Translations under genes and position numbers: made by a program
Source of the DNA: Azospirillaceae bacterium
GTDB lineage: Bacteria; Pseudomonadota; Alphaproteobacteria; Azospirillales; Azospirillaceae
Length of the DNA stretch: 64,000 nucleotides
Reading direction: 5' to 3'
Assembly: GCA_028283825.1 (NCBI GenBank)
Contig: JAPWJW010000003.1
Location: 2,542,501-2,606,500, forward strand
Shown here: piece after piece, positions 1-64,000 of the stretch
How positions within the stretch are numbered: position 1 is the stretch's first letter
Layout: each line of letters opens with the position of its first letter
Notes under the pieces: generated by a model
Seen by the model: the letters and a program-made list of their open reading frames with translations, nothing else
The model's database searches: none
Told to the model about the DNA's origin: nothing

Positions 1-2
1 CC

Positions 3-680
3 GCCGCCATCAAGGGCGGTGCTGACCGGCTGGAGCTGTGCTCCGCCCTGGCGCTGGGTGGCCTGACGCCGTCGCGCGGCCTGATGGCGCTGGCGGCATC
101 CTGCCCCCGGCCGTCCTACGCCATGATCCGGCCGCGCGCCGGCGACTTCGTCTATGGCCGGTCCGACCTGGACGTCATGGGCGACGATATCGACACCGTG
201 CGGGCGCTGGGCCTGTCCGGCGTGGTGCTGGGCGCCAGCCTGCCCAATGGCGAACTGGACGTGGCCGCCCTGTCCATCCTGGTGGACCGAGCCGACGGCC
301 TGGGCAAAACCCTGCACCGCGCCATCGACCTGACCCCCGACCCGATCGAGGCGCTGGAGGCGGCGATCGAGCTGGGCTTCGAACGGGTGCTGACCTCCGG
401 CGGCGCCCGCACGGCGGTGGAGGGGATGGAGACCATCGCCGACCTGGTGGACCAGGCCCAGGGCCGCATCAGCATCATGGCCGGCAGCGGCGTGAACGCC
501 GACAACGCCGTTGACCTGATCCAGCGCACCGGCGTGACGGAGGTCCACGCCTCCTGCGGCATGGCGCCGGCGGTGGTGGATGAACAGCTGGTGCATTTCG
601 GCTTCGTCCAGCGCGGCGCGCGCGAGACGGACGCGGCCACCGTCATGTGGCTGGCCGCGGCGATCCGGGACATCTACTGA
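3..680 (+). CDS. cutC: CutC family protein, 5' end outside window
   Basis: Reading frame 3 is open from the window edge to the stop at 680, about 225 residues, so the start codon lies upstream. The first visible residues ([16 protein letters not shown]) and later motifs ([37 protein letters not shown]) match the CutC TIM-barrel family. CutC was first linked to copper tolerance in E. coli; its catalytic role is unclear and later work questions a direct copper function. The gene ends just before a convergent toxin gene, so its operon must lie upstream. Family assignment is firm, function is not. Confidence 0.93.
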
Positions 681-686
681 GGCGGA

Positions 687-998
687 TCACTGATTCGGAA
701 TGTCGTCCCGCATCACGGCTTCATGGTCCCGTGCACCATGAAGGACATGCAGGATCTCGACCGTCCCGGATGTCTGGACCCGGTAATAGATGACGTAGTT
801 CTTGTGCGGAAACCGAAGAAGACCGGCGGCGATATGGTCACATCGCTTGCCGCTCGCCGGAAACTGCGCCCGTCGTCGGCACGCCGCTTCCAATCCCTCG
901 ACAAAGGCCAAGGCCCGGTCGGGATTGTCATCTGAAATGAAGTCGGCGATGTCATCGAAATCGCGGCGAGCGAAGGGATGAAAGATCACTGGCCGCAT
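687..998 (-). CDS. ParE/RelE-type toxin of a toxin-antitoxin pair
   Basis: This 103-residue basic protein has the layout of the ParE/RelE superfamily: an N-terminal helix region with RDFDDIADFISDDNP, a middle RAQFPASGKRCD segment, and a C-terminal strand pair YVIYYRV...VEILHVLHGARD ending in the usual H/R-rich tail. ParE toxins inhibit DNA gyrase, while RelE toxins cut mRNA; the sequence alone does not decide between them, though length and the terminal 'VLHGARD' favour ParE. It starts only 5 bp after the stop of the small upstream antitoxin gene, the usual antitoxin-first order. A second gene copy is not seen in the window. Confidence 0.88.
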   Translation of the reverse strand: MRPVIFHPFARRDFDDIADFISDDNPDRALAFVEGLEAACRRRAQFPASGKRCDHIAAGLLRFPHKNYVIYYRVQTSGTVEILHVLHGARDHEAVMRDDIPNQ

Positions 999-1003
999 GC
1001 GCT

Positions 1004-1243
1004 TCAGCGGCTCTGCGCCTTTTTCTTTGCCAAGATGCGCGCCTTCGCCTCGGCGAAGACTACATCTGCCGGAATACCAGGCAGGCCATCATTCATCCGG
1101 GCGTGCACCAACGCTTGAAGGTGTGCGTCCTCTTCCTCCTCCGTCGCGTCAATCACCCTTACCTCCACCCGGCGGTTGCCGGCGAAGGGCGCGAGTTCGT
1201 CTGACAGTTTGTCGACGGTGGTACGGATGACGGTTCCAGCCAT
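1004..1243 (-). CDS. Putative antitoxin paired with the ParE-type toxin
   Basis: This is a 79-residue acidic protein with an unusual EEEED stretch in the middle, lying directly upstream of the toxin on the same strand. Its C-terminus (VFAEAKARILAKKK) resembles the toxin-wrapping helix of small antitoxins. The N-terminal part (TVIRTTVDKLSDELAPFAG) could form a short strand-helix DNA-binding region, but I cannot name the family. The role is inferred mainly from position, size and charge complementarity with the basic toxin. ATG at 1243 is the only good start. Confidence 0.72.
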   Translation of the reverse strand: MAGTVIRTTVDKLSDELAPFAGNRRVEVRVIDATEEEEDAHLQALVHARMNDGLPGIPADVVFAEAKARILAKKKAQSR

Positions 1244-1288
1244 GCCTATAGTTTACGCCGCAGGCGGCCGTCGCACCAGTGGCAAGCC

Positions 1289-2815
1289 TCACTTCCAGAT
1301 CGGCTTGCCACTGCCCGGCAGGCCGTAGCTGGCCCATTTGCGGGTGACCTCGTCCACCACCGACTGGTCCATGGCGATCTTCTCGCCCCATTCGCGGTGG
1401 GTTTCGGGCGGTAGCTTGTTGGTGGCGTCCAGGCCGACCTTGCCGCCTAATCCTGACTCGGGGCTGGCGAAGTCCAGGTAATCGATGGGCGTGCCCTCGA
1501 TGACGGTGATGTCGCGTGCCGGGTCCATGCGGGTGGACACGGCCCACATCACGTCCTTCCAGTCCCGCGCGTTGATGTCGTCGTCCACGACGATCACCCA
1601 CTTGGTGTACATGAACTGCCGCAGGAAGGACCATACGCCCATCATCACGCGCTTGGCGTGGCCGGGGTAGGCCTTGCGCATCGACACCACGGCGATGCGG
1701 TAGGAACAGCCCTCCGGCGGCAGCCAGAAATCGATGATCTCCGGGAACTGCTGGCGCAGCAGGGGGATGAACACCTCATTCAGCGATTCGCCCAGCACCG
1801 ACGGTTCATCCGGCGGGCGGCCGGTGAAGGTGGACAGATAGATGGGGTCGCGGCGCATGGTGATGGCCGTGACCTGGAAGACGGGGAAACGCTCCACGGA
1901 GTTGTAATAGCCGGTGTGGTCGCCGTAGGGCCCCTCGTCCGCGTATTCGTCCAGCGAGACGTAGCCCTCCAGGATGATCTCGGCATGGGCCGGCACCTTC
2001 AGCGGCACGGTCTTGCAGTCGACCAGGTCCACCTTCTTGCCGCGCAGCAATCCGGCGAACTGGTATTCCGACAGCGTCTCCGGCACCGGGGTCACCGCCG
2101 CCAGGATGGTGCCGGGGTCCGCACCCAAGACCACGGCGGCGGGCAGGGGCTCGCGCTTGCCGGCCTCTTTCCAGCGGTGGTGGTGCTGTGCCCCGCCGCG
2201 GTGCTTCAGCCAGCGCATGATGGTGCGGTCGCGGCCCAGCACCTGCATGCGGTAGATGCCCAGGTTGAAGCTGTCCTCCGCCAGGCCGTCCTTGTCGTTG
2301 GCGGTGGGGCCCTGCGTCACCACCAGCGGCCAGGTGATCAGCGGCGCCGGTTCCCCCGGCCAGCAGCTCTGGATGGGCAGGCGGCCCAGATCCACCTGGT
2401 CGCCGGTCAGCACCACCTCCTGGCAGGGCGCCGTTCCCACCGTGCGCGGGCGCATGGACAGCACCGTCTTCATCAGCGGCAGCATTTCCCAGGCGTCGCG
2501 CAGGCCCTTGGGCGGCTCCGGCTGCTTCAGGAAGGCCAGGGTCTCCCCCACCTCGCGCAGTTGATCCGGTTCGCGGTCCATGCCCCAGGCCACGCGCTCC
2601 ACCGTGCCGAACAAATTGACCAGCACCGGCATCTCCGACCGGGTACCGTCCGCCTTGGTCACGTTCTCGAAGATCACGGCCGGTCCGCCCTCGGCCAGCA
2701 GGCGGGTCTGGATCTCGGTCAGTTCCAGGACGCTGGAGACGGGGGTCTTGACCCGCACCAGGCGGCCGGCCTGTTCCAGCCGGTCGATGAAGTCGCGAAG
2801 GGAGGCGTAGGGCAT
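1289..2815 (-). CDS. ubiD: UbiD family decarboxylase
   Basis: The protein (508 residues from ATG at 2815) is the length of UbiD, the prenylated-FMN-dependent decarboxylase that removes the carboxyl group from 3-polyprenyl-4-hydroxybenzoate in ubiquinone synthesis. Visible family segments are [20 protein letters not shown] at the N-terminus, [10 protein letters not shown], the central [19 protein letters not shown] block, and [12 protein letters not shown], which carries family-conserved active-site residues. An in-frame TTG at 2845 would add ten residues, but the ATG matches the family start. It sits with ubiA on the same strand, which supports a ubiquinone role. No UbiX flavin prenyltransferase is seen in the window. 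Confidence 0.94.
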
Positions 2816-2858
2816 GGGGGTTCGTCCGAAACGGTCAGGCGCCAAGTTCTTGTTCAGC

Positions 2859-2904
2859 GAGCAGATTCCGCTTCAAGGCGATTCCGCCTTTCCGCGATCT
2901 GCTC
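2859..2904. repeat. Nested palindrome with ATTC loop
   Basis: Between ubiD and the upstream methyltransferase there is a nested inverted repeat. The outer arms are GAGCAGAT (2859-2866) and ATCTGCTC (2897-2904), the inner arms AAGGCG (2875-2880) and CGCCTT (2885-2890), and the loop is ATTC. The same plan with the same loop is found at 31322-31372. It may act as a transcript stabiliser or attenuator, but no T-run follows. Confidence 0.65.
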
Positions 2905-2932
2905 TAAAAGGAGCGGATACGGGCCTATCAGG

Positions 2933-3598
2933 TCAAGGGGCTGGCTCAACCCGCCACACCACGGTGTCGCGATGGGTGTGGTCTTCCAGTTCCAGGGTGG
3001 TGGGCACGCGGTACGTGGCCAGCGCCGTCAAGCCGGCCTTGGGCAGGTAGGTGCGGCCGGGATCGCCCATCAGCACCAGGATGCCCTGGCCCGCCAGGGC
3101 GCGCAGCCAGGCGATGACCCGTTCCGCCATGGGGCGCTCGTAACAGACGTCGCCCACCAGCACGACGTCGATGTCCGGCAACGCCTGGCCGACGATGTCG
3201 CGTTCCTCCGCGGTTACCGTCACGCCGTTCAGGGCGGCGTTCAGACCGATGGCGGCGATGGCGTAGGCGTCGATCTCCACGGCGGAGACCTGGACGGCGC
3301 CGGCCTTGGCGGCGGCGATGGCGATCAGGCCCCCGCCGGCGGCGAAGTCCAGCACGCGGCGGCCCCGCACCAGCCCGGGATGGTCCAGCACGTGACGGGC
3401 CACCGCCTGGCCGCCGGCCCAGGGGAAGGCCCAGAAGGGTGGGGGCAGGTCCTTGGCCGCCAGCGTGTCCTCCGTCGCCTGCCACAGCGGCGTGATCTCG
3501 GTGGCGGTCAGCAGGGTCAGTTCCGGCACCAGGGCCGGGGCTTCGGGGGCGGTGTTGGCGCGGATGAAGGTGGCGCGATCCTGGGGCGGGGGCCTCAC
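2933..3598 (-). CDS. Class I SAM methyltransferase, ETF-beta lysine methyltransferase-like
   Basis: From a GTG at 3598 the protein has 221 residues. It shows a SAM-binding motif (VLDFAAGGGLIAIAAAKAG), an acidic motif II (VSAVEIDAYA) and GDVCYE. The last fits the DXXY signature of the protein-lysine methyltransferase group that includes the ETF-beta enzyme METTL20 and its Agrobacterium homologue. WAFPWAGGQAVAR at the N-terminal side is also typical. The start overlaps the ubiA stop as GTGA, so translation is probably coupled to ubiA. Older annotation often calls such proteins ribosomal L11 methyltransferase-like. The target protein is inferred, not shown. An upstream in-frame extension to 3796 is antisense-like and rejected. 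Confidence 0.82.
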   Translation of the reverse strand: MRPPPQDRATFIRANTAPEAPALVPELTLLTATEITPLWQATEDTLAAKDLPPPFWAFPWAGGQAVARHVLDHPGLVRGRRVLDFAAGGGLIAIAAAKAGAVQVSAVEIDAYAIAAIGLNAALNGVTVTAEERDIVGQALPDIDVVLVGDVCYERPMAERVIAWLRALAGQGILVLMGDPGRTYLPKAGLTALATYRVPTTLELEDHTHRDTVVWRVEPAP

Positions 3599-4524
3599 CG
3601 GGCCACTGCCATGCCCAGGATGATGAAGGCCAGCAGCACCCAGCCGGCGATGCGGGCGGCGCGGAAGGCCGCCAGGCTGTCCGCCGGATCCTCCGGCCGC
3701 CACATCCAGGCCTGGCGCATCAGCATCGCCCCGGCGATCAGTACGCCCAGATAGGCCAAGGTGTGGATGCCGGTCGGCAGCAGGGCCAACAGCCACAGCA
3801 CAGTGGCGCCGATGTAGAAGCCCAGGATCCAGCGTTTGGAGGCCGCACCCAGCCGCAGGGCGGTGGACTTCACCCCCACCTTCACGTCGTCCTCACGGTC
3901 CTGGTGGGCGTAGATGGTGTCGTAGCCCAGGGTCCACAGGATGCCGCCGATATACAGCAGCACCGGCGGCCAGCCGAGTGTGCCCTTGACCGCCACCCAG
4001 CCCAGCAGCGCCCCCCAGTTGAAGGTCAGGCCCAGGAAGGCCTGGGGCCACCAGGTGACGCGTTTCATCAGCGGATATGCCGCCACCAGCACCAGGGACG
4101 CCGCCCCCATGATGATGGTTGCGCCGTTCATCTGCACCAGCACGCCCAGGCCCACCAGGCATTGGGCGACCAGGAAGGCGATGGCCTGGGGCACGCTGAC
4201 GGCACCGCTGGGGATGGGGCGCACACGGGTGCGTTCCACCAGCGCGTCGTACTTGCGGTCCAGGATGTCGTTGATGGTGCAGCCGGCGCCGCGCATGACC
4301 ACGGACCCGATGCCGAACAGCACCATCAGCCACAGGTTCGGCAGGTGTCCGGGCTCCGCCGCCAGGGCGATGGACCACCAGCCGGGCAGCAGCAGCAGCC
4401 AGGTGCCGATGGGCCGGTCCAGCCGCGCCAGCCGGGCATAGGGCCGGGCGGGGGGCGGCAGGTGGCGGTCGATCCAGTCGCCCCGGCGGATGTCGGTATG
4501 GCCGGCGGCGGTTTCGCTGTGCAT
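3595..4524 (-). CDS. ubiA: 4-hydroxybenzoate polyprenyltransferase
   Basis: This 309-residue integral membrane protein attaches the polyprenyl tail to 4-hydroxybenzoate, the step before UbiD in ubiquinone synthesis. The first Asp-rich motif is NDILDRKYDALVERTRVRP and the second is YDTIYAHQDREDD; both bind the Mg-diphosphate of the prenyl donor. Multiple hydrophobic segments cover most of the sequence (for example LLLLPGWWSIALA and VLWLLALLPTGI). It is the first gene of a minus-strand group with the overlapping methyltransferase and then ubiD. It is divergent from rsmE, with 234 bp between the two starts that should hold both promoters. Confidence 0.96.
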   Translation of the reverse strand: MHSETAAGHTDIRRGDWIDRHLPPPARPYARLARLDRPIGTWLLLLPGWWSIALAAEPGHLPNLWLMVLFGIGSVVMRGAGCTINDILDRKYDALVERTRVRPIPSGAVSVPQAIAFLVAQCLVGLGVLVQMNGATIIMGAASLVLVAAYPLMKRVTWWPQAFLGLTFNWGALLGWVAVKGTLGWPPVLLYIGGILWTLGYDTIYAHQDREDDVKVGVKSTALRLGAASKRWILGFYIGATVLWLLALLPTGIHTLAYLGVLIAGAMLMRQAWMWRPEDPADSLAAFRAARIAGWVLLAFIILGMAVAR

Positions 4525-4758
4525 GGGTGCCTCGGGTGGCGGGCGGCGGGGGCGCGCCCCTGGTGGCTGGGACCTTAACGGGAAGCGGGCTGGCGGTCAC
4601 GCGCCGCCGCATGGGGGCGGCGGACAAGCCGCAGGTCGGGCAGCGGCCGGAAAATGCTGGGCAAAACCCAGGAATGTTAAATGGGTACAATGGACAAAGG
4701 CACAAATGTTCCGCATCTAGACCTTTCCCGTTCCCCTTATCCGTTTCATGAACGACCC

Positions 4759-5553
4759 ATGGCCGATCGTCCCCGTACACGTTTGCACCTTGACGCTTCG
4801 CTGGCCGCCGGCCTGTCGGCGCCGCTGTCGGGCGATCAGGCGCATTACCTGCGCGGCGTGTTGCGCCAGGCGTCGGGCGACCGGGTGCTGGTCTTCAATC
4901 GCGACGGCGGCGAATGGCTGGCGGAGATCGCCACCCTGTCCAAGTCCGGCGGCACCCTGACCCTGCTGGAACAGACCCGCCCGCCGGAAGGCGACGGGCC
5001 CGACGCCTGGCTGCTGTTCGCGCCGCTGAAGGGCGGGCGCACCGAATATGTGGTGGAAAAGGCGACGGAGCTGGGTGTGGCGCGGCTGGTGCCGGTGCTG
5101 ACCCGCCGGGGTGATGTGCCCCGCGTCAATCTGGACCGGCTGTGCGCCAATGCGGTGGAGGCGGCGGAGCAGTGTGAGCGCCTGTCCGTGCCCGAGGTCG
5201 CCCCGCTGGCCGATCTGGCGACGATCCTGGCGGATTGGCCCACCAACCCCCGGACCCGCGACCGGACGTTGTTCGTGGCGGCGGAGGCGGGCGCCGCCCA
5301 GCCCCTGGCCGCGGCTGTGACGGCGGCTACTGCGACCGGGCGCCCGGTGGCGTTCCTGGTGGGTCCGGAGGGGGGCTTCCATTCCGGTGAGCTTGACCAG
5401 CTTGCCAAAACACCCTTTGTTGTTCCGGTCGGACTGGGTCCCCGCATCCTGCGGGCGGACACGGCCGCCTTCGCCGTGCTTGCCGTCTGGCAGGCGCTGG
5501 CGGGCGACTGGACCGCGGCGCCGGGTCAGGATGCCCGTCCGCCGTTTCGCTGA
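4759..5553 (+). CDS. rsmE: 16S rRNA (uracil-1498-N3)-methyltransferase
   Basis: RsmE methylates N3 of U1498 in 16S rRNA. The 264-residue protein has the N-terminal PUA-like part (HYLRGVLRQASGDRVLVFNRDGGEW) and a C-terminal SPOUT knot with FLVGPEGGF and LGPRILRADTA, which form the SAM site. Family-typical KATELGV and AVEAAEQCERLSVP lie between them. ATG at 4759 (MADRPRTRLHLD) is chosen over the in-frame ATG at 4681 because family members start close to the RLHLD strand. It lies directly upstream of gshA with a short gap of 69 bp. Confidence 0.95.
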   Translation: MADRPRTRLHLDASLAAGLSAPLSGDQAHYLRGVLRQASGDRVLVFNRDGGEWLAEIATLSKSGGTLTLLEQTRPPEGDGPDAWLLFAPLKGGRTEYVVEKATELGVARLVPVLTRRGDVPRVNLDRLCANAVEAAEQCERLSVPEVAPLADLATILADWPTNPRTRDRTLFVAAEAGAAQPLAAAVTAATATGRPVAFLVGPEGGFHSGELDQLAKTPFVVPVGLGPRILRADTAAFAVLAVWQALAGDWTAAPGQDARPPFR

Positions 5554-5622
5554 GTGCCTGTTTCCAATCCGCCCGCCCGCTCCGTCACGAATTGCCAAGC
5601 CTTGTGAAGAAGGACCGACCTG

Positions 5623-6991
5623 ATGTCTGCGCCGCCTAATAGCCAGGGTGCCCCCATCACCGACCGCCGGCAGCTGGTCGAGTAACCTGGAGCAGGGCAA
5701 CAAGCCGGCCGACGCGTGGCGCATCGGCACGGAACACGAGAAGTTCGCCTTCCGCCTGGGCGACAACCGCCCGCTGCCCTATGAGGGGGAGCAGGGCATC
5801 GGCCGCATCCTGAACGAGATGGCGTCCCGCTTCGACTGGACCCCGGTGAAGGAGGGCGAGAACGTCATCGCCCTGATCAAGGGCCAGGCCAGCATCACCC
5901 TGGAACCCGGCGGCCAGTTCGAACTGTCGGGCGCGCCGCTGTCGACCATCCACCAGACCTGCGGCGAGGTGTCGGAACATCTGGCCCAGGTGCGCGCCAT
6001 CGGCGCCGACCTCGGCATCGGCATGATCGGCCTGGGCTTCAATCCGAAGTGGAAGCGGGAAGACATCCCCTGGATGCCCAAGGGCCGCTACCGCATCATG
6101 CGCGACTACATGCCCAAGAAGGGCACCATGGGCCTGGACATGATGACCCGCACCTCCACCGTGCAGGTCAACCTGGACTACAGCTCCGAAGCCGACATGG
6201 TGAAGAAGTTCCGGGTCAGCCTGGCCCTGCAGCCCATCGCCACGGCCCTGTTCGCCAACAGCCCCTTCCGGGAAGGCAAGCCTAACGGCTTCCAGAGCCT
6301 GCGCAGTCATGTGTGGACCGACACCGACCCCGACCGCTGCGGTGACCTGCCCTTCGTGTTCGAGGACGGCTTCGGGTTCGAGCGCTACGCCGACCATGCG
6401 TTGGACGTGCCCATGTACTTCGCCTACCGCGACGGCACCTACATCGACGCGTCGGGCCAGAGCTTCCGTGACTTCCTGGCGGGCAAGCTGCCGGCCCTGC
6501 CGGGACAGCAGCCGCTGATCACCGACTGGGTGGACCATCTGACCACCCTGTTCCCGGAGGTGCGGCTGAAGCGTTTCCTGGAGATGCGCGGCGCCGACGG
6601 CGGCCCGTGGGCGCGCCTGTGCGCCCTGCCGGCACTGTGGGTGGGCCTGCTGTACGACACCACTGCGCTCGACGCCGCCTGGGACATGATCAAGGACTGG
6701 ACGGAGGAAGAGCGGGCGCAGTTGCGCAACAACGTGCCGCGCCTGGGCCTGGATACCCCGTTCCGGGGTGGCACCGTGCTGGACCTGGCGCGGCAAACCG
6801 TCGCCATCTCCCGCGCCGGCCTGGACGCCCGCGCCCGCATGGCCGGCATGGGCGACAACGAAAGCCACTTCCTGGATACGCTGCAGGAAATCGTGGACAG
6901 CGGCATCTCACCCGCCACGGAACTGCTGAATAAGTTCAACGGCGAATGGGGCGGCGATATCGACCGCGTCTATGCCGAATACGCTTATTGA
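5623..6991 (+). CDS. gshA: Glutamate-cysteine ligase, frameshifted near 5684
   Basis: This enzyme makes gamma-glutamylcysteine, the first step of glutathione synthesis. ATG 5623 opens a frame reading ITDRRQLVE that hits TAA at 5683. The family sequence continues in the next frame with [22 protein letters not shown]. Deleting one A from the AA at 5684-5685 restores an uninterrupted protein of 455 residues, the usual length of the alphaproteobacterial type. Conserved parts include [33 protein letters not shown] and [21 protein letters not shown]. Without correction the only start is GTG 5648, giving a 447-residue form with a wrong N-terminus. As the rest is intact I treat it as a real gene with a probable sequence error. 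Confidence 0.9.
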
Positions 6992-7023
6992 GATCGCGGG
7001 CTGAAGCCCGGCTGAAAATAACG

Positions 7024-7066
7024 ACGCCGCCCGGCTTCCCCCTGGAGCCGGGCGGCGTTTTCGTTT
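7024..7066 (+). terminator. Rho-independent terminator after gshA
   Basis: A perfect 13-bp GC-rich stem (7024-7036 with 7046-7058) with a 9-nt loop is followed by TTTCGTTTT. It ends the rsmE-gshA transcript. Confidence 0.93.
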
Positions 7067-7092
7067 TCAAAGCCCGCAGATACTGGGCGTGA

Positions 7093-7329
7093 TCACGACC
7101 CTGGCGGCCGGCCCTGCTGCGGACGGTTCAGGATGTCCTTCGCGTCGGCATGCCCGCCGGTGTTGCAGGAACCACCCAGGCGGCTGCCGGTATTGACGCA
7201 ATAACGCTGGGCGTTATTGGCCGCCTGCGCCGCGGCGGTGGCATCGGCCGGGTTGTCCGGTTTGGTCTGGCAGCCGGCGGTCATCAGCGCGAGACCGAAG
7301 CTTGCCGCGAGAATCAGGTGAGTACGCAT
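7093..7329 (-). CDS. Small putative lipoprotein
   Basis: From ATG 7329 this is a 78-residue protein with a basic start (MRTHL), a hydrophobic stretch and a lipobox-like ALMTAGC with Cys at position 20. The mature part is short, Ala/Asn/Gln-rich, and contains two further cysteines (YCVNTGS and GGSCNTGG), which could form a disulphide. I do not recognise a domain. It stands alone, convergent with gshA and sharing that terminator region. The upstream 272 bp (7330-7601) holds no convincing gene; I see only a small GGTTGC/GCAACC hairpin near 7414-7431. Confidence 0.7.
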   Translation of the reverse strand: MRTHLILAASFGLALMTAGCQTKPDNPADATAAAQAANNAQRYCVNTGSRLGGSCNTGGHADAKDILNRPQQGRPPGS

Positions 7330-7601
7330 GAAGCCCCCATGTTGGACGCAAAAAAGCAACTGTATGATTTATGCGCACTAATGCCGCACCTGCAACCGTC
7401 GTTCTGATCGGAAGGGTTGCGTTATTGCAACCGGTTTCCGTCCAGCCCTGCGCGGCAAGCAGGCGTGCCCGAGCACGGGTGCGCTTTGTGGGCGAATGCT
7501 CGCAGATCGGTGGGGGGAATGCATGCGGATTTTATCATGCAAGTCTGTCCTGCCGCCGTTTCTGGCGGAAATATACAAGTCTGAAAGAGGGCTGGGGCTG
7601 A

Positions 7602-8186
7602 TCAAACGCCCGGGCGGACGTGTCCATAAGCGCGGGCCAGCCAGGCGGCGACTTCCGGGGTCACCTCATCCGCTGTCTTCAGTGGGATGCGCCAGGTGAT
7701 GCGGTCGGACGGATCGCCGGTCCTGACCGCCACCATCGCCGGGTGCGGATCGGACAGGGGGGCGTGGCCCAGCGCCAGGCCCAGATCGATGCGGCCTTTG
7801 CCGGCGGGTTTCGCTTCCGCGAACTTCAGTGCGGCGCTGAAGGAGATCATGGTCGTCAGCACATTGACGCTGACATCGGGGCCCAGTCCCAGGGCCAGGG
7901 CCGTCAGCCGGTCGCCCAGGGGACGCAATCCTTCGCGCCCCTGATACAGCCTGTCCAGGCGCTGTTCCGGCCCCAAATTATAGAGGCCGCCTAGGATGTG
8001 GGCCGCCAGCACCTGGGCGGTCACCCCGCCCAGGCCGTGCGCCTGCTTCAGCCAGCGGGCGGCGGCCTTGGCGTCCGTCAGCCCCGCCGCCTGGATCAGG
8101 GCCGTCCAACCTCCTGCGTCCCTGCCGGTTTTGGCCGGCAGGTTGCGCAGAATGGCGGTCTTCATCTCGTCGGGGCTTTTGCCCAT
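7602..8186 (-). CDS. DUF4287 / DUF5655 domain protein
   Basis: The 194-residue protein begins with a DUF4287-like region (AKTGRDAGGWTALIQAAG followed by WLKQAHGLGGVTAQVLAAHI) and ends with a DUF5655-like region (LGDRLTALALGLGPDVSVN...FAEAKPAGKGRIDLGLAL). These two domains are often fused in this order; their function is not known. The gene follows tldD on the same strand with an 18-bp gap, so the two are probably cotranscribed. ATG 8186 is used; ATG 8165 (MKTAILRNLPAKTG) is a possible alternative closer to the domain start. Confidence 0.82.
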   Translation of the reverse strand: MGKSPDEMKTAILRNLPAKTGRDAGGWTALIQAAGLTDAKAAARWLKQAHGLGGVTAQVLAAHILGGLYNLGPEQRLDRLYQGREGLRPLGDRLTALALGLGPDVSVNVLTTMISFSAALKFAEAKPAGKGRIDLGLALGHAPLSDPHPAMVAVRTGDPSDRITWRIPLKTADEVTPEVAAWLARAYGHVRPGV

Positions 8187-8204
8187 CGCCCGGGAGCCCT
8201 CGGC

Positions 8205-9641
8205 TCAGGCGGCGGCCGTGCCGCCGACGGTCAGCCCGTCGATGCGCAGGGTGGGCTGGCCCACGCCCACCGGCACGCTCTGCCCCTGCTTGCCGCAGAC
8301 GCCGATGCCCTCATCCAGGCAGCTGTCGTTGCCGATCATGGTGACCTTGGTCAGGGCGTCGGGGCCGTTGCCGATCAGGGTGGCGCCCTTGACCGAGGGG
8401 CCGATCTTGCCATCCTCGATCAGATAGGCCTCGGAGGCGGAGAAGACGAACTTGCCGGACACGATGTCCACCTGGCCGCCGCCGAAGTTGACGGCGTACA
8501 GCCCGCGCTTGACGGAGGACAGGATCTCCTCCGGCGTGCGGTCGCCCGAGCGCATCATGGTGTTGGTCATGCGCGGCATGGGCACGCTGCTGAAGCCCTG
8601 GCGCCGGCCGTTGCCGGTGGGCTTCACCCCCATCAGGCGGGCGTTCATGCGGTCCTGCATGTAGCCGACCAGGATGCCGTCCTCGATCAGGGTGTTGCAC
8701 TGGCTGGGCGTGCCCTCGTCATCCACGGTGATGGACCCGCGGCGGCCTTCCAGCGTGCCGTCGTCAACCACGGTGACACCGGGGGCGGCCACCCGCTGCC
8801 CGATGAGGGAGGAGAAGGCGGAGGTGGACTTGCGGTTGAAGTCGCCCTCCAGCCCATGGCCGATGGCCTCGTGCAGCAGCACGCCGCACCAGCCCGGCCC
8901 CAGCACCACCGGCATCTCGCCCGCCGGCGCCGGGATGGCGGCCAGGTTGACCAGGGCCTGGCGCAGGGCCTCGTCCACATGGTGGCGCCAGGTTTCCGGC
9001 TGCATGTAACGCTCATACGCCACGCGGCCGCCGGCGCCGTAGCTGCCGGCCTCCATGCGGTCACCCTCGCCCACGACGACGGAGACGTTCAGGCGCACCA
9101 GCGGGCGGACGTCGGCCACGCGGTGGCCGTCGGCGCGGATGATCTGTACCGCCTGCCATTCGCCCGACAGGCTGGCGCTGACCTGGCGCACGCGGGGATC
9201 GCGGCTGCGGGCATAGGCGTCGATGTCGGCCAGCAGCTTCACCTTGGCCTCGAACGGCACCAGCGACAGTGGGTTGTCGGAGGCGTAGAGGGCGCGGTTG
9301 GTGCCCACCGGCGGCTCGGCATAAATGCCGCCGTGGCCGGCCTGCACCGTGCGCACCGTGGCTGCTGCGCGCTTCAGCGCGTCTTCCGACAGGTTGGAGG
9401 CGTGGGCGAAGCCGGTGGTCTCGCCGGCGACGGACCGCAGGCCGAAGCCCTGGGTGGTGTCGAACGACGCGCTCTTGAGCTTGCCGTCGTCCCAGAACAC
9501 GCCTTCGGACTGGGCATATTCCAGGTACAGCTCCCCATCGTCGCCGCCCTTCAGTGCGTCGGCCACGATCGATTCGGTGCGGGTGCGGTCCAATCCGGCC
9601 CGGGTGAAAAACAGATCGTCGGTCTGGGCGAGCAGGCTCAT
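8205..9641 (-). CDS. tldD: Metalloprotease TldD
   Basis: TldD (478 residues) is the metal-binding subunit of the TldD/TldE protease. That complex processes microcin B17 and CcdA in E. coli and unfolded peptides more generally. The HExxxH zinc motif is visible as LLHEAIGHGLEGDF. Other family marks are YLEYAQSEGVFWDDGKLKS at the N-terminus, GGGQVDIVSGKFVFSASE, and ATLIGNGPDALTKVTMIGND near the C-terminus. No tldE/pmbA partner is present in the window. ATG 9641 gives the normal length. The gene is divergent from coxB across a 576-bp gap. Confidence 0.96.
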   Translation of the reverse strand: MSLLAQTDDLFFTRAGLDRTRTESIVADALKGGDDGELYLEYAQSEGVFWDDGKLKSASFDTTQGFGLRSVAGETTGFAHASNLSEDALKRAAATVRTVQAGHGGIYAEPPVGTNRALYASDNPLSLVPFEAKVKLLADIDAYARSRDPRVRQVSASLSGEWQAVQIIRADGHRVADVRPLVRLNVSVVVGEGDRMEAGSYGAGGRVAYERYMQPETWRHHVDEALRQALVNLAAIPAPAGEMPVVLGPGWCGVLLHEAIGHGLEGDFNRKSTSAFSSLIGQRVAAPGVTVVDDGTLEGRRGSITVDDEGTPSQCNTLIEDGILVGYMQDRMNARLMGVKPTGNGRRQGFSSVPMPRMTNTMMRSGDRTPEEILSSVKRGLYAVNFGGGQVDIVSGKFVFSASEAYLIEDGKIGPSVKGATLIGNGPDALTKVTMIGNDSCLDEGIGVCGKQGQSVPVGVGQPTLRIDGLTVGGTAAA

Positions 9642-10217
9642 GGGTCGGAACTCCGGGTGTCGGGCGGGAAAACGGGGACCGTCATCCCGCGAACAGGCAT
9701 GCCCATAAGATGGCGCGTCGCCGCCGTTGCCGCCAGGGGTAAAGGCCGCCAGCCCCGCCGGATGCCCGGAAACGGTGGAAAAGATGGGGGTGCCGGCACG
9801 GCCAGGCTGTGACGTTTGCCAAAGTGGGCCGCCACCGTAACGGGTTCGGATATCTCATCATTACGCCCTTCGGTGTACGCGTCGGGTGCGGTGCCTGCTT
9901 TACGTCAAGGTTTGGGAACGTTATGGTTTGCAACGATACGGGTTGCCTCAACCATCGGGCGCCTGTTGATGCTGGGTCCAAATCCCGGGCAGGCCTTGTT
10001 CGCCGACCTCCCCTCCGCATCGCCCGCCGCACCGGGCGTGGGCGCGGGGAAACCAGGTCAGGAACGGGGCCCATAAAGAATATTCGGGAGGATGGGGCGG
10101 CATTCAGCGACCGGCGGGCGCCTTCGATGACAGGGAAGGCGGCACCGGCGCGATCCATAGGACGACAATCTTCGGGTGGGGCGCCTGGCGCCCCCGGCAA
10201 CGAGAGAGTGGTGAGGG
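9642..10217. other. Intergenic region between tldD and coxB
   Basis: This 576-bp divergent region has no convincing gene on either strand; the frames that stay open are Arg/Pro-rich and unlike any family. A GGGGCGC/GCGCCCC hairpin with a CTG loop lies at 10178-10194, just before the coxB ribosome-binding purines, and may sit in the coxB leader. The tldD and coxB promoters should be here, but I cannot place them with confidence. Confidence 0.5.
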
Positions 10218-12789
<2,572 letters not shown>

Positions 12790-12829
12790 CGAACCCGCGC
12801 TGAGGGTGGCATCATCTGCATAGGCGACG

Positions 12830-12863
12830 ACCGCGCGGGAGGGGTGGCTTCCCGCGCGGTTTT
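12830..12863 (+). terminator. Intrinsic terminator between coxA and ctaB
   Basis: A perfect 11-bp stem (12830-12840 with 12850-12860) with a 9-nt loop is followed by TTTTG. It could reduce readthrough, so that the structural subunits II and I exceed the assembly genes downstream. Confidence 0.85.
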
Positions 12864-12929
12864 GCCTGATTAAAGGCGGTGCCGTTTCCCCGCATGGTGA
12901 CGGCCTCGTCAGATGAGATGCGAAGACCG

Positions 12930-13862
12930 ATGACCGATACCGCCTTAGAAGGCCAGACTGACAGCGTCCGTACCGACCGCCTGCCGGGGACCGTCGCCGA
13001 CTACTTCGCCCTGCTGAAGCCGCGGGTCATGTCGCTGGTGGTGTTCAGCGGCCTGGCCGGCCTGGTGGTGGCGCCGGGCAAGCTGCATCCGGTGCTGGCT
13101 GTCGTGGCCCTGTTGTGCATCGCCGTGGGCGCCGGTGCCGCCGGCGCCATCAACATGTGGTACGACCGCGACATCGACGCGGTGATGGAACGCACGCGCG
13201 GCCGGCCGATCCCGCAAGGGCGGGTGGACGCGGATGAGGCGCTGGCCTTCGGCGTGGTGCTGTCGGTGGCGTCGGTCCTGCTGATGGGCCTGGCGGTCAA
13301 CTGGGTGGCGGCGGCGATCCTGGGCTTCGCCAACGCCTTCTATGTCCTGGTCTACACCATGTGGCTGAAGCGCCGCACACCGCAGAACATCGTCATCGGC
13401 GGTGCGGCCGGCGCCTTCCCGCCCATGATCGGCTGGGCGGCGGTGACGGGCGACGTCGCCATCGGCCCGGTGCTGCTGTTCCTGCTGGTCTTCTTCTGGA
13501 CGCCGCCGCATTTCTGGGCCCTGGCGCTGTTCCGGCGCGGCGATTACCAGCGCGCCGGCGTGCCCATGCTGCCCGTGGTGGCGGGCGAGGCGGTGACCAA
13601 GCGCCATATGCTGATCTACACCCTGCTGCTGGTGCCCATCGCCATGGCGCCGCACTGGTTCGGTGTGGGCGGCATCGCCTATCTGGTCGGCACCACCATC
13701 CTGAGCCTGCTGTTCGTCGCCTGCGCCGTGCGCGTCATGCTGGACAAGAGCGGGACCTACCGTGCCGCCAAGCAGATGTTCGCCTATTCCATCCTCTACC
13801 TTTTCCTGTTGCTGGCCATCCTGATCGGTGAACGGCTGGTCGCCTGGGTCCTCGCCATCTAA
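12930..13862 (+). CDS. ctaB: Protoheme IX farnesyltransferase (heme O synthase)
   Basis: This membrane prenyltransferase adds a farnesyl group to heme B to give heme O, the precursor of heme A for the aa3 oxidase. It has the UbiA-superfamily motif NMWYDRDIDAVMERTRGRPIP and the later FFWTPPHFWALALFRRGDY typical of CtaB/COX10. Many hydrophobic helices are evident. ATG 12930 (MTDTALEGQ) gives 310 residues; in-frame starts at 12879 and 12894 would add residues that lack family similarity. It lies after the terminator that follows coxA and before the small CoxF-like gene. Confidence 0.95.
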   Translation: MTDTALEGQTDSVRTDRLPGTVADYFALLKPRVMSLVVFSGLAGLVVAPGKLHPVLAVVALLCIAVGAGAAGAINMWYDRDIDAVMERTRGRPIPQGRVDADEALAFGVVLSVASVLLMGLAVNWVAAAILGFANAFYVLVYTMWLKRRTPQNIVIGGAAGAFPPMIGWAAVTGDVAIGPVLLFLLVFFWTPPHFWALALFRRGDYQRAGVPMLPVVAGEAVTKRHMLIYTLLLVPIAMAPHWFGVGGIAYLVGTTILSLLFVACAVRVMLDKSGTYRAAKQMFAYSILYLFLLLAILIGERLVAWVLAI

Positions 13863-13940
13863 GGGTGTGGCCTATCCTAAGGCCGGGCGGCAGGCTATCC
13901 TGGTTCTGCCGTCCATCTTCAGGAACCGTGATCCCACCCC

Positions 13941-14156
13941 ATGGCAAACATCCCCGTTTCCGGTACCCCAGTCTCCGGCACCCCCCAGGCCGAGGCGGCC
14001 CCGGCCGCACCCGGAGCCGTCCCGGTTGACCCCGCCGAGCGCGCGCGCCGTCAGCGGTCCAAGAACGTGGCGCTATTCTTGGCGTTGATCGGCTTCGTCG
14101 CATTGATCTATGTCGTCGCCATCGTGCGCATGGGCATGAACGCGCCCGGTAATTGA
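13941..14156 (+). CDS. CoxF-like small single-pass membrane protein
   Basis: The protein is 71 residues. It has a Pro/Ala-rich N-terminal part with a repeated PVSGTP, a basic patch (RARRQRSKN) and one membrane helix (VALFLALIGFVALIYVVAIV) close to the C-terminus. Small proteins of this design sit between ctaB and ctaG in many alphaproteobacterial oxidase operons and are labelled CoxF. Their role is not established; a helper role in oxidase assembly is inferred from position. The basic patch before the helix predicts that the N-terminus stays in the cytoplasm. Confidence 0.8.
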   Translation: MANIPVSGTPVSGTPQAEAAPAAPGAVPVDPAERARRQRSKNVALFLALIGFVALIYVVAIVRMGMNAPGN

Positions 14157-14244
14157 CGCGCGCCCACCCCGGGGCCCACACTGCGTGAAGAATCAGGCGG
14201 GAAAACCCGCCCCATGGCGAAAGCCAGACAGGGAGACGGACCGC

Positions 14245-14976
14245 GTGACGACCTCTGCCCCCCCGACTCAACGACCAGATCCCGACGCCCTGGCACGGCG
14301 CAACCGTCGCATGCTGGTGGGCGCGCTGGCCTTGGTGGCCGGCATGGTGGGCCTCAGTTTCGCGTCCGTGCCGCTCTACCGCGTTTTCTGCCGGGCCACG
14401 GGCTTCGGTGGCACCACCCAGGTGGCGACGCGCGGTGCCGATCGCATCATCGACCGCGTCATGACCGTGCGCTTCGATGCCGTCGTGAACCGCGACCTGC
14501 CCTGGCAGTTCCGCCCGGTGCAGAACGCCGTTGATGTCAAGCTGGGGGAGGTGAATGAGGCGCACTTCCGCGCCAAGAACCTGTCGGACCATGCGCTGGT
14601 GGGGACGGCCACCTTCAACGTCACGCCCGACAAGGCCGGCATCTATTTCAACAAGATCCAGTGTTTCTGTTTCACCCGCCAGCGGCTGGAACCGGGGCAG
14701 GAGGTGGACATGCCCGTCACCTTCTTCGTCGACCCCTCGGTGGCCGACGACCCGCACATGAAGGACGTGGGCGCCATCACCCTGTCCTACACCTTCTTCC
14801 GCGCGGCGGATCAGACCGCGGCGGCCGTTCAGGACGCGCCGACACAACCGGCGGCCGCCACGCCTCTCATACCAAAGTCTGAAGCGTTGCCGGGCAATGG
14901 CTCGGCCACCGCACAACCTCTGGACGGGGGCGGCAGGAAAGTTTACCAAGGAAGTGTCCAGTCCCCTCCCGGCTGA
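14245..14976 (+). CDS. ctaG: Cytochrome c oxidase assembly protein CtaG (Cox11 family)
   Basis: CtaG/Cox11 delivers copper to the CuB site of subunit I. The protein has one N-terminal membrane helix (MLVGALALVAGMVGLSFASV), then the periplasmic domain starting with VPLYRVFCRATGFGGTTQ. The copper-binding CFCF pair lies in KIQCFCFTRQRLEPGQEVDMP, and FFVDP follows. GTG 14245 is chosen because a strong GGGAGACGG ribosome-binding sequence precedes it; the in-frame ATG at 14185 lacks one. The protein has 243 residues with a low-complexity tail of about 50 after AITLSYTFFRA, longer than in most relatives. Confidence 0.95.
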   Translation: MTTSAPPTQRPDPDALARRNRRMLVGALALVAGMVGLSFASVPLYRVFCRATGFGGTTQVATRGADRIIDRVMTVRFDAVVNRDLPWQFRPVQNAVDVKLGEVNEAHFRAKNLSDHALVGTATFNVTPDKAGIYFNKIQCFCFTRQRLEPGQEVDMPVTFFVDPSVADDPHMKDVGAITLSYTFFRAADQTAAAVQDAPTQPAAATPLIPKSEALPGNGSATAQPLDGGGRKVYQGSVQSPPG

Positions 14977-15067
14977 GGGGGCCCAGGGAGGGCATCACGG
15001 ACCGGGGCGGCAATGACCGCCGAAATCTGACGACCACGCGTTGTTTTGATCCGAGGGAAACAAAAAC

Positions 15068-15937
15068 ATGGCTGAAGTCCAGGCACATTCCGCACCCGGC
15101 GACTCTGAAGTCATCAAGCAGCCTTATCATCTGGTCGATCCCAGCCCGTGGCCCCTGGTCGCGGCTGCTGCGGCGGGCCTGCTGACCACGGGGGCGGTGC
15201 TGGGCATGCACGGCCACGGCTGGGTGCTGGCCATCGTCGGTTTCCTGGGTGTGCTGGGCGTCATGTTCGCCTGGTGGCGCGACGTCATCGGCGAATCGGT
15301 GGTGCGCAAGCTGCACACCCCGGTGGTGAAGATCGGCCTGCGCTACGGCATGTCGCTGTTCATCGCGTCGGAGGTCATGTTCTTCGTGGCCTTCTTCTGG
15401 GCCTTCTTCGACACCAGCATCTATTTCAACGAGGCGCAGCAGGTGGCGCGCAGCGCCGCCAACGGCGGCGTGTGGCCGCCCAAGGGGATCGAGTCCATCA
15501 ACCCCTTCGACATGCCCTTGCTGATGACGGTCATCCTGTTGCTGTCCGGCACCACGGTCACCTGGGCGCACCACGCCCTGATCGAGGGCAAGAACAAGGA
15601 GGCGGCGAAGGCCCTGGGCTTCACCATCCTGCTGGGCCTGCTGTTCAGCTGCTTCCAGGCTTATGAGTACTATCACGCGGAATTCGGCTTCGCGCAGAAC
15701 GCCTATACCGGCGCCTTCTTCATGGCGACGGGCTTCCACGGCTTCCACGTCATCGTCGGCACGATCTTCCTGATCGTCTGTTTCTTCCGTACCCGCGCCG
15801 GCCACTTCACACCCAAGAGCCATTTCGGGTTCGAGGCGGCGGCCTGGTACTGGCACTTCGTGGACGTGGTCTGGCTGTTCCTGTTCATCAGCATCTACTG
15901 GTGGGGTTCCCTCCCGCGTGGCGGGGTCCCGCACTGA
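15068..15937 (+). CDS. coxC: Cytochrome c oxidase subunit III
   Basis: Subunit III (289 residues, seven predicted helices) stabilises the aa3 oxidase and helps proton uptake to the D-channel. Typical parts are HLVDPSPWPL at the N-terminus, FAWWRDVIGES, SEVMFFVAFFWAFFD with the conserved Glu in helix III, TTVTWAHHAL, and the final FGFEAAAWYWHFVDVVWLFLF. The start at 15068 follows an AGGGAAACAAAAAC leader. Its stop codon overlaps a possible CTG codon of the following DUF983 gene, so the two genes are tightly linked. Confidence 0.97.
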   Translation: MAEVQAHSAPGDSEVIKQPYHLVDPSPWPLVAAAAAGLLTTGAVLGMHGHGWVLAIVGFLGVLGVMFAWWRDVIGESVVRKLHTPVVKIGLRYGMSLFIASEVMFFVAFFWAFFDTSIYFNEAQQVARSAANGGVWPPKGIESINPFDMPLLMTVILLLSGTTVTWAHHALIEGKNKEAAKALGFTILLGLLFSCFQAYEYYHAEFGFAQNAYTGAFFMATGFHGFHVIVGTIFLIVCFFRTRAGHFTPKSHFGFEAAAWYWHFVDVVWLFLFISIYWWGSLPRGGVPH

Positions 15938-16365
15938 CCCGGGCGAATTCGCCTTTGGAACCGGATGCCTCTACCATCGCCCCGATCCTGGCGGGCTTGC
16001 GCTGCAAGTGTCCCCGCTGCGGTCGGGGCGATCTGTTCACGGGCTTCCTCACCGTGGCGGACCGCTGCACTGTTTGCGGGCTGGAGCTGGCGCGGGGCGA
16101 CAGCGGCGACGGGCCGGCCGTCTTCCTGATCTTCCTTCTGGGCTTCATCATCGTGCCCGTGGCCCTGATGGTGTCCATGCGGGTGGACTGGCCCCTGTGG
16201 CTGACCGGCATGGTCTGGGGCGTGGTCATCCTGGGCAGCACCCTGGGCCTGCTGCGCCCGGCCAAGGGCGTGGTCTTCGCCCTGCAATACCGCTATCGCC
16301 GCGCTGAATTCGACGACCCGGCCGATTCATCTGAGCCCGCGCCGGACGACAGCCACAAGGACTAA
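15901..16365 (+). CDS. DUF983 family membrane protein
   Basis: DUF983 proteins are found beside oxidase genes in alphaproteobacteria. This one carries a zinc-ribbon-like pair of CxxC motifs (CKCPRCGRGDLF and CTVCGLELARGD) followed by two membrane helices (VFLIFLLGFIIVPVALMV and LTGMVWGVVILGSTLGLL). The function is unknown; a role in oxidase biogenesis is inferred from context. The start is uncertain. GTG 15901 overlaps coxC by 37 bp, while a TTG at 15952 (LEPDAS) lies just after the coxC stop and may be the real one, giving 137 residues. Confidence 0.85.
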   Translation: MGFPPAWRGPALTRANSPLEPDASTIAPILAGLRCKCPRCGRGDLFTGFLTVADRCTVCGLELARGDSGDGPAVFLIFLLGFIIVPVALMVSMRVDWPLWLTGMVWGVVILGSTLGLLRPAKGVVFALQYRYRRAEFDDPADSSEPAPDDSHKD

Positions 16366-16371
16366 GGTCGC

Positions 16372-17136
16372 ATGACGTCTCCGTCCACCACCGTTGCCTC
16401 CACCGGACCCGCCGCCGCCAAGGGGCGCCGCCGTTTCCGTCCCACCTTCTGGGGCGGGCTGGTGGCGGGAACGGCCATCGTGTTCATGGTCGGCCTGGGC
16501 ACCTGGCAGGTGCAGCGGCTGTTCTGGAAACAGGGGATATTGCAGCATATCCAGGACCAGATGGCGGCCGCGCCCACCGACCTGCCGGCCACCATCGCTG
16601 ATCCGAAGGCTTGGGATTATCGGCGGGTGCGCGTCACCGGCCATTTCCTGAACGATCATGAACTGTACCTGGGCGCCCGCTCACTGAAGGGCGTGCCCGG
16701 CTACGACGTGGTCACGCCGCTGGTGCGGGCGGACGGTGGCGGGGTGGTCCTGGTGGATCGCGGCTGGGTTCCGACCCAGGGCAAGGATCCCACCTTGCGG
16801 CTGGACGGCCAACTGGCGGGGGAGGTGACGGTGGAGGGGGTGGCCCGCGTGCCGCCGCCGCGCGCCTGGATGCAGCCGGACAACCTGGTGAAGGATAATT
16901 TCTGGCTATGGTACGACCTGCCGGCCATGGCGGCCAAGGCCGGCACCGACCTGCCCGAACCCGTGGTGGTGGAGGCGGGAGCCACCCCCAACCCCGGCGG
17001 CTTCCCCGTCGGCGGCCAGACCCGCGTCACCGTACCCAACGACCACCTGCAATACGCGCTCACCTGGTACTGTCTGGCCGTCGCCCTGGCCGTCATCGCC
17101 TATTTGCGTTTCAGCCGGGTAGAGGCCGAGGCTTGA
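16372..17136 (+). CDS. surf1: SURF1 family oxidase assembly protein
   Basis: SURF1 (254 residues) assists insertion of heme a into subunit I. The two-helix topology is clear: an N-terminal helix (LVAGTAIVFMVGLGTWQVQRL, with the family signature LGTWQ.QRL) and a C-terminal helix in YALTWYCLAVALAVIAYL. The periplasmic domain has YRRVRVTGHFL, GVPGYDVVTPL and VLVDRGWVP, and the PNDHLQYALTWY motif precedes the last helix. It follows the DUF983 gene with a 6-bp gap and is the last gene of the oxidase cluster; two structured repeats come next. Confidence 0.95.
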   Translation: MTSPSTTVASTGPAAAKGRRRFRPTFWGGLVAGTAIVFMVGLGTWQVQRLFWKQGILQHIQDQMAAAPTDLPATIADPKAWDYRRVRVTGHFLNDHELYLGARSLKGVPGYDVVTPLVRADGGGVVLVDRGWVPTQGKDPTLRLDGQLAGEVTVEGVARVPPPRAWMQPDNLVKDNFWLWYDLPAMAAKAGTDLPEPVVVEAGATPNPGGFPVGGQTRVTVPNDHLQYALTWYCLAVALAVIAYLRFSRVEAEA

Positions 17137-17158
17137 TGCCTAATTCTTAACTCAAATA

Positions 17159-17258
17159 GCCCGCGACCGCGGGCGCCGGAGATTTCCGGGGAGCCGAAGG
17201 CGGACTGGAAATCGAGGATGAGGCAAGCGGGCGGATGCCCGCGCCCGCCGTCTGAGGG
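17159..17258 (+). repeat. Structured ~100-nt repeat, copy 1
   Basis: This is one of at least seven copies in the window. Hairpin I is GCCCGC-GACC-GCGGGC at 17159-17174. Hairpin II has arms GATTTCC and GGAAATC enclosing GGGGAGC. Hairpin III is GCGGGC-GGAT-GCCCGC. The element ends with CTGAGG. It lies directly 3' of surf1 and in tandem with copy 2. Confidence 0.85.
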
Positions 17259-17274
17259 AATAAGAATCAAACAA

Positions 17275-17370
17275 GCCCGCGACCGCGGGCGCCGGACCTT
17301 TTCGGGGAGCTTCAGCGGACTGAAAAGGGAGGATAGCCAAAGGCCCGGATGGGCCTGCCGGCGCTTGAGG
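17275..17370 (+). repeat. Structured ~100-nt repeat, copy 2
   Basis: Same order as copy 1: hairpin I GCCCGC-GACC-GCGGGC, hairpin II with changed arms CTTTTC/GAAAAG, and hairpin III AGGCCC-GGAT-GGGCCT. The terminal TTGAGG falls 8 bp before the stop of the convergent coiled-coil gene. Confidence 0.85.
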
Positions 17371-17378
17371 AACAAATA

Positions 17379-17960
17379 TCAAGAGGCAGCCAGGCGGGCG
17401 GCCTTGGCGGCGCGGGTTTCCAGCGTGGTGCTTGGGGCCGGCGCCTGGCCGGCGGCCATCGGCGCCGCCCGTTGCGCCAGGCTGGTGACGCGGAAGCCGC
17501 TGGCCAGGGGGAAGCGCCGTTCCAGGCGGGCGCGGGCGTTGGCGTCGTCGGACCCCCACAGCAGGAAACGGCGGCGCTGCCACGGCACGCTGGCCGGCTG
17601 GGCGTTCTCCGCCACGGTGCCGCCCACCTCCACCACCGTCAGCCAGGCGGTGTCGGCGGGGTTGCGCCGCTCCTCCAGCACGAAGATACGGTTTTCCGGC
17701 CGGGCGGCGCGCTTGGTCTCCTGCTCCAGCCGGGCGCAATCGTCCTGCAACGTTTCCATGGTCAGCAACAGGTGGCGGCGCTGCTGCTTCAGGCCATAGG
17801 TGACGCGGGCCAGGCGGCGCACGCGCTCCGCCTGTTCCCGCCGGCGGGTCAGGGCCTGGCGGCGGCGCGTCTTGGCCTCGGCGATGCGGGTCCAGGCGCG
17901 CTCACTGGCGACGCCCGCGGCCATCACCACGGCCAGCAGGCTCAGCATCAGGGCCATCAT
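17379..17960 (-). CDS. Membrane-anchored coiled-coil protein of unknown function
   Basis: The protein (193 residues from ATG 17960) has an N-terminal hydrophobic helix (MLSLLAVVMAAGVASERAW), then a long Arg/Glu/Gln-rich coiled coil (about residues 22-95), then a small globular part ending in RRFLLWGSDDANARARLER. That C-terminal stretch aligns without gaps to the end of the upstream neighbour (IEIWADNLADARRDVQR), sharing W, AxAR, R, P and G positions. The two genes therefore look like diverged duplicates. ATGA overlap with the upstream stop suggests coupled translation. I do not recognise a named family. A continuous frame reading through from 18551 exists but its middle is out-of-frame sequence. 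Confidence 0.78.
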   Translation of the reverse strand: MMALMLSLLAVVMAAGVASERAWTRIAEAKTRRRQALTRRREQAERVRRLARVTYGLKQQRRHLLLTMETLQDDCARLEQETKRAARPENRIFVLEERRNPADTAWLTVVEVGGTVAENAQPASVPWQRRRFLLWGSDDANARARLERRFPLASGFRVTSLAQRAAPMAAGQAPAPSTTLETRAAKAARLAAS

Positions 17961-18551
17961 GCCACGTTCTCCTGCCCGGATTCGGGGGCCTTGGCCACGC
18001 CACTGTTGCTCAGCTGTATGCTCAGCAGCACGTAACCCAGGGGTGGGGGGTAATAACGCTGAACGTCCCGCCGGGCGTCGGCCAGGTTGTCTGCCCAGAT
18101 CTCGATCACCTGTGGGCCCGCCCAGTCGGGATCCAGGCCCGGTGCCGCCTTGCCCTCGGCCAGGGCGGTCTGCACCTGGCGGTTGCACCATCCAGGCGAC
18201 AAACCGGTTCTGGCCGGAATCCTCCCGCCCCACCACCCGGATGGCGGCCTGGGCGGCGCGGCGCGCGTCCTCCAGTTCCTTGTCCAGGGCGTAGCGGCGG
18301 CGGCGCAACTCGCCCAGGGCGTTTTGCAGGACGGTCAATTCCGACCGCAATTCGCTTTCCCGGTTCTCGAACCGGTTTTCCAATTGGGCGCCCAGGGGCA
18401 GTCGGCTTTCGGCATGGCGCAGCTCCGGCTGTCGGTCGATGGCCGACTCGCCCAACTTGCCCAGCGCCAGGACGATCACGCCCGCCACCACCGCCAGGGT
18501 GCCGGCCAGCATGATCGCGTGCAGAAGCCCCATGTTCCGCCACAACCCCAT
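17957..18551 (-). CDS. Membrane-anchored coiled-coil protein, frameshifted near 18187
   Basis: Starting at ATG 18551 the protein has an N-terminal membrane helix (MLAGTLAVVAGVIVLALG) and a coiled coil (ESELRSELTVLQNALGELRR). The sensible frame switches after FVAWM to NRQVQTALAEGKAAPGLDP and continues to VLLSIQLSNSGVAKAP and a stop at 17957. Removing one base around 18183-18192 joins the two parts into 197 residues. Past that point the original frame becomes Gly/Arg/Pro-rich with no helix or strand pattern. The C-terminal motif matches the downstream gene. Function is unknown; by design it could be a periplasm-facing scaffold. A sequence error is more likely than decay. Confidence 0.72.
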
Positions 18552-18831
18552 TTAACCCGCTGTTCAGGCCCATCAAAAGCCTCGGGCGCACCGACAGGGC
18601 GGTCCGGCTTCGGCATAGGGTGATACAAGGGGGAAGGCTTGATGTTCAGAGGGTCGGTCCCATGGCCGACAACCTATTGCACCGCAACCAGCGCGACTTT
18701 CCAAGTGTCATTTCCACGCGCGCGTCGATATCCGGCCTATCTGTGCGAATCACCCATGCGGCCCCAGGGGTTTGGCCCACTTGCGGGACCTTGCGCGCAC
18801 TCGCTACTGTAGCGGCTTGGGTCATGAAGGG

Positions 18832-20253
18832 ATGCCTAGGGTGGATTACATCAGCACGCGGGGCCGGGCACCGGTCTTAGGCTTTGAGGATGCGCTTCTG
18901 GCGGGGTTGGCCCGCGACGGCGGCCTGTATGTGCCGGCCGCCTGGCCGTCCTTCGACGCCGCCGCCCTGAAGGCGCTGCGCGGCCTGAGTTATGGTGAAC
19001 TGGCCACCCGTGTCATGGCCCCCTTCATGGGCGGTGCCATCGCCGAGGATGAACTGCGTGCCCTGGTCCATGACGCCTACGGCAGCTTCGCCCACACCGC
19101 CGTCACGCCCCTGACCCAGCTGGGTCAGGAGGATTGGGTGCTGGAGCTGTTCCACGGCCCCACGCTGGCCTTCAAGGATGTGGCGCTACAGTTGCTGGGC
19201 CGCCTGTTCGACCATGTGCTGGCCAAGCGCGGCCGCCGCATCACCGTGGTGGGTGCCACGTCGGGTGACACCGGCTCGGCCGCCATCGAGGCCTGCCGTG
19301 ATCGTGAGCTGGTGGACATCGTCATCCTGCACCCCAAGGGCCGCACGTCAGAGGTGCAGCGCCGGCAGATGACCACCGTGCTGTCGCCCAACGTGCACAA
19401 CGTGGCGCTGGAGGGCACGTTCGACGATTGCCAGGCCATCGTGAAGGCCCTGTTCAACGACCAGGCCTATCGGGATGAGCTGAACATCTCCGCCGTCAAT
19501 TCCATCAACTGGGCCCGCATCCTGGCGCAGGTGGTCTATTACGTGGCGGCCGGCGTGGCGCTGGGCGCCCCGGACCGGGAAATCGCCTTCGCCGTCCCCA
19601 CCGGCAATTTCGGCAATGTCTATGCGGCCTACGGGGCCCGCGCGCTGGGGCTGCCCATCCACCGCCTGGTGGTGGGCACCAACAGCAACGACATCCTGAC
19701 CCGCTTCTTCCAGTCCGGCACCATGTCCACCAACGGCGTGGTCCCCACCATCAGCCCCAGCATGGACATTCAGGTGTCCAGTAACTTCGAACGCCTGCTG
19801 TTCGATCTGCTGGGCCGCGATGGCGCCGCCGTCGCGCGCGTGATGGACGGCTTCGCCGCCAGCGGCCGCTTCACGGTGGATGAGGGGCAGCTGGCCCAGG
19901 CGCGCGGCCTGTTCGACGGCTTCCGCGCCGATGAGAATGATACGGCGGAAACCATGCGCGGCACCTTCGCCGCCACGGGTTACCTGCTAGACCCGCACAC
20001 CGCGGTGGGCGTGCATGCCGCCCGCCAGGCGCGGGCAGCATGCACCGTGCCGGCCGACGTGCCGCTGGTGTCGCTGGCCTGCGCCCATCCGGCCAAGTTC
20101 CCCGACGCGGTCAAGGCCGCCACCGGTGTGCATCCGTCGCTGCCCCCCCACTTGGCGGACCTTTATGAACGGGAGGAGCGGCTGACCGTCCTGCCCAACG
20201 ATGTGGATGCGGTGAAGGCTTTTGTTCGTTCCAAGTCGCGGGTGACCGTATGA
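18832..20253 (+). CDS. thrC: Threonine synthase
   Basis: ThrC converts O-phosphohomoserine to threonine with PLP. The 473-residue protein starts at ATG 18832 with YISTRG, the family start. The PLP lysine is in ELFHGPTLAFKDVALQLLG, and the cofactor phosphate loop is VVGATSGDTGSAA. AVNSINWARILAQVVYY and PTGNFGNVYAAYGA are also conserved. It belongs to the longer ThrC type found in proteobacteria and yeast. In-frame codons before 18832 are rejected because they lack similarity. The stop overlaps the M16 peptidase start as ATGA. The 280 bp upstream holds no gene and should contain the promoter. Confidence 0.96.
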   Translation: MPRVDYISTRGRAPVLGFEDALLAGLARDGGLYVPAAWPSFDAAALKALRGLSYGELATRVMAPFMGGAIAEDELRALVHDAYGSFAHTAVTPLTQLGQEDWVLELFHGPTLAFKDVALQLLGRLFDHVLAKRGRRITVVGATSGDTGSAAIEACRDRELVDIVILHPKGRTSEVQRRQMTTVLSPNVHNVALEGTFDDCQAIVKALFNDQAYRDELNISAVNSINWARILAQVVYYVAAGVALGAPDREIAFAVPTGNFGNVYAAYGARALGLPIHRLVVGTNSNDILTRFFQSGTMSTNGVVPTISPSMDIQVSSNFERLLFDLLGRDGAAVARVMDGFAASGRFTVDEGQLAQARGLFDGFRADENDTAETMRGTFAATGYLLDPHTAVGVHAARQARAACTVPADVPLVSLACAHPAKFPDAVKAATGVHPSLPPHLADLYEREERLTVLPNDVDAVKAFVRSKSRVTV

Positions 20254-21522
20254 GCGCCGAGACGGGCATCCAGGTCACCACCCTGGACAACGGCCTGCGG
20301 GTCGTCACCGACAGCATGGCGGGGGTGGAGACGGTGTCGCTGGGCGTCTGGGTCGGCGTCGGCACCCGGGATGAGACGCCGGAGGTCAACGGTGTTGCCC
20401 ACCTGGTGGAACACATGCTGTTCAAGGGCACGCCCAAGCGCGACGCCTATCAGATCAGCAGCCAGATCGAGGATGTGGGCGGCCACCTGAACGCCTACAC
20501 CACGCGTGAGCACACCGCCTATTACGGCAAGGTGCTGAAGGAGGATGCGGGCCTGGCCTTGGACATCGTGTCCGACATGGTGCAGCACGCCAGCCTGGAC
20601 GCCGACGAACTGGCCAAGGAACGCACCGTCGTCTTGCAGGAGATCGGCCAGGCCGAGGACACGCCTGACGACATCATCTTCGACCAATTTCCAGGCGACG
20701 GCCTTCCCCGGCCAGGCGCTGGGCCGCCCGGTGCTGGGCCTGCCGGAGATCGTGGAGAATTTGAGCCGCGACCAGCTGGTGGCCTACGTCCAGGGCCATT
20801 ATTCCGGTGAGGCCATGGTGGTTGCGGCCTCTGGCCGGATCGAGCATGAGCGCATGGTGGAGATGGCGACCGCCATGTTCGGCGATCTGCCCAAGCCCCA
20901 GGCCTGGACGCAGGAAACGGCCACTTATCAGGGCGGCGACTTCCGCGACGAGCGCGACCTGGAACAGACCCACATCGTGCTGGGCTTTGAGGCGGTGGGC
21001 GTCCATCACGAGGACAACTACGCCACCCAGGTGCTGTCCACCCTGCTGGGCGGGGGCATGTCGTCCCGCCTGTTCCAGGAGGTGCGGGAGAAGCGCGGGC
21101 TGGTCTACAGCATCTACAGCTTCGCCAGCCATTTCGCCGAGACCGGCCTGTTCGGCATCTACGCCGGCACGGGGCCGGAGCAGGTGGCCGAACTGGTGCC
21201 GGTGGTCTGTGGTGAGCTGGCGGCCCTGGTGGGCACCATCCGCGAGGAAGAAGTGGCCCGTGCCCGTGCCCAGCTGAAGTCCAGCCTGGTGATGGCCCTG
21301 GAAAGCAGCATGGCGCGGTGTGAACAGGTGGGGCAGCAGATGCTGATCCACGGCCGGCCCATTCCCACGGCGGAAATGGTGGCGCGGGTGAACGCGGTGG
21401 ACGTGGCCGCCGTGGAACGTTGCGCCCGCCGCCTGCTGGACAGCGTGCCGGTGGTGACGGCGCTGGGGCCGCTGGAAGGCCTGGAATCGTACGACCGCAT
21501 TCGGGCCCGGCTGGGGCACTGA
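20250..21522 (+). CDS. M16 family zinc peptidase, frameshifted near 20688
   Basis: This gene encodes a processing-peptidase-like M16 protease. The inverted zinc motif HxxEH is in HLVEHMLFKGT, and GGHLNAYTTREHTAYYGKVL follows. The first frame reads IIFDQF and then turns into PGDGLPRPGAGP nonsense. The next frame continues correctly with FQATAFPGQALGRPVLG and runs to the stop at 21522, including GGGMSSRLFQEVREKRGLVYS. Removing one T from the TTT at 20688-20690 restores a 423-residue protein of normal length. In alphaproteobacteria this gene commonly sits between thrC and a RimJ-type acetyltransferase, as here. I treat it as a gene with a likely sequence error. Confidence 0.9.
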
Positions 21523-21581
21523 GAGACCTTCGGGAATGCTGAAGGGGCGGTCGATGGGGGGAGGGAAAGGGCTGTGACGCG

Positions 21582-22172
21582 GTGATACGGCTGCTCAATG
21601 CCGATATCCTGAGCACGCCTGCCATCCGGCTGGATGGGCAGAACGTCTATCTGCGCCCGGCCCAGGTCAAGGACTGGCGGGAATGGGCGGAACTGCGTGA
21701 GCGCAGCCGCGACTTCCTGGCGCCATGGGAACCCACTTGGCCGGCCGATGCCCTGCTGCGCCCCAGCTTCCTGCGCCGGGTGCGGCGCCAGGCGGCGGAA
21801 TGGCGCAATGACGAGGCCTACAGCTTCCTGATCTTCGAACGGTCCAGCGACCGGCTGGTGGGCGGCATCGGCCTGTCCAACGTGCGGCGCGGCGTGGCCC
21901 AGATGGGCACCATGGGGTACTGGGTGGGCAAGGCCTATGCCCGCCAGGGCTACACCAGCGAGGCGGCGAAGGTCAGTTTAGGCTTCGCCTTCGGCCAGCT
22001 GGGGCTGCACCGGGTGGAGGCCGCCTGCCTGCCCACCAACCAGCCCAGCCAGGGCCTGCTGGAAAAGGTGGGCTTCGTACGCGAAGGCTATGCCCGCGGC
22101 TATCTGCGCATCGACGGCCGCTGGGCCGACCATGTGTTGTTCGCCATCCTGCGCGACGATTGGCGCGGCTAA
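21582..22172 (+). CDS. GNAT family N-acetyltransferase, RimJ/RimL type
   Basis: The protein has 196 residues and the fold landmarks of RimJ-like acetyltransferases: VYLRPAQVKDWREWAELR at the N-terminus, GGIGLSNVRRGVAQMGTMGYWVG, the acetyl-CoA loop ARQGYTSEAA, and LGLHRVEAACLPTNQPSQGLLEKVGF. RimJ acetylates the N-terminus of ribosomal protein S5; the substrate here is not certain. GTG 21582 follows a GGGGGGAGGGAAAGG purine tract. The 59-bp gap after the M16 peptidase suits cotranscription with thrC and the peptidase. Confidence 0.9.
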   Translation: MIRLLNADILSTPAIRLDGQNVYLRPAQVKDWREWAELRERSRDFLAPWEPTWPADALLRPSFLRRVRRQAAEWRNDEAYSFLIFERSSDRLVGGIGLSNVRRGVAQMGTMGYWVGKAYARQGYTSEAAKVSLGFAFGQLGLHRVEAACLPTNQPSQGLLEKVGFVREGYARGYLRIDGRWADHVLFAILRDDWRG

Positions 22173-22182
22173 AGGGCGCCGG

Positions 22183-22683
22183 TCAAAGCACGCGCAGGGT
22201 CTTCAGGATTTCATGGTGGCGGTTGGCGTCGATGCCGGCCCGCTGTTCCCGCGCCAGTTGCGACATGTCCCTGTCCGCCAGCCGCAGGCGCGGCCGTTCA
22301 TTCGCGATTCCGAACTGCATCAGCATGGGATGCCCGACCGGCCCCCCGTGAACGGCAATGGCGTTGGCCAGCGTGCCGGGCAGCGGCGGTTCGCCGGAAC
22401 CGTCCTTCTCGTAAAGCTCCATGTATTGAAGGAAGGTCGACCGTCCGACCTCCGCCCATACGCCCCAGCCGAAGAAATCGTCCCGGTGGGTGAAGGGGAC
22501 GGGCAGGACGCAACGGATGAAGAACCGGCCGTCATAGGCGCAGACGTCCTCCGTGAAATCGGCCGCTTTTTCCCGCTGATCCGCCGGGATGGCCAGGACC
22601 GCATCGGGCAACTGCCAGGCCCATTGGGTGGGCAGGCCCTCATGGGTTTCACCGCACAGGCTGCAAAAGAACGCTTCGCTCAT
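22183..22683 (-). CDS. DUF2199 family protein
   Basis: This 166-residue soluble protein starts with a CxxC pair (FFCSLCGETHEG) and the family-typical PTQWAWQLPDAVLAIP. It then has DGRFFIRCVLPVPFTHRDDFFGWGVWAEVG and ends with GIDANRHHEILKTLRVL. DUF2199 proteins have no known function; the cysteines may bind zinc. It is convergent with the acetyltransferase gene, whose stop is 10 bp away, and is separated from the upstream autotransporter by a strong hairpin. Confidence 0.87.
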   Translation of the reverse strand: MSEAFFCSLCGETHEGLPTQWAWQLPDAVLAIPADQREKAADFTEDVCAYDGRFFIRCVLPVPFTHRDDFFGWGVWAEVGRSTFLQYMELYEKDGSGEPPLPGTLANAIAVHGGPVGHPMLMQFGIANERPRLRLADRDMSQLAREQRAGIDANRHHEILKTLRVL

Positions 22684-22735
22684 ACCGATTCCCTTCGCCG
22701 TTCCCGCCTAGCATACGGCACGCGCCCCAAAAGCC

Positions 22736-22770
22736 AACGGCCCGGCAGGTATCCCTGCCGGGCCGTTTTG
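22736..22770. terminator. Strong bidirectional terminator hairpin
   Basis: A perfect 14-bp stem (22736-22749 with 22754-22767) with a 4-nt loop has TTTTGCTT on the plus side and GGCTTTT on the minus side. It most likely ends the autotransporter transcript on the minus strand. Confidence 0.85.
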
Positions 22771-22780
22771 CTTACGTGTT

Positions 22781-22856
22781 CCTCAGACGCCGGCAGGTCC
22801 ATCCGGGCCTTTGGCTCATCCTCCCTTTCCGGTCCGCTGACGCTTCCCGGAAAGCT
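22781..22856 (-). repeat. Structured repeat, copy 3 (5' truncated)
   Basis: Read on the minus strand, hairpin II (CTTTCCGG/CCGGAAAG) and hairpin III (AGGCCC-GGAT-GGACCT, one mismatch) are present and the copy ends in CTGAGG. Hairpin I is missing. It lies between the autotransporter stop and the terminator hairpin. Confidence 0.75.
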
Positions 22857-22870
22857 GCTTTCAGCCCCCC

Positions 22871-25800
22871 TTACCAGCTGAGACGGAAGCCGGCGGTGAA
22901 GACGTGGTCGGTCTCGCCCCGGCGCAGGGTGCCGTCGTAGTTGGCGTAGAGGTTCAGGTTGCGCCCCTCCTGCAAGGTCAGGCCACCACCGATGGCCAGG
23001 CCGTCGCGGCCCGTCTCGGGGCCGGTCACCGCAAAGCCGCTGCCCAGCAAGGACGCCTCGCTGGTCAGGGCGCGGTCGCGGAAGTCGTGCACCCACGCCG
23101 CCCGCACCGTCGGCGTGATCACCGTGCCGCCTTCCGTCGTCCAGTTGGCCGACGCCCGGCCGCCGACACTGCTTTGCAGCGCCGTGGTGTCCAGTTCATC
23201 CACCGCCAGGTTCAAGGCACCCGCCCCCGTCTCGGTGAAGCCGTCGCGCGACACCCGCAGCCATTGCAGGCCCGCCTGCGGCTCCAGGGTCAGGTTCGAC
23301 ACCCGCACCCGGTAGCCCGCCGACACACCGGCGTTGACCTCACCACCCGAGGCGCTGCCCACCGCCGTGCGCGTCAGGCCGCCGAAGCTCATCGTCCGCG
23401 ACGTGTCGTACTGGTCGTAGGTGTAGCCGGCGTTGCCGGTGACGAACAGCCCGTCACCCAAATCGACGTTGCCATAGGCCGACAGGCCGTAGCTGGCGGT
23501 CTCGTTCGACCCGCCGGAGGTGCTTTGCAGCAGGCTGCCGGCCAGGCCCACCGTCACGCCCGGCGCCATGGCCCGGTCGCCGCCGAACAGGCCGCCGCCG
23601 GTGTTGCTGTGGCCGCCGCCGGCATTGCCGTCGCTGTCCACCCGGTTGAACGCCCCCAGGCCCTGCGCCCAGAAGTGCCAGCCGTCCTCCGGCAGTGCCG
23701 ACCCGGCCGAGGCACCACGCTCCTGCTGCACCGGCGCCCCGCCATCGCCGTTGCTGACGGCGGTGTAGAGGGTGCGGCCCACCAGTTCGGCCTGCATCGT
23801 GCCCTGCATGGACCCCGACATGCCGTCGCGCACCGCCGCCAGGCGCTGGCCCAGCACCTGGGTCGCCTGCAAGCCGCGCGTCAGGCTGTAGGCGACGATG
23901 TTGGCCTGGCTTGAGCCGCCGATCTGCGACAGCGCGTCCAGCGACGCCCCCATGGTGGGCGCGCTGTACAGCGCCTTCAGCACCGTGCCCAAATCGCTGT
24001 TGCCGGACCCGTTGAGGCCCGACACCACCCGGCCCACCGCCTGCTGGTTGGCGCTGGCGCCGGTCAGCTTGGCAAAGGTCGGCGTCACGTACAGGTCGAC
24101 GGCGTTGCTGGTGTACACGGCACTGAACTGCGTGCCCGCCAACAGGCCGGCCGCCGGCTGGGTGATGCTGGCGAAGCTGCCCGACACGCCACCGGCCGCC
24201 TGGACGACGGTGAAGTCGGTGCCCAGGCTGGGGGTGTAGGTGTTGGAGGCGTTGCCGGTGATGCCGCGCAGCTTGGCTTGCAGCGTGGCCCCCGAACCGA
24301 TGACGTAGCTGCCGCCCGTCACCAGGACGCGGGAGTAGTTGCCCGCACCAGCGCCCGTGCCCGTGCCGTCGATGTCAATCGACAGGGTGGAGCCGGCCCC
24401 CTGGGTCAGCGTCTTGGTGAAGGTCAGGGTGCCGGGCGAGTTGCCGGGCGCCAGGATGCCCGACACCGTGGCCGAACCCGTCACCAGGCCGGTGCCGCGC
24501 AGGGTGCCGCCCGAACCCACGGTGATGTCACCGCCGGCGACACCGTTGATGGCGGTCAGGCCGCCGTTGACGGCCAGGGGTGCGGTGATGGTGCCGCCCA
24601 GGTTCAGGGTGCCACCGATGACCTGTATCGCTTGGCTACCGGCGATGGTGGAGCCGGTCCCCTGGACAATGGTGCCGCCGCTGATGGTGCCCAGGGTGGC
24701 GGACCCGCCGGTCAGGGTCACCGTGCCGCCGCTGATGGTGCCCACCGTGGGCGTGCCGCCGGTGACGCTCAGTTCACCACCCGTCATCTGGTCCAGCACG
24801 CCGGCGCCGCTGGAGATGGTGGCGGTGCCGCCGGCCGACAGGCTGCTGCCACCGATGCGGACGATCAGGTCGGTCATGCCGTCCACCACCGCGGTGGTGA
24901 CGTTAGTGGTGTAGCCCGTCGCCAGGACGGTCAGACCGCTGTAGCTGGACGTGGCATCGCCCGCGGATACCAGGGTATAGCTGCTGTTACTGACCAGGCT
25001 GTAATCCGATCCGCCGGTCAGCAGGACGGTGCTGTTGCTGATGCTGGCGGTACCGCTGACCACCAGGCCACTGCTGGTGCCGGCGGATGCCAGCACCGCC
25101 AGCGTGCCGCTGGACTGGCTGTAGTTGCCGGTGATGGAGACGGCCCCGTTCACCACCAGGTCACCACCGCTGTTGACCAGGGTATGACCGGCCACGTTGA
25201 CGGTGTCGTTCAGCACCACATTGCCGGAGATGCTGACGTTGCTGGCGGTGTTGACCAGGTTGCCCTGGCTGCCGCCGACACCGGTCAGGGTGCCGAACAC
25301 CGTGCCCGTGCCGCCGGTGACGGCCAGGTCGTGGGCCGAGGTATTGATGATGTCGCCGGCGATGACACCGGTGTTGACGATGGCGGGCAACGCACCGGTG
25401 TCGGTGTTGCGGATGGCCGCCACGGCGCCGGTGATGGTGCCGCTGTTGGTCAGCGCGCCGATGGTGCCGGCGTTGATGATGCCGGTTTGCCCGCCCTGGA
25501 TGAGGCCGCTGTTCACCAGGGTGCCGATCACGGCGTTGGACGCGCCGTTGTCGATGCCGGCCCCGGCCACGCCCAGGATGGTGCCGGCGTTGATCAGCGT
25601 GCCGATGGTGCCACCGATGGGGCCGGTGGTGCCGACCACCGTGGTGATGGAGTAGGCGTATCCACTCCAGTAAAACGCCTGCGAGGTGACGGTCGTGTTA
25701 TCGACGGATGCGGCCCCGTTAAGGATGCCATCCTGGCCGCCGGAGATAACGCCGCTGTTGTTCAGCGTGCCGACGGTGCCGCCGCCAGTCGTCGAGGTCT

Positions 25801-28393
25801 GGGTGCTGATCTCCCAGGGAGAGGAAATCGAGGACGTGTGGCCGACCACGCTTCCGATATTCGCGATGCCGGCGCCGGTGTCGCCGCTGATCGTGCCGCT
25901 GTTGCTGAGGACGTCGATCTCGCCGCTGCTCTGAATGCCATGCACGCCGCCGGTGAGGGTGCCGCTGTTGCTCAGGGTACCGATGCTGCCGGCCGCGGCA
26001 TAGCTATAGGCACCATATGTGGTGGACGAACTGATCGTGGAACTTCCGACGCGCACGGCGGCCAAGCCGCCCTCCAGCACGCCATCATTGCTCAGAATGC
26101 CGACGGTGCCGCCGATGGCGACGGCGCTGCCCGGACCGGAGATGGTGCCGGACGTCAGGTTGAGCAGCGTACCCAAGGCCCCGCTTACCGCGATCGCCGA
26201 GGCCAGGGTCGAGGTCGTGCTTTCGTCCGTGATCAGGCCATTGTTCCGCAGGGTGTCGACGGTCCCGTCGATATCCACGGCGGCGGCGCCCGTGCCGACG
26301 ATGGAGGCGCCCGCCAAGTTATCGATCAGGCCCACGGTGCCGGCGACGGAGGTGCCCACCGACCAGCTCTCGACATAAAGGGCCTCAGCGCCCGTGATCA
26401 GGCCGCTGTTGGTGATCGTGCCGACATCGACGTCGTTCAGGCGGACCGCCGTGCCGTAGTTGGTCAACGTTGCCAAACCCGTGGCGCTCAAGGTTCCGGC
26501 GTTGATGATCTGGCCGATGCTGGGGGTAAGGGTGCCGCCGTACGGGTTGTAGTTTTCTCCTTCGATCGCGCTCAGCGAACCCGTGATCAGGCCGTTGTTC
26601 ACCAAGGTGGACAGCGTCCCACTCGCCAGGAGTATGCCGGTTTGGCCGCTGATCGTGCCGGTAACGCCGTTCACCAGCGTGTTGATGACGCCCTGGGATG
26701 AGCCGTAGCTGGCCGCGATGGAAATTCCCGCGGAAGATCCGGTCGCGACGATCAGGCCGTCGTTCTGCAGGCTGCCGATGGTGCCGCCATTGATGGCAAT
26801 GGCGACACTGCCGGCGATGGTCGCGCCCTGGGCGTTGTCCAGGCTGGCGATGAGGCCCGGGGTGTAGGCGGTGGTCACCCCGGTGCCGGCATTGATGGAG
26901 ATTCCCGACGCGTATGCGTCGCCCGCCTTGATCAGCCCGCTGTTCACCAGCGTGCCGATGGTGGAGCCATAGACCAGAACACCGGTATACCCGCCGCTGA
27001 TGGTGGCACCCGCGCCGTTCAGCAGCGCGCCCATCGTCCCGCCGAAATCGCCCGCGCTGGTATTGCCGGCCAACAGTGAGAAGCCGGCGCCCGAAGTGGC
27101 CTTGATCACGCCATTGTTGGTCAGCGTTTCAATATTGACGGTATCCAGGACCACCCCGCCGTATTGGCCGGAAATGGTGGCGCCAGCATCATTCGTGAAC
27201 GTGCCCACATTGCTGGGCGAGCCCTGATAGGCGGCGAGGGTGGTGTCGTAGTATACGCTGCCCGCGATACTAACCGCCGGGCCATAACCGGAACCGGTGG
27301 AAAGGATCATTCCGCTATTGTGCAGTGTGCCGATGGCGCCGGACAGGACGAAGCCCCTCGACCCCCCCGTGATAGTGCCGGTGGCCTCATTGGTCAGGGA
27401 AATGATGGTGCCGCTGGCGCTAATCCCCAAGTAATTGGGTTGACCGCCGATGACGCCAGCGTTGTCGATGGTCTGGGTTGTTCCGTTCAGCAACAGGCCG
27501 GCAATCGTGGCGCCGACACCATTGATCAGTGTGCCGAGGGTGGGAACGATGGAAACGAAGGACTGAACAGAACCGGATAGGTCGTAATTGAAATAAGATC
27601 CGACATTTATGGCACCGCTGATAACGCCGTTGTTGACGATCGTGCCGACGGAGGCGCCCACCAGGTTCACGCCGCCGGAGATGGTGGCGCCGGCATTATT
27701 GACCAGCGTACCCAATGTTCCAGGCGCGAACGGCGGCGCGTAAGTGGTCAGGGTTCCAACGCCGACATTGACACCGTAGCCGCCGTTCCCCTGAATCAGG
27801 CCGGAATTGACCAGTGTGCCGATCGATCCCCCGGCCAAGTTGATGCCGGAGTAGCCGCTGATCGTGGCATCCGTCGCATTGGTTAGCAGGCCGATGGCTG
27901 AGGCCAGGGTTAGGCCTGAAAGGGTGGCGATGGCGCCGGTGATGCCTCCGCTCTGGTAGGAATTGAAGGTGGTGATCAGGCCGCTATTCGCCAAAGTACC
28001 GATGGTGGCCCCGACCAATTTCACACCGGTGAAACCACCCTTGATCGTGGCGCCCGCGTCATTGCGTAGCGTCGTAACAGAGGCAGGCGTTCCCGCGAGG
28101 GTATCATAATGCAGACTCACGGCCGTGCCGGACAGATAGCCCAGCGTTGAAGTTGTGTTCACAACCAGGCCGGCGTTAATAACCGTGCCCAGGTTGCCTG
28201 AGGCGTCGATGGCGACGCTGGGGCCACTGATCGTCCCGCTGTTGCTCAGGTTGCCGGAGGTGATGGTTATCGGGCCGGAAGCTCCCGTGACGGCGGTCTC
28301 CGCCTTGGCCTGCTGCCATGATGCGGCGAGCGCCAGGACGGAGGCGCTGATCAGCAGGACGTTCGCACCACGCTTGCGGGTAATCTTGGACAT
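22871..28393 (-). CDS. Giant autotransporter with repetitive passenger
   Basis: The protein has 1840 residues. A signal peptide (residues 1-31) ends in QQAKA. The passenger (about 32-1560) is built from dozens of degenerate units of the form GTLxNxGxIxG (for example IGTLVNSGLI and IGTLTNSGTI), as in beta-solenoid adhesins. Around residue 1290 a passenger-associated repeat (GGTLRGTGLVTG, LAPGNSPGTL) precedes the junction. The last 275 residues form the type Va beta-barrel, starting near WHFWAQGLGAFNRV and ending in FRLSW, with the terminal aromatic residue required for BAM insertion. No protease triad is evident, so a surface adhesin or biofilm role is inferred. A GGAG ribosome-binding site precedes ATG 28393. 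Confidence 0.93.
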   Translation of the reverse strand: MSKITRKRGANVLLISASVLALAASWQQAKAETAVTGASGPITITSGNLSNSGTISGPSVAIDASGNLGTVINAGLVVNTTSTLGYLSGTAVSLHYDTLAGTPASVTTLRNDAGATIKGGFTGVKLVGATIGTLANSGLITTFNSYQSGGITGAIATLSGLTLASAIGLLTNATDATISGYSGINLAGGSIGTLVNSGLIQGNGGYGVNVGVGTLTTYAPPFAPGTLGTLVNNAGATISGGVNLVGASVGTIVNNGVISGAINVGSYFNYDLSGSVQSFVSIVPTLGTLINGVGATIAGLLLNGTTQTIDNAGVIGGQPNYLGISASGTIISLTNEATGTITGGSRGFVLSGAIGTLHNSGMILSTGSGYGPAVSIAGSVYYDTTLAAYQGSPSNVGTFTNDAGATISGQYGGVVLDTVNIETLTNNGVIKATSGAGFSLLAGNTSAGDFGGTMGALLNGAGATISGGYTGVLVYGSTIGTLVNSGLIKAGDAYASGISINAGTGVTTAYTPGLIASLDNAQGATIAGSVAIAINGGTIGSLQNDGLIVATGSSAGISIAASYGSSQGVINTLVNGVTGTISGQTGILLASGTLSTLVNNGLITGSLSAIEGENYNPYGGTLTPSIGQIINAGTLSATGLATLTNYGTAVRLNDVDVGTITNSGLITGAEALYVESWSVGTSVAGTVGLIDNLAGASIVGTGAAAVDIDGTVDTLRNNGLITDESTTSTLASAIAVSGALGTLLNLTSGTISGPGSAVAIGGTVGILSNDGVLEGGLAAVRVGSSTISSSTTYGAYSYAAAGSIGTLSNSGTLTGGVHGIQSSGEIDVLSNSGTISGDTGAGIANIGSVVGHTSSISSPWEISTQTSTTGGGTVGTLNNSGVISGGQDGILNGAASVDNTTVTSQAFYWSGYAYSITTVVGTTGPIGGTIGTLINAGTILGVAGAGIDNGASNAVIGTLVNSGLIQGGQTGIINAGTIGALTNSGTITGAVAAIRNTDTGALPAIVNTGVIAGDIINTSAHDLAVTGGTGTVFGTLTGVGGSQGNLVNTASNVSISGNVVLNDTVNVAGHTLVNSGGDLVVNGAVSITGNYSQSSGTLAVLASAGTSSGLVVSGTASISNSTVLLTGGSDYSLVSNSSYTLVSAGDATSSYSGLTVLATGYTTNVTTAVVDGMTDLIVRIGGSSLSAGGTATISSGAGVLDQMTGGELSVTGGTPTVGTISGGTVTLTGGSATLGTISGGTIVQGTGSTIAGSQAIQVIGGTLNLGGTITAPLAVNGGLTAINGVAGGDITVGSGGTLRGTGLVTGSATVSGILAPGNSPGTLTFTKTLTQGAGSTLSIDIDGTGTGAGAGNYSRVLVTGGSYVIGSGATLQAKLRGITGNASNTYTPSLGTDFTVVQAAGGVSGSFASITQPAAGLLAGTQFSAVYTSNAVDLYVTPTFAKLTGASANQQAVGRVVSGLNGSGNSDLGTVLKALYSAPTMGASLDALSQIGGSSQANIVAYSLTRGLQATQVLGQRLAAVRDGMSGSMQGTMQAELVGRTLYTAVSNGDGGAPVQQERGASAGSALPEDGWHFWAQGLGAFNRVDSDGNAGGGHSNTGGGLFGGDRAMAPGVTVGLAGSLLQSTSGGSNETASYGLSAYGNVDLGDGLFVTGNAGYTYDQYDTSRTMSFGGLTRTAVGSASGGEVNAGVSAGYRVRVSNLTLEPQAGLQWLRVSRDGFTETGAGALNLAVDELDTTALQSSVGGRASANWTTEGGTVITPTVRAAWVHDFRDRALTSEASLLGSGFAVTGPETGRDGLAIGGGLTLQEGRNLNLYANYDGTLRRGETDHVFTAGFRLSW

Positions 28394-28719
28394 TCAATAT
28401 CGCTCCGGGAATATGTGTTTGGCAGGGAATATCGGCGGTCGCGGGCGACGCGGCCGTTCTTGGGGCATTCGGAAATGTCAGGGGGTGGGGATGGCCGACG
28501 ACGGCCGGAAGGGCCGAGGTGGCGATGCCAGGCCCGCCACGGCCATGGGACGCGCACTGGAAAGATGCATGCTTGTTCCAACCCCAATCCGGCGGATGCC
28601 GGGCGCGGAACAATAGCGCATCTTGTCGCGGTGTTAATCTGATTAATGCAAATAGAGGTACTTCTTGCGGTGCGAAACACCGCTCGCGGCGAAGGGTTCC
28701 TACAACCGTAGTGACGCGG
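28394..28719. other. Autotransporter upstream region
   Basis: This 326-bp region has no convincing gene and should hold the autotransporter promoter (minus strand). A short perfect palindrome, TTAATC-T-GATTAA, lies at 28634-28646 in a locally AT-rich stretch and is a candidate operator. I cannot place the -35 and -10 boxes with confidence. Confidence 0.45.
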
Positions 28720-29109
28720 TCAGGATTCGGCGCGGTCCATCATGCCGGCCAGCGACAGCAGGATGCCGACCAGGCCGCCCTCGGCCACCATCAGCGCCGC
28801 TTCCGACGGGCTGACCCAGCGGCGTTCGCGCTGGCCCTTTTCCGGCCAGTCTTCCAATTCCTGCTCCACCTCGAACAGGAAGGCGTCCACCGCGCAGGGC
28901 ACGCGTTTGCCGGACGCCAGCACCTTGTAATAATGGAAGGTGCCGATGGGCTTCTTGTGGATGGTGCCGACCAGGCCCGCTTCCTCGAACGCCTCGTTCG
29001 CGGCCACGCCCCGGGGGCGCAGCTTCTTTTCCGGCCAGCCCTTGGGCACCACCCAGCGCCGCGTCTCCCGCGAGGTGATCAGCATCACCTGCAGCTGCCC
29101 ATCGTGCAC
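28720..29109 (-). CDS. NUDIX hydrolase, start unresolved
   Basis: The protein contains a NUDIX region KGWPEKKLRPRGVAANEAFEEAGLVG. The catalytic EAFEEAG part is intact, while the first Glu (Gx5E) and the Arg of REUxEE differ from consensus. VVPKGWPE and the later FLFEVEQELEDWPEKGQRERRWV resemble the diphosphoinositol-polyphosphate phosphohydrolase-like NUDIX group. The substrate is not predictable. GTG 29109 is the first available start, but family-like sequence (ERQYAAIPIRV) continues in frame upstream, where no ATG, GTG or TTG occurs before a stop. Either an unusual start is used or an indel lies in the upstream C runs (one has seven C on the minus strand). Confidence 0.83.
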   Translation of the reverse strand: MHDGQLQVMLITSRETRRWVVPKGWPEKKLRPRGVAANEAFEEAGLVGTIHKKPIGTFHYYKVLASGKRVPCAVDAFLFEVEQELEDWPEKGQRERRWVSPSEAALMVAEGGLVGILLSLAGMMDRAES

Positions 29110-29458
29110 GCGGATGGGGATCGCGGCGTACTGCCGTTCCGTGGCCTCGCACGACAGGGGGGGCGGACCGGAAACGGGGGTTGGGGCGGCTTGGGACAGG
29201 GGGGTGGACCTTGGCGTGTCGGGGGTTGGGACGGAATGGATAAAGGGATACGGGCAAGCACCGGTTCAGCCGGCACATCATCGACCCCATGCCTGTTATA
29301 ATCCCTGAACGATTGCCAACCAGTAAACGTTTTCGGCCATCTAAGACTAAAATAAGTCATTGGGCCGGCGGGACATGGCGCTTTGGCGCGGCGGTCTATC
29401 CTGACCAGCCGGACAGCCGCGTGCTGGGTACCGCCGATTGGGAATTTCCCGCCACGAC
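29110..29458. other. Region between the DUF3108 gene and the NUDIX gene
   Basis: The first ~60-130 bp above 29109 appears to encode the missing N-terminus of the NUDIX protein. The remainder, up to the DUF3108 stop at 29459, contains an AT-rich stretch near 29285-29360 and nothing I can assign. Confidence 0.4.
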
Positions 29459-30353
29459 TCAGCGTGTCGGCCCCGATCCGGCCCCCGGCGCGGATGTCGT
29501 GGGCGGCAGCACCTCGACCTGCGCCAGGTGGCCCAGGACATGGGTGAAGAACAATTCGTCCGCCTCCAGCCGCACCGGCACCAGGGGGCCGCCCGGCACC
29601 GGTCGGCCCACCCAGAGATCGAAGCCGCGCGGCTTGCCGTCCGCCGCCGCCGTCCAGAAGTTCTGGCTGTTGCGGTTGGCCGGCTGGAAACCCGCTACCG
29701 GCAGGATGGACACCCGGCAGCCGATGGCGTCGCCCTGGAACACGGTGTAGTCCGATTTCTCGATATGGCGGCCGGGCCGGTTTTCCATCACCAGTTCAAA
29801 GCGGCGGCGACCGTCGTAGACCGGCAGGCGGTCGGCGCAGGCGCCCCCTTCCGCATGGCGGCTGATGGCGGTGGCGGCGCTCAGCAGGTCCAGGGTGCCG
29901 CGCCGCTGGTCCGCCGGCACGACGTTGGCGTCATCGGCCGAGGGCGGCGGGGTCTGGGTGTAGGTCACCGGGCTGTCGGCCGTCCCGAACGGCGGGGCAT
30001 AGTCCAGCGTCGCGTCCCAGGTCCGGTCGCGCAGGGTGCGCTGGCTGTGGAAACGGCGGGGACTGATGCCGTTGACCCCGCCGAAGCGGCCGTCCGCCTC
30101 GGCGGCGTAGGACCATTTGATCAGCTTGGCCACCAGGTCGCCCGCCTCCGCCGCCACCTTGACGTCGTAGCCGTCCGCCGACGTTTCCCGTCTCCAGCGT
30201 CATGCGGCCCAGCTTCAGTCCGCCGACATAGACGTCGTAGCCCAGGCGCAAATGCTGGGCGGCCGCTTGCTGCGCCTGGGCCGCACTTGCCAACAGGCCG
30301 CCGGCGAACAGGGTCAAGGCGGCAAGCCGCGTGCGGAAAGCGGAAAGGATCAT
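29459..30353 (-). CDS. DUF3108 family exported protein, frameshifted near 30188
   Basis: From ATG 30353 the protein has a signal peptide (LAALTLFAGGLLASAAQA) and the DUF3108 opening LRLGYDVYVGGLKLGRMTLE. The frame then runs into VGGRLRRQGGGGGGRPGG, while the adjacent frame carries SADGYDVKVAAEAGDLVAK and continues to the stop at 29459. Removing one C from the CCC at 30187-30189 (plus strand) gives a continuous 297-residue protein. Downstream parts such as YTVFQGDAIGCRVSILPVAGF and VPVRLEADELFFTHVLGHL fit the family, which is periplasmic with unknown function. It follows yqgE by 58 bp on the same strand. Confidence 0.82.
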
Positions 30354-30411
30354 GCCGCCAGTCTCCGGTTTGAAGATGGCGGGCATAAGGCGGCCTCAGG
30401 CGCGCCCCATC

Positions 30412-30984
30412 TCAGGCATGGCCCACTTCGGCCGACAGCATGGGCAGGCTGACGCCCAGCTTGGCGATGGCCCGTTCCCACTTGGTTTCCATGTCGCCGT
30501 CGAACAGCAGGGTGGCGTCGGCCGGCACGTGCAGCCAGCCGTTGGCTTGCATCTCCTGGTCCAGCTGGCCCGCACTCCACCCCGCATAGCCCAGGGCCAG
30601 CAGGCACTGGCGGGGGCCGCGCCCCTCGGTGATGGCGCGCAGGATGTCGACGGTGGCGGTCAGCGCCACCTCATCCTCCACCCGCATGGTGCCTTCGCGC
30701 TGATAATCGGTGCTGTGCAGGACGAAGCCGCGCCCGGGTTCCACCGGGCCGCCGAAATGCACGCGCAGCCGGTCGCCCGGATCGCCGCCGTCGATGCCCA
30801 GCTGTTCCAGCAGGCCACCGGCGTCGATGCCGTCGAACAGGCGGTTGACCACCAGCCCCATGGCGCCGTCGTCGTTGTGGACGCAGACATAGATGACGGT
30901 ACGGGCGAAACGCTCGTCCGGCATGGACGGCATCGCGACCAGCAACTGCCCGGTCAGGAAACGTCGGATGGTGGTGTCCTTCAT
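30412..30984 (-). CDS. yqgE: YqgE/AlgH family protein
   Basis: The 190-residue protein matches the YqgE/AlgH (DUF179) family: LTGQLLVAMPSMPDERFART, CVHNDDGAMGLVVNR, VHFGGPVEPGRGFVLHS and ALGYAGWSAGQLDQEM are all family segments. AlgH was linked to alginate control in Pseudomonas, but its biochemical role is not known. It is the first gene of a minus-strand pair with the DUF3108 gene and is divergent from the peroxiredoxin gene across a region with palindromes. Confidence 0.94.
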   Translation of the reverse strand: MKDTTIRRFLTGQLLVAMPSMPDERFARTVIYVCVHNDDGAMGLVVNRLFDGIDAGGLLEQLGIDGGDPGDRLRVHFGGPVEPGRGFVLHSTDYQREGTMRVEDEVALTATVDILRAITEGRGPRQCLLALGYAGWSAGQLDQEMQANGWLHVPADATLLFDGDMETKWERAIAKLGVSLPMLSAEVGHA

Positions 30985-31269
30985 CGGCGGCGCCTTCCCT
31001 TGTCGCTAACAGTCCCTGCTAAGCCATGAGACTAACCATGGTCGGGGGGCCATCGTTCCCGGCCGACGAACGCACCAGGGGAAAACTCTGGGCGCGCCCG
31101 GCCGCGGATCGGCTGTCCGGTCAAGCCTAGCACGGTCGTCCCGCCGCGTCGCCCCCAAGGCCATCCCGATTCCGGTCATCTTGTTTTCACAGGCGCACGC
31201 CCCGAGTTTCCGTCCGTTTCCCTTGCCTGGCGGTGGGGCCGCGCCTAGAACCAGCGGGTCCCATTCGTT

Positions 31270-31307
31270 AGAGCAAGATGCGATCACGCGTGATCGCATC
31301 TTGCTCT
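31270..31307. repeat. Perfect 38-bp palindrome
   Basis: The two 19-bp halves starting AGAGCAAGATGCG are exact reverse complements with no central loop. It lies in the 433-bp divergent region between yqgE and the peroxiredoxin gene. As DNA it could be a dimeric regulator site; as RNA it would form a long hairpin. Confidence 0.85.
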
Positions 31308-31321
31308 TAAGCTGTTCATGA

Positions 31322-31372
31322 TAGAGCGGATTTACACGATCAGGTGATTCCACCTGATCGCGTTCCGCTCTA
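31322..31372. repeat. Nested palindrome with ATTC loop, second copy
   Basis: The outer arms are TAGAGCGGA (31322-31330) and TCCGCTCTA (31364-31372). The inner 10-bp arms are CGATCAGGTG (31337-31346) and CACCTGATCG (31351-31360), around an ATTC loop. The plan and loop match the element at 2859-2904. It ends 45 bp before the peroxiredoxin start. Confidence 0.8.
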
Positions 31373-31417
31373 ATAGGCTGCATCAACGCGAGCCCACACA
31401 CTCGGGAGTTCAGGACC

Positions 31418-31900
31418 ATGACCATCCAGGTTGGCGACAATTTCCCCAGCGTCACGGTGAAGCACCTGACCGATGCCGGCATGCAGGAGACCAGCACCGA
31501 CGCCCTGTTCAAGGGCCGGAAGGCCGTGCTGTTCGCCGTGCCCGGCGCCTTCACGCCCACCTGCTCGGCCAAGCATCTGCCGGGCTTCCTGCAGAACATC
31601 GATGCCTTCAAGGCCAAGGGGGTGGAGACCATCGTCTGCCTGTCGGTCAACGACCCGTTCGTGATGCAGGCCTGGGCCAAGGCCAACGACGTGGGCGACA
31701 AGATTTTCATGCTGCCCGATGGCAACGGCACGCTGGCCCGCGACCTGGGCCTGGTCATGGATGGCACCGCCTACAATCTGGGCCAACGCAGCCAGCGTTT
31801 CGCCCTGGTGGTGGAGGACGGCGTGGTCACCCGCGTGGACGTGGAAAAGCCGGGCGCGTTCGAGGTGTCCAGCGCCGAGGCCGTGCTGAAGAACCTCTGA
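31418..31900 (+). CDS. Peroxiredoxin, Prx5 type
   Basis: This 160-residue thiol peroxidase reduces hydrogen peroxide and organic peroxides. The peroxidatic Cys49 is in VPGAFTPTCSAKHLPGF, the Prx5-type signature, and later family parts are VNDPFVMQAWAKAN and LVVEDGVVTRVDVEKPGAFEVSSAE. Only the one cysteine near the active site and one in ETIVCLSVND are seen, so a separate reductant such as glutathione/glutaredoxin is likely. It is a single-gene unit: palindromes precede it and a strong terminator follows. Confidence 0.95.
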   Translation: MTIQVGDNFPSVTVKHLTDAGMQETSTDALFKGRKAVLFAVPGAFTPTCSAKHLPGFLQNIDAFKAKGVETIVCLSVNDPFVMQAWAKANDVGDKIFMLPDGNGTLARDLGLVMDGTAYNLGQRSQRFALVVEDGVVTRVDVEKPGAFEVSSAEAVLKNL

Positions 31901-31920
31901 TCCTTCCCTCCGGAAATGCG

Positions 31921-31960
31921 AAAGGCCTGGGCGCGGTTCATCGCACCCAGGCCTTTTTCT
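31921..31960 (+). terminator. Intrinsic terminator after the peroxiredoxin gene
   Basis: The stem AAAGGCCTGGG/CCCAGGCCTTT (31921-31931 with 31946-31956) is followed by TTTTTCTT. Confidence 0.92.
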
Positions 31961-31990
31961 TAAACCGGTCCCGCTTACCCGCTTATACGC

Positions 31991-32022
31991 GCGGCATTTG
32001 AACGTGACCGCTCAAATGCCGC
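31991..32022. other. 11-bp perfect stem-loop
   Basis: The arms GCGGCATTTGA (31991-32001) and TCAAATGCCGC (32012-32022) enclose a 10-nt loop. It directly adjoins repeat copy 4 and may be part of, or a remnant of, the same structured region. Confidence 0.6.
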
Positions 32023-32023
32023 C

Positions 32024-32140
32024 CCTCAAGCGCCGGGCGCGCCCATCCGGTCGCTTGGCTTCCTCAGTTTCTGGTCCACTTTGTTCCCCAGAAACTTCCG
32101 GCGGACGCGGTCGCGTCCTACAGCGGCACTCGTGCCGCTG
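32024..32140 (-). repeat. Structured repeat, copy 4, with extra 5' hairpin
   Basis: On the minus strand an extra hairpin CAGCGGCA/TGCCGCTG (32121-32140) comes first. Next are hairpin I GGACGC-GACC-GCGTCC (32103-32118), hairpin II with arms AGTTTCTGG/CCAGAAACT, hairpin III GCGACC-GGAT-GGGCGC (one mismatch) and TTGAGG. It sits 3 bp from the SDR stop codon. Confidence 0.82.
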
Positions 32141-32143
32141 GTA

Positions 32144-32905
32144 TTACTTGGCGTTCATGCGCACCGCACCGTCCAGGCGGATGGTCTCGCCGTTCAGCAT
32201 GACGTTGCGGCAGATGGTCAGGGCCAGGTCGGCGTATTCCTCGGGCTTGCCCAGACGCTTGGGGAAGGGGATGGAGGCCGCCAGGCTGTCCTGCACCTCC
32301 TGCGTGAAGCCGGCCACCATGGGCGTCCAGAAGATGCCGGGGGCGATGGTCATGACGCGGATGCCGAAACGGGCCAGTTCGCGCGCGATGGGCAGGGCCA
32401 TGGCGTGGATGGCGCCCTTGGAGGCGCTATAGGCCGCCTGGCCCACCTGGCCGTCGAAGGCCGCGACCGAGGCGGTGTTGATGATCACCCCGCGCTCGCC
32501 ATCCTCCAGCGCGTCCAGGGGGCTCATGTCCGCCGCCGCCAGGCGCAGGATGTTGAAGCTGCCGATCAGGTTGATCTCGATGACCTTGCGGAAGGCGTCC
32601 AGGTCCAGCGGGCCCTCGCGGCCCAGCACGCGGCCGGCGGTGGCGACACCGGCGCAGTTCACGGCGATGCGGGCGGGGCCGTGCGCTTCGCGCGCCTTGG
32701 CGATGGCGGCGGCGGCGCTGTCGGCGCTGGTGACGTCGCAGCTAAGCGCCAAACCGCCGATTTCCGCTGCCACGGCTTCGGCCGCGGCCACATTCACGTC
32801 CAGCAGGGCGACCTTGGCACCCTCTGCCGCCAGGCGGCGGGCGGTGGCGGCACCCAGGCCGGAACCGCCGCCGGTGATGATGGCGGCTACACCTTGAACC
32901 TGCAT
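32144..32905 (-). CDS. SDR family 3-hydroxyacyl-CoA dehydrogenase, HSD10-like
   Basis: This 253-residue short-chain dehydrogenase has the NAD site IITGGGSGLGAATARRLAAEGAKV, the acidic DVN after strand 2 (NAD rather than NADP preference), NCAGV, and the catalytic Ser/Tyr/Lys in NTASVAAFDGQVGQAAYSASK. The stretch GREGPLDLDAFRKVIEINLIGSFNILRLAA and RVMTIAPGIFWTPM fit the HSD17B10/2-methyl-3-hydroxybutyryl-CoA dehydrogenase group. It probably oxidises short branched 3-hydroxyacyl-CoA, but the exact substrate is inferred. ATG 32905 follows GGGAGAG; a longer in-frame extension to 33154 is rejected. The 296 bp upstream (32906-33201) holds no gene. Confidence 0.9.
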   Translation of the reverse strand: MQVQGVAAIITGGGSGLGAATARRLAAEGAKVALLDVNVAAAEAVAAEIGGLALSCDVTSADSAAAAIAKAREAHGPARIAVNCAGVATAGRVLGREGPLDLDAFRKVIEINLIGSFNILRLAAADMSPLDALEDGERGVIINTASVAAFDGQVGQAAYSASKGAIHAMALPIARELARFGIRVMTIAPGIFWTPMVAGFTQEVQDSLAASIPFPKRLGKPEEYADLALTICRNVMLNGETIRLDGAVRMNAK

Positions 32906-33201
32906 TGCTTCTCTCCCGTTTTTCAAATGTTCAGGCGCGAAATACTCAGGCATCACAAATACTTGACGGCCAGGGTATTCATGGCGCGCCGGGGGCGCCG
33001 CCCGACGTTCCCGCCTTTCTGGCAAGGATGGCTTCCGGAGTCCAGGGCGCACCCCGCATGCCTCCCCGTGTCTAACGTCGCATGGCGGCTGGCTAACGGC
33101 CCGGGAATCGGTGGGAAGCGGATTTGACGCGCGGTTGTAATCCTCCTGAAGCATTATGTATTTGGGGTGTATCGGTCGCGGACGGGTCGGGGGGAAAAGC
33201 G

Positions 33202-35094
33202 ATGCGCGGGGCCAAGAGGCGGTGGCGGATGGCGGCCGCCTTGCTGGGGATGTTGGGGTGTGCCGGCGGCGGCATGGCGCAGACGGCCACGTCGCCCCCC
33301 GTCCATGTGCTGGAGCAGAACTGGCCGCAGTCGGTGCGCCAGGGCTTCTACACCACCAGTCAGGGCTCCCAGTTGATGCTGTACAGTTGGTTCACGGCGC
33401 TGGAGCGGCCGGGATCGACCGAGCTGTTCGCCGCCGACCGGCTGGCGCGCTTCCGTTATCTGTCCAATGAGGTGTCACCGGAAAACCCCGGCGGCCTCCC
33501 GGTGGGGTTCGCCCTGGACAGGGGCACCGGGCCCACCTACGTCGGCATGACCTGTGCCGCCTGCCATACCGGGCAGATCACCTACAAGGGCACGGTGCTG
33601 CGCATCGACGGCGGCCCGGCGGATACCGATTTCCAGGGTTTCCTGGTGGAGCTGTCGGCCGCCCTGGCCGAAACCGCCAATGATCCGCGCAAGTTTGCCC
33701 GCTTCGCCGCCCGCGTCGGCGGCGATGCCGCCGCGCTGAAGTCCAGCCTGTCGGCCTACGCCACCGCCTGGAACGGCTTCTATGCCGCCGCCCTGGGCGG
33801 CCAATCCTGGGGACCCGGCCGACTGGACGCCTTCAGCATGATCTTCAATCGCCTGACCGGGCTGTACTTCCAGGTGCCCGGCAACGTGGCGCCGGCGCAT
33901 GCCCCGGTCAGCTATCCTTTCCTGTGGAACGCGCACCAGCAGGACGCGGTGCAGTGGAACATGTCGGCGCCGGGCGGCAACTACATCAAGGCCCTGGCCC
34001 GCAACGCGGGTGAGGTGCTGGGCGTGTTCGGCGCCCTGGACATCTGCGTGGCGGGCAAGACCATCGCCGGCGACAGCTGCCCCGGTGGCACCCGCCGCCT
34101 GGCCTCCAAGGTTTTTCGCCACATCCCCTTCTATGACACCTCCATCAGTGTTCCCGGCCTGATGAAGCTGGAATGGGCCATCACGCAACTGCAGCCGCCG
34201 GCCTGGCCCGTCACCGTCTTCGGTCCCACCAACCCGGCCAGGGCGGAAGCGGGGCGGCAGCTGTTCAATGAGGTCTGCGCCGGTTGCCATCACATGACCC
34301 GGGCGGCGTTGAGCCAGGATGTATGGCCGGTCCTGGACCAGACGCCGACGGATACCGACCCCGCAGCCTATCGCAACGCCATGCGCGTGGTCGATTCGGG
34401 CCCCCTTGCCGGCATGCGGTCGCTGGCGTTCGACGATGACGGCGGGGTTTCCGTGGCCGACATGCCCGGCCGGGCGCTGGCGGTCAGCGTGCTGACCAAC
34501 GGTGTCATCGGCGGCATCGTCGACGGCCTGCTGCACCAGAAGGGCGGTAGCCTGAACCATGACGACTTCGCCAATCTGGGCCTGACGCCGCTCAGCCTCA
34601 TCAAGCTGGCCGTCAGCCAGAAGACGGGTGACGTCAGCGAGGTGGAACAGGCCATCGGCCCGACCTTCAGGACCGTGCCGGCCGGCGCCCCGCCGGCCCA
34701 CAAGACGTCCTGCGTCACCAGTGACGGGGCCGCCGGCGACCAGGCACCCCCGATCTACGAGGCGCGCCCCCTGTTCGGCATCTGGGCCACCGGTCCTTAC
34801 TTGCACAACGGGTCGGTGCCGACGCTGTGGGGGGTGCTGAAGTCCTCAGCCCGGCCCACAGTCTTCGCCATCGGCGACCGCGAGTTCGATCCGGTGGAGG
34901 TGGGGTATGTCAGTACGGTGGGCGCGCCCGGCACCTGGCCCTACGACACGCGCCTGCCCGGCAACTGCAACCGCGGCCACGACGACTACCGCCGCGCCGA
35001 CGGCAGCGAGCTGACCGATGGCCAGCTGTGGGACATCCTGGAGTTCCTGAAGATCCTGACCACCAAGGACGAACTGTGGCGGAGTGTTTATTAG
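33202..35094 (+). CDS. Di-heme cytochrome, RoxA-like / MauG-superfamily
   Basis: The 630-residue exported protein has a signal peptide ending near GGGMAQ and two heme c sites, CAACH (118-122) and CAGCH (359-363). The order and spacing, with GFYTTSQGSQLMLYSWFTALE, NPGGLPVGF and VGMTCAACHTGQI.YKG, match the di-heme peroxidase-like family that includes the rubber oxygenase RoxA. FGIWATGPYLHNGSVPTLW near the C-terminus is typical of the peroxidase superfamily. RoxA cleaves polyisoprene; whether this homologue does so is unknown. Cytochrome c peroxidase-like activity is the alternative. ATG 33202 is chosen because a basic n-region and hydrophobic core follow. Confidence 0.85.
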   Translation: MRGAKRRWRMAAALLGMLGCAGGGMAQTATSPPVHVLEQNWPQSVRQGFYTTSQGSQLMLYSWFTALERPGSTELFAADRLARFRYLSNEVSPENPGGLPVGFALDRGTGPTYVGMTCAACHTGQITYKGTVLRIDGGPADTDFQGFLVELSAALAETANDPRKFARFAARVGGDAAALKSSLSAYATAWNGFYAAALGGQSWGPGRLDAFSMIFNRLTGLYFQVPGNVAPAHAPVSYPFLWNAHQQDAVQWNMSAPGGNYIKALARNAGEVLGVFGALDICVAGKTIAGDSCPGGTRRLASKVFRHIPFYDTSISVPGLMKLEWAITQLQPPAWPVTVFGPTNPARAEAGRQLFNEVCAGCHHMTRAALSQDVWPVLDQTPTDTDPAAYRNAMRVVDSGPLAGMRSLAFDDDGGVSVADMPGRALAVSVLTNGVIGGIVDGLLHQKGGSLNHDDFANLGLTPLSLIKLAVSQKTGDVSEVEQAIGPTFRTVPAGAPPAHKTSCVTSDGAAGDQAPPIYEARPLFGIWATGPYLHNGSVPTLWGVLKSSARPTVFAIGDREFDPVEVGYVSTVGAPGTWPYDTRLPGNCNRGHDDYRRADGSELTDGQLWDILEFLKILTTKDELWRSVY

Positions 35095-35269
35095 GGCGAA
35101 AGCGCGCCTTCTGGTTGTATTTTTGAGGGGAATATATTAATAGTAGATTCATGCAATACCGACACAACCTATATAAGGTGGTGCGGCGGCATGCAGGCGG
35201 TACTCTCCGGAGTGGCGTCTCGGCAAGCGGGGCTCCCCCGCTTCGATCCATCCTGGGCGGAGGTTCCCC

Positions 35270-35908
35270 ATGATCAAAAAGTTGATGCTGGTTTTTGGCC
35301 TTGTCGTCCTGCCGAGCTTGGCCGGGGCGGTGGACATGACGCCTGAGCAAATCAGGGCAACCCTGAATGCCAATGGAATGCCCAAGATGGTGGCGCTTTA
35401 CGACAAAGGCTTGTTGGTCCTCGATACCAAGAACACGACCGTGAACATCATGCGGCTGACCAGCACCAGGGGAATATACAAGGATGCCGAGGCGGAAAAC
35501 GCCATGTACTGGTATCGCGGCATGTCCTCTGCGGAGGCCAATACCTTCGTTGCCGGCGGTTCCAACAGCGTGGCCTGGCAGCAAAATTCCTATGTGGGAA
35601 TCGCGCCGCAATACTCGTATGTGCAGAAGTATCTGACCAGCGCCGATCCGGGCGCGATCATAGAGTTTGGAACCGACAATGCCGGTTGGCTGTACACCCA
35701 GTGGTCGAAGGACCATCCGTGCAAGGTGAAGGCGGAAGGGGGTGGCACCTATGGCTTGGGCTATACCGGCAGCACGGCTTCCTGCAACCAGGGAACCACG
35801 GCGTATAAGCCGCCGATCCAAGGGTTGGGCCAGATATTCAATCCCTGGCTGGAGAAAAGCACTGTCAGGTCACAGGTGGTCTATGTCCTGGCTGACCGCA
35901 ATAAATAA
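35270..35908 (+). CDS. Secreted protein of unknown function, possible ADP-ribosyltransferase-like fold
   Basis: This 212-residue protein has a clear signal peptide (KLMLVFGLVVLPSLAGAV). The mature part contains MYWYRGMSSAEANTFVAGG, then YVGIAPQYSYVQKYLT and PGAIIEFGT. That series (RG, a mid Y/S-rich strand, then an E-containing strand) recalls ADP-ribosyltransferase toxins, but only weakly, and the usual ExE is not seen. Two cysteines (HPCKV, ASCNQG) may form a disulphide. Codon use is visibly less GC-rich than in the neighbours, and an AT-rich promoter-like stretch lies at 35120-35180, so recent transfer is possible. I do not recognise a firm family. Confidence 0.75.
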   Translation: MIKKLMLVFGLVVLPSLAGAVDMTPEQIRATLNANGMPKMVALYDKGLLVLDTKNTTVNIMRLTSTRGIYKDAEAENAMYWYRGMSSAEANTFVAGGSNSVAWQQNSYVGIAPQYSYVQKYLTSADPGAIIEFGTDNAGWLYTQWSKDHPCKVKAEGGGTYGLGYTGSTASCNQGTTAYKPPIQGLGQIFNPWLEKSTVRSQVVYVLADRNK

Positions 35909-35967
35909 CGGAACGGGGTGTTTGCGCACCCCGACGCCTGGCATCCGGGCGCCAGGGCCGTCAGGCT

Positions 35968-36600
35968 TCAGGTGCCGGCCGGATCCTCGATGAAGGCGAT
36001 CAGGGGGGCCCAGTCCTGGCGCAGATCGGCCAGGCGCTTGGCCTTCTGGTCGAACAGGGTCAGGCCGGCGGCGGCTGCGTCGGGGTAGGCCTGGCTGTCG
36101 CGCAGGCGGGTCACCACGCGGTGGCCCACCGTGCCCAGGAAGGCGTCCAGCCGGTCGGCGGCGCGGGTGCGGGCGCGCACGCGGTTGCCCACCACCGCCA
36201 CGGCCTTGCGGCTTTTGCGGATGGGCTTCAGCTCATCCAGCTTTTTCAGGAAGCGTTCGGTCGCCTGCTCATCAAAGGCGCCCGGCAGCAGGGGCAGGAC
36301 CACCACGTCGGCCTCGCGCACCAGCTGTTCCACTTCCTTGGCCTTCAGGGCGGCCGGTGCGTCGATCACCAGCACATCGGTGCCCTTGGGCACGTCGCCG
36401 ATCTCCTTGGTCCAGTCCAAGGCCGCGATGACCGGCGCCGTCACCGGGCGGCGGGCCAGCCAACCCAGCGACGACTTCTGCCGGTCGACATCGGCCAGCA
36501 CCGTCTGTTTGCCCGTGGCGGCGAAGGCGGCGGCCAGGTGGGTGGCGACGGTGGTCTTGCCGACACCGCCCTTGATGTTGGCCACGAGGATGGAAAGCAT
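35968..36600 (-). CDS. ParA family ATPase
   Basis: The 210-residue protein has the deviant Walker A motif KGGVGKTT (residues 10-17), a switch-like ADVDRQKSSLGW and Walker B-like DVLVIDAPAALK. It belongs to the short ParA/MinD type that forms ATP-dependent dimers on the nucleoid or membrane. No parB gene or parS-like site is close by, so it is an orphan. It may position another cargo rather than partition DNA. It follows the CYTH-CHAD gene by 46 bp on the same strand. Confidence 0.9.
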   Translation of the reverse strand: MLSILVANIKGGVGKTTVATHLAAAFAATGKQTVLADVDRQKSSLGWLARRPVTAPVIAALDWTKEIGDVPKGTDVLVIDAPAALKAKEVEQLVREADVVVLPLLPGAFDEQATERFLKKLDELKPIRKSRKAVAVVGNRVRARTRAADRLDAFLGTVGHRVVTRLRDSQAYPDAAAAGLTLFDQKAKRLADLRQDWAPLIAFIEDPAGT

Positions 36601-36646
36601 GAGGCAGGTTCCTTAAGGCTTACGCGATTATTCTTCTACGCGACTT

Positions 36647-38308
36647 TCAGACGGGCGGGTGCGGCCAATGGTCGGCCGGGTCCCAGAAGGGCTCGGCGTC
36701 CAGGAAGTCCACCACCGCCTGGCACAGCGTCTCCTCCCCCGCGATCATCAGGGCGGCGTGCCAGCCCAGCACCAGGCCGGCGCCCATCTCCCATGCTTCA
36801 TGCCCGGCCCAGCGCGTGGGGGCCAGGTCGGCGCGCAGGTCGCGGATCAGCCCGTCCATGGTGGCGACGTCGTTCAGGTGGCCCAGCGCGTCCTGAAGCG
36901 TGGACAGGCGGTCCAGATAGCGGCGCACGCCCTTCTGGCCGTACAGGCCCCGGAAGAAATCGACGGCGTAGCGCAGCTTTTTCAGGGCGATGCGCACGCC
37001 ATGCCGGGCGGGCGCGTCCAGCCGGGCGAAATGGCGGCCACGCTTGGCGGCACGGTGGCGGTGGCGGGTGAGCACGGCGTCGGCGAAGGGCAGCAGCGGT
37101 TGCGCCAGCCAGGCCAGCCGCTCCGCCGGGGCCTCGTCGCGCCAGCAGCGCCCATCCACCCAGCGCCCCAGGGTCAGCAGCAGTTCGGTGTAACCGGGGC
37201 CGGAGACGGCGGCGCGCGCGGCGGCATGCCCGCGGGCACGGGCACCCTGGGCGGCGGCGGCCAGGTCGGCCAGGCTTTCCTGTTCCGGCAGGGCCTGGGC
37301 CGCCGGTGCCAGCAATTCCTCCAGGAACACATCCCAGGCGCGGGCGGGGCCCACGCTGTCGGCCAGGCCCTTCAGCGCCGCCTTCAGGCTGTCGCCCTGC
37401 GCCGGGGGCAGGATGGCGCGGAACAGGCTGAGGGCGGAGCGCAGGCGCCGCACCGCCACCCGCATCTGGTGCACGCCCACCGCGTCGCCGGCCAGTACGG
37501 CGGCCTCGTTCGCCGCCATGTGTTGCAGGCAGGCGCGGGCCACGCTGACCAGCGCGCCTTCGACCGTGTCCTCGGGTTTCAGCTCAAGCGGTGCCGCCTT
37601 GACGGCCTGGGGCGCTTGGGGAACGCCGTCGGCCAGGGCATAGCCGCGGTCCGCCTTGGTGCGCAGTTCCACACGCAGGGGGGACACGCGGTGCAGGGCC
37701 AGCGCCAGGTCGTACAGCACCCGCCGGTCCTGGCCGATGATCAGTTCCAGTTCCAGTTCGGCGATGGCTTCTTCCCGGCCGTCGGCGGTGCGGGTGACGC
37801 CCTGGTCGATCGCCACCTCCACCACCATGCCGGCACTCACCGGCACGGCGCGGGTCCAGCGCTTGACCTCATTGCTGAAGACGGGGGCCAGGCTGCGCAG
37901 ATCGACGCCGTCCAGCAAGGCCAGGGCGCCCGCATCGGTGAAGGCCTGGGGCACCAGATGGCCGTCGGGCGCCGGTATCTCCCACTCCGACCGGGCCAGC
38001 GCCATGCCGCGCGCCGCCGCCGGGCCTTTCAGGGTTTGCAGCACCTTCGCCCCCTTGTGGCGCAGGCGCAGGCTGACGCCCCGGGCGCGCAAGGCCCCGT
38101 CCGGCGTATCGAAATAGGTGTTCAGCAGCGTCGTGGTGACGGCGCGGGCGCCCGCCAGCAGCGGGGCCGCCTTCAGCCGGGCCAGGCCATCCGGCGAGGC
38201 CGTCAGCTTCAGCTCGATCTCCTGCGGCGGATGCGGCTGTTCGGGCACGGTCGTCCCGTCCGCTGGCGGGGCGGCGGGGGCGATGGGCAGCGACGGGGAT
38301 TCAGGCAT
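36647..38308 (-). CDS. CYTH and CHAD domain protein
   Basis: The 553-residue protein begins with a Pro-rich leader. Next comes a CYTH domain (EIELKLTASPDGLARLKAAPLL, with the ExExK signature, up to about residue 235). The C-terminal CHAD domain follows, rich in conserved histidines and basic helices (GVHQMRVAVRRLRSALSLFRA and later HGVRIALKKLRYAVDFFRGLYG). CYTH domains of this type hydrolyse inorganic triphosphate; CHAD domains bind polyphosphate. A role in triphosphate/polyphosphate handling follows from the family. ATG 38308 (MPESPSLP) is preferred over 38389. The protein is transcribed toward the ParA gene. Confidence 0.9.
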   Translation of the reverse strand: MPESPSLPIAPAAPPADGTTVPEQPHPPQEIELKLTASPDGLARLKAAPLLAGARAVTTTLLNTYFDTPDGALRARGVSLRLRHKGAKVLQTLKGPAAARGMALARSEWEIPAPDGHLVPQAFTDAGALALLDGVDLRSLAPVFSNEVKRWTRAVPVSAGMVVEVAIDQGVTRTADGREEAIAELELELIIGQDRRVLYDLALALHRVSPLRVELRTKADRGYALADGVPQAPQAVKAAPLELKPEDTVEGALVSVARACLQHMAANEAAVLAGDAVGVHQMRVAVRRLRSALSLFRAILPPAQGDSLKAALKGLADSVGPARAWDVFLEELLAPAAQALPEQESLADLAAAAQGARARGHAAARAAVSGPGYTELLLTLGRWVDGRCWRDEAPAERLAWLAQPLLPFADAVLTRHRHRAAKRGRHFARLDAPARHGVRIALKKLRYAVDFFRGLYGQKGVRRYLDRLSTLQDALGHLNDVATMDGLIRDLRADLAPTRWAGHEAWEMGAGLVLGWHAALMIAGEETLCQAVVDFLDAEPFWDPADHWPHPPV

Positions 38309-38433
38309 GAGGTCGGGGTGTCCGGCTGGCGCGGGGGCGGCGGCCACCCCAAGCCCGTCAACGCTATAGGACGCCCCGGCTGCCGACAATATGGGTAAAG
38401 GTTAAAGACTTTTGACGGGTTGCATGAAGATGC

Positions 38434-38532
38434 CCTCAAGCGGCGGGCGCGGGCATCCGCCCGCTGGCTTCATCCTCGATTTCCAGTCCGCCTTCGGCTC
38501 CCCGTAAATCTCCGGCGCCCGCGGTCGCGGGC
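38434..38532 (-). repeat. Structured repeat, copy 5
   Basis: On the minus strand: hairpin I GCCCGC-GACC-GCGGGC (38517-38532), hairpin II GATTT/AAATC around GGGGAGCCGAAGGCGGACT, hairpin III GCGGGC-GGAT-GCCCGC and TTGAGG. It lies 3' of the YhfC-like gene and upstream of the CYTH-CHAD gene. Confidence 0.83.
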
Positions 38533-38577
38533 TTGTCGCTTCGCTCCGTCTGTCGGCGCCCGGCGCATGAGGGACGG

Positions 38578-39162
38578 CTAAAGCCGACCATGGCGCAGGA
38601 TCAGGATGTTGAAGGCCAGGTGGACGGCCACGGTGCCCAGGAACCACAGGGTGCGGGCGCCGGAATTGCTGGCGCGCACGGCCCACAGTTGGCCGAAGGA
38701 CAGCGCCACGTGCAGCAGGCTGGGGACGGAGCGGGCGATCAGCACGGCGCCCAGCGCCAGCAGCGGCGGCAGGCCCAGGGCCAGGCAGTGCGGATTGCCC
38801 GCCGCACACAACGGCAGCACGCCGCGCGCCAGCGCCCATACCGCGACACCCAGTTCCCAGGCCGCCCACGCGTATCCGGCGCTGATGGCCGCGCGGGTGT
38901 CGCGATGGCTGAGCGACAGCAGCAGATAGCGCCCGGCCTCCTCCACCAGGGCGCCCAGCAGCAGCAGGGCGGTGACGGGCCCCAGGTGCCCACCGGCCAG
39001 GCCCACGGCACCCAGATCGTGGCCGGCCCATTCCTCCATGGCGGTGACGCCGGGCAGGACCAGCAGGCCCGCCGCCAGCACGCGGCCCTCCAGCAGGCCC
39101 CGGCGCACCAGGGCCAAGGTCAGCAGGACCAGCAGCAGCAGGAACAGACCATAATAAATCAC
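38578..39162 (-). CDS. YhfC-like intramembrane protease family protein
   Basis: From GTG 39162 (preceded by a GGGGGTAAC ribosome-binding sequence) the protein has 194 residues and about six membrane helices. [16 protein letters not shown] carries an EExxR motif like that of YhfC/CPBP-type intramembrane proteases. [13 protein letters not shown] and [12 protein letters not shown] provide possible metal or catalytic histidines. The family call rests on this pattern and is moderate; protease activity is not shown. The longer in-frame extension to 39624 is antisense to pgk and rejected. It is divergent from pgk, with 154 bp between starts. Confidence 0.72.
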
Positions 39163-39316
39163 AGCGTTACCCCCATCGGCGGCGCTTGGGCCGCATCGAT
39201 CATCACATGGGTGTAGCGGGGGGCGCTGTCCGGTTGCAACACCGTCCCGCCTATGCTTCCTTGGGCCCGGTCTTTTCGCCTTCCACCAAGCAATCCAAGG
39301 GCCGGGAACCAACACC

Positions 39317-40513
39317 ATGACCTTCAAGACCCTAGACGACATCGCAGCATCCAGCCGCACCGTGCTGGTCCGCGCCGACCTCAACGTCCCGGTGCAGGAT
39401 GGGCAGGTGTCCGACACCACCCGCCTGGACCGCCTGGTGCCCACGCTGAAGGAACTGGCGGCCAAGGGCGCCAAGGTGGTGGTGCTGTCGCACTTCGGCC
39501 GTCCCAAGAACGGCCCGGACGAGAAGAACTCCCTGCGCCAGGTGGTGCCGGCCCTGTCCAAGGCCCTGGGCGCACCGGTGGCCTTCGCCAGCGATTGCAT
39601 CGGCAAGCCGGCGCAGGACGCCATCCGCGTCCTGGAAAAGGGTCAGGTGCTGGTGCTGGAAAACCTGCGCTTCCACGCCGGTGAGGAAAAGAACGACCCC
39701 GCCTTCGCCGCCGAACTGGCCAAGCTGGGCGACCTCTACGTCAACGACGCCTTCTCTGCCGCCCACCGTGCCCACGCCTCGACCGAGGCGCTGGCCCGCC
39801 TGCTGCCCGCCGCCGCCGGCCGCCTGATGCAGGCCGAACTGGTGGCCCTGGCCAAGGCGCTGGGCCAGCCGCAGCGCCCGGTGGCCGCCGTGGTCGGTGG
39901 TGCGAAGATCTCCACCAAGCTGGACCTGCTGCTGAACCTGGTGGGCAAGGTCGACATCCTGGCGCTGGGCGGCGGCATGGCCAACACCTTCCTGTTCGCC
40001 CAGGGCGTGGACGTCGGCGCCTCGCTGGCGGAAAAGGACATGGCCGACCAGGCCCGCGCCATCATGGCCCGCGCCGAAGCCGGCGGCTGCCGGATCCTGC
40101 TGCCCAAGGACGGGGCGGTGGCCAAGCAGTTCAAGGCCCACGCCCCGTCGCGCATCGCCGCCCCCGGCGACATCGCGGCGGATGAGATGATCCTGGATGC
40201 CGGCCCCGCCACCGTCGCCTACTATGGCGAGGCCCTGGCCGGCGCCAAGACCGTGGTGTGGAACGGCCCAATGGGCGCCTTCGAGATCGAGCCGTTCGAC
40301 GCCGCCACCAACGCGGTGGCCAGGATCGTGGCCGACCTGACCAAGGCCGGCACGGTGCTGTCGGTCGCCGGCGGCGGCGACACGGTGGCGGCATTGGAGC
40401 ATGCCGGCGTGGCCGACTCGTTCAGCTACATCTCCACCGCCGGCGGTGCCTTCCTGGAATGGCTGGAAGGCAAGGAACTGCCCGGCGTGAAGGCGCTAGA
40501 AGTGGCGGTCTGA
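39317..40513 (+). CDS. pgk: Phosphoglycerate kinase
   Basis: Pgk makes ATP from 1,3-bisphosphoglycerate in glycolysis and works in reverse in gluconeogenesis. The 398-residue protein shows [14 protein letters not shown], the substrate region [23 protein letters not shown], the hinge region [16 protein letters not shown], and the C-terminal nucleotide loop [38 protein letters not shown] is the standard end. No gap or tpi gene is adjacent. A 12-bp stem-loop and repeat copy 6 follow the stop. Confidence 0.98.
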
Positions 40514-40528
40514 TTACATGAGGACCAG

Positions 40529-40656
40529 CAGCGGCATGGGGCAACCCGTGCCGCTGTAGGGCCCGACCGGGCCCGCCGGAACTTTTCGGGGAGCGTCAGC
40601 GGACTGAAAAGTGAGGATAGCCCAAGCCGCCGGATGGCGGCGCCCGGCGCTTGAGG
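40529..40656 (+). repeat. Structured repeat, copy 6, with extra 5' hairpin
   Basis: An extra hairpin CAGCGGCATGGG/CCCGTGCCGCTG (40529-40556) is followed by TAGG, as in copy 4. Hairpin I is then GGGCCC-GACC-GGGCCC (40559-40574), hairpin II CTTTTC/GAAAAG, hairpin III GCCGCC-GGAT-GGCGGC, then TTGAGG. It lies between the convergent ends of pgk and rnhA. Confidence 0.84.
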
Positions 40657-40666
40657 GCGAACGAAA

Positions 40667-41128
40667 CTACTTCCGCGCCTCTGCGAGGCCCTCGCGGGCC
40701 AGCTGGTCGGCGCGTTCGTTCTCGGGGTGGCCGTTGTGGCCGCGCACCCAGTGGAACACCACCTCGTGCCGGTCGGCCTGGTCGGACAGACGCTGCCACA
40801 GATCCACGTTCTTCACCGGCTTCTTGTCGGCGGTCAGCCAGCCCCGGGCGCGCCAGCCGTGGATCCATTTGGTGATGCCGTCGCGCAGGTACTGGCTGTC
40901 GGTGTGCAGATCCACCCTGACCGGCCGCTTCAGGTTTTCCAGCGCGCGGATGGCGGCCATCAATTCCATGCGGTTGTTGGTGGTGTCGGGCTCCCCGCCC
41001 TTCATTTCCTTTTCCGTGCCGTTCCAGCGCAGGATGGCGCCCCAGCCGCCGGGGCCGGGGTTGCCGCTGCAAGCACCGTCGGTGAAGATCTCGACGCGCG
41101 AACTGGCGGGCTTGGCGACGTCGCTCAC
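40667..41128 (-). CDS. rnhA: Ribonuclease HI
   Basis: RNase HI cuts RNA in RNA-DNA hybrids. The 153-residue protein shows the four acidic catalytic positions in [20 protein letters not shown] (Asp17), [28 protein letters not shown] and [11 protein letters not shown], and the active-site His in [13 protein letters not shown]-like context ([12 protein letters not shown]). GTG 41128 overlaps the thrB stop as GTGA, showing coupled translation. The thrB-rnhA pair downstream of ispH is common in alphaproteobacteria. Confidence 0.97.
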
Positions 41129-42144
41129 GGATGGGTTTCCTGTGCGGGGGTGGAACAGAGGTCGGATGGGGACAGGCCGTAGTCGGCCAGGCTGCGGGCC
41201 TGCTGATGGAAGCGCAGCTTGTGCAAATATTCCAGCGGGTCCTTGCGTTTCACCATGGCGCCGGCCGGCGTGTTGACCCAGTCATACAGCCGTGTCAGCA
41301 GGAAACGCAGGGCGCTGCCGCGCGCCAGCAGGGGCAGGGCCGCCGCTTCCGCTTCCGTCAGCGGCCGCACCCGGGCGTAGCTGGTCAGCAGCAGGCGCGA
41401 CTTGGTGACGTTGAAGGCGCCGTCGGGCTCGAAGCACCAGGCGTTCAGGCAGATGGCCAGGTCGTAGGCCAGCATGTCGGTGCAGGCGAAATAGAAGTCG
41501 ATCAGGCCAGACAGGGCGCCGTCGCGGAAGAAGACGTTATCCGGGAACAGGTCGGCATGGATGATGCCCTGGGGCAGGGCGGGGCGGCCGTCGCGGCCGG
41601 GCCACAGCGCCGACAAGGCCGCCAGCTCATCCGCCAGCACGGCCTTCAGCCCCGGCTTCACGCCGTCGGCGCCGTCGCGCGTGGCCTCCACCAGGGTGCG
41701 CCAGCCGTCCAGCGACAGGGTGTTGGGGCGGGGCACGTCATAATCAGCACCGGCCAGGTGCAGGCGCGCCAGGGCGGTGCCGAGGCCGGCGCAATGCTCC
41801 GGCAGGATGCGGCGCGGCCACATGCCGGTCAGGAAGGTGACGATGACCGCCGGCCGGCCAGCCAGGGTGCGCAGCGCCTCGCCATCGCGGCCCGGCACCG
41901 GCTGGGGGCAGACGATGCCGCCCGCCGCCAGGTGGCGCATCAGGCCCAGGAAAAAGGGCAGGTCCGCCGGGTTCACCCGCTTTTCATACAGGGTCAGGAT
42001 ATAGGGGCCCTGGGTCGTCACCAGCAGGTAGTTGGAATTCTCCACCCCTTCGGCGATGCCCTTGCACGAGATCACCGCGCCGATCGCGTAATCGGCGACG
42101 AACGCGTGCAAATCCTCATCGGTGACTTCGGTATAGACGGCCAT
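41125..42144 (-). CDS. thrB: Homoserine kinase, aminoglycoside-phosphotransferase-fold type
   Basis: ThrB phosphorylates homoserine, giving the substrate of ThrC, whose gene lies at 18.8 kb. The 339-residue protein belongs to the APH-fold ThrB group of alphaproteobacteria, not the GHMP type of E. coli. Marks are [43 protein letters not shown], and the catalytic loop [14 protein letters not shown] with the later [22 protein letters not shown] 42144 is the family start; the upstream extension to 42180 is rejected. Confidence 0.95.
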
Positions 42145-42351
42145 GCCCTGCGAGGTAGCGGGAAATCCGGCGCGGGTCAATGGCTGGCCGGCTGGGCGAT
42201 GCCCGCTTTTTTCGAACCGCCGTCGTACGTCCGATGTCGCGTGGTGTGTTTCGCCACTTAATCGCTAAAACGCCCATGGCAATTGCCCGTCGCGACGAGC
42301 ATCAGAAATCTTAATAAGGAAAATCAATGCGTTAGTGCGGGCGTCGGAAAC

Positions 42352-42367
42352 TGGCACGGCGGTTGCT
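42352..42367 (+). promoter_or_regulatory. Sigma-54 (-24/-12) promoter of the psp operon
   Basis: TGGCACGGCGGTTGCT at 42353-42367 carries both the -24 (TGGCACG) and -12 (TTGCT) elements with the required spacing. Transcription should start near 42378 and read into the small membrane protein, pspA and pspC. Psp operons are driven by sigma-54 with the activator PspF in enterics; no pspF gene is in this window. Confidence 0.88.
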
Positions 42368-42441
42368 TTTAAGGGGACATGGCCGACACCGCCACCGGCG
42401 ACCGGCCCCCGAGACAAACGACTTTCCTGACGGAGATTGAA

Positions 42442-42588
42442 ATGACCGACATGACCATGAGCACCGGCCGCAGCTTCAACGCCGCCCAGGCCGGCTTTTC
42501 GCCCAAGGGCCTGATGCCCAACCTGCGCGACCTGCCGGTGCTGCTGGCCGCCGCACTGTTCGCCGTCGCCATCGTCAGCCTGTTCTAA
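42442..42588 (+). CDS. Small membrane protein at the head of the psp operon
   Basis: From ATG 42442, preceded by a GGAG at about 8 nt, this encodes 48 residues. A polar N-terminal half (MTMSTGRSFNAAQAGFSPKG) is followed by a single C-terminal membrane helix (LPVLLAAALFAVAIVSLF). An earlier in-frame ATG at 42379 sits at the predicted transcription start and can be excluded. It lies 51 bp before pspA. The position is like that of small Psp partners (PspB/PspD) but the sequence is not theirs. A role as a membrane partner of PspA is inferred. Confidence 0.75.
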   Translation: MTDMTMSTGRSFNAAQAGFSPKGLMPNLRDLPVLLAAALFAVAIVSLF

Positions 42589-42639
42589 GCATCGCCTGTT
42601 CACACCGCCTTCGCGCCACCGCCTTTAAGGACGCCTGCC

Positions 42640-43311
42640 ATGGGACTGTTTTCCCGCCTCGGCGACATCATCGATGCCAACCTGAACGCCATGCTGGATC
42701 GTGCCGAGGATCCGGAACGGCTGATCGGCCTGGTCATCCAGGAGATGGAGGACACGCTGGTCGAGGTGCGCGCCGAAGCCGTGCGGTCCATGGCGCGGCG
42801 CAAGGAGCTGGAGGCCCGCTACCGTGACGTGGAGTTCGAGTTGCTGGAGTGGGACCGCAAGGCCGAGCTGGCGGTGACCAAGGGCCGCGAGGATCTGGCC
42901 CGGGGCGCCCTGGTGGCCAAGGCCCGCCTGGCCGATGCCGCCGATCCCATCCGCCGCGAAATCCAGGCCATCACCGACCTGCTGGCCAAGGGCGCCGACG
43001 ATGTCGGCCGGCTGGAGGCCAAGCTGGCCGACGCGCGGACCCGCCAGGGCACCCTGCTGGCCCGTCATCGCAGCGCCACCAATCGCCTGCGCCTGCGCAG
43101 CCAGATCCACGACACCCGCCTGGATGAGGCGCTGTCCCACTACGGCAGCCTGCAGCGCGACATCGACATGCTGGAAAGCGAGGCCGAGGCCCTGGAACTG
43201 GGCCGGCAGCCGCGCGGCCTGGCCGCCGAGATCGATGCCCTGGCCGACGACAAGGTGACGGCGGAACTGGAAGCGCTGAAGGCCCGCGTGGCCGGCCGCA
43301 ACCCAGTCTGA
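42640..43311 (+). CDS. pspA: Phage shock protein A
   Basis: PspA (223 residues) is a membrane-stabilising ESCRT-III-like protein that polymerises on damaged inner membrane and, in enterics, inhibits PspF. The N-terminal amphipathic helix is MGLFSRLGDIIDANLNAMLD, followed by EDPERLIGLVIQEMEDTLVEVRAEA. The rest is an almost continuous coiled coil with the usual ARTRQGTLLARHRSATNRLR stretch. It is the second gene of the sigma-54-driven unit and is followed by pspC. Confidence 0.95.
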   Translation: MGLFSRLGDIIDANLNAMLDRAEDPERLIGLVIQEMEDTLVEVRAEAVRSMARRKELEARYRDVEFELLEWDRKAELAVTKGREDLARGALVAKARLADAADPIRREIQAITDLLAKGADDVGRLEAKLADARTRQGTLLARHRSATNRLRLRSQIHDTRLDEALSHYGSLQRDIDMLESEAEALELGRQPRGLAAEIDALADDKVTAELEALKARVAGRNPV

Positions 43312-43382
43312 TTTGAGCTTTCGGAACAACGGACCGCGCCCATCTTCGACCTGCGGTCCACCTTTGAACAGTGGAGGGGATC

Positions 43383-43655
43383 ATGAGGAGCTTTGATCGT
43401 ATTTCGGCCACCATGCGCCGCAACAAGCTGACCAAGGACCCGGGTCGCGCCGTCCTGTTCGGCGTCTGCGCCGGCCTGGCCCGCTACGCCGGCCTGCCCG
43501 TCACCCTCGTGCGTGTCCTGACCGTGCTCAGCCTGTTCTTCTTCGCAGGGACCACCCTGCTGGTCTACGCCGCGCTGGCCCTGGTGCTGGACAGCCAGTA
43601 CGCCGACCGCGAGGATGTCTACGTCAGCCGCACGTCCTATCGCTACCGCTGGTAA
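43383..43655 (+). CDS. pspC: PspC domain protein
   Basis: The 90-residue protein begins MRSFDRISATMRRNKLTKD and contains the PspC core AVLFGVCAGLARYAGLPVTLVRVLTVLSLFF followed by a membrane helix and the end DSQYADREDVYVSRTSYRYRW. PspC senses envelope stress and binds PspA at the membrane. ATG 43383 is preferred over the in-frame GTG or ATG at 43371 because GTGGAGGGG lies just upstream. It is the last gene of the psp unit; a 9-bp stem-loop follows. Confidence 0.92.
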   Translation: MRSFDRISATMRRNKLTKDPGRAVLFGVCAGLARYAGLPVTLVRVLTVLSLFFFAGTTLLVYAALALVLDSQYADREDVYVSRTSYRYRW

Positions 43656-43668
43656 GCGGTGCCTGATC

Positions 43669-43691
43669 GGACGGTTCGCGGGGAACCGTCC
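43669..43691 (+). terminator. Stem-loop after pspC
   Basis: GGACGGTTC (43669-43677) pairs with GAACCGTCC (43683-43691) around a 5-nt loop. There is no T-run, so it is a weak or Rho-assisted terminator or an mRNA 3'-end protector. Confidence 0.5.
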
Positions 43692-43815
43692 CGGCCGGCC
43701 CCCGACCGCCACCCTGGCGACCCGCGCTCATTTCAGCGCGACGGGCTTGGGGCAGGCGGCGGGGGCCGGCATCCTCGGGTGGGGCCGGCAGGTCGGTCTG
43801 GCCGACCCGCCGGTG

Positions 43816-44484
43816 TCAGGCGGCAGTGGCGCGATGCAGTTCGAGGATGGTGGCCAGCCCGGTCGTCCGGATGGTCAGGTCGTTCGTCCGTGGTTCCGGA
43901 CGAAGGTAGGCGAGCCCGAAGCCGCCCCATACCTCATACTTGCCAGGGGCGCCGCCCGCGACCATCTGGCCGGGCACGAAGTCCAGATCCAGGTCGTGGA
44001 CATAGGGGTTCGACGCCCACGGCGCGGACGACATGCCTTGGCGACAGGCCGGATTGCCGCTGTCATGCATCAGGATGACCATCGGTGCCCGCGGCCGGAT
44101 GGTCAAAAGCACCTTAAGGTCGCGCAACACGCCCTCGGTGGAATGGTCGGCGTCCAGCAGGACGAAATCGGGGGTCAGGCCCTGGCCGTCCAGTTCCGCC
44201 AGCATGGATGCCAGCATCGTGTTGGAATCGCCGATGCGGATGTCGACATTGGCCGGCCTGGCAAAGCGTTCAGTGACCTGGGGGTCGATGTCCAGCGCCC
44301 AAACCTGTTCCGCGAACTGAGAAATCAGATTGAGGCTGCCGCCGTAAAAAATTCCGATTTCAAGCGCCACTTTGGGGCGCAACCGGGCCAGCAATCCCGT
44401 TAGCGCCATACGCTCAGACGGCAACATCTGCCAGTTCGTTGTCGGTATGTTCGGATAAAGGAAATGTTCAAAAGCTGCTGTCAT
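43816..44484 (-). CDS. Class I SAM-dependent methyltransferase, CmcI-like
   Basis: This 222-residue protein has motif I VALEIGIFYGGSLNLISQFA, acidic motif II VWALDIDPQVTERFA, and LTPDFVLLDADHSTEGVLRDL, the pattern of the Methyltransf_24/cephalosporin-hydroxylase-like methyltransferases that often modify sugars or small molecules. Substrate is unknown. It is a single gene on the minus strand between the psp operon and ispH; the 200 bp upstream (44485-44684) has no gene. Confidence 0.8.
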   Translation of the reverse strand: MTAAFEHFLYPNIPTTNWQMLPSERMALTGLLARLRPKVALEIGIFYGGSLNLISQFAEQVWALDIDPQVTERFARPANVDIRIGDSNTMLASMLAELDGQGLTPDFVLLDADHSTEGVLRDLKVLLTIRPRAPMVILMHDSGNPACRQGMSSAPWASNPYVHDLDLDFVPGQMVAGGAPGKYEVWGGFGLAYLRPEPRTNDLTIRTTGLATILELHRATAA

Positions 44485-44684
44485 GGCGCAACCTTATGAT
44501 AATCGTCCGATTGAAAGCTATCATAGGTTCTTGGTCTCGCAGAGGGAAAATTGGCCACGAAGGCGGCATTTCCCCTCGCGAAATGGCTCTGGCGGAATGG
44601 AAGATAGTCCGGGTTGGTTGCCAAGCGCTTACATGACGGCGCCGTGTGCCAGGGGCCGATGGCCCGCTGGCGCTTGGCATGCCC

Positions 44685-45635
44685 TTACTCCGCCGCCGCC
44701 AGGCCGCGGGGCAGCTTGAAGGTGATGTTCTCCACCGCCGTCTGCACTTCCTCGATCTGGATGTCGTAGCGCTCGCGGCAGGCCTCGATGACCTCCTGCA
44801 CCAGGATGTCGGGGGCCGAGGCGCCGGCGGTGATGCCCAGGACCTTGACGTTGTCCATCATGGACCAGTCGATCTGGGTGGCGCGCTGCACCAGCATGGA
44901 ATTGGTGCAGCCGTGCTTGGCCGCCACTTCCACCAGGCGCATGGAGTTGGAGCTGTTGGGCGCCCCCAGCACCAGGATGGCGTCCGCCTTCTCGGCGATG
45001 GCCTTCACCGCCGTCTGGCGGTTGGTGGTGGCGTAGCAGATGTCTTCCTTGCGCGGGCCGGCGATGGCGGGGAAACGCGCCTTCAGGGCGGCCACGATCT
45101 GCACCGTGTCGTCCACCGACAGGGTGGTCTGGGTGACGAAGGCCAGGTTCAGGGGATCGCCCACCTCGACCGTGCGCACATCCTCTTCCGATTCCACCAG
45201 GATCACGGCACCCGCCGGCAGTTGGCCCATGGTGCCCACCACCTCCGGATGGCCGGCATGGCCGATCAAGATGATCTGGCGACCGTCGGCGTGATGACGC
45301 TCCGCCTCACGGTGGACCTTGGACACCAGGGGGCAGGTGGCATCGACATACATCAGGTGCCGGTTCTCCGCCTCGGCCGGGACCGACTTGGGCACGCCGT
45401 GGGCGGAGAAGACGACAGGGCGGCCGTCCGGCACCTCGTCCAGTTCTTCCACGAAGATGGCGCCCTTGGCTTCCAGGCCCTGCACGACGTAGCGGTTGTG
45501 CACGATCTCATGCCGGACATAGACGGGCGCGCCATACCGCTGCAACGCCACCTCCACGATCTGGATGGCGCGGTCCACGCCGGCGCAGAAACCGCGCGGC
45601 GAGGCCAGGAGGATATTGAGCGTGGGCTTGGTCAT
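44685..45635 (-). CDS. ispH: 4-hydroxy-3-methylbut-2-enyl diphosphate reductase
   Basis: IspH is the last enzyme of the MEP isoprenoid pathway, using a [4Fe-4S] cluster to form IPP and DMAPP. The three cluster cysteines are in [14 protein letters not shown] (Cys17), [13 protein letters not shown] and [24 protein letters not shown] and the TxN motif region (TTLSVDDT) are also present. The 316-residue length is normal. It feeds ubiA substrate supply. In related genomes ispH usually directly precedes thrB; here about 2.5 kb with the psp operon and a methyltransferase lies between them. Confidence 0.97.
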
Positions 45636-45854
45636 GGCGGTCAGGTCTACTCGTTCCGGAAGGGTTCCATGCGGGAACCGTTAAGGCGGTGCATCATAAA
45701 TCGGCTTGTCAGGGGATCACTAGCGCCGATACGGGAGGCCCGCCACCATCATAAACGATGGCGCAGGCGATGACTTGTGCGTGTATGGCGGCTTCTCTAT
45801 TGTCGCGGGGCCCCGACGCCGGCCGGCGTCCAACTCCAGACGAGCCCCGCTTCA

Positions 45855-46439
45855 ATGAACATCCATACGGACGATAATATAGGTTCGCCCACCAGGAAAG
45901 GCACCCGCTCCCGGTTGGCCCTGCTTTTGGGGATGCCTCTCATGCTGTCGTTGGCGGCTTGCGCCAACAAGAACGTGGGCTATCGGCCGGGCTGCCCGAC
46001 CGTGGCCATCGTCCGCGACGCCTCTTCGGTGGGCGTGCCGGGCGCCAACGGCCAGTTGGCCTACACCGCGGTGATGCCCAACATCCAGGGCCGCTGCGAG
46101 TATAGCGAGCAGGGCATTACGATAACCGAGGACCTGCGCGTGGGCGCCAGCACCGGCCCGGCCTTCGCCGGCGGCCCGCTGCCGCTGACCTACTTCGTCG
46201 CGGTGACCGACGCCGACCGCAAGATCCTGACCAAGCAGACCTACAACGTCACGCTGGATGTCAGCAGCGGCAGCGGCGGTTCGGTGGAACGCCTGACGCA
46301 GTTCATCCCGCTCAGTCCCGAGGTGGACGGCCGCTATTACGAGGTGCTGGTGGGCTTCCAGCTGACCCCGGAGCAGATGGAGGCCAACATCCGCCTGAAC
46401 ACCCGGCCGCCGGCGCCGCCGGTGCCGGCGGGCAAGTAA
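45855..46439 (+). CDS. Putative outer-membrane lipoprotein
   Basis: From ATG 45855 the protein has 194 residues. It has a basic n-region (RKGTRSR), a hydrophobic core and the lipobox LSLAAC with Cys36. The mature part (YRPGCPTVAIVRDASSVGVPG, YTAVMPNIQGRCEY, LTYFVAVTDADRKILTKQ) looks like a beta-sandwich, with a Pro-rich tail (RPPAPPVPAGK). I recognise it as a common alphaproteobacterial lipoprotein of unknown role, without a firm family name. A terminator follows. Confidence 0.8.
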   Translation: MNIHTDDNIGSPTRKGTRSRLALLLGMPLMLSLAACANKNVGYRPGCPTVAIVRDASSVGVPGANGQLAYTAVMPNIQGRCEYSEQGITITEDLRVGASTGPAFAGGPLPLTYFVAVTDADRKILTKQTYNVTLDVSSGSGGSVERLTQFIPLSPEVDGRYYEVLVGFQLTPEQMEANIRLNTRPPAPPVPAGK

Positions 46440-46512
46440 CGGTACCTCGAGGTCATTCAGGGTCAAGGCCCGTCCATCCGGCAGGGGCGCCAGGGTGGAT
46501 GGGTCAGGGGAG

Positions 46513-46548
46513 GGCGGGTCGCGGGGCAGCGGCCCGCCTTTACTTTTT
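46513..46548 (+). terminator. Intrinsic terminator after the lipoprotein gene
   Basis: GGCGGG (46513-46518) pairs with CCCGCC (46533-46538) around a GC-rich loop that can pair further, followed by TTTACTTTTT. It separates the lipoprotein gene from the riboswitch leader. Confidence 0.7.
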
Positions 46549-46608
46549 GGCCAGCTTTACTTTCCGGGGTCCCCTGGATTAGGGTGCAAGTGCGAAGCTG
46601 ATGACATC

Positions 46609-46828
46609 TCGCGGGAGAGACCGGCCCCGATTGGTGGCCGGCGCCGAAGGAGCAACCGCCCCCGGAAACTCTCAGGCAAAAGGACCGCGAGAAAGAAGCG
46701 CATCTGGAAAGCGGCACGGCCTTGATTCCGGCGCCATCCTGTTTGGGATGGGGCTGGGTGTTTCAGGCCAATGCCCACCGACGGAGTAAGCGGGTTTCCC
46801 CCGTGAATCTCTCAGGGTCCGGGACAGA
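46609..46828 (+). ncRNA. Tandem glycine riboswitch upstream of gcvT
   Basis: Aptamer 1 runs from 46609 to 46690 with a closing stem TCGCGG/CCGCGA and the conserved GGGAGAGACC, GCCGAAGGAGCAA and ACTCTCAGGCAAAAGGAC. Aptamer 2 (about 46703-46828) has ACCGACGGAGTAAG and AATCTCTCAGGGTCCGGGACAG, with an enlarged peripheral stem between. Both match the glycine riboswitch class, which turns on gcv genes when glycine binds. The expression platform should lie in 46829-46897, where an ATGGA/TCCAT hairpin precedes the gcvT start region. Confidence 0.96.
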
Positions 46829-46897
46829 GGGGGGCGAGCCCTGCATGGAATCCGTCCATGTGGGGGGTATCTCGTCCGCCAGGAGTCTCCCGGCCCC

Positions 46898-48013
46898 ATG
46901 TCGTCCTCATCCGATTCGCCCATTCTCACCACGCCCCTGAACGCCCTGCACCGTAAGCTGGGGGCTAAAATGGTGCCCTTCGCCGGCTATGACATGCCGG
47001 TGCAGTATCCGCTGGGCGTGCTGAAGGAACATCTGCACACCCGCGAGAAGGCCGGCCTGTTCGACGTGTCGCACATGGGCCAGGTCATCCTGCGCGGCGA
47101 CGGCGTGGTGGATGCCCTGGAAAAGCTGGTGCCCGGTGAGTTGAGGGCCCTGAAGCAGGGCCGCATCCGCTATAGCTTCTTCACCAACGACCAGGGCGGC
47201 ATCCTGGACGATTTGATGATCGCCAACCGGGGCGACCATCTGTTCCTGGTGGTGAACGCCGCCTGCAAGGTGCCGGACATTGCCCACCTGACGGCGGGCC
47301 TGCCGGGCGTCGAGATCGAATATCTGGGCGATGACCGGGGCCTGCTGGCCCTGCAGGGCCCCGTGGCCGCCACCGTGCTGGCCCGCTTCATCCCCGATGT
47401 CGCCACCATGCCCTTCATGTCCATGGTCAGCGCTGACCTGAAGGGCATCCCCGTCACCATCGCCCGCTCCGGCTACACCGGTGAGGACGGGTATGAGATC
47501 GGCATCAATGCCGACCGTACCGAGGACGTGGCCCGCCTGCTGCTGGCGGAGCCCGAGGTGGCCGCCATCGGCCTGGGTGCCCGCGATAGCCTGCGGCTGG
47601 AGGCCGGCCTCTGCCTCTACGGCCACGACATCGACACCACCACCACCCCGGTGGAGGCCGGCCTGACCTGGGCCATCTCCAAGCGCCGGCGGGAGGAGGG
47701 GGGCTACCCCGGCGACGCCATCGTGCGCCGCCAGCTGGCCGAGGGTGCGACCCGCTACCGCGTCGGCATCCAGCCGGAAGGCCGTGCGCCCGCCCGTGAG
47801 CATACCGAAATCCAGGACGCCGCCGGCCAGACGGTGGGCGAGGTCACCTCCGGCGGCTTCGGGCCCAGCGCCAACGCCCCCGTCGCCATGGGATACGTCA
47901 CCGCCGCCAACGCCGCCGTGGGCACGTCCCTGTCGCTGGTCGTGCGCGGCAAGCCGCTGCCGGCCAAGGTCGCCAGCCTGCCTTTCGTGCCGCAGCGCTA
48001 CTACCGCGGCTGA
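46898..48013 (+). CDS. gcvT: Glycine cleavage system T protein (aminomethyltransferase)
   Basis: GcvT transfers the methylene group from aminomethyl-lipoyl-GcvH to tetrahydrofolate and releases ammonia. The 371-residue protein contains PLNALHRKLGAKMVPFAGYDMPVQY, EKAGLFDVSHMGQV, IARSGYTGEDGYEIGI, and LGARDSLRLEAGLCLYGHDID; all are family signatures. It is the first gene of the riboswitch-controlled gcv operon. Confidence 0.97.
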   Translation: MSSSSDSPILTTPLNALHRKLGAKMVPFAGYDMPVQYPLGVLKEHLHTREKAGLFDVSHMGQVILRGDGVVDALEKLVPGELRALKQGRIRYSFFTNDQGGILDDLMIANRGDHLFLVVNAACKVPDIAHLTAGLPGVEIEYLGDDRGLLALQGPVAATVLARFIPDVATMPFMSMVSADLKGIPVTIARSGYTGEDGYEIGINADRTEDVARLLLAEPEVAAIGLGARDSLRLEAGLCLYGHDIDTTTTPVEAGLTWAISKRRREEGGYPGDAIVRRQLAEGATRYRVGIQPEGRAPAREHTEIQDAAGQTVGEVTSGGFGPSANAPVAMGYVTAANAAVGTSLSLVVRGKPLPAKVASLPFVPQRYYRG

Positions 48014-48079
48014 ACCAATTCCGGACCCGGAACGATCCAGAGTCCGCATCGATAAACGCCTTATTCAAGGATCAATGCC

Positions 48080-48454
48080 ATGACCATCCGTTTTACCGAA
48101 GACCATGAGTGGATCAGCCTGGACGGCGATGTGGCCACCGTCGGCATCACCACCTTCGCCCAGGGCCAGCTGGGCGACGTGGTGTTCGTCGAGGTGCCCG
48201 AGGCCGGCCGCGCCCTGACCAAGGGCAAGGACGCCGCCGTCGTCGAGTCGGTGAAGGCCGCCAGCGAGGTCTACGCCCCGGTCGATGGCACCGTCGTGGA
48301 AGGCAACCAGGCGGTGGTGGACGACCCCTCGCTGGTCAACAGCGACCCGCAGGGCGCCGGCTGGTTCTTCAAGATGACCCTGAAGGACGCCACGGCGCTG
48401 GACGGCCTGATGGACCAGGCAGCCTACGACACCTTCGTGGAAGGTCAGCACTGA
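48080..48454 (+). CDS. gcvH: Glycine cleavage system H protein
   Basis: GcvH (124 residues) is the lipoylated shuttle between the P, T and L proteins. The lipoyl lysine is Lys59 in [37 protein letters not shown] and [11 protein letters not shown] are standard. It lies 66 bp after gcvT, and its stop codon overlaps the gcvPA ATG (TGATG). No lipoate transferase or lpd gene is in the window. Confidence 0.98.
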
Positions 48455-49797
48455 TGCGTTACCTGCCCCTGACCGAGGCTGACCGGCAGGCGATGCTGGC
48501 CGCCATCGGCGCGCCGTCGGTGGACGCGCTGTTTGGCGACGTGCCGGTTGCCGCCCACCTGACGCAGCCCATCGCCGGCCTGGCGCCGCACCAGGGCGAG
48601 TTGCAGGTGGAGCGCGCGCTGGGCCGCCTGGCCGCCCGCAATGTCGCCGCCGGCAGCTGCCCCAGCTTCTTAGGAGCGGGCGCCTACCGCCACCACGTCC
48701 CGGCGGCGGTGGACCAGTTGCTGACGCGCGGTGAGTTCCTCACCAGCTACACGCCCTACCAGCCCGAGGTGACGCAGGGCACCCTGCAATACCTGTTCGA
48801 GTTCCAGACCCAGGTGGCGCTGATCACCGGCATGGATGTGGCCAACGCCTCCATGTACGACGGCGCCACGGCCTGTGCCGAGGCGGTGCTGATGGCCAAC
48901 CGCGTCACGCGCCGCAATCGCGCCGTGCTGTCGGGCGGCTTGCACCCCCACTACCGTGAGGTCACGGCCACCACCACCGGCGTGCTGGGCGTGGACCTGG
49001 TGACCCTGCCGGCCGATCCCAAGGGGATCGAGGATCTGGTGGCGGCCATCGACGACAAGACGTCCTGCGTCGTCGTGCAGAACCCCACCCTGTTCGGCCA
49101 CGTCGCCGACCTGACTGCGCTGGCCGAGGCCTGCCACGCCAAGGGCGCCCTGCTGATCGTGGCGGTGACCGAGGTGGTGAGCCTGGGCCTGATGCCCTCG
49201 CCCGGTTCCATGGGGGCCGACATCGTGGTGGCCGAGGGCCAGAGCATCGGCAACGGCCTGAACTTCGGCGGGCCCTACCTCGGCCTGTTCGCCACCCGCG
49301 ACAAGTTCGTGCGCCAGATGCCCGGCCGCCTGTGCGGCGAGACGGTGGACGCCGACGGCAAGCGCGGCTTCGTGCTGACGCTGTCGACGCGTGAGCAGCA
49401 CATTCGGCGTGAGAAGGCCACGTCCAACATCTGCACCAACTCCGGCCTGTGCGCGCTGGCCTTCACCATGCACCTGTCGCTGCTGGGCGAGGTGGGTTTC
49501 ACCGGCCTGGCCCAACTGAACCACGCCAAGGCGGTGCAATTGGCGGATAAGCTGGCGGCGGCCGGTGTCACCGTGGTGAACCAGGGCTTCTTCAATGAGT
49601 TCACCATCCAGGTGACGGGTGATGCCGCGGCCGTGGTGGACACGCTGGCAGCCGAGCCCATCCTGGCCGGTGTGCCCGTTTCCCGCCTCCACCCGGCCCA
49701 GGCGGACCTCGCCGGCCTGCTGCTGGTGGCGGTGACCGAGACCACGACCGAAGACGACATGGACGCCCTGGTCCAGGCCCTGGGAGGAACGAAGTGA
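48454..49797 (+). CDS. gcvPA: Glycine dehydrogenase (decarboxylating) subunit 1
   Basis: This is the N-terminal half of P protein in a split system. The 447-residue protein starts at ATG 48454 ([15 protein letters not shown]) and has [50 protein letters not shown] and RCGET-like [38 protein letters not shown]. With GcvPB it decarboxylates glycine using PLP. In-frame codons back to 48109 overlap gcvH and are rejected. Confidence 0.97.
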
Positions 49798-51350
49798 TGA
49801 ATACCCAAGGACGCAAGACCACGCCGGACGCGGAATCCGCGGCGGCCACCGATGTCGGCACTTACACCGGTAACCGCGCGCTGGTGCATGAAGAGGCGCT
49901 GATCTTCGAACTGGACAACCCCGGCGTCACCGGCGTGGACCTGGAGGCGGCCCCGGCCGTCACCAGCCGCCTGGGCGGCCTGAAGGCCCGCGACGCCATC
50001 GGCCTGCCCGGCCTGTCGGAGCCGACGGTGGTGCGCCACTACACGCGCCTTAGCCAGAAGAACTTCGGCATCGACAGCACCATGTACCCGCTGGGCTCGT
50101 GCACCATGAAGCACAACCCGCGCCTGAACGAGAAGCTGGCCCGCCTGCCCGGCTTCAGCGACATCCACCCCTTGCAGCCGCAATCCACGGTGCAGGGTGC
50201 GCTGGAGCTGATCGACCAGCTGGCCCATTGGCTGAAGACCCTGACCGGCATGCCGGCGGTGGCCATGTCGCCGGCCGCCGGCGCGCATGGTGAGCTGTGC
50301 GGCCTGATGGCCATCCGCGCCGCCTTGCAGGCCCGGGGTGAGAGCAGCCGCACCCGCGTGCTGGTGCCGGAGTCGGCGCACGGCACCAACCCGGCCACGG
50401 CGGCCTTCTGCGGCTTCACCGTCGATGCCATCCCGGCGGAGGCCAACGGCCGCGTGAGCGTGGCGGCGGTGAAGGCCAAGCTGGGCCCCGACGTCGCCTG
50501 CATCATGCTGACCAACCCCAACACCTGCGGCCTGTTCGAGCCGCAGGTGAAGGAGATCGCCGACGCAGTGCATGCCGCCGGCGGCTATTTCTACTGCGAC
50601 GGCGCCAACTACAACGCCATCGTCGGCCGGGTGCGCCCGGCGGACCTGGGCGTGGACGCCATGCACATCAACCTGCACAAGACCTTCTCCACCCCGCACG
50701 GCGGTGGCGGCCCGGGTTCCGGCCCGGTGGTCCTGTCGGACGCGCTGGCCCCCTACGCCCCGCTGCCCTATGTGGTGCACGGGACCGATGGCTTCCGCCT
50801 GGTGGAGCATGAGGGCGAGGTCGAGGGCGGCAACCAGCCGTTCGGCCGCCTGAAGGCCTTCCACGGTCAGATGGGCATGTTCGTCCGCGCGCTGGCCTAC
50901 ATCCTCAGCCACGGCGCCGACGGCCTGCGCCAGGCCTCCAGCGATGCCGTGCTGAACGCCAACTATATCAAGGCGCGGCTGCAGGACCTGATGACTGTGC
51001 CGTTCGACGGCTACTGCATGCATGAGGCCCTGTTTGACGACCGCTTCCTGAAGGACACCGGCGTCACCACCCTCGACTTCGCCAAGGCGATGATCGATGA
51101 GGGCTTCCATCCCATGACCATGTACTTCCCCCTGGTCGTGCACGGCGCCTTCCTGATCGAGCCGACGGAGACCGAGTCCAAGGCCACCATCGACCAGTTC
51201 GTCGGCGCGATGCGGCACCTGGCGGGCAAGGCCAAGGCGGGCGATGCCGCCCACTTCCTGGCCGCCCCCCGCTACACCCCGCGCCGACGCCTGGATGAGA
51301 CCGCTGCGGCGCGCAAGCCAGTCCTGCGCTGGTTGCCGCCCGCGGCATAA
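49797..51350 (+). CDS. gcvPB: Glycine dehydrogenase (decarboxylating) subunit 2
   Basis: This is the PLP-binding half of P protein, 517 residues from ATG 49797, which follows a GGGAGGAACG ribosome-binding site and overlaps the gcvPA stop. The Schiff-base lysine is in MHINLHKTFSTPHGGGGPGSGP. Other marks are STMYPLGSCTMKHNPR, PAAGAHGELCGLMAIRAA, SAHGTNPATAAFCGF and the end HPMTMYFPLVVHGAFLIEPTETESK. A GTG three bases upstream is possible. It closes the gcv operon, and a terminator follows. Confidence 0.98.
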   Translation: MNTQGRKTTPDAESAAATDVGTYTGNRALVHEEALIFELDNPGVTGVDLEAAPAVTSRLGGLKARDAIGLPGLSEPTVVRHYTRLSQKNFGIDSTMYPLGSCTMKHNPRLNEKLARLPGFSDIHPLQPQSTVQGALELIDQLAHWLKTLTGMPAVAMSPAAGAHGELCGLMAIRAALQARGESSRTRVLVPESAHGTNPATAAFCGFTVDAIPAEANGRVSVAAVKAKLGPDVACIMLTNPNTCGLFEPQVKEIADAVHAAGGYFYCDGANYNAIVGRVRPADLGVDAMHINLHKTFSTPHGGGGPGSGPVVLSDALAPYAPLPYVVHGTDGFRLVEHEGEVEGGNQPFGRLKAFHGQMGMFVRALAYILSHGADGLRQASSDAVLNANYIKARLQDLMTVPFDGYCMHEALFDDRFLKDTGVTTLDFAKAMIDEGFHPMTMYFPLVVHGAFLIEPTETESKATIDQFVGAMRHLAGKAKAGDAAHFLAAPRYTPRRRLDETAAARKPVLRWLPPAA

Positions 51351-51395
51351 GGATAGGTCGGGGGCCTGGACCGGCACCCCGGCGAATGGTTGGGG

Positions 51396-51432
51396 AAGGG
51401 GCGGAAACTCCAGGGTTTCCGCCCTTTTCTTT
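51396..51432 (+). terminator. Intrinsic terminator of the gcv operon
   Basis: GGGCGGAAAC (51399-51408) pairs with GTTTCCGCCC (51415-51424) around a 6-nt loop, followed by TTTTCTTTT; flanking A/T bases can extend the stem. Confidence 0.94.
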
Positions 51433-51687
51433 TGGGCGGGTCAAGGATTGTGACGGCTTAATCCTGTCGGCGATGCACGGGTTGCAGCGCACACAAATCC
51501 GCATTGCCCCAGGGGGGTCTAGCTTCCATCGCAATTTCGGCCAAATGTCCCGTCATCAATAACGACGGCGGCCGATCCGGGCCGCTCCTTCCGCCGGGAC
51601 ACCGCCCCCAAATGATGACCACCACGTGCTTGCCCAGGGTTGAAATCGCCCGCCTGCGCCGTCCGGCGTTGCAGGCCTCGGGCTGGC

Positions 51688-52032
51688 ATGGTCATGGGCC
51701 TGGGCGTCCTGTCGCTGCCCATTCCCGGGCCGGTGTCCACGCCCCTGGTGGTGATGGGCGGCTTGCTGGTGCTGCGCAACTCCGTCTCCGCCCGTCGGCA
51801 TTATGTCCGCGCCCGCGACCACGCCCCGCGCCTGGTCCGCCCGCTGTTCGGCCGCTTCGACGCCTGGCGCCACCGTCACCGTTCCCGCGTCCACGTCGCT
51901 GTCCCGGCCCTGCCGGTGCCGGCCGCCGTGATCGCCGCCAACGACGTGGCCGCCAACGATGTCATGGGCACCGCCCCCTCGGCCCTGGCCATCGCCGGCC
52001 TGGCCTTCCAGGCGCCGGTCGGCCAGGCCTGA
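51688..52032 (+). CDS. PGPGW-like small membrane protein, N-terminus uncertain
   Basis: The frame from ATG 51688 encodes 114 residues: a hydrophobic hairpin-like segment VMGLGVLSLPIPGPVSTPLVVMGGLLVLRNS resembles PGPGW-family membrane proteins, followed by an Arg/His-rich stretch (HYVRARDHAPRLVRPLFGRF) and an Ala/Val-rich tail. The first helix of the family appears to be missing. In the preceding frame, ATG 51612 gives CLPRVEIARLRRPALQASG, which reads better than the in-frame upstream sequence. One extra base near 51682-51687 would join the two into 139 residues. This would be a fifth +1 case, but the evidence is weaker. Function is unknown. Confidence 0.6.
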   Translation: MVMGLGVLSLPIPGPVSTPLVVMGGLLVLRNSVSARRHYVRARDHAPRLVRPLFGRFDAWRHRHRSRVHVAVPALPVPAAVIAANDVAANDVMGTAPSALAIAGLAFQAPVGQA

Positions 52033-52054
52033 GTTTCTCCCCAAACCATCTTTG

Positions 52055-52087
52055 AAGGCCGCCCGCTGTTTAGCTGGCGGCCTTTTC
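52055..52087 (+). terminator. Intrinsic terminator after the PGPGW-like gene
   Basis: AAGGCCGCC (52055-52063) pairs with GGCGGCCTT (52076-52084), followed by TTCC; the loop is 12 nt. Confidence 0.85.
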
Positions 52088-52185
52088 CATTTGGACTTCA
52101 CCCTTACTCGATTGACCTCCGTCCCGCCTTGGCGCATCACGCGAATAAGGGCTGTGACGGCCCGCCCAAGCGGAGGGAATGCCAG

Positions 52186-53355
52186 GTGCGATCAGGTAAC
52201 GCCATCCTGTCGGGGTACGGGACCACCATCTTCGAGGCCATGTCGCGGCTGGCGGGCACGCACGACGCCATCAACCTGGGCCAGGGCTTTCCCGACGACC
52301 GGGGGGCGGAGGATGTGCTGCAGGTGGCCGCCCGGGCGCTGCTGGAGGGCAACAACCAGTATCCGCCCATGATGGGCCTGCCGGCGCTGCGCCAGGCCGT
52401 GGCGGCCCACGCCGCGCGGTTCTATGGCCTGTCGGTGGATTGGGAGCGGGAGGTGATGGTCACCTCCGGCGCCACCGAGGCGCTGGGCGCCTGCCTGTTC
52501 GGCCTGATCGAGCCGGGCGATGAGGTCGTGCTGTTCCAGCCGCTGTACGACAGCTACGTCCCCATCATCCGCCGCGCCGGCGGCATCCCCCGCTTCGTGC
52601 CCCTGCGGCCGCCCGGCTGGACCTTCGATCCCGATGAGCTGGCGGCGGCCTTCGGGCCGCGCACCAAGCTGGTGGTGCTGAACAACCCCCTGAATCCGGC
52701 GGCCAAGGTGTGGTCGGCGGATGAGCTGGCGCTGCTGGCCCGGTTGGTGGTGGAGCACGACTGCTACGCCGTTTGCGATGAGGTCTATGAGCACCTGGTG
52801 TTCGATGGCCGCCGGCACGTGCCGCTGATGGCCATGCCCGGCATGCGCGACCGCAGCTTGCGCATCGGGTCGGCCGGCAAGACCTTTTCCCTGACGGGCT
52901 GGAAGGTGGGCTACGTCACGGCCGCCCCCGCCCTGTTGCAGCCGGTGGCCAAGGCCCACCAGTACCTGACCTTCGCCACCCCGCCCAATTTGCAGGCGGC
53001 CGTGGCGTACGGCCTGGCCAAGGACGATTCCTATTTCGGCCTGCTGGCGGCGGGGCTGGCGGCCAAGCGTGACCGGCTGTCGGCGGGCCTGGTCTCGGTC
53101 GGCCTGCCCGTGCTGCCGTCGGAAGGGACGTATTTCGTGGTGGCGGATATCACGGACGCACCCGGCCGCCGCGTGGGCGAGGATGACGCCGCCTTCTGCC
53201 GGCGCCTGACGGTGGAGGCCGGCGTCGCCGCCATCCCGGTCAGCGCCTTTTATGAGCAGGACGCGCCCACCCATCTCATCCGCTTCTGCTTTTCCAAGCA
53301 GGACGCCATCCTGGACGCGGCGGTGTCGCGGCTGCGGGCGTTTTTCGGGAGCTGA
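52186..53355 (+). CDS. Class I/II PLP-dependent aminotransferase
   Basis: The 389-residue protein has AINLGQGFPDDRGAEDVLQ, the substrate loop YPPMMGLPALRQAVAAHAARFYG, VTSGATEALGACL, NNPLNPAAKVWS, CDEVYEHLVFDG and the PLP lysine in RIGSAGKTFSLTGWKVGYV. It falls in the group with kynurenine/methionine (YbdL) and DapC-type aminotransferases; the amino acid used is not certain. GTG 52186 is selected because CGGAGGGA lies 8 bp upstream; the in-frame ATG at 52129 lacks a ribosome-binding site. It is a single-gene unit between two terminator-like regions. Confidence 0.9.
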   Translation: MRSGNAILSGYGTTIFEAMSRLAGTHDAINLGQGFPDDRGAEDVLQVAARALLEGNNQYPPMMGLPALRQAVAAHAARFYGLSVDWEREVMVTSGATEALGACLFGLIEPGDEVVLFQPLYDSYVPIIRRAGGIPRFVPLRPPGWTFDPDELAAAFGPRTKLVVLNNPLNPAAKVWSADELALLARLVVEHDCYAVCDEVYEHLVFDGRRHVPLMAMPGMRDRSLRIGSAGKTFSLTGWKVGYVTAAPALLQPVAKAHQYLTFATPPNLQAAVAYGLAKDDSYFGLLAAGLAAKRDRLSAGLVSVGLPVLPSEGTYFVVADITDAPGRRVGEDDAAFCRRLTVEAGVAAIPVSAFYEQDAPTHLIRFCFSKQDAILDAAVSRLRAFFGS

Positions 53356-53403
53356 TGAGGCGGTGGCTGCCGCCGGCCGACGCTTAAGGGCGCGCGTAAA
53401 ACC

Positions 53404-53910
53404 TTAACCCACGATGTGCAGGCTGCGGCGGCGGGGCAGGTTGAAGGCGCTGCCGACCAGCAGGCGGTTCACCTTGCCGTCAGCGCCGCCCAGGGGCAGC
53501 GCCAGGATGTCGGCGGAGGGGAGGCCCAGCTCGGTGGCGGCGGGCAGGGCGCGGGTCTGGGGCAGGCCGCTGTCGGCGCACCGGCGCAGCAGTTCCGCGA
53601 ACGGGACGGCGTTGGGGGAGGGGGGCAGGTCTTCCAGCTGGCGGCCGGTGGCGTCGCGGCGCAGCCACAGCACATAGTCGGTGCCCACCCAATGAACCGT
53701 GAATGCCATAAAATTAGGCGCCACATCGACCAGCATCAGGCCGCCGGGGGCGACGGGCAGGTCGACGATTTCAATCTCGGCGCTGTTGGGAAAGGCGCGG
53801 TCACGGCGCACGATATCCCAATAGTCATGCAGTAAACGCAGATTGGCATCCGCGATTTGCAAGGGAAAGCGGGTGACTATGTTGGTGTCGCGAGCAACAG
53901 GACCAGTCAT
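53404..53910 (-). CDS. PAS domain protein (alphaproteobacterial PAS_5 type)
   Basis: From ATG 53910, preceded by GGAGAGACG, the protein has 168 residues. The order LLHDYWDIVRRDRAFPNSAEIEIVD, VHWVGTDYVLWLRRDATGRQLEDL and ELLRRCADSGLPQTRALPA matches the stand-alone PAS_5 proteins that are abundant in alphaproteobacteria. These single-domain sensors lack an output domain and have no known role. The C-terminal ILALPLGGADGKVNRLLVGSAFN is also typical. An in-frame extension to 54108 is rejected. Confidence 0.85.
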   Translation of the reverse strand: MTGPVARDTNIVTRFPLQIADANLRLLHDYWDIVRRDRAFPNSAEIEIVDLPVAPGGLMLVDVAPNFMAFTVHWVGTDYVLWLRRDATGRQLEDLPPSPNAVPFAELLRRCADSGLPQTRALPAATELGLPSADILALPLGGADGKVNRLLVGSAFNLPRRRSLHIVG

Positions 53911-54132
53911 GGACGTCTCTCCATCCGCACAGTTCTTCTGAGACGGCGTCCAGGCATGCGGGAGCCTGCGCTTAGGCCCGGGATGGACGCAAAACGGCAA
54001 TGGTCCGTTCCCATCCCGGCGTGGAATGCGAAACGGTTGGTATGTGTCAGGCAAATAAACCAGAAACGCCCGGGGCGCGGTTTCCGCGTTTTTCCCAGGC
54101 CTAGCCAAAAGGGCTAAATAAAAGGGACTAGT

Positions 54133-54273
54133 TAAAAAAACTGCCGGTAAGTCGAAGACTTACCGGCGAGTTGAACAGGGAGGCTTCACGTCTGGGAGAC
54201 GTTGGGCCCGAAGGCCCACCCCCGGACGGGCATCCGGGGGGAAACATCAGATGCTGCAACGCAACATCTGATG
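54133..54273 (-). ncRNA. Five-hairpin array ending in a terminator, candidate RNA
   Basis: On the minus strand, five perfect stems follow one another: 9 bp (54273-54265/54253-54245), 8 bp (54240-54233/54226-54219), 6 bp with a stable TTCG loop (54218-54213/54208-54203), 6 bp (54202-54197/54193-54188) and 11 bp (54167-54157/54153-54143). A run of seven T follows the last stem. It lies 54 bp after the LysR stop, so it is either a structured 3' UTR or an independent small RNA. The rest of the 417-bp gap (53911-54327) holds no gene. Confidence 0.65.
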
Positions 54274-54327
54274 GCCTAATATTTAATCTTTTGATGCCCC
54301 GTTTAAAGGCACAATCACCCGTCTCAG

Positions 54328-55242
54328 CTATGCGCTGGGCGCATGCGTTGCGGGGAAGGTTTCTGCGACCTTCTTAACGAGAAAGTCACGGAAGACCGCG
54401 ATGCGCTTGGAGTGACGCAGTTCCTCGGCATAGACGAAATAGGCGTCGATGCGCGGGCCCGTCACGTCCGGCAGGATGCGGACCAGGTCGGGGTTGCTTT
54501 CGGAGATGATGTAGTCGGGGATGGCCGCGATACCCAGGCCGCTCTCCACCGCCTTGTACAGGGCGTACAGGCTGTTGACACGGAAGATGGTGTCGCGCTC
54601 GCCGCCGGGCGGGTCGCCCAGGGCCAGCAGCCAGTTGATGTTGGGCACCGGCGCCTTGGCGTCCGACGGATAGGCGATCAGATCGTGCTTCTGCAGATCC
54701 TCCACCGTTTCCGGGGTGCCGCGCTTTTCCAGGTACGTGCGGTGGCCGTACAGGTGGGTGCGCACCGTCATCAGGTGGCGCTGGATCAGGTCGGGCTGGC
54801 GCGGCGGCACCATGCGGATGGCGATGTCCGCCTCGCGCATGGACAGGTCCAGCTCGTTATCGTCCAGCAGCAGCGTCAACTGCACGTCCGGGTAGATCGA
54901 CAGGAATTCCCGGATGCGCGGGGTCAGCCACGTGGACCCGAAGGCGACGGTGGTCGTCACCTTCAGCGGGCCCTTCGGATGCTCCTTGCTTTCCGAAAGC
55001 ATCGCCTCTGTCATCGACAGCTTGGCGAACACCTCACGGGCGGTGCGGTACAGCAACTCGCCCTGCTCGGTGAGGATGAGGCCGCGGGCGTGGCGATGGA
55101 ACAGCGGCACATGGAGGCTTTCCTCCAAAGCGCTGATCTGCCGGCTGACGGCTGATTGGCTAAGGTTCAGGGTTTCACCGGCATGCGTGAAGCTGCCGGC
55201 CTCCGCCACCGCGTGGAAAACGCGAAGCTTGTCCCAATCCAT
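54328..55242 (-). CDS. LysR family transcriptional regulator
   Basis: The 304-residue protein has the N-terminal winged helix-turn-helix (MDWDKLRVFHAVAEAGSFTH, LNLSQSAVSRQISALEESLHVPLFHRH) and a periplasmic-binding-like effector domain from about residue 90 (GPLKVTTTVAFGSTWLTPRI). NSLYALYKAVESGLGIAAIP is the family effector-pocket region. The target genes are unknown; trxB lies next upstream on the same strand with 322 bp between, which argues against an operon. The effector cannot be predicted. Confidence 0.93.
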   Translation of the reverse strand: MDWDKLRVFHAVAEAGSFTHAGETLNLSQSAVSRQISALEESLHVPLFHRHARGLILTEQGELLYRTAREVFAKLSMTEAMLSESKEHPKGPLKVTTTVAFGSTWLTPRIREFLSIYPDVQLTLLLDDNELDLSMREADIAIRMVPPRQPDLIQRHLMTVRTHLYGHRTYLEKRGTPETVEDLQKHDLIAYPSDAKAPVPNINWLLALGDPPGGERDTIFRVNSLYALYKAVESGLGIAAIPDYIISESNPDLVRILPDVTGPRIDAYFVYAEELRHSKRIAVFRDFLVKKVAETFPATHAPSA

Positions 55243-55458
55243 TCCCGGTCCTTATGCGTCAAAGACGTTGCGATCCCGGTGTGGGACCGTCTGGAAATGA
55301 CGGCCTCAAGCGGGCCGCCATGCAAAGAATATATACCCAGCTTGTCCAAGACGCTACCGATTGTGGGTGTCCACACGGTTAGGCCATAGGATGATATGGC
55401 GTTTTACCGCCACAGCGTGCCGTTTTGGCAACGCTCCGAAGCTGAAATCGACAGATCC

Positions 55459-55523
55459 GGACTTGAGCAAGTCCAAAGGGTTGCGGCCCCGGAATGGACT
55501 TTGGGTCCATCCAGGGGCCGCAA
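55459..55523. other. Two stem-loops between the LysR gene and trxB
   Basis: GGACTT-GAGC-AAGTCC (55459-55474) is followed by a long stem: TTGCGGCCCC (55481-55490) with GGGGCCGCAA (55514-55523), enclosing an inner ATGGAC/GTCCAT helix. There is no T-run on either side. It lies 3' of trxB and upstream of the LysR gene. I see no gene in the 322-bp gap 55243-55564. Confidence 0.6.
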
Positions 55524-55564
55524 CGCAATTTCGGGGCCGTTTGCGGCGCCCGCTACATTTTTTT

Positions 55565-56533
55565 TCAGTGACCGCCCAAGAAGCGTTCGGCCTCCAGTGC
55601 TGCCATGCAGCCCATGCCGGCGGCGGTGACGGCCTGGCGGAACACCTTGTCCTTCACGTCACCGGCGGCGAACACGCCGGGCACGCTGGTGCGGGTGCTG
55701 TCCGGGGCGGTGATGACATAGCCTTCCTCGTCCAGATCCACGTGGCCCTTGAACAGGGCCGTCGCCGGGTCATGGCCGATGGCGACGAACACGCCGTCCA
55801 GCGGCAGCTCACGCGTCTCGCCGGTACCGGTGTGGGTCAGCGCCAGGCCGGTGGCCTGCTTGGGGTTGTTGAAGTCGAAGCCGCCGTCCGGTGCCCCGCC
55901 CTTGCCCAGTACCTGGTCCACCTTGTGGTTCCACAGCACCTCGATCTTCGGGTTGGCGAAGACGCGGTCGTGCAGGATCTTCTCACCGCGGAAGCTGTCG
56001 CGGCGGTGGACCAGCGTGACCTTGGACGCGTGGTGGGTCAGGTACAGCGCCTCCTCCAGCGCGGTGTTGCCGCCGCCGATCACCGCCACTTCCTTGCCCC
56101 GGAAGAAGAAGCCGTCGCAGGTGGCGCAGGCCGAGACGCCGGCGCCCTGGTACTCCTGCTCACCGGGCACACCCAGCCAGCGCGCCTGGGCGCCGGTGGC
56201 GATGACCACCGTGTCGGCCACGAACTCATCACCGCTGTCGGCCTTGCACACGAAGGGGCGCTGGCTGAAATCGACCGAGGTGATGACGTCGTAGACCAGG
56301 GTGGTGCCCACATGCTCCGCCTGCTGGCGCATCTGCTCCATCAGGTCGGGGCCCTGCACCGCCTGGGCGAAGCCCGGGTAGTTCTCCACCTCCGTGGTGA
56401 TCATCAACTGCCCGCCCGGCTGCATGCCCTGCACCAGGATGGGCTGGAGGTTGGCGCGGGCGGCGTAGATGCCGGCGGTGTAGCCGGCGGGACCGCCGCC
56501 GATGATCAGGACCTTGGTGCGATGGGTGGTCAT
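55565..56533 (-). CDS. trxB: Thioredoxin-disulfide reductase
   Basis: TrxB passes electrons from NADPH via FAD to thioredoxin. The 322-residue protein shows the FAD site VLIIGGGPAGYTAGIYAARA, the redox pair CATC (Cys136 and Cys139, in SACATCDGFFF), the NADPH site VAVIGGGNTALEEALYL with HRRDSFRGEKI, and the second FAD motif GVFAAGDVKDKVFRQAVTAAGMGC. ATG 56533 is the family start; an extension to 56650 is rejected. The 280 bp upstream holds no gene. Confidence 0.97.
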   Translation of the reverse strand: MTTHRTKVLIIGGGPAGYTAGIYAARANLQPILVQGMQPGGQLMITTEVENYPGFAQAVQGPDLMEQMRQQAEHVGTTLVYDVITSVDFSQRPFVCKADSGDEFVADTVVIATGAQARWLGVPGEQEYQGAGVSACATCDGFFFRGKEVAVIGGGNTALEEALYLTHHASKVTLVHRRDSFRGEKILHDRVFANPKIEVLWNHKVDQVLGKGGAPDGGFDFNNPKQATGLALTHTGTGETRELPLDGVFVAIGHDPATALFKGHVDLDEEGYVITAPDSTRTSVPGVFAAGDVKDKVFRQAVTAAGMGCMAALEAERFLGGH

Positions 56534-56813
56534 GGGAACTGTTCCTGGCGGGGACGGGGCCCCACTGGATTGGGGGCCGAACCATCGCCGCCCTCTAGAT
56601 ATGGTGGGGTGGGCGTCAAAATGCATCCAGGGTGGGGACGATAGCGGCAAGCGGGCCCGGGCTCAACGTCCGACGTCACAGATGGATCCGCGATGGCGGT
56701 CCGCACATTGGTTCGCCCCGCAAACCAGGGGTGCGGCCAATCCCCCATGGCGACGGCGCCCGCCATGCACTACATGTGAGGGAAATCGGTTTCCTTAAGA
56801 TGGCGGCGGTTAG

Positions 56814-58961
56814 ATGAACGCGGTTAAGGCATGGGCGCGCAAGGGCGCCCTGGCGGCATTCGCCCTGGCATGCGCTTTCGGCGGGGGGACTGTCGCAAGT
56901 GCCGAGCCGGTGCACACCGAACATACCGTCAGCCGCCTGGTGGCCGAGGGGCCGGCCGTGCCGGGCCGGCCGCTGTGGGTCATGCTGGACCAGACGCTGC
57001 AGGACGGTTGGCACACCTATTGGGTCAATCCCGGCGACTCGGGCCTGCCGACGGAGGTCAACTGGACCTTGCCGGCCGGGTGGACGGCGGGGCCCCTGAA
57101 CTTCCCGGCCCCCCATCGCTTCACCACCGGCCCCCTGGTCAACTACGGTTATGACAAGGCGACCCACGTGCTGGCCAGGCTGGACGTGCCGGCTGACGCC
57201 AAGCCCGGCACCAATGTCAGCCTGACCGCCGCCGCCAATTGGCTGATCTGCGCCGACGTCTGCGTGCCGGAGGATGCCACGCTGACGCTGGACGTGCCCG
57301 TGGCCGCCGCCGTCGCCAACGATGCCGATGTGGCGCCGCTGTTTGCGGAGGCGCGCGCCGCCTTGCCCGTGGACAGCCCCTATCCCGTCAGTGTGGAGAC
57401 CGCCCAGGCCGCCGTGACCCTGCGCCTGGCCGCCCCCGGCCTGACGGCCGCCCAGGTCAAGGACGCCTATTTCTTCGCCGAGGATCCCGACCTGGTGGAG
57501 GCTGGCGCCCCCCAGGCCTTGTCATTCACCAAGGACGGCCTGGTGCTGGCCCTGAAGCCCACCGGCCGCGCCAAGCCCGGCCCGGTCAACGGCATCCTGG
57601 TGGTGACGGAGTTGGTCAATGGCCAGCCCACCACCCAGGCACTGGCCATCCATATCCCCGCCGGTGGGGCGGCACCCGCCTCATCCGGTGCCCCCGCCCC
57701 CGCAGGCGGCGAGGCCGCCCTGCCGCTATGGCAGGCCATGCTGTTCGCCTGCCTGGGCGGTATGGTGCTGAACCTGATGCCCTGCGTCTTCCCCGTGCTG
57801 TCGATGAAGGCTATGGCCCTGGTGCGCCACCAGGGCGCCCATGCCCGCCTGCATGGCTTGGCCTACGCCGTGGGCGTGCTGGCCTGCTTCGCCGCCGTGG
57901 CCGGCGTGCTGATGGTGCTCCGCGCCGGTGGGCAGGAGATCGGCTGGGGCTTCCAACTGCAATCGCCCGTGGTCGTGGCCGTGCTGGCCTACGTCATGCT
58001 GCTGCTGGCGCTCAGCATGTCCGGTGTCTTCACCGTCGGCGACCGCTTCATGGGGGCCGGCCAGGAACTGACCCAGGGTGAGGGCTACCTGCCGTCCTTC
58101 TTCACCGGCGTGCTGGCCACGGTGGTGGCCACCCCCTGCACCGCGCCCTTCATGGGTGCGGCGGTGGGCTACGCCCTGGTGCAGCCGTGGTTCGTGGCGC
58201 TGGCAGTGTTCCTGTCGCTGGGCTTCGGCATGGCCTTGCCTTTCCTGGCGCTGGCCTTCTCCCCCTGGCTGCTGCGGCATTTGCCCCGGCCGGGGGCGTG
58301 GATGGAACGGCTGAAGCAGGTGCTGGCCTTCCCGCTGTACGGGTCCGCCGCCTGGCTGGTCTGGGTGTTCGCGGTGCAGGTGGGGGCGGCCGGCATGGCC
58401 GACATCCTGATCGGCGTGGTGCTGGTGGGTTTCGCCGCCTGGCTGTACGGCGTCACCCATTATGCGGAAGGTTGGGGCCGGCGCGGCGGTGCCGTGGGCG
58501 CCATCATGGCCCTGGCGCTGGCCGTGGGGGCGGTGGCCGCCCACACCGGCACGGCAGCACCTGCCACCGATGGGGCGCCCAAGGTGGCGGATGCCGGCGG
58601 TTTCCAGCCCTTCTCCCCCGACGCGCTGGACAAGCTGCGGGCCGATGGCCGGCCGGTGCTGGTGGACTTCACCGCCGCCTGGTGCATCACCTGCCTGGTG
58701 AATGAGCGCGTGGCCTTGTCCAGCGACACGGTGCATGCCGCCTTCAAGGCGCACGACGTGGCCCTGCTGAAGGGCGACTGGACCAAGCAGGACCCGGTGA
58801 TCACCCGCGTGCTGCAGGCCCACGGCCGCGACGGCGTGCCGCTCTACCTGTTCTACCGCCCTGGCCAGGCCGAGCCCGAGGTCTGGCCGCAGATCCTGAC
58901 GGAGGCCCAGGTGCTGGACGCCGTGGGCAGCCTGCCCAGCCGCAGCGCCAGCGCGCAGTAA
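56814..58961 (+). CDS. DsbD/ScsB family thiol:disulfide reductase
   Basis: The 715-residue protein moves reducing power from cytoplasmic thioredoxin to the periplasm. It has a signal peptide, an N-terminal periplasmic domain with NWLICADVCVPE (CxxxC), a transmembrane DsbD domain of eight helices with LMPCVFPVLSMKAM and VATPCTAPFMGAAVG (the two membrane cysteines), and a C-terminal thioredoxin domain with DFTAAWCITCLVNE (CxxC). The long N-terminal domain and CxxxC place it in the ScsB branch rather than classic DsbD. The nearby trxB could supply reduced thioredoxin. No scsC/scsD partner is visible. Confidence 0.92.
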   Translation: MNAVKAWARKGALAAFALACAFGGGTVASAEPVHTEHTVSRLVAEGPAVPGRPLWVMLDQTLQDGWHTYWVNPGDSGLPTEVNWTLPAGWTAGPLNFPAPHRFTTGPLVNYGYDKATHVLARLDVPADAKPGTNVSLTAAANWLICADVCVPEDATLTLDVPVAAAVANDADVAPLFAEARAALPVDSPYPVSVETAQAAVTLRLAAPGLTAAQVKDAYFFAEDPDLVEAGAPQALSFTKDGLVLALKPTGRAKPGPVNGILVVTELVNGQPTTQALAIHIPAGGAAPASSGAPAPAGGEAALPLWQAMLFACLGGMVLNLMPCVFPVLSMKAMALVRHQGAHARLHGLAYAVGVLACFAAVAGVLMVLRAGGQEIGWGFQLQSPVVVAVLAYVMLLLALSMSGVFTVGDRFMGAGQELTQGEGYLPSFFTGVLATVVATPCTAPFMGAAVGYALVQPWFVALAVFLSLGFGMALPFLALAFSPWLLRHLPRPGAWMERLKQVLAFPLYGSAAWLVWVFAVQVGAAGMADILIGVVLVGFAAWLYGVTHYAEGWGRRGGAVGAIMALALAVGAVAAHTGTAAPATDGAPKVADAGGFQPFSPDALDKLRADGRPVLVDFTAAWCITCLVNERVALSSDTVHAAFKAHDVALLKGDWTKQDPVITRVLQAHGRDGVPLYLFYRPGQAEPEVWPQILTEAQVLDAVGSLPSRSASAQ

Positions 58962-58971
58962 GGGACGACCC

Positions 58972-59154
58972 ATGGCTTTCGTGATCATCGCGGTGCTTGC
59001 GGGCGTCTATTGCCTGGTGCGGGCCCTGCTGGACCTGCGGCAGAAGCGTTATGTCTGGGCGGTGCTGGGGCTCGCGGTTGGCATCGCCCTGCTGGCCATG
59101 CCCGTGCCCACATATTCAGTGGCGCCCGCGCCGCCAGTCGACGCTGGTAAATAG
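58972..59154 (+). CDS. Small two-helix membrane protein
   Basis: This 60-residue protein begins 10 bp after the ScsB stop with a GGGACGACCC leader. It has two hydrophobic segments (AFVIIAVLAGVYCLVRALL and YVWAVLGLAVGIALLAMPV) around a basic loop (DLRQKRY). No family is recognised; by spacing it is cotranscribed with the reductase gene and may be a partner. It is real rather than a shadow because the hydrophobic pattern and third-position bias are in this frame. Confidence 0.7.
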   Translation: MAFVIIAVLAGVYCLVRALLDLRQKRYVWAVLGLAVGIALLAMPVPTYSVAPAPPVDAGK

Positions 59155-59236
59155 GCGCGCTTGTCGCGGAAATGACTTTGAAGCCGGGTATGCTCCCCGC
59201 CGTTTACGGCGGTTAACGCCCCTTCAAGGAAGACAG

Positions 59237-60622
59237 ATGCGACGCCCCCCATTCCGCAAGACCCGTGTCCTTGGCCTGGCCCTGACGGCGGCCTTCTATT
59301 TCGCCGCCCAGCCGGCCGCCTGGGCCTGGAGCAACCACCCGCTGTGCACCTGGCAAGCGGTGGCGGTGTTGCCGGACTTGGGCGGCCGCACCGTGCCGGT
59401 GGAGCCGCTGGCCGGCTTCCTGGCCAAAGAGGCCGCTCCGCTGGCCAAGGTCCTGAATGACGAAGAGCTGTGGGCCCGGGCCAACGTCCCGTTCTATGCC
59501 CCCCGGCCGGACACGCTGGCCTTCCAGGCGTCCCCATCGGACGACGCCACGGCTTTGCGCCGGGCCTTCCTGCACGCCATCCGCGCCAATGAGGACATGC
59601 CGCTGGGGCTGTACCTCCAGCGCCAGCCCGGTGTGGTCGTGCCGGCGGACAAGGTCATGCCCCTCACCGACTTGAGCGTGCTCAAGAGCCTGGGTGACCT
59701 GGATGAGGCCAGCCTGGAGCGGGTGGAGGAGGGGGCCACCGTGCCCGTGGCCGACGTGGTCGCCACCGCCTCCAACGAGCCGGACTTCGGCCTGGACATC
59801 GGCCTGTGGCAGGACAATGGCACGGCGCAGAGCGCCCCCTACGCCTTTGGGCCGCAGCCCTTCGGCAACCCGCGCCTGGATTACGGCAGCCAGGCGCCCT
59901 TCCATATGGGTTTTTATCACGAGGCCGGCATCATCTACCGCGCCGCCCCTTTCCTGCAGCACACCTACCCTGAGGCGCGCATCCACCTGTACATGACCCT
60001 GGCGCGCTTCGCCTTCGCCCAGGGGCATCCCTACTGGGGCTGGCGCTTCGCCGGCTGGGCCGTCCATTACGTCCAGGACATGGCCCAACCCTATCACGCC
60101 CGCGTCCTGCCCGGCGTCGGCGTGGCCGGCATGCTGTGGACCAGCGTGCTGGACATGGCGGGCGTCCATGGCCCCAAGCTGGCGGCCCTGACCCGCGTCA
60201 CCAACCGCCATACGGTGGTGGAGAATTACCAGTACCGCCGCATGGCGACCGCCTATCAGCACGGCGACATGGCCGATCCCCTGTTGGCGGCGCTGCGCGA
60301 CACCACGGGCGACGCGGCACTGCCCCGTTTGCTGCCCGACTCGCCGCGCGGCATCATCAGCACCCAGTCGGCCGCCGCCGCCGATGCGCTGGACGCCCAG
60401 CTGGAGCGCACCTTCCCGGCCCATTACGTGACCGATCCGGACACCGATCCCGCCGAACTGAAGGATCCGGACATGTCGGAGGTTGCCCGCCAGGCCCCGG
60501 TGGCGGAGCAGCAGAAGCTGACCAATCTGGTCGCTGATCGCATGCGCCAGGTTGGCCGCGACACCCGTGCCGTCATCCGCGCGCTGGAGGCGGACCAGGC
60601 GGCCGCGGCCGCGAAGCCCTAA
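59237..60622 (+). CDS. Zinc-dependent phospholipase C / S1-P1 nuclease-like exported protein
   Basis: From ATG 59237 (after AAGGAAGACAG) the protein has 461 residues. The signal peptide ends at AAWA, leaving Trp as the first mature residue (WSNHPLC). In this superfamily the N-terminal Trp itself binds zinc. A later HLYMTLARFAFAQGHPYWGW and HYVQDMAQPYHARVL supply the typical His and HxxxD...PxH zinc ligands. Whether it hydrolyses phospholipid or nucleic acid is not clear; the DMAQPYH form is closer to the phospholipase C side. Signal, N-terminal Trp and motif together make an active periplasmic or secreted enzyme likely. A terminator follows. Confidence 0.8.
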   Translation: MRRPPFRKTRVLGLALTAAFYFAAQPAAWAWSNHPLCTWQAVAVLPDLGGRTVPVEPLAGFLAKEAAPLAKVLNDEELWARANVPFYAPRPDTLAFQASPSDDATALRRAFLHAIRANEDMPLGLYLQRQPGVVVPADKVMPLTDLSVLKSLGDLDEASLERVEEGATVPVADVVATASNEPDFGLDIGLWQDNGTAQSAPYAFGPQPFGNPRLDYGSQAPFHMGFYHEAGIIYRAAPFLQHTYPEARIHLYMTLARFAFAQGHPYWGWRFAGWAVHYVQDMAQPYHARVLPGVGVAGMLWTSVLDMAGVHGPKLAALTRVTNRHTVVENYQYRRMATAYQHGDMADPLLAALRDTTGDAALPRLLPDSPRGIISTQSAAAADALDAQLERTFPAHYVTDPDTDPAELKDPDMSEVARQAPVAEQQKLTNLVADRMRQVGRDTRAVIRALEADQAAAAAKP

Positions 60623-60628
60623 AAAAGG

Positions 60629-60665
60629 AAAAGGGCCGGCGGATCGCTCCGTCGGCCCTTTTGTA
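60629..60665 (+). terminator. Intrinsic terminator after the phospholipase-like gene
   Basis: A 15-bp stem with one G-T pair (60629-60643 with 60648-60662) and a TCGC loop is followed by TTTTGTATT-type sequence. Confidence 0.92.
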
Positions 60666-60674
60666 TTCTTCCTA

Positions 60675-60771
60675 GGCCGCGACCGCGGCCACCGGAGCTT
60701 TCCGGGGAGCCGCAGGCAGACTGGAAAGCGAGGAAGCCAAGCCGGCGGATGCCGGCGCCCGGCGCTTGAGG
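60675..60771 (+). repeat. Structured repeat, copy 7
   Basis: Hairpin I GGCCGC-GACC-GCGGCC, hairpin II GCTTTCC/GGAAAGC, hairpin III GCCGGC-GGAT-GCCGGC, then TTGAGG. It lies between the convergent ends of the phospholipase-like gene and the 642-residue unknown gene, right after a terminator. Confidence 0.85.
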
Positions 60772-60785
60772 GAACAAAACAAAAC

Positions 60786-62714
60786 TCAAAACCCAAACAT
60801 GTGATCCAGCGCGAATGCCCCGTGGGCGCCATCGCGGATCAGGCCGTGATAGCCGAATAGGCGGCAGGTGGTGTCGCGGATCAGGACATAGGCGTCGCGG
60901 CCGGCCTCTTTCACCTCGGCACTGGTGAAGGTCTGGCCGACGCGGAAGTGGAAGCTGCCGGAACAGGCGATGTTGACCGTGCGGCGGGCGATTTCGCGCC
61001 CGTCCTTGGTGGTCAGCACCAGGGCGGTGTCTGAGCGCCGCTTCCACGGCGTGCTGGCCGGATAGATGAGGTGGCACAGGGTGTCGACGTCGGTCGCCAT
61101 GCCGGTGCGCAGGAACAGCCGCGTGGACAGGCCGGGCGCGCGGCCGGAATAGGACTGCGGCTCGTTCCGGTAGGTCAGCACGGTGTTGAACATGTGGGCG
61201 CCGAAGCTGGTCTCGGCGGCGTGGCCGCTGGTCGCGTCCTCATACCGGAACAGGGCGTGCAGCCAGCCGTCGGCCTCGGTACCGGACGCGAAGTCGTAGA
61301 TCAGTTCCAGATGGCCGTAGCCGGAGGGCAGGGCCTTGGCCCCCAGCAGATCCGCCGCCTCGAACGCCATCTCGTGGTTGCGCGGCAGGTTGCCCAGGTC
61401 GCGGCGCGCCACCTCCGTCCCATCGGCGTCATAGACGATGGCGGTCAGCGGCAGGTGCGCCTGCGTCGTCGCCATGGGCGTGGGCAGGGCGATGGTGCGG
61501 AAGCGGTTGGCCGGGAAGATGGGCGCCGGCAGGATGAAACCCTTGCCCATCAGGTTGGTCAGGGCCGCCAGCTTGGGATCGGGCTTCAGATCGCCCCGTT
61601 CCACGTTGGGGTGGGCGATGCGGCGGCGCACGCCACCGGTGGCCGTGCGGCGGATGACCTCGTACCGCGGGCGGACGAAATGCTTGCCGGCGCGGATCTC
61701 CACCTGCTGCGGCCAGCGGGCCTCGGGCAGCAGGCTGGCCACGTCCAGCGGGAAGGTGGCGTAGGGGGCGACCTCCCGGTTCATCGGCACCGCCACGTCA
61801 TGTCCCATCAGGTTCAGGGCGACGGCGCCCACCGGGATGGGGCAGGGGTGGCTGTTCTGCACCCACAGGATGACCTGTTCGTCATCGCGGGGCGCCGGCA
61901 GGCCAGCATAGAAATCGGACGGCCAGGCGTTGGCGTCGTGGGTGCAGGACAGGGTGTCGGCCCCGTCGCCATAGGTGTCCAGCGCGTACTTCACCACGTC
62001 GTGGCCGGCGGCGTTCACCACGTGGATGAACAGCTGGCCGGTGAACTCGGCCAAGTCGAAACGCTTGCGCACCTGGGCGCTGTCGATGACCACGGTGCCG
62101 TCGGCACCGGGCAGGTCCTGGGTCCAGCGCGCCAGCACCTGGCCGGCGCCGTCGAACAGGCAGAGCCACAGATAGGGCTCGTCCGCGCCATAGCTGGACC
62201 AGTAGTTGGCCGTCACCACCCGGGTATGGTGGCCGTCCGCGTCGCGGAAAAAGGCGTAGTTGGTGGCGAAGTTCAGCGGCGCCAGATAGGTGCGCGGATC
62301 GGTCAGCAGGTCCGGCGGCAGCTTCAGCGGGTCCAGCGAGAACACGGGCACGCCGGCTGGGATCAGGTGGCGGATGTGCTCCACCAGCCGGTCGGCATCG
62401 AAGGCCGCCACGAACACGGCGTCCACGCTGGCGTCGGCCAGTTCCGTCACCGGCTGGGCGGGGCGGCCCAGCAGGGGCTGGCCGATCTTGTCCACGTTCT
62501 GGACATAGATGCCGGCCACGGTCACATCGGTCAGGTGATGGATCTCGTCGAACGGCTCCAGCATGTTCAGCGGATCGTAGATGGCGACCCGGCCGGCGGC
62601 GCGCAGATCGGCCAGCAGCATCCGCGCCGGCTCCGCCGCCAGCGGATGGCCGATGGCCTTGAAATAGCTGCTGCCGCCGGTGACGCTGCTGAAGGTCTCG
62701 ATCTTAAGGGGCAT
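60786..62714 (-). CDS. Large conserved protein of unknown function
   Basis: From ATG 62714 (MPLKIETFSSVTGG) the protein has 642 residues and no signal peptide. The first ~130 residues look Rossmann-like (ARMLLADLRAAGRVAIYDPLN, ASVDAVFVAAFDADRL), as in sugar-nucleotide or PglD-type domains. The rest appears beta-rich (YLWLCLFDGAGQVLARW, LTAIVYDADGTEVARRDLG, VLTTKDGREIARRTVNI), suggesting repeated beta-sandwich modules. I do not recognise a named family. It lies downstream of a 2OG-Fe(II) oxygenase and an ELM1-type gene on the same strand, which hints at cell-surface glycan or polysaccharide work, but this is inference. Confidence 0.8.
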   Translation of the reverse strand: MPLKIETFSSVTGGSSYFKAIGHPLAAEPARMLLADLRAAGRVAIYDPLNMLEPFDEIHHLTDVTVAGIYVQNVDKIGQPLLGRPAQPVTELADASVDAVFVAAFDADRLVEHIRHLIPAGVPVFSLDPLKLPPDLLTDPRTYLAPLNFATNYAFFRDADGHHTRVVTANYWSSYGADEPYLWLCLFDGAGQVLARWTQDLPGADGTVVIDSAQVRKRFDLAEFTGQLFIHVVNAAGHDVVKYALDTYGDGADTLSCTHDANAWPSDFYAGLPAPRDDEQVILWVQNSHPCPIPVGAVALNLMGHDVAVPMNREVAPYATFPLDVASLLPEARWPQQVEIRAGKHFVRPRYEVIRRTATGGVRRRIAHPNVERGDLKPDPKLAALTNLMGKGFILPAPIFPANRFRTIALPTPMATTQAHLPLTAIVYDADGTEVARRDLGNLPRNHEMAFEAADLLGAKALPSGYGHLELIYDFASGTEADGWLHALFRYEDATSGHAAETSFGAHMFNTVLTYRNEPQSYSGRAPGLSTRLFLRTGMATDVDTLCHLIYPASTPWKRRSDTALVLTTKDGREIARRTVNIACSGSFHFRVGQTFTSAEVKEAGRDAYVLIRDTTCRLFGYHGLIRDGAHGAFALDHMFGF

Positions 62715-62819
62715 GAACCGGTCCAGGAATGGGGACCGCCGGCAGCGGGGCCGGCGGCGCATCGGTGGGTTATAAGGGTAGGCCCGCCAAAAGGACAGAT
62801 GGCCGGCCGTTCGGCAAAC

Positions 62820-63512
62820 TCAGCGGAAGGGGTTCAGCCGCTTCATCTTGGCCGACAGGGCGTGGCGGAACTGTTCCCGCTTCACCACACCGTCATCGCG
62901 GACCCAGTTCAATTGGATGGCGCGGCGCTGGCCGACGAAACTGGTGTGCCCGTGCCAGGCGGTGGGGCCGTTCAGGAAGGCCAGCAGGGTGCCCTCCTCG
63001 GGCGGGACCTCGGCCACGGCATCGTCCAGGCTGTCAGGGCCGCGCAGCAGGCGCAGGCGGCCCTCCGCACTTTCCCACGCCGGGTTCATGTAGATCAGCA
63101 CGGTGATGATCTTGGTCTTGCTGTCGACGTGGATCTGCCCGTCCTGCGCCTTGGCCCGGCCGCGCACCGTCACCATGGTGGGGTGGTCGGTCAGGTCGAT
63201 GCCGAACTTCTCCTCGAACGCCGCCGTCATGGCCGGGCCCTGGATTTCCTCCAGCAGGGACTGGAAGGCCGGGCCGTAACTCAGTTCCCGCGAGGGGAAG
63301 CTGCCCGGCAGTTCGATCTCTGGGAAGTCACGGTGGATGGCGGCGCGCGCCTCCGCCCGCACGAAGCCGGGGATGATGAGATGGGTGAAGGGATCGTGCG
63401 ACAGCGGCATGGCGCGGAAGGCGGCCAGGTCGATGTTGCGGCCCGGGTCCGTCGCCAAGGCGCCGGGGGCGGCCGTGGGGGAGGTGTTCGACGTGGCGGA
63501 GGTGCCGATCAT
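62820..63512 (-). CDS. 2-oxoglutarate/Fe(II)-dependent oxygenase
   Basis: The 230-residue protein has the double-stranded beta-helix ligands of the prolyl-hydroxylase-type 2OG oxygenases: HxD in QDGQIHVDSKTKIITVLIYM (His128, Asp130), the distal His in NGPTAWHGHTSFVGQRRAIQ (His187) and a 2OG-binding Arg196 or Arg197. The substrate is unknown. It is 105 bp upstream of the 642-residue gene and probably cotranscribed with it. Homologues in polysaccharide clusters are known, so a glycan or protein hydroxylation role is possible. Confidence 0.87.
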   Translation of the reverse strand: MIGTSATSNTSPTAAPGALATDPGRNIDLAAFRAMPLSHDPFTHLIIPGFVRAEARAAIHRDFPEIELPGSFPSRELSYGPAFQSLLEEIQGPAMTAAFEEKFGIDLTDHPTMVTVRGRAKAQDGQIHVDSKTKIITVLIYMNPAWESAEGRLRLLRGPDSLDDAVAEVPPEEGTLLAFLNGPTAWHGHTSFVGQRRAIQLNWVRDDGVVKREQFRHALSAKMKRLNPFR

Positions 63513-63757
63513 GGTCCTGCTTCTTCTAGGCTGGCATCCGGGGTCAGCCCCCGATGGATGGCATTACTTTAGAATCATTCTTGATGATATTGACTCGCAA
63601 ATACCTCACCCCAGGTGGGGCGGCGGCGCATCGGGGTCAATATCCGCGCACGCCTAAACATGGGAATTCGGGCGCGGCGATCAAATCGTTCGAAGGGTCG
63701 GCGTCACTATAACACAGGCAAAATTACACAGGCGAAGCGGCCGTATGTCGTCGCGGC

Positions 63758-64000
63758 TCAGGGCCGTGCCGGCCGGCGGGCGGCCATGCGCCGGCGCACT
63801 TCCGCCGCCACGCGCGGGGTGTCGTCCAGCGGCGTGGGCGCCCAATCGTCCAGCGTGCCGGTGAAGGGCCGGGTGACGCCCCGTTCCACCATCAGTTCGT
63901 GGAAGCGGTCGAACTTGGCCGACCCGCCCTCCAGGGCGATGACGTAGACGGGTTTGCCGGTGCTGGCGGCCTCCGACACCATGGACACGCTGTCGCCGGT
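63758..64000 (-). CDS. ELM1/GtrOC1 family putative glycosyltransferase, C-terminal part only
   Basis: Only the last 80 residues are in the window; the frame is open to the right edge. The sequence TGDSVSMVSEAASTGKPVYVIAL followed by KFDRFHELMVERGVTRPFTG matches the C-terminus of the ELM1 family, which has a glycosyltransferase-like fold and was named after a plant mitochondrial fission protein. In bacteria the family is thought to act in surface polysaccharide synthesis. It is transcribed toward the 2OG oxygenase with 245 bp between, a region with an AT-rich stretch near 63565-63605. Confidence 0.88.
   Translation of the reverse strand, partial: TGDSVSMVSEAASTGKPVYVIALEGGSAKFDRFHELMVERGVTRPFTGTLDDWAPTPLDDTPRVAAEVRRRMAARRPARP

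What the first reader, a model, noticed from the sequence alone, without database searches (positions are those of the whole stretch)
17159..17370. Family of ~100-nt intergenic repeats with covarying hairpins and fixed loops
At least seven copies occur in the window: 17159, 17275, 22781(-), 32024(-), 38434(-), 40529 and 60675. Hairpin I always has the loop GACC, but its arms change together: GCCCGC/GCGGGC, GGCCGC/GCGGCC, GGGCCC/GGGCCC and GGACGC/GCGTCC. Hairpin III always has the loop GGAT with arms GCGGGC, AGGCCC, GCCGCC or GCCGGC and their complements. Hairpin II changes as GATTTCC/GGAAATC, CTTTTC/GAAAAG, GCTTTCC/GGAAAGC and AGTTTCTGG/CCAGAAACT, around a conserved GGGGAGC core. Fixed loops with compensatory arms are what selection on RNA or cruciform structure leaves. 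Most copies sit just 3' of genes, often between convergent ends. I do not know a named family with these loops; a REP-like or MITE-like origin is possible.
Basis: seen in the sequence. Interest (0 to 1): 0.85.

Follow-up and report, generated by a model that had tools for sequence, protein, structure and literature searches.

The report
Stop-codon-hugging mobile hairpin repeat
The repeats are copies of a small mobile DNA element with three hairpins, found in many alphaproteobacteria, that tends to sit right at the ends of genes; its paired letters change together while its loops and linkers stay nearly fixed.

Summary
A covariance model finds all 7 window copies and 150 hits (149 copies) in 1.264 Mb of the genome, about 840 per genome by extrapolation. 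Pairing holds in 97.9% of cells, with 665 two-sided changes against 179.5 in shuffles. No Rfam family reaches its gathering score.

It is best explained as a MITE-like mobile element, not a riboregulator or REP/RAYT. Of 25 units in other genomes chosen by their ends alone, 14 have identical flanking 3-mers, all TNA, against 0 of 25 at six shifted positions; 10 of the 14 are from one genome, and the home genome gave 0 of 6. Of 4 annotated sites examined, 2 lie exactly at stop codons. One window unit (31986-32143) duplicates a stop codon. Orientation to genes is even (38 sense, 35 antisense). Copies come, go and are swapped between species.

The core is hit in 39 of 385 sampled genomes of the class. 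G·U exceeds A·C 57:18, so one single strand appears to be read, as RNA or ssDNA. The mobiliser is unknown; Y1 transposases are absent from 7 of 7 genus genomes.

The parts
17153..17257 (+). core copy 1, long form: P1 17159-17174 (loop GACC), P2, P3 17227-17242 (loop GGAT)
   Evidence: R1 119.9 bits; hairpins
17269..17370 (+). core copy 2, tandem with copy 1; the TGAGG end is 8 nt from the stop codon of the minus-strand gene predicted at 17379-18533
   Evidence: R1 103.2 bits; distance
22781..22886 (-). core copy 3, hairpin I missing; P2 and P3 remain
   Evidence: R1 58.1 bits; sequence; the two relatives aligned there (G064, G061) lack it
31986..32143 (-). complete 158-bp mobile unit: left end hairpin (TACCAGCGGC...), core 32024-32124, right end hairpin (...GCCGCGCGTA)
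32024..32124 (-). core copy 4 inside the complete unit
   Evidence: R1 109.4 bits
32144..32146 (-). target duplication, copy 1 (TAA) = stop codon of the predicted short-chain dehydrogenase gene 32144-32905(-)
   Evidence: coordinates; Pfam adh_short
31983..31985 (-). target duplication, copy 2 (TAA)
   Evidence: (TAA/TAA)
38434..38538 (-). core copy 5; upstream module CGGAGCGAAGCGACAAG at 38532-38548
   Evidence: R1 106.2 bits
40529..40556 (+). upstream end hairpin (CAGCGGCATGGGG...CCCGTGCCGCTG) of copy 6
   Evidence: sequence
40553..40656 (+). core copy 6, between PGK (39317-40513 +) and RNase H (40667-41128 -); TGAGG end 10 nt from the RNase H stop codon
   Evidence: R1 117.8 bits
60669..60771 (+). 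core copy 7, after a T-rich terminator-like hairpin (by eye); TGAGG end 14 nt from the stop codon at 60786(-)
   Evidence: R1 113.4 bits

Best explanation
A non-autonomous, MITE-like mobile element of Alphaproteobacteria. The full unit (about 146-160 bp) has two outer hairpins whose ends read TAYC...GDTA and, between them, a three-hairpin core. In the home family the loops (GACY, NCRT or an internal-loop variant, GGAY) and linkers (AAGSCAAG, GCCCGSCGNYTGAGG) are nearly fixed while the arms change in step; in distant genomes loop I is GACY in only part of the rows.

Shown: recently active units carry a 3-bp TNA duplication, in some cases exactly the stop codon of a gene, so the gene keeps its end; insertion is in either orientation; sites are gained, lost and swapped between related species; most copies in this genome look older, lack the right-hand hairpin and sit close to stop codons.

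Inferred: an unidentified transposase acts in trans on the ends, and the core is recognised as a folded single strand of one polarity (ssDNA or RNA) by the moving machinery or a host factor. Selection acts on the lineages that keep moving, with conversion between copies spreading hairpin variants.
For: Units of other genomes picked by end similarity alone: 14 of 25 have identical flanking 3-mers (TGA 8, TCA 3, TTA 2, TAA 1), 0 of 25 at each of six shifted positions; 10 of 14 G028 units and 4 of 11 others. Azospirillum ramasamyi (G028): 13 units with strict ends, all 156 bp, 11 with identical TNA flanks. Units start on the base after the annotated stop codon of a c-type cytochrome gene (flanks TAA/TAA) and an ACC deaminase gene (flanks TGA/CGA). 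Window unit with TAA/TAA, one copy being a stop codon. Empty sites; the clearest is G061 against the filled G059 site with TAA on both sides. TGAGG side facing a stop: 68 of 108 within 0-14 nt, 20.3 expected from random placement in the same gap, maximum 36 in 20,000 simulations. No orientation bias. Covariation in three sets: A5, aligned by sequence, and A2 and A6, aligned to the models. G·U 57 against A·C 18, while unpaired sites show the opposite bias (C>T 2/830, G>A 41/2452).
Against: No transposase or autonomous copy found. In the home genome duplications are poor: the strict scan gave 6 units with 0 identical 3-mers; a looser one gave 2 matches among 8 copies with a readable right end. 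Most of the 14 duplications come from one genome. Of 4 annotated G028 sites examined, 2 are not at an annotated stop, though my ORF test had counted both as stops; the plasmid gene tables are incomplete. Many home copies end in TGAGGGAAC with no right hairpin and lie 3-14 nt from TAG stops too, which a TNA rule does not explain. Solo end hairpins of 38-48 bp also carry TNA repeats, so the core is not needed for movement there. The P1 side shows no clear stop-codon excess (70 of 110 within 50 nt, 63.1 expected). The G·U excess is modest in convergent copies (19:9).
Confidence: 0.7

Rival explanations
1. A cis-acting structured RNA of mRNA 3' ends (terminator, stability or processing element) kept by selection at each gene.
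For: Strong covariation with nearly fixed loops, position just 3' of genes, G·U preferred to A·C.
Against: Orientation to the host gene is even (38 sense, 35 antisense) and the G·U excess holds in antisense copies too (14:5). By eye, several copies lie beyond a terminator-like hairpin. Only 4 of 24 home hits with a syntenic interval in G064 have a hit there, one of them in the opposite orientation. Conserved unpaired letters change in some resident copies.
Confidence: 0.12
2. A REP/BIME family moved by a RAYT (Y1) transposase.
For: Short palindromes, hundreds of copies, 3' of genes, mosaic modules, TAGG before hairpin I resembling the GTAG of REPs (passages); an IS110-family element targets it as IS621 targets REPs.
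Against: PF01797 gives no match in 7 of 7 genus genomes (controls ring in E. coli and Caulobacter among others). The three Y1 loci found in G028 and G049 read, to me, as ordinary IS200/IS605 loci and a separate RAYT-like locus with other repeats. 3-bp duplications are not a REP trait (recalled).
Confidence: 0.05
3. Arms are kept complementary only by mutation (quasi-palindrome template switching) or by gene conversion, with no selection on structure.
For: In 13 same-form ortholog pairs (not all independent), P1/P3 pair changes are 19 two-sided, 4 one-sided but still paired and 1 broken, more simultaneous than point mutation would give; long/short differences at 3 orthologous sites suggest replacement.
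Against: It does not explain invariant linkers beside free arms, the covarying outer pair of hairpin III, the G·U:A·C asymmetry, or the same fold in distant families.
Confidence: 0.1
4. A member or sister of the Caulobacter/Brucella CIR family (CcrM-associated intergenic repeats).
For: CIRs are ~110-bp intergenic repeats of alphaproteobacteria with two long hairpin arms joined by a linker and TA at the ends (PMC2229807).
Against: The named CIR hallmark GANTC is in 3 of 150 home cores, 0 of 22 and 0 of 22 in the other sets. No CIR sequence could be compared.
Confidence: 0.15

Closest known systems
CIR repeats (Caulobacter, Brucella; Chen & Shapiro 2003, seen only through passages and section 7 of PMC2229807)
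   Same: About 110 bp, intergenic, spread over alphaproteobacteria, hairpin arms joined by linkers, TA at termini
   Different: Three hairpins instead of two arms; almost no GANTC; target duplications seen here, marked '?' for CIR in that review's table
Bacterial MITEs (Correia/NEMIS, RUP, ERIC; PMC2229807 passages)
   Same: Under 200 bp, terminal inverted repeats, TA at ends, target duplication, mostly intergenic
   Different: 3-bp TNA duplication, in some cases a stop codon; internal core with nearly fixed loops and free arms; GC-rich (about 70%) where that review calls most such elements A+T-rich; no parent transposase known
REP/BIME with RAYT transposases (PMC2817692 passages)
   Same: Hundreds of palindromic copies 3' of genes, mosaic arrangement, target of an IS110-family element
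   Different: No Y1 transposase in the genus; arms vary and loops stay; 3-bp duplications
RIME and Bru-RS repeats of Rhizobium and Brucella (mentioned in passages of PMC2573895 and PMC2267715)
   Same: Structured intergenic repeats of alphaproteobacteria; Bru-RS is listed as 103-105 bp
   Different: Sequences not compared; model R2 finds no credible match on S. meliloti pSymB (best 24.3 bits, inside coding sequence by my reading)

Membership tests
MITE (non-autonomous DNA transposon) | Terminal inverted repeats | tested here: met
   25 units in other genomes with TAYC...GDTA ends matching at 7 or more of 12 positions; G028 ends TACCGCCGAGCG / CGCTCGATGATA
MITE (non-autonomous DNA transposon) | Target-site duplication | tested here: met
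   14 of 25 identical TNA 3-mers, shifted controls 0, 10 of the 14 from one genome; poor in the home genome (0 of 6; 2 of 8)
MITE (non-autonomous DNA transposon) | Insertion polymorphism / empty sites | tested here: met
   one site reads with a clean duplication, most others are too diverged to read one
MITE (non-autonomous DNA transposon) | Parent transposase with matching ends | tested here: inconclusive
   None seen: the 1.25-kb inserts are IS110-family passengers; the G028 end-pattern scan (106 places, first 100 listed) gave no gene-bearing unit except one split by an inserted IS; not an exhaustive search
REP/RAYT | RAYT (Y1) transposase in the genome | tested here: not met
   PF01797 0 of 7 genus genomes, controls positive
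REP/RAYT | GTAG/GTGG tetranucleotide 5' of the palindrome | tested here: inconclusive
   TA precedes hairpin I in most long copies (columns 5-6: T 87%, A 93%) but, where the upstream hairpin is present, it is that hairpin's end
CIR | GANTC in a hairpin loop | tested here: not met
   3 of 150, 0 of 22, 0 of 22 cores
CIR | Sequence similarity to CIR1-4 | not testable with these tools
   Original paper not held; I had no handle on a named Caulobacter genome
RIME | Match in S. meliloti | tested here: inconclusive
   R2 on pSymB only: best E 0.02 in apparent coding DNA; chromosome not searched
Any Rfam family | Match at gathering score | tested here: not met
   Window: only a glycine riboswitch elsewhere; cores in 17100-17420 and in 8 loci of other genera: none

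The most novel reading that the evidence does not exclude
A class-wide mobile element whose folded single strand is itself the recognised substrate, with stop codons as favoured landing sites: machinery not related to RAYTs reads nearly fixed loops on hairpins of free sequence (as RNA, SINE-like, or as ssDNA) and inserts the unit so that the duplicated triplet restores the stop codon.
Probability: 0.28. Interest if true: 0.85.

Novelty: new variant of a known kind. Interest (0 to 1): 0.62.

Why it matters
By extrapolation it makes up roughly 1% of this genome, and it is hit in 39 of 385 sampled genomes of its class (35 outside the home family), yet no Rfam family reaches its gathering score on it. 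It joins two things usually seen apart: RNA-grade covariation and mobile-element behaviour. A preference for gene ends explains how hundreds of insertions can be tolerated, and it gives a testable route to an unknown mobilising enzyme.

Tried and rejected
Looked for a REP-associated transposase: absent from the genus. The Y1 loci of G028 and G049 were read and judged ordinary IS200/IS605 loci or a separate RAYT-like locus.

Took the 1.25-kb insert inside two cores for the autonomous parent; its ORF is an IS110-family transposase, inserted at the same base of two different cores, so it is a passenger.

Rfam CC3552 hit on a short copy (25.8 bits, gathering 50) judged chance.

Tested whether the G·U excess is mutational: the unpaired sites lean the other way.

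First TSD survey script returned no units because its right-hairpin test was wrong; replaced by the end-similarity test with controls, which in turn misses units ending in other letters (the window unit and L367 among them).

Plasmid collection searches for the element of L367 and of the window found nothing; for the G028 unit they named Azospirillum ramasamyi.

Paper searches: in the listings I read I saw no paper on this repeat or on stop-codon insertion of a bacterial repeat. Several listings were cut short, and most subscription journals are not held.

Full report
Observation. In the tiled 1.264 Mb of the home genome (window plus C3:560001-960000 and C3:1560001-2360000) model R1 gives 150 hits at E<=0.01, of which two are halves of one copy split by a tile border. 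That is one per 8.4 kb, or about 840 in 7.16 Mb by extrapolation. The whole-genome model search scored only 150 candidates and all 150 matched, so its count is a floor. Rfam has no matching family at gathering score.

Structure. The long core is hairpin I (loop GACC/GACT), linker GCCGGA, hairpin II, linker GAGGA, an outer pair GCC/GGC or GGC/GCC, hairpin III (loop GGAT/GGAC), and the tail GCCCGSCGNYTGAGG. On 150 hits 97.9% of cells pair, two-sided changes are 665 against 179.5 (sd 9.4) shuffled, and the covariation score is 0.518 against 0.133; slid partners give at most 0.061 (the alignment was fitted to the structure and so leans to it). On the first, sequence-aligned 22 rows the score is 0.430 against 0.128. 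Among 123 long-form rows there are 34, 55 and 44 arm variants for hairpins I, II and III, while 16 unpaired columns show one letter only. Other genera carry a short form with a plain hairpin II whose loop is NCRT (A5, aligned by sequence: 95.3% paired, 0.482 against 0.104).

Which strand is read. Wobble pairs G·T outnumber A·C 57 to 18, leaving out one pair that is T·G in 30 copies. The excess is seen in sense (20:3), antisense (14:5) and convergent (19:9) copies. Mutational bias would not give this, since unpaired conserved sites show C>T in 2 of 830 and G>A in 41 of 2452. So one strand of the element, independent of host transcription, appears to fold: RNA from its own promoter, or ssDNA.

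Place. With my own dicodon gene finder (1137 genes in three segments), 146 hits are intergenic: 71 convergent, 38 tandem sense, 35 tandem antisense, 2 divergent, against gaps of at least 100 nt being 103 convergent, 374 tandem and 171 divergent. Where the TGAGG end faces a stop codon, 68 of 108 lie within 0-14 nt, 20.3 expected from random placement in the same gap, maximum 36 in 20,000 simulations. The other side, judged at 50 nt because of its end hairpin, shows 70 of 110 against 63.1 expected (5.8% of simulations as high).

Movement. In G028, later identified as Azospirillum ramasamyi by matching plasmid record lengths, 41 full or partial copies of one unit score above 140 bits, 16 of them at 95-100% identity over the aligned part (at most 40 candidates were scored, so a floor). 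Among the 30 fetched, 13 meet strict ends; all 13 are 156 bp and 11 have identical TNA flanks. In that of 13 follow an open frame of at least 60 codons, against 399 of 1454 control TNA triplets. But that test is weak: of four sites seen in annotation, two start on the base after a stop codon (flanks TAA/TAA and TGA/CGA) and two do not lie at an annotated stop, although the ORF test had counted these two. Choosing units by end similarity alone over the fetched loci of other genomes gives 25 units, 14 with identical 3-mers, all TNA, and 0 of 25 at six shifted positions: 10 of 14 units of G028 and 4 of 11 of other genomes (one each in G049, G065, G075 and, from another family, G307). In the home genome the same scan gives 6 units and none with equal 3-mers. 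A looser search gives two matches among 8 copies with a readable right end, one being the window unit 31986-32143, where TAA is the stop codon of a short-chain dehydrogenase gene. Four solo end hairpins of 38-48 bp with identical TNA repeats also occur in G028.

Turnover. The home genome is about 84-85% identical to five relatives over the window region. Of 24 home hits with a syntenic G064 interval, 4 have a hit there, one reversed. Between G064, G059 and G061 (93-94% identical) I found 18 same-orientation ortholog pairs, not all independent. In 5 (3 sites, one of which holds a second copy in G059) the core differs in form, long against short, and in the 13 others hairpins I and III show 19 two-sided changes, 4 one-sided but paired and 1 broken; hairpin III was not found in one of the 13 and placed wrongly in another. 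Empty sites are listed; the clearest reads GGTT-TAA-[unit]-TAA-GGAATTC against GGTTTAAGGAATTC; most others are too diverged to read a duplication. So copies come, go and are overwritten, and two-sided arm changes may partly be conversion.

Spread. R1 finds hits in 45 of 82 genomes of the family and R2 in 66 of 82. These calls score at most 48 and 57 candidates per genome. R2 hits 39 of 385 genomes sampled from the class (4 of the home family, 35 others, some with one weak hit), 30 of 277 genera. I fetched 16 short stretches around chosen hits in 16 of these genomes. In the resulting 20 distinct rows (two of them weak), aligned to the model, 95.8% of cells pair and the score is 0.483 against 0.112. 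There the linker AAGCCAAG and the tail are kept, but loop I is GACY in only 13 of 20 distinct rows and loop II is more varied than NCRT. The exact signature AAGCCAAG-N14..20-GCCCGGCGNNTGAGG is in 6 of 398 genomes of the phylum, all in this class, with the reversed pattern at zero in the rows shown. Named genomes with the long form, from one exact pattern, are Nitrospirillum species and Azospirillum sp. B4.

Comparison. It works like a MITE and meets the tested MITE features except a known parent enzyme. It is not a REP/RAYT system. The nearest named repeats are the CIRs, known to me here only through a review; their GANTC mark is nearly absent. RIME and Bru-RS could not be compared by sequence. 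An IS110-family element (Pfam PF01548, PF02371) has inserted at the same base (after AGCCAAG) of two different cores, as IS621 does in E. coli REPs (passages of PMC11208160).

Conclusion. A structured, mobile, stop-codon-associated repeat. The covariation and the conserved loops and linkers are shown; target duplications are shown in recently active genomes, chiefly one; the enzyme, and whether RNA or ssDNA is read, are inferred.

Noticed in passing
window 46602-46697 (+): Glycine riboswitch aptamer (RF00504, 77.9 bits), about 200 nt upstream of the gene predicted at 46898.
   Followed up: no
home C3 about 1945940-1947184 (L129) and 2333023-2334267 (L148): Two copies of an IS110-family element inserted at the identical position of two different cores; one copy has a broken reading frame. 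A likely bridge-RNA target site inside the repeat.
   Followed up: partly
L259 (G028 C1:1447000-1450500): An IS5-like element (by my reading of its ORF) sits inside the left end hairpin of a unit with TTA on both sides, and another IS-like stretch interrupts a neighbouring palindrome: the end hairpins look like IS hot spots.
   Followed up: no
L204 (G049 C169): A Y1 transposase gene (38.2 bits) flanked by TGTCACCGTAACC repeats, apparently a RAYT-like locus unrelated to this element.
   Followed up: no
L364 (G384 C5) and L139:9017-9337: Head-to-tail triplets of the core (identical or near identical), as also the pair at window 17153/17269: local tandem duplication of the unit.
   Followed up: no
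L371 (G405 C19): A unit follows a TGA that ends what looks (by recall of the protein's C-terminus) like the main sigma factor gene, with TGA again on the far side.
   Followed up: no
A. ramasamyi NZ_CP029833 and A. lipoferum NC_016587 (H7, H8): Both have a copy overlapping the annotated paaK gene: possibly an insertion shared by two species, or a shared hot spot.
   Followed up: no
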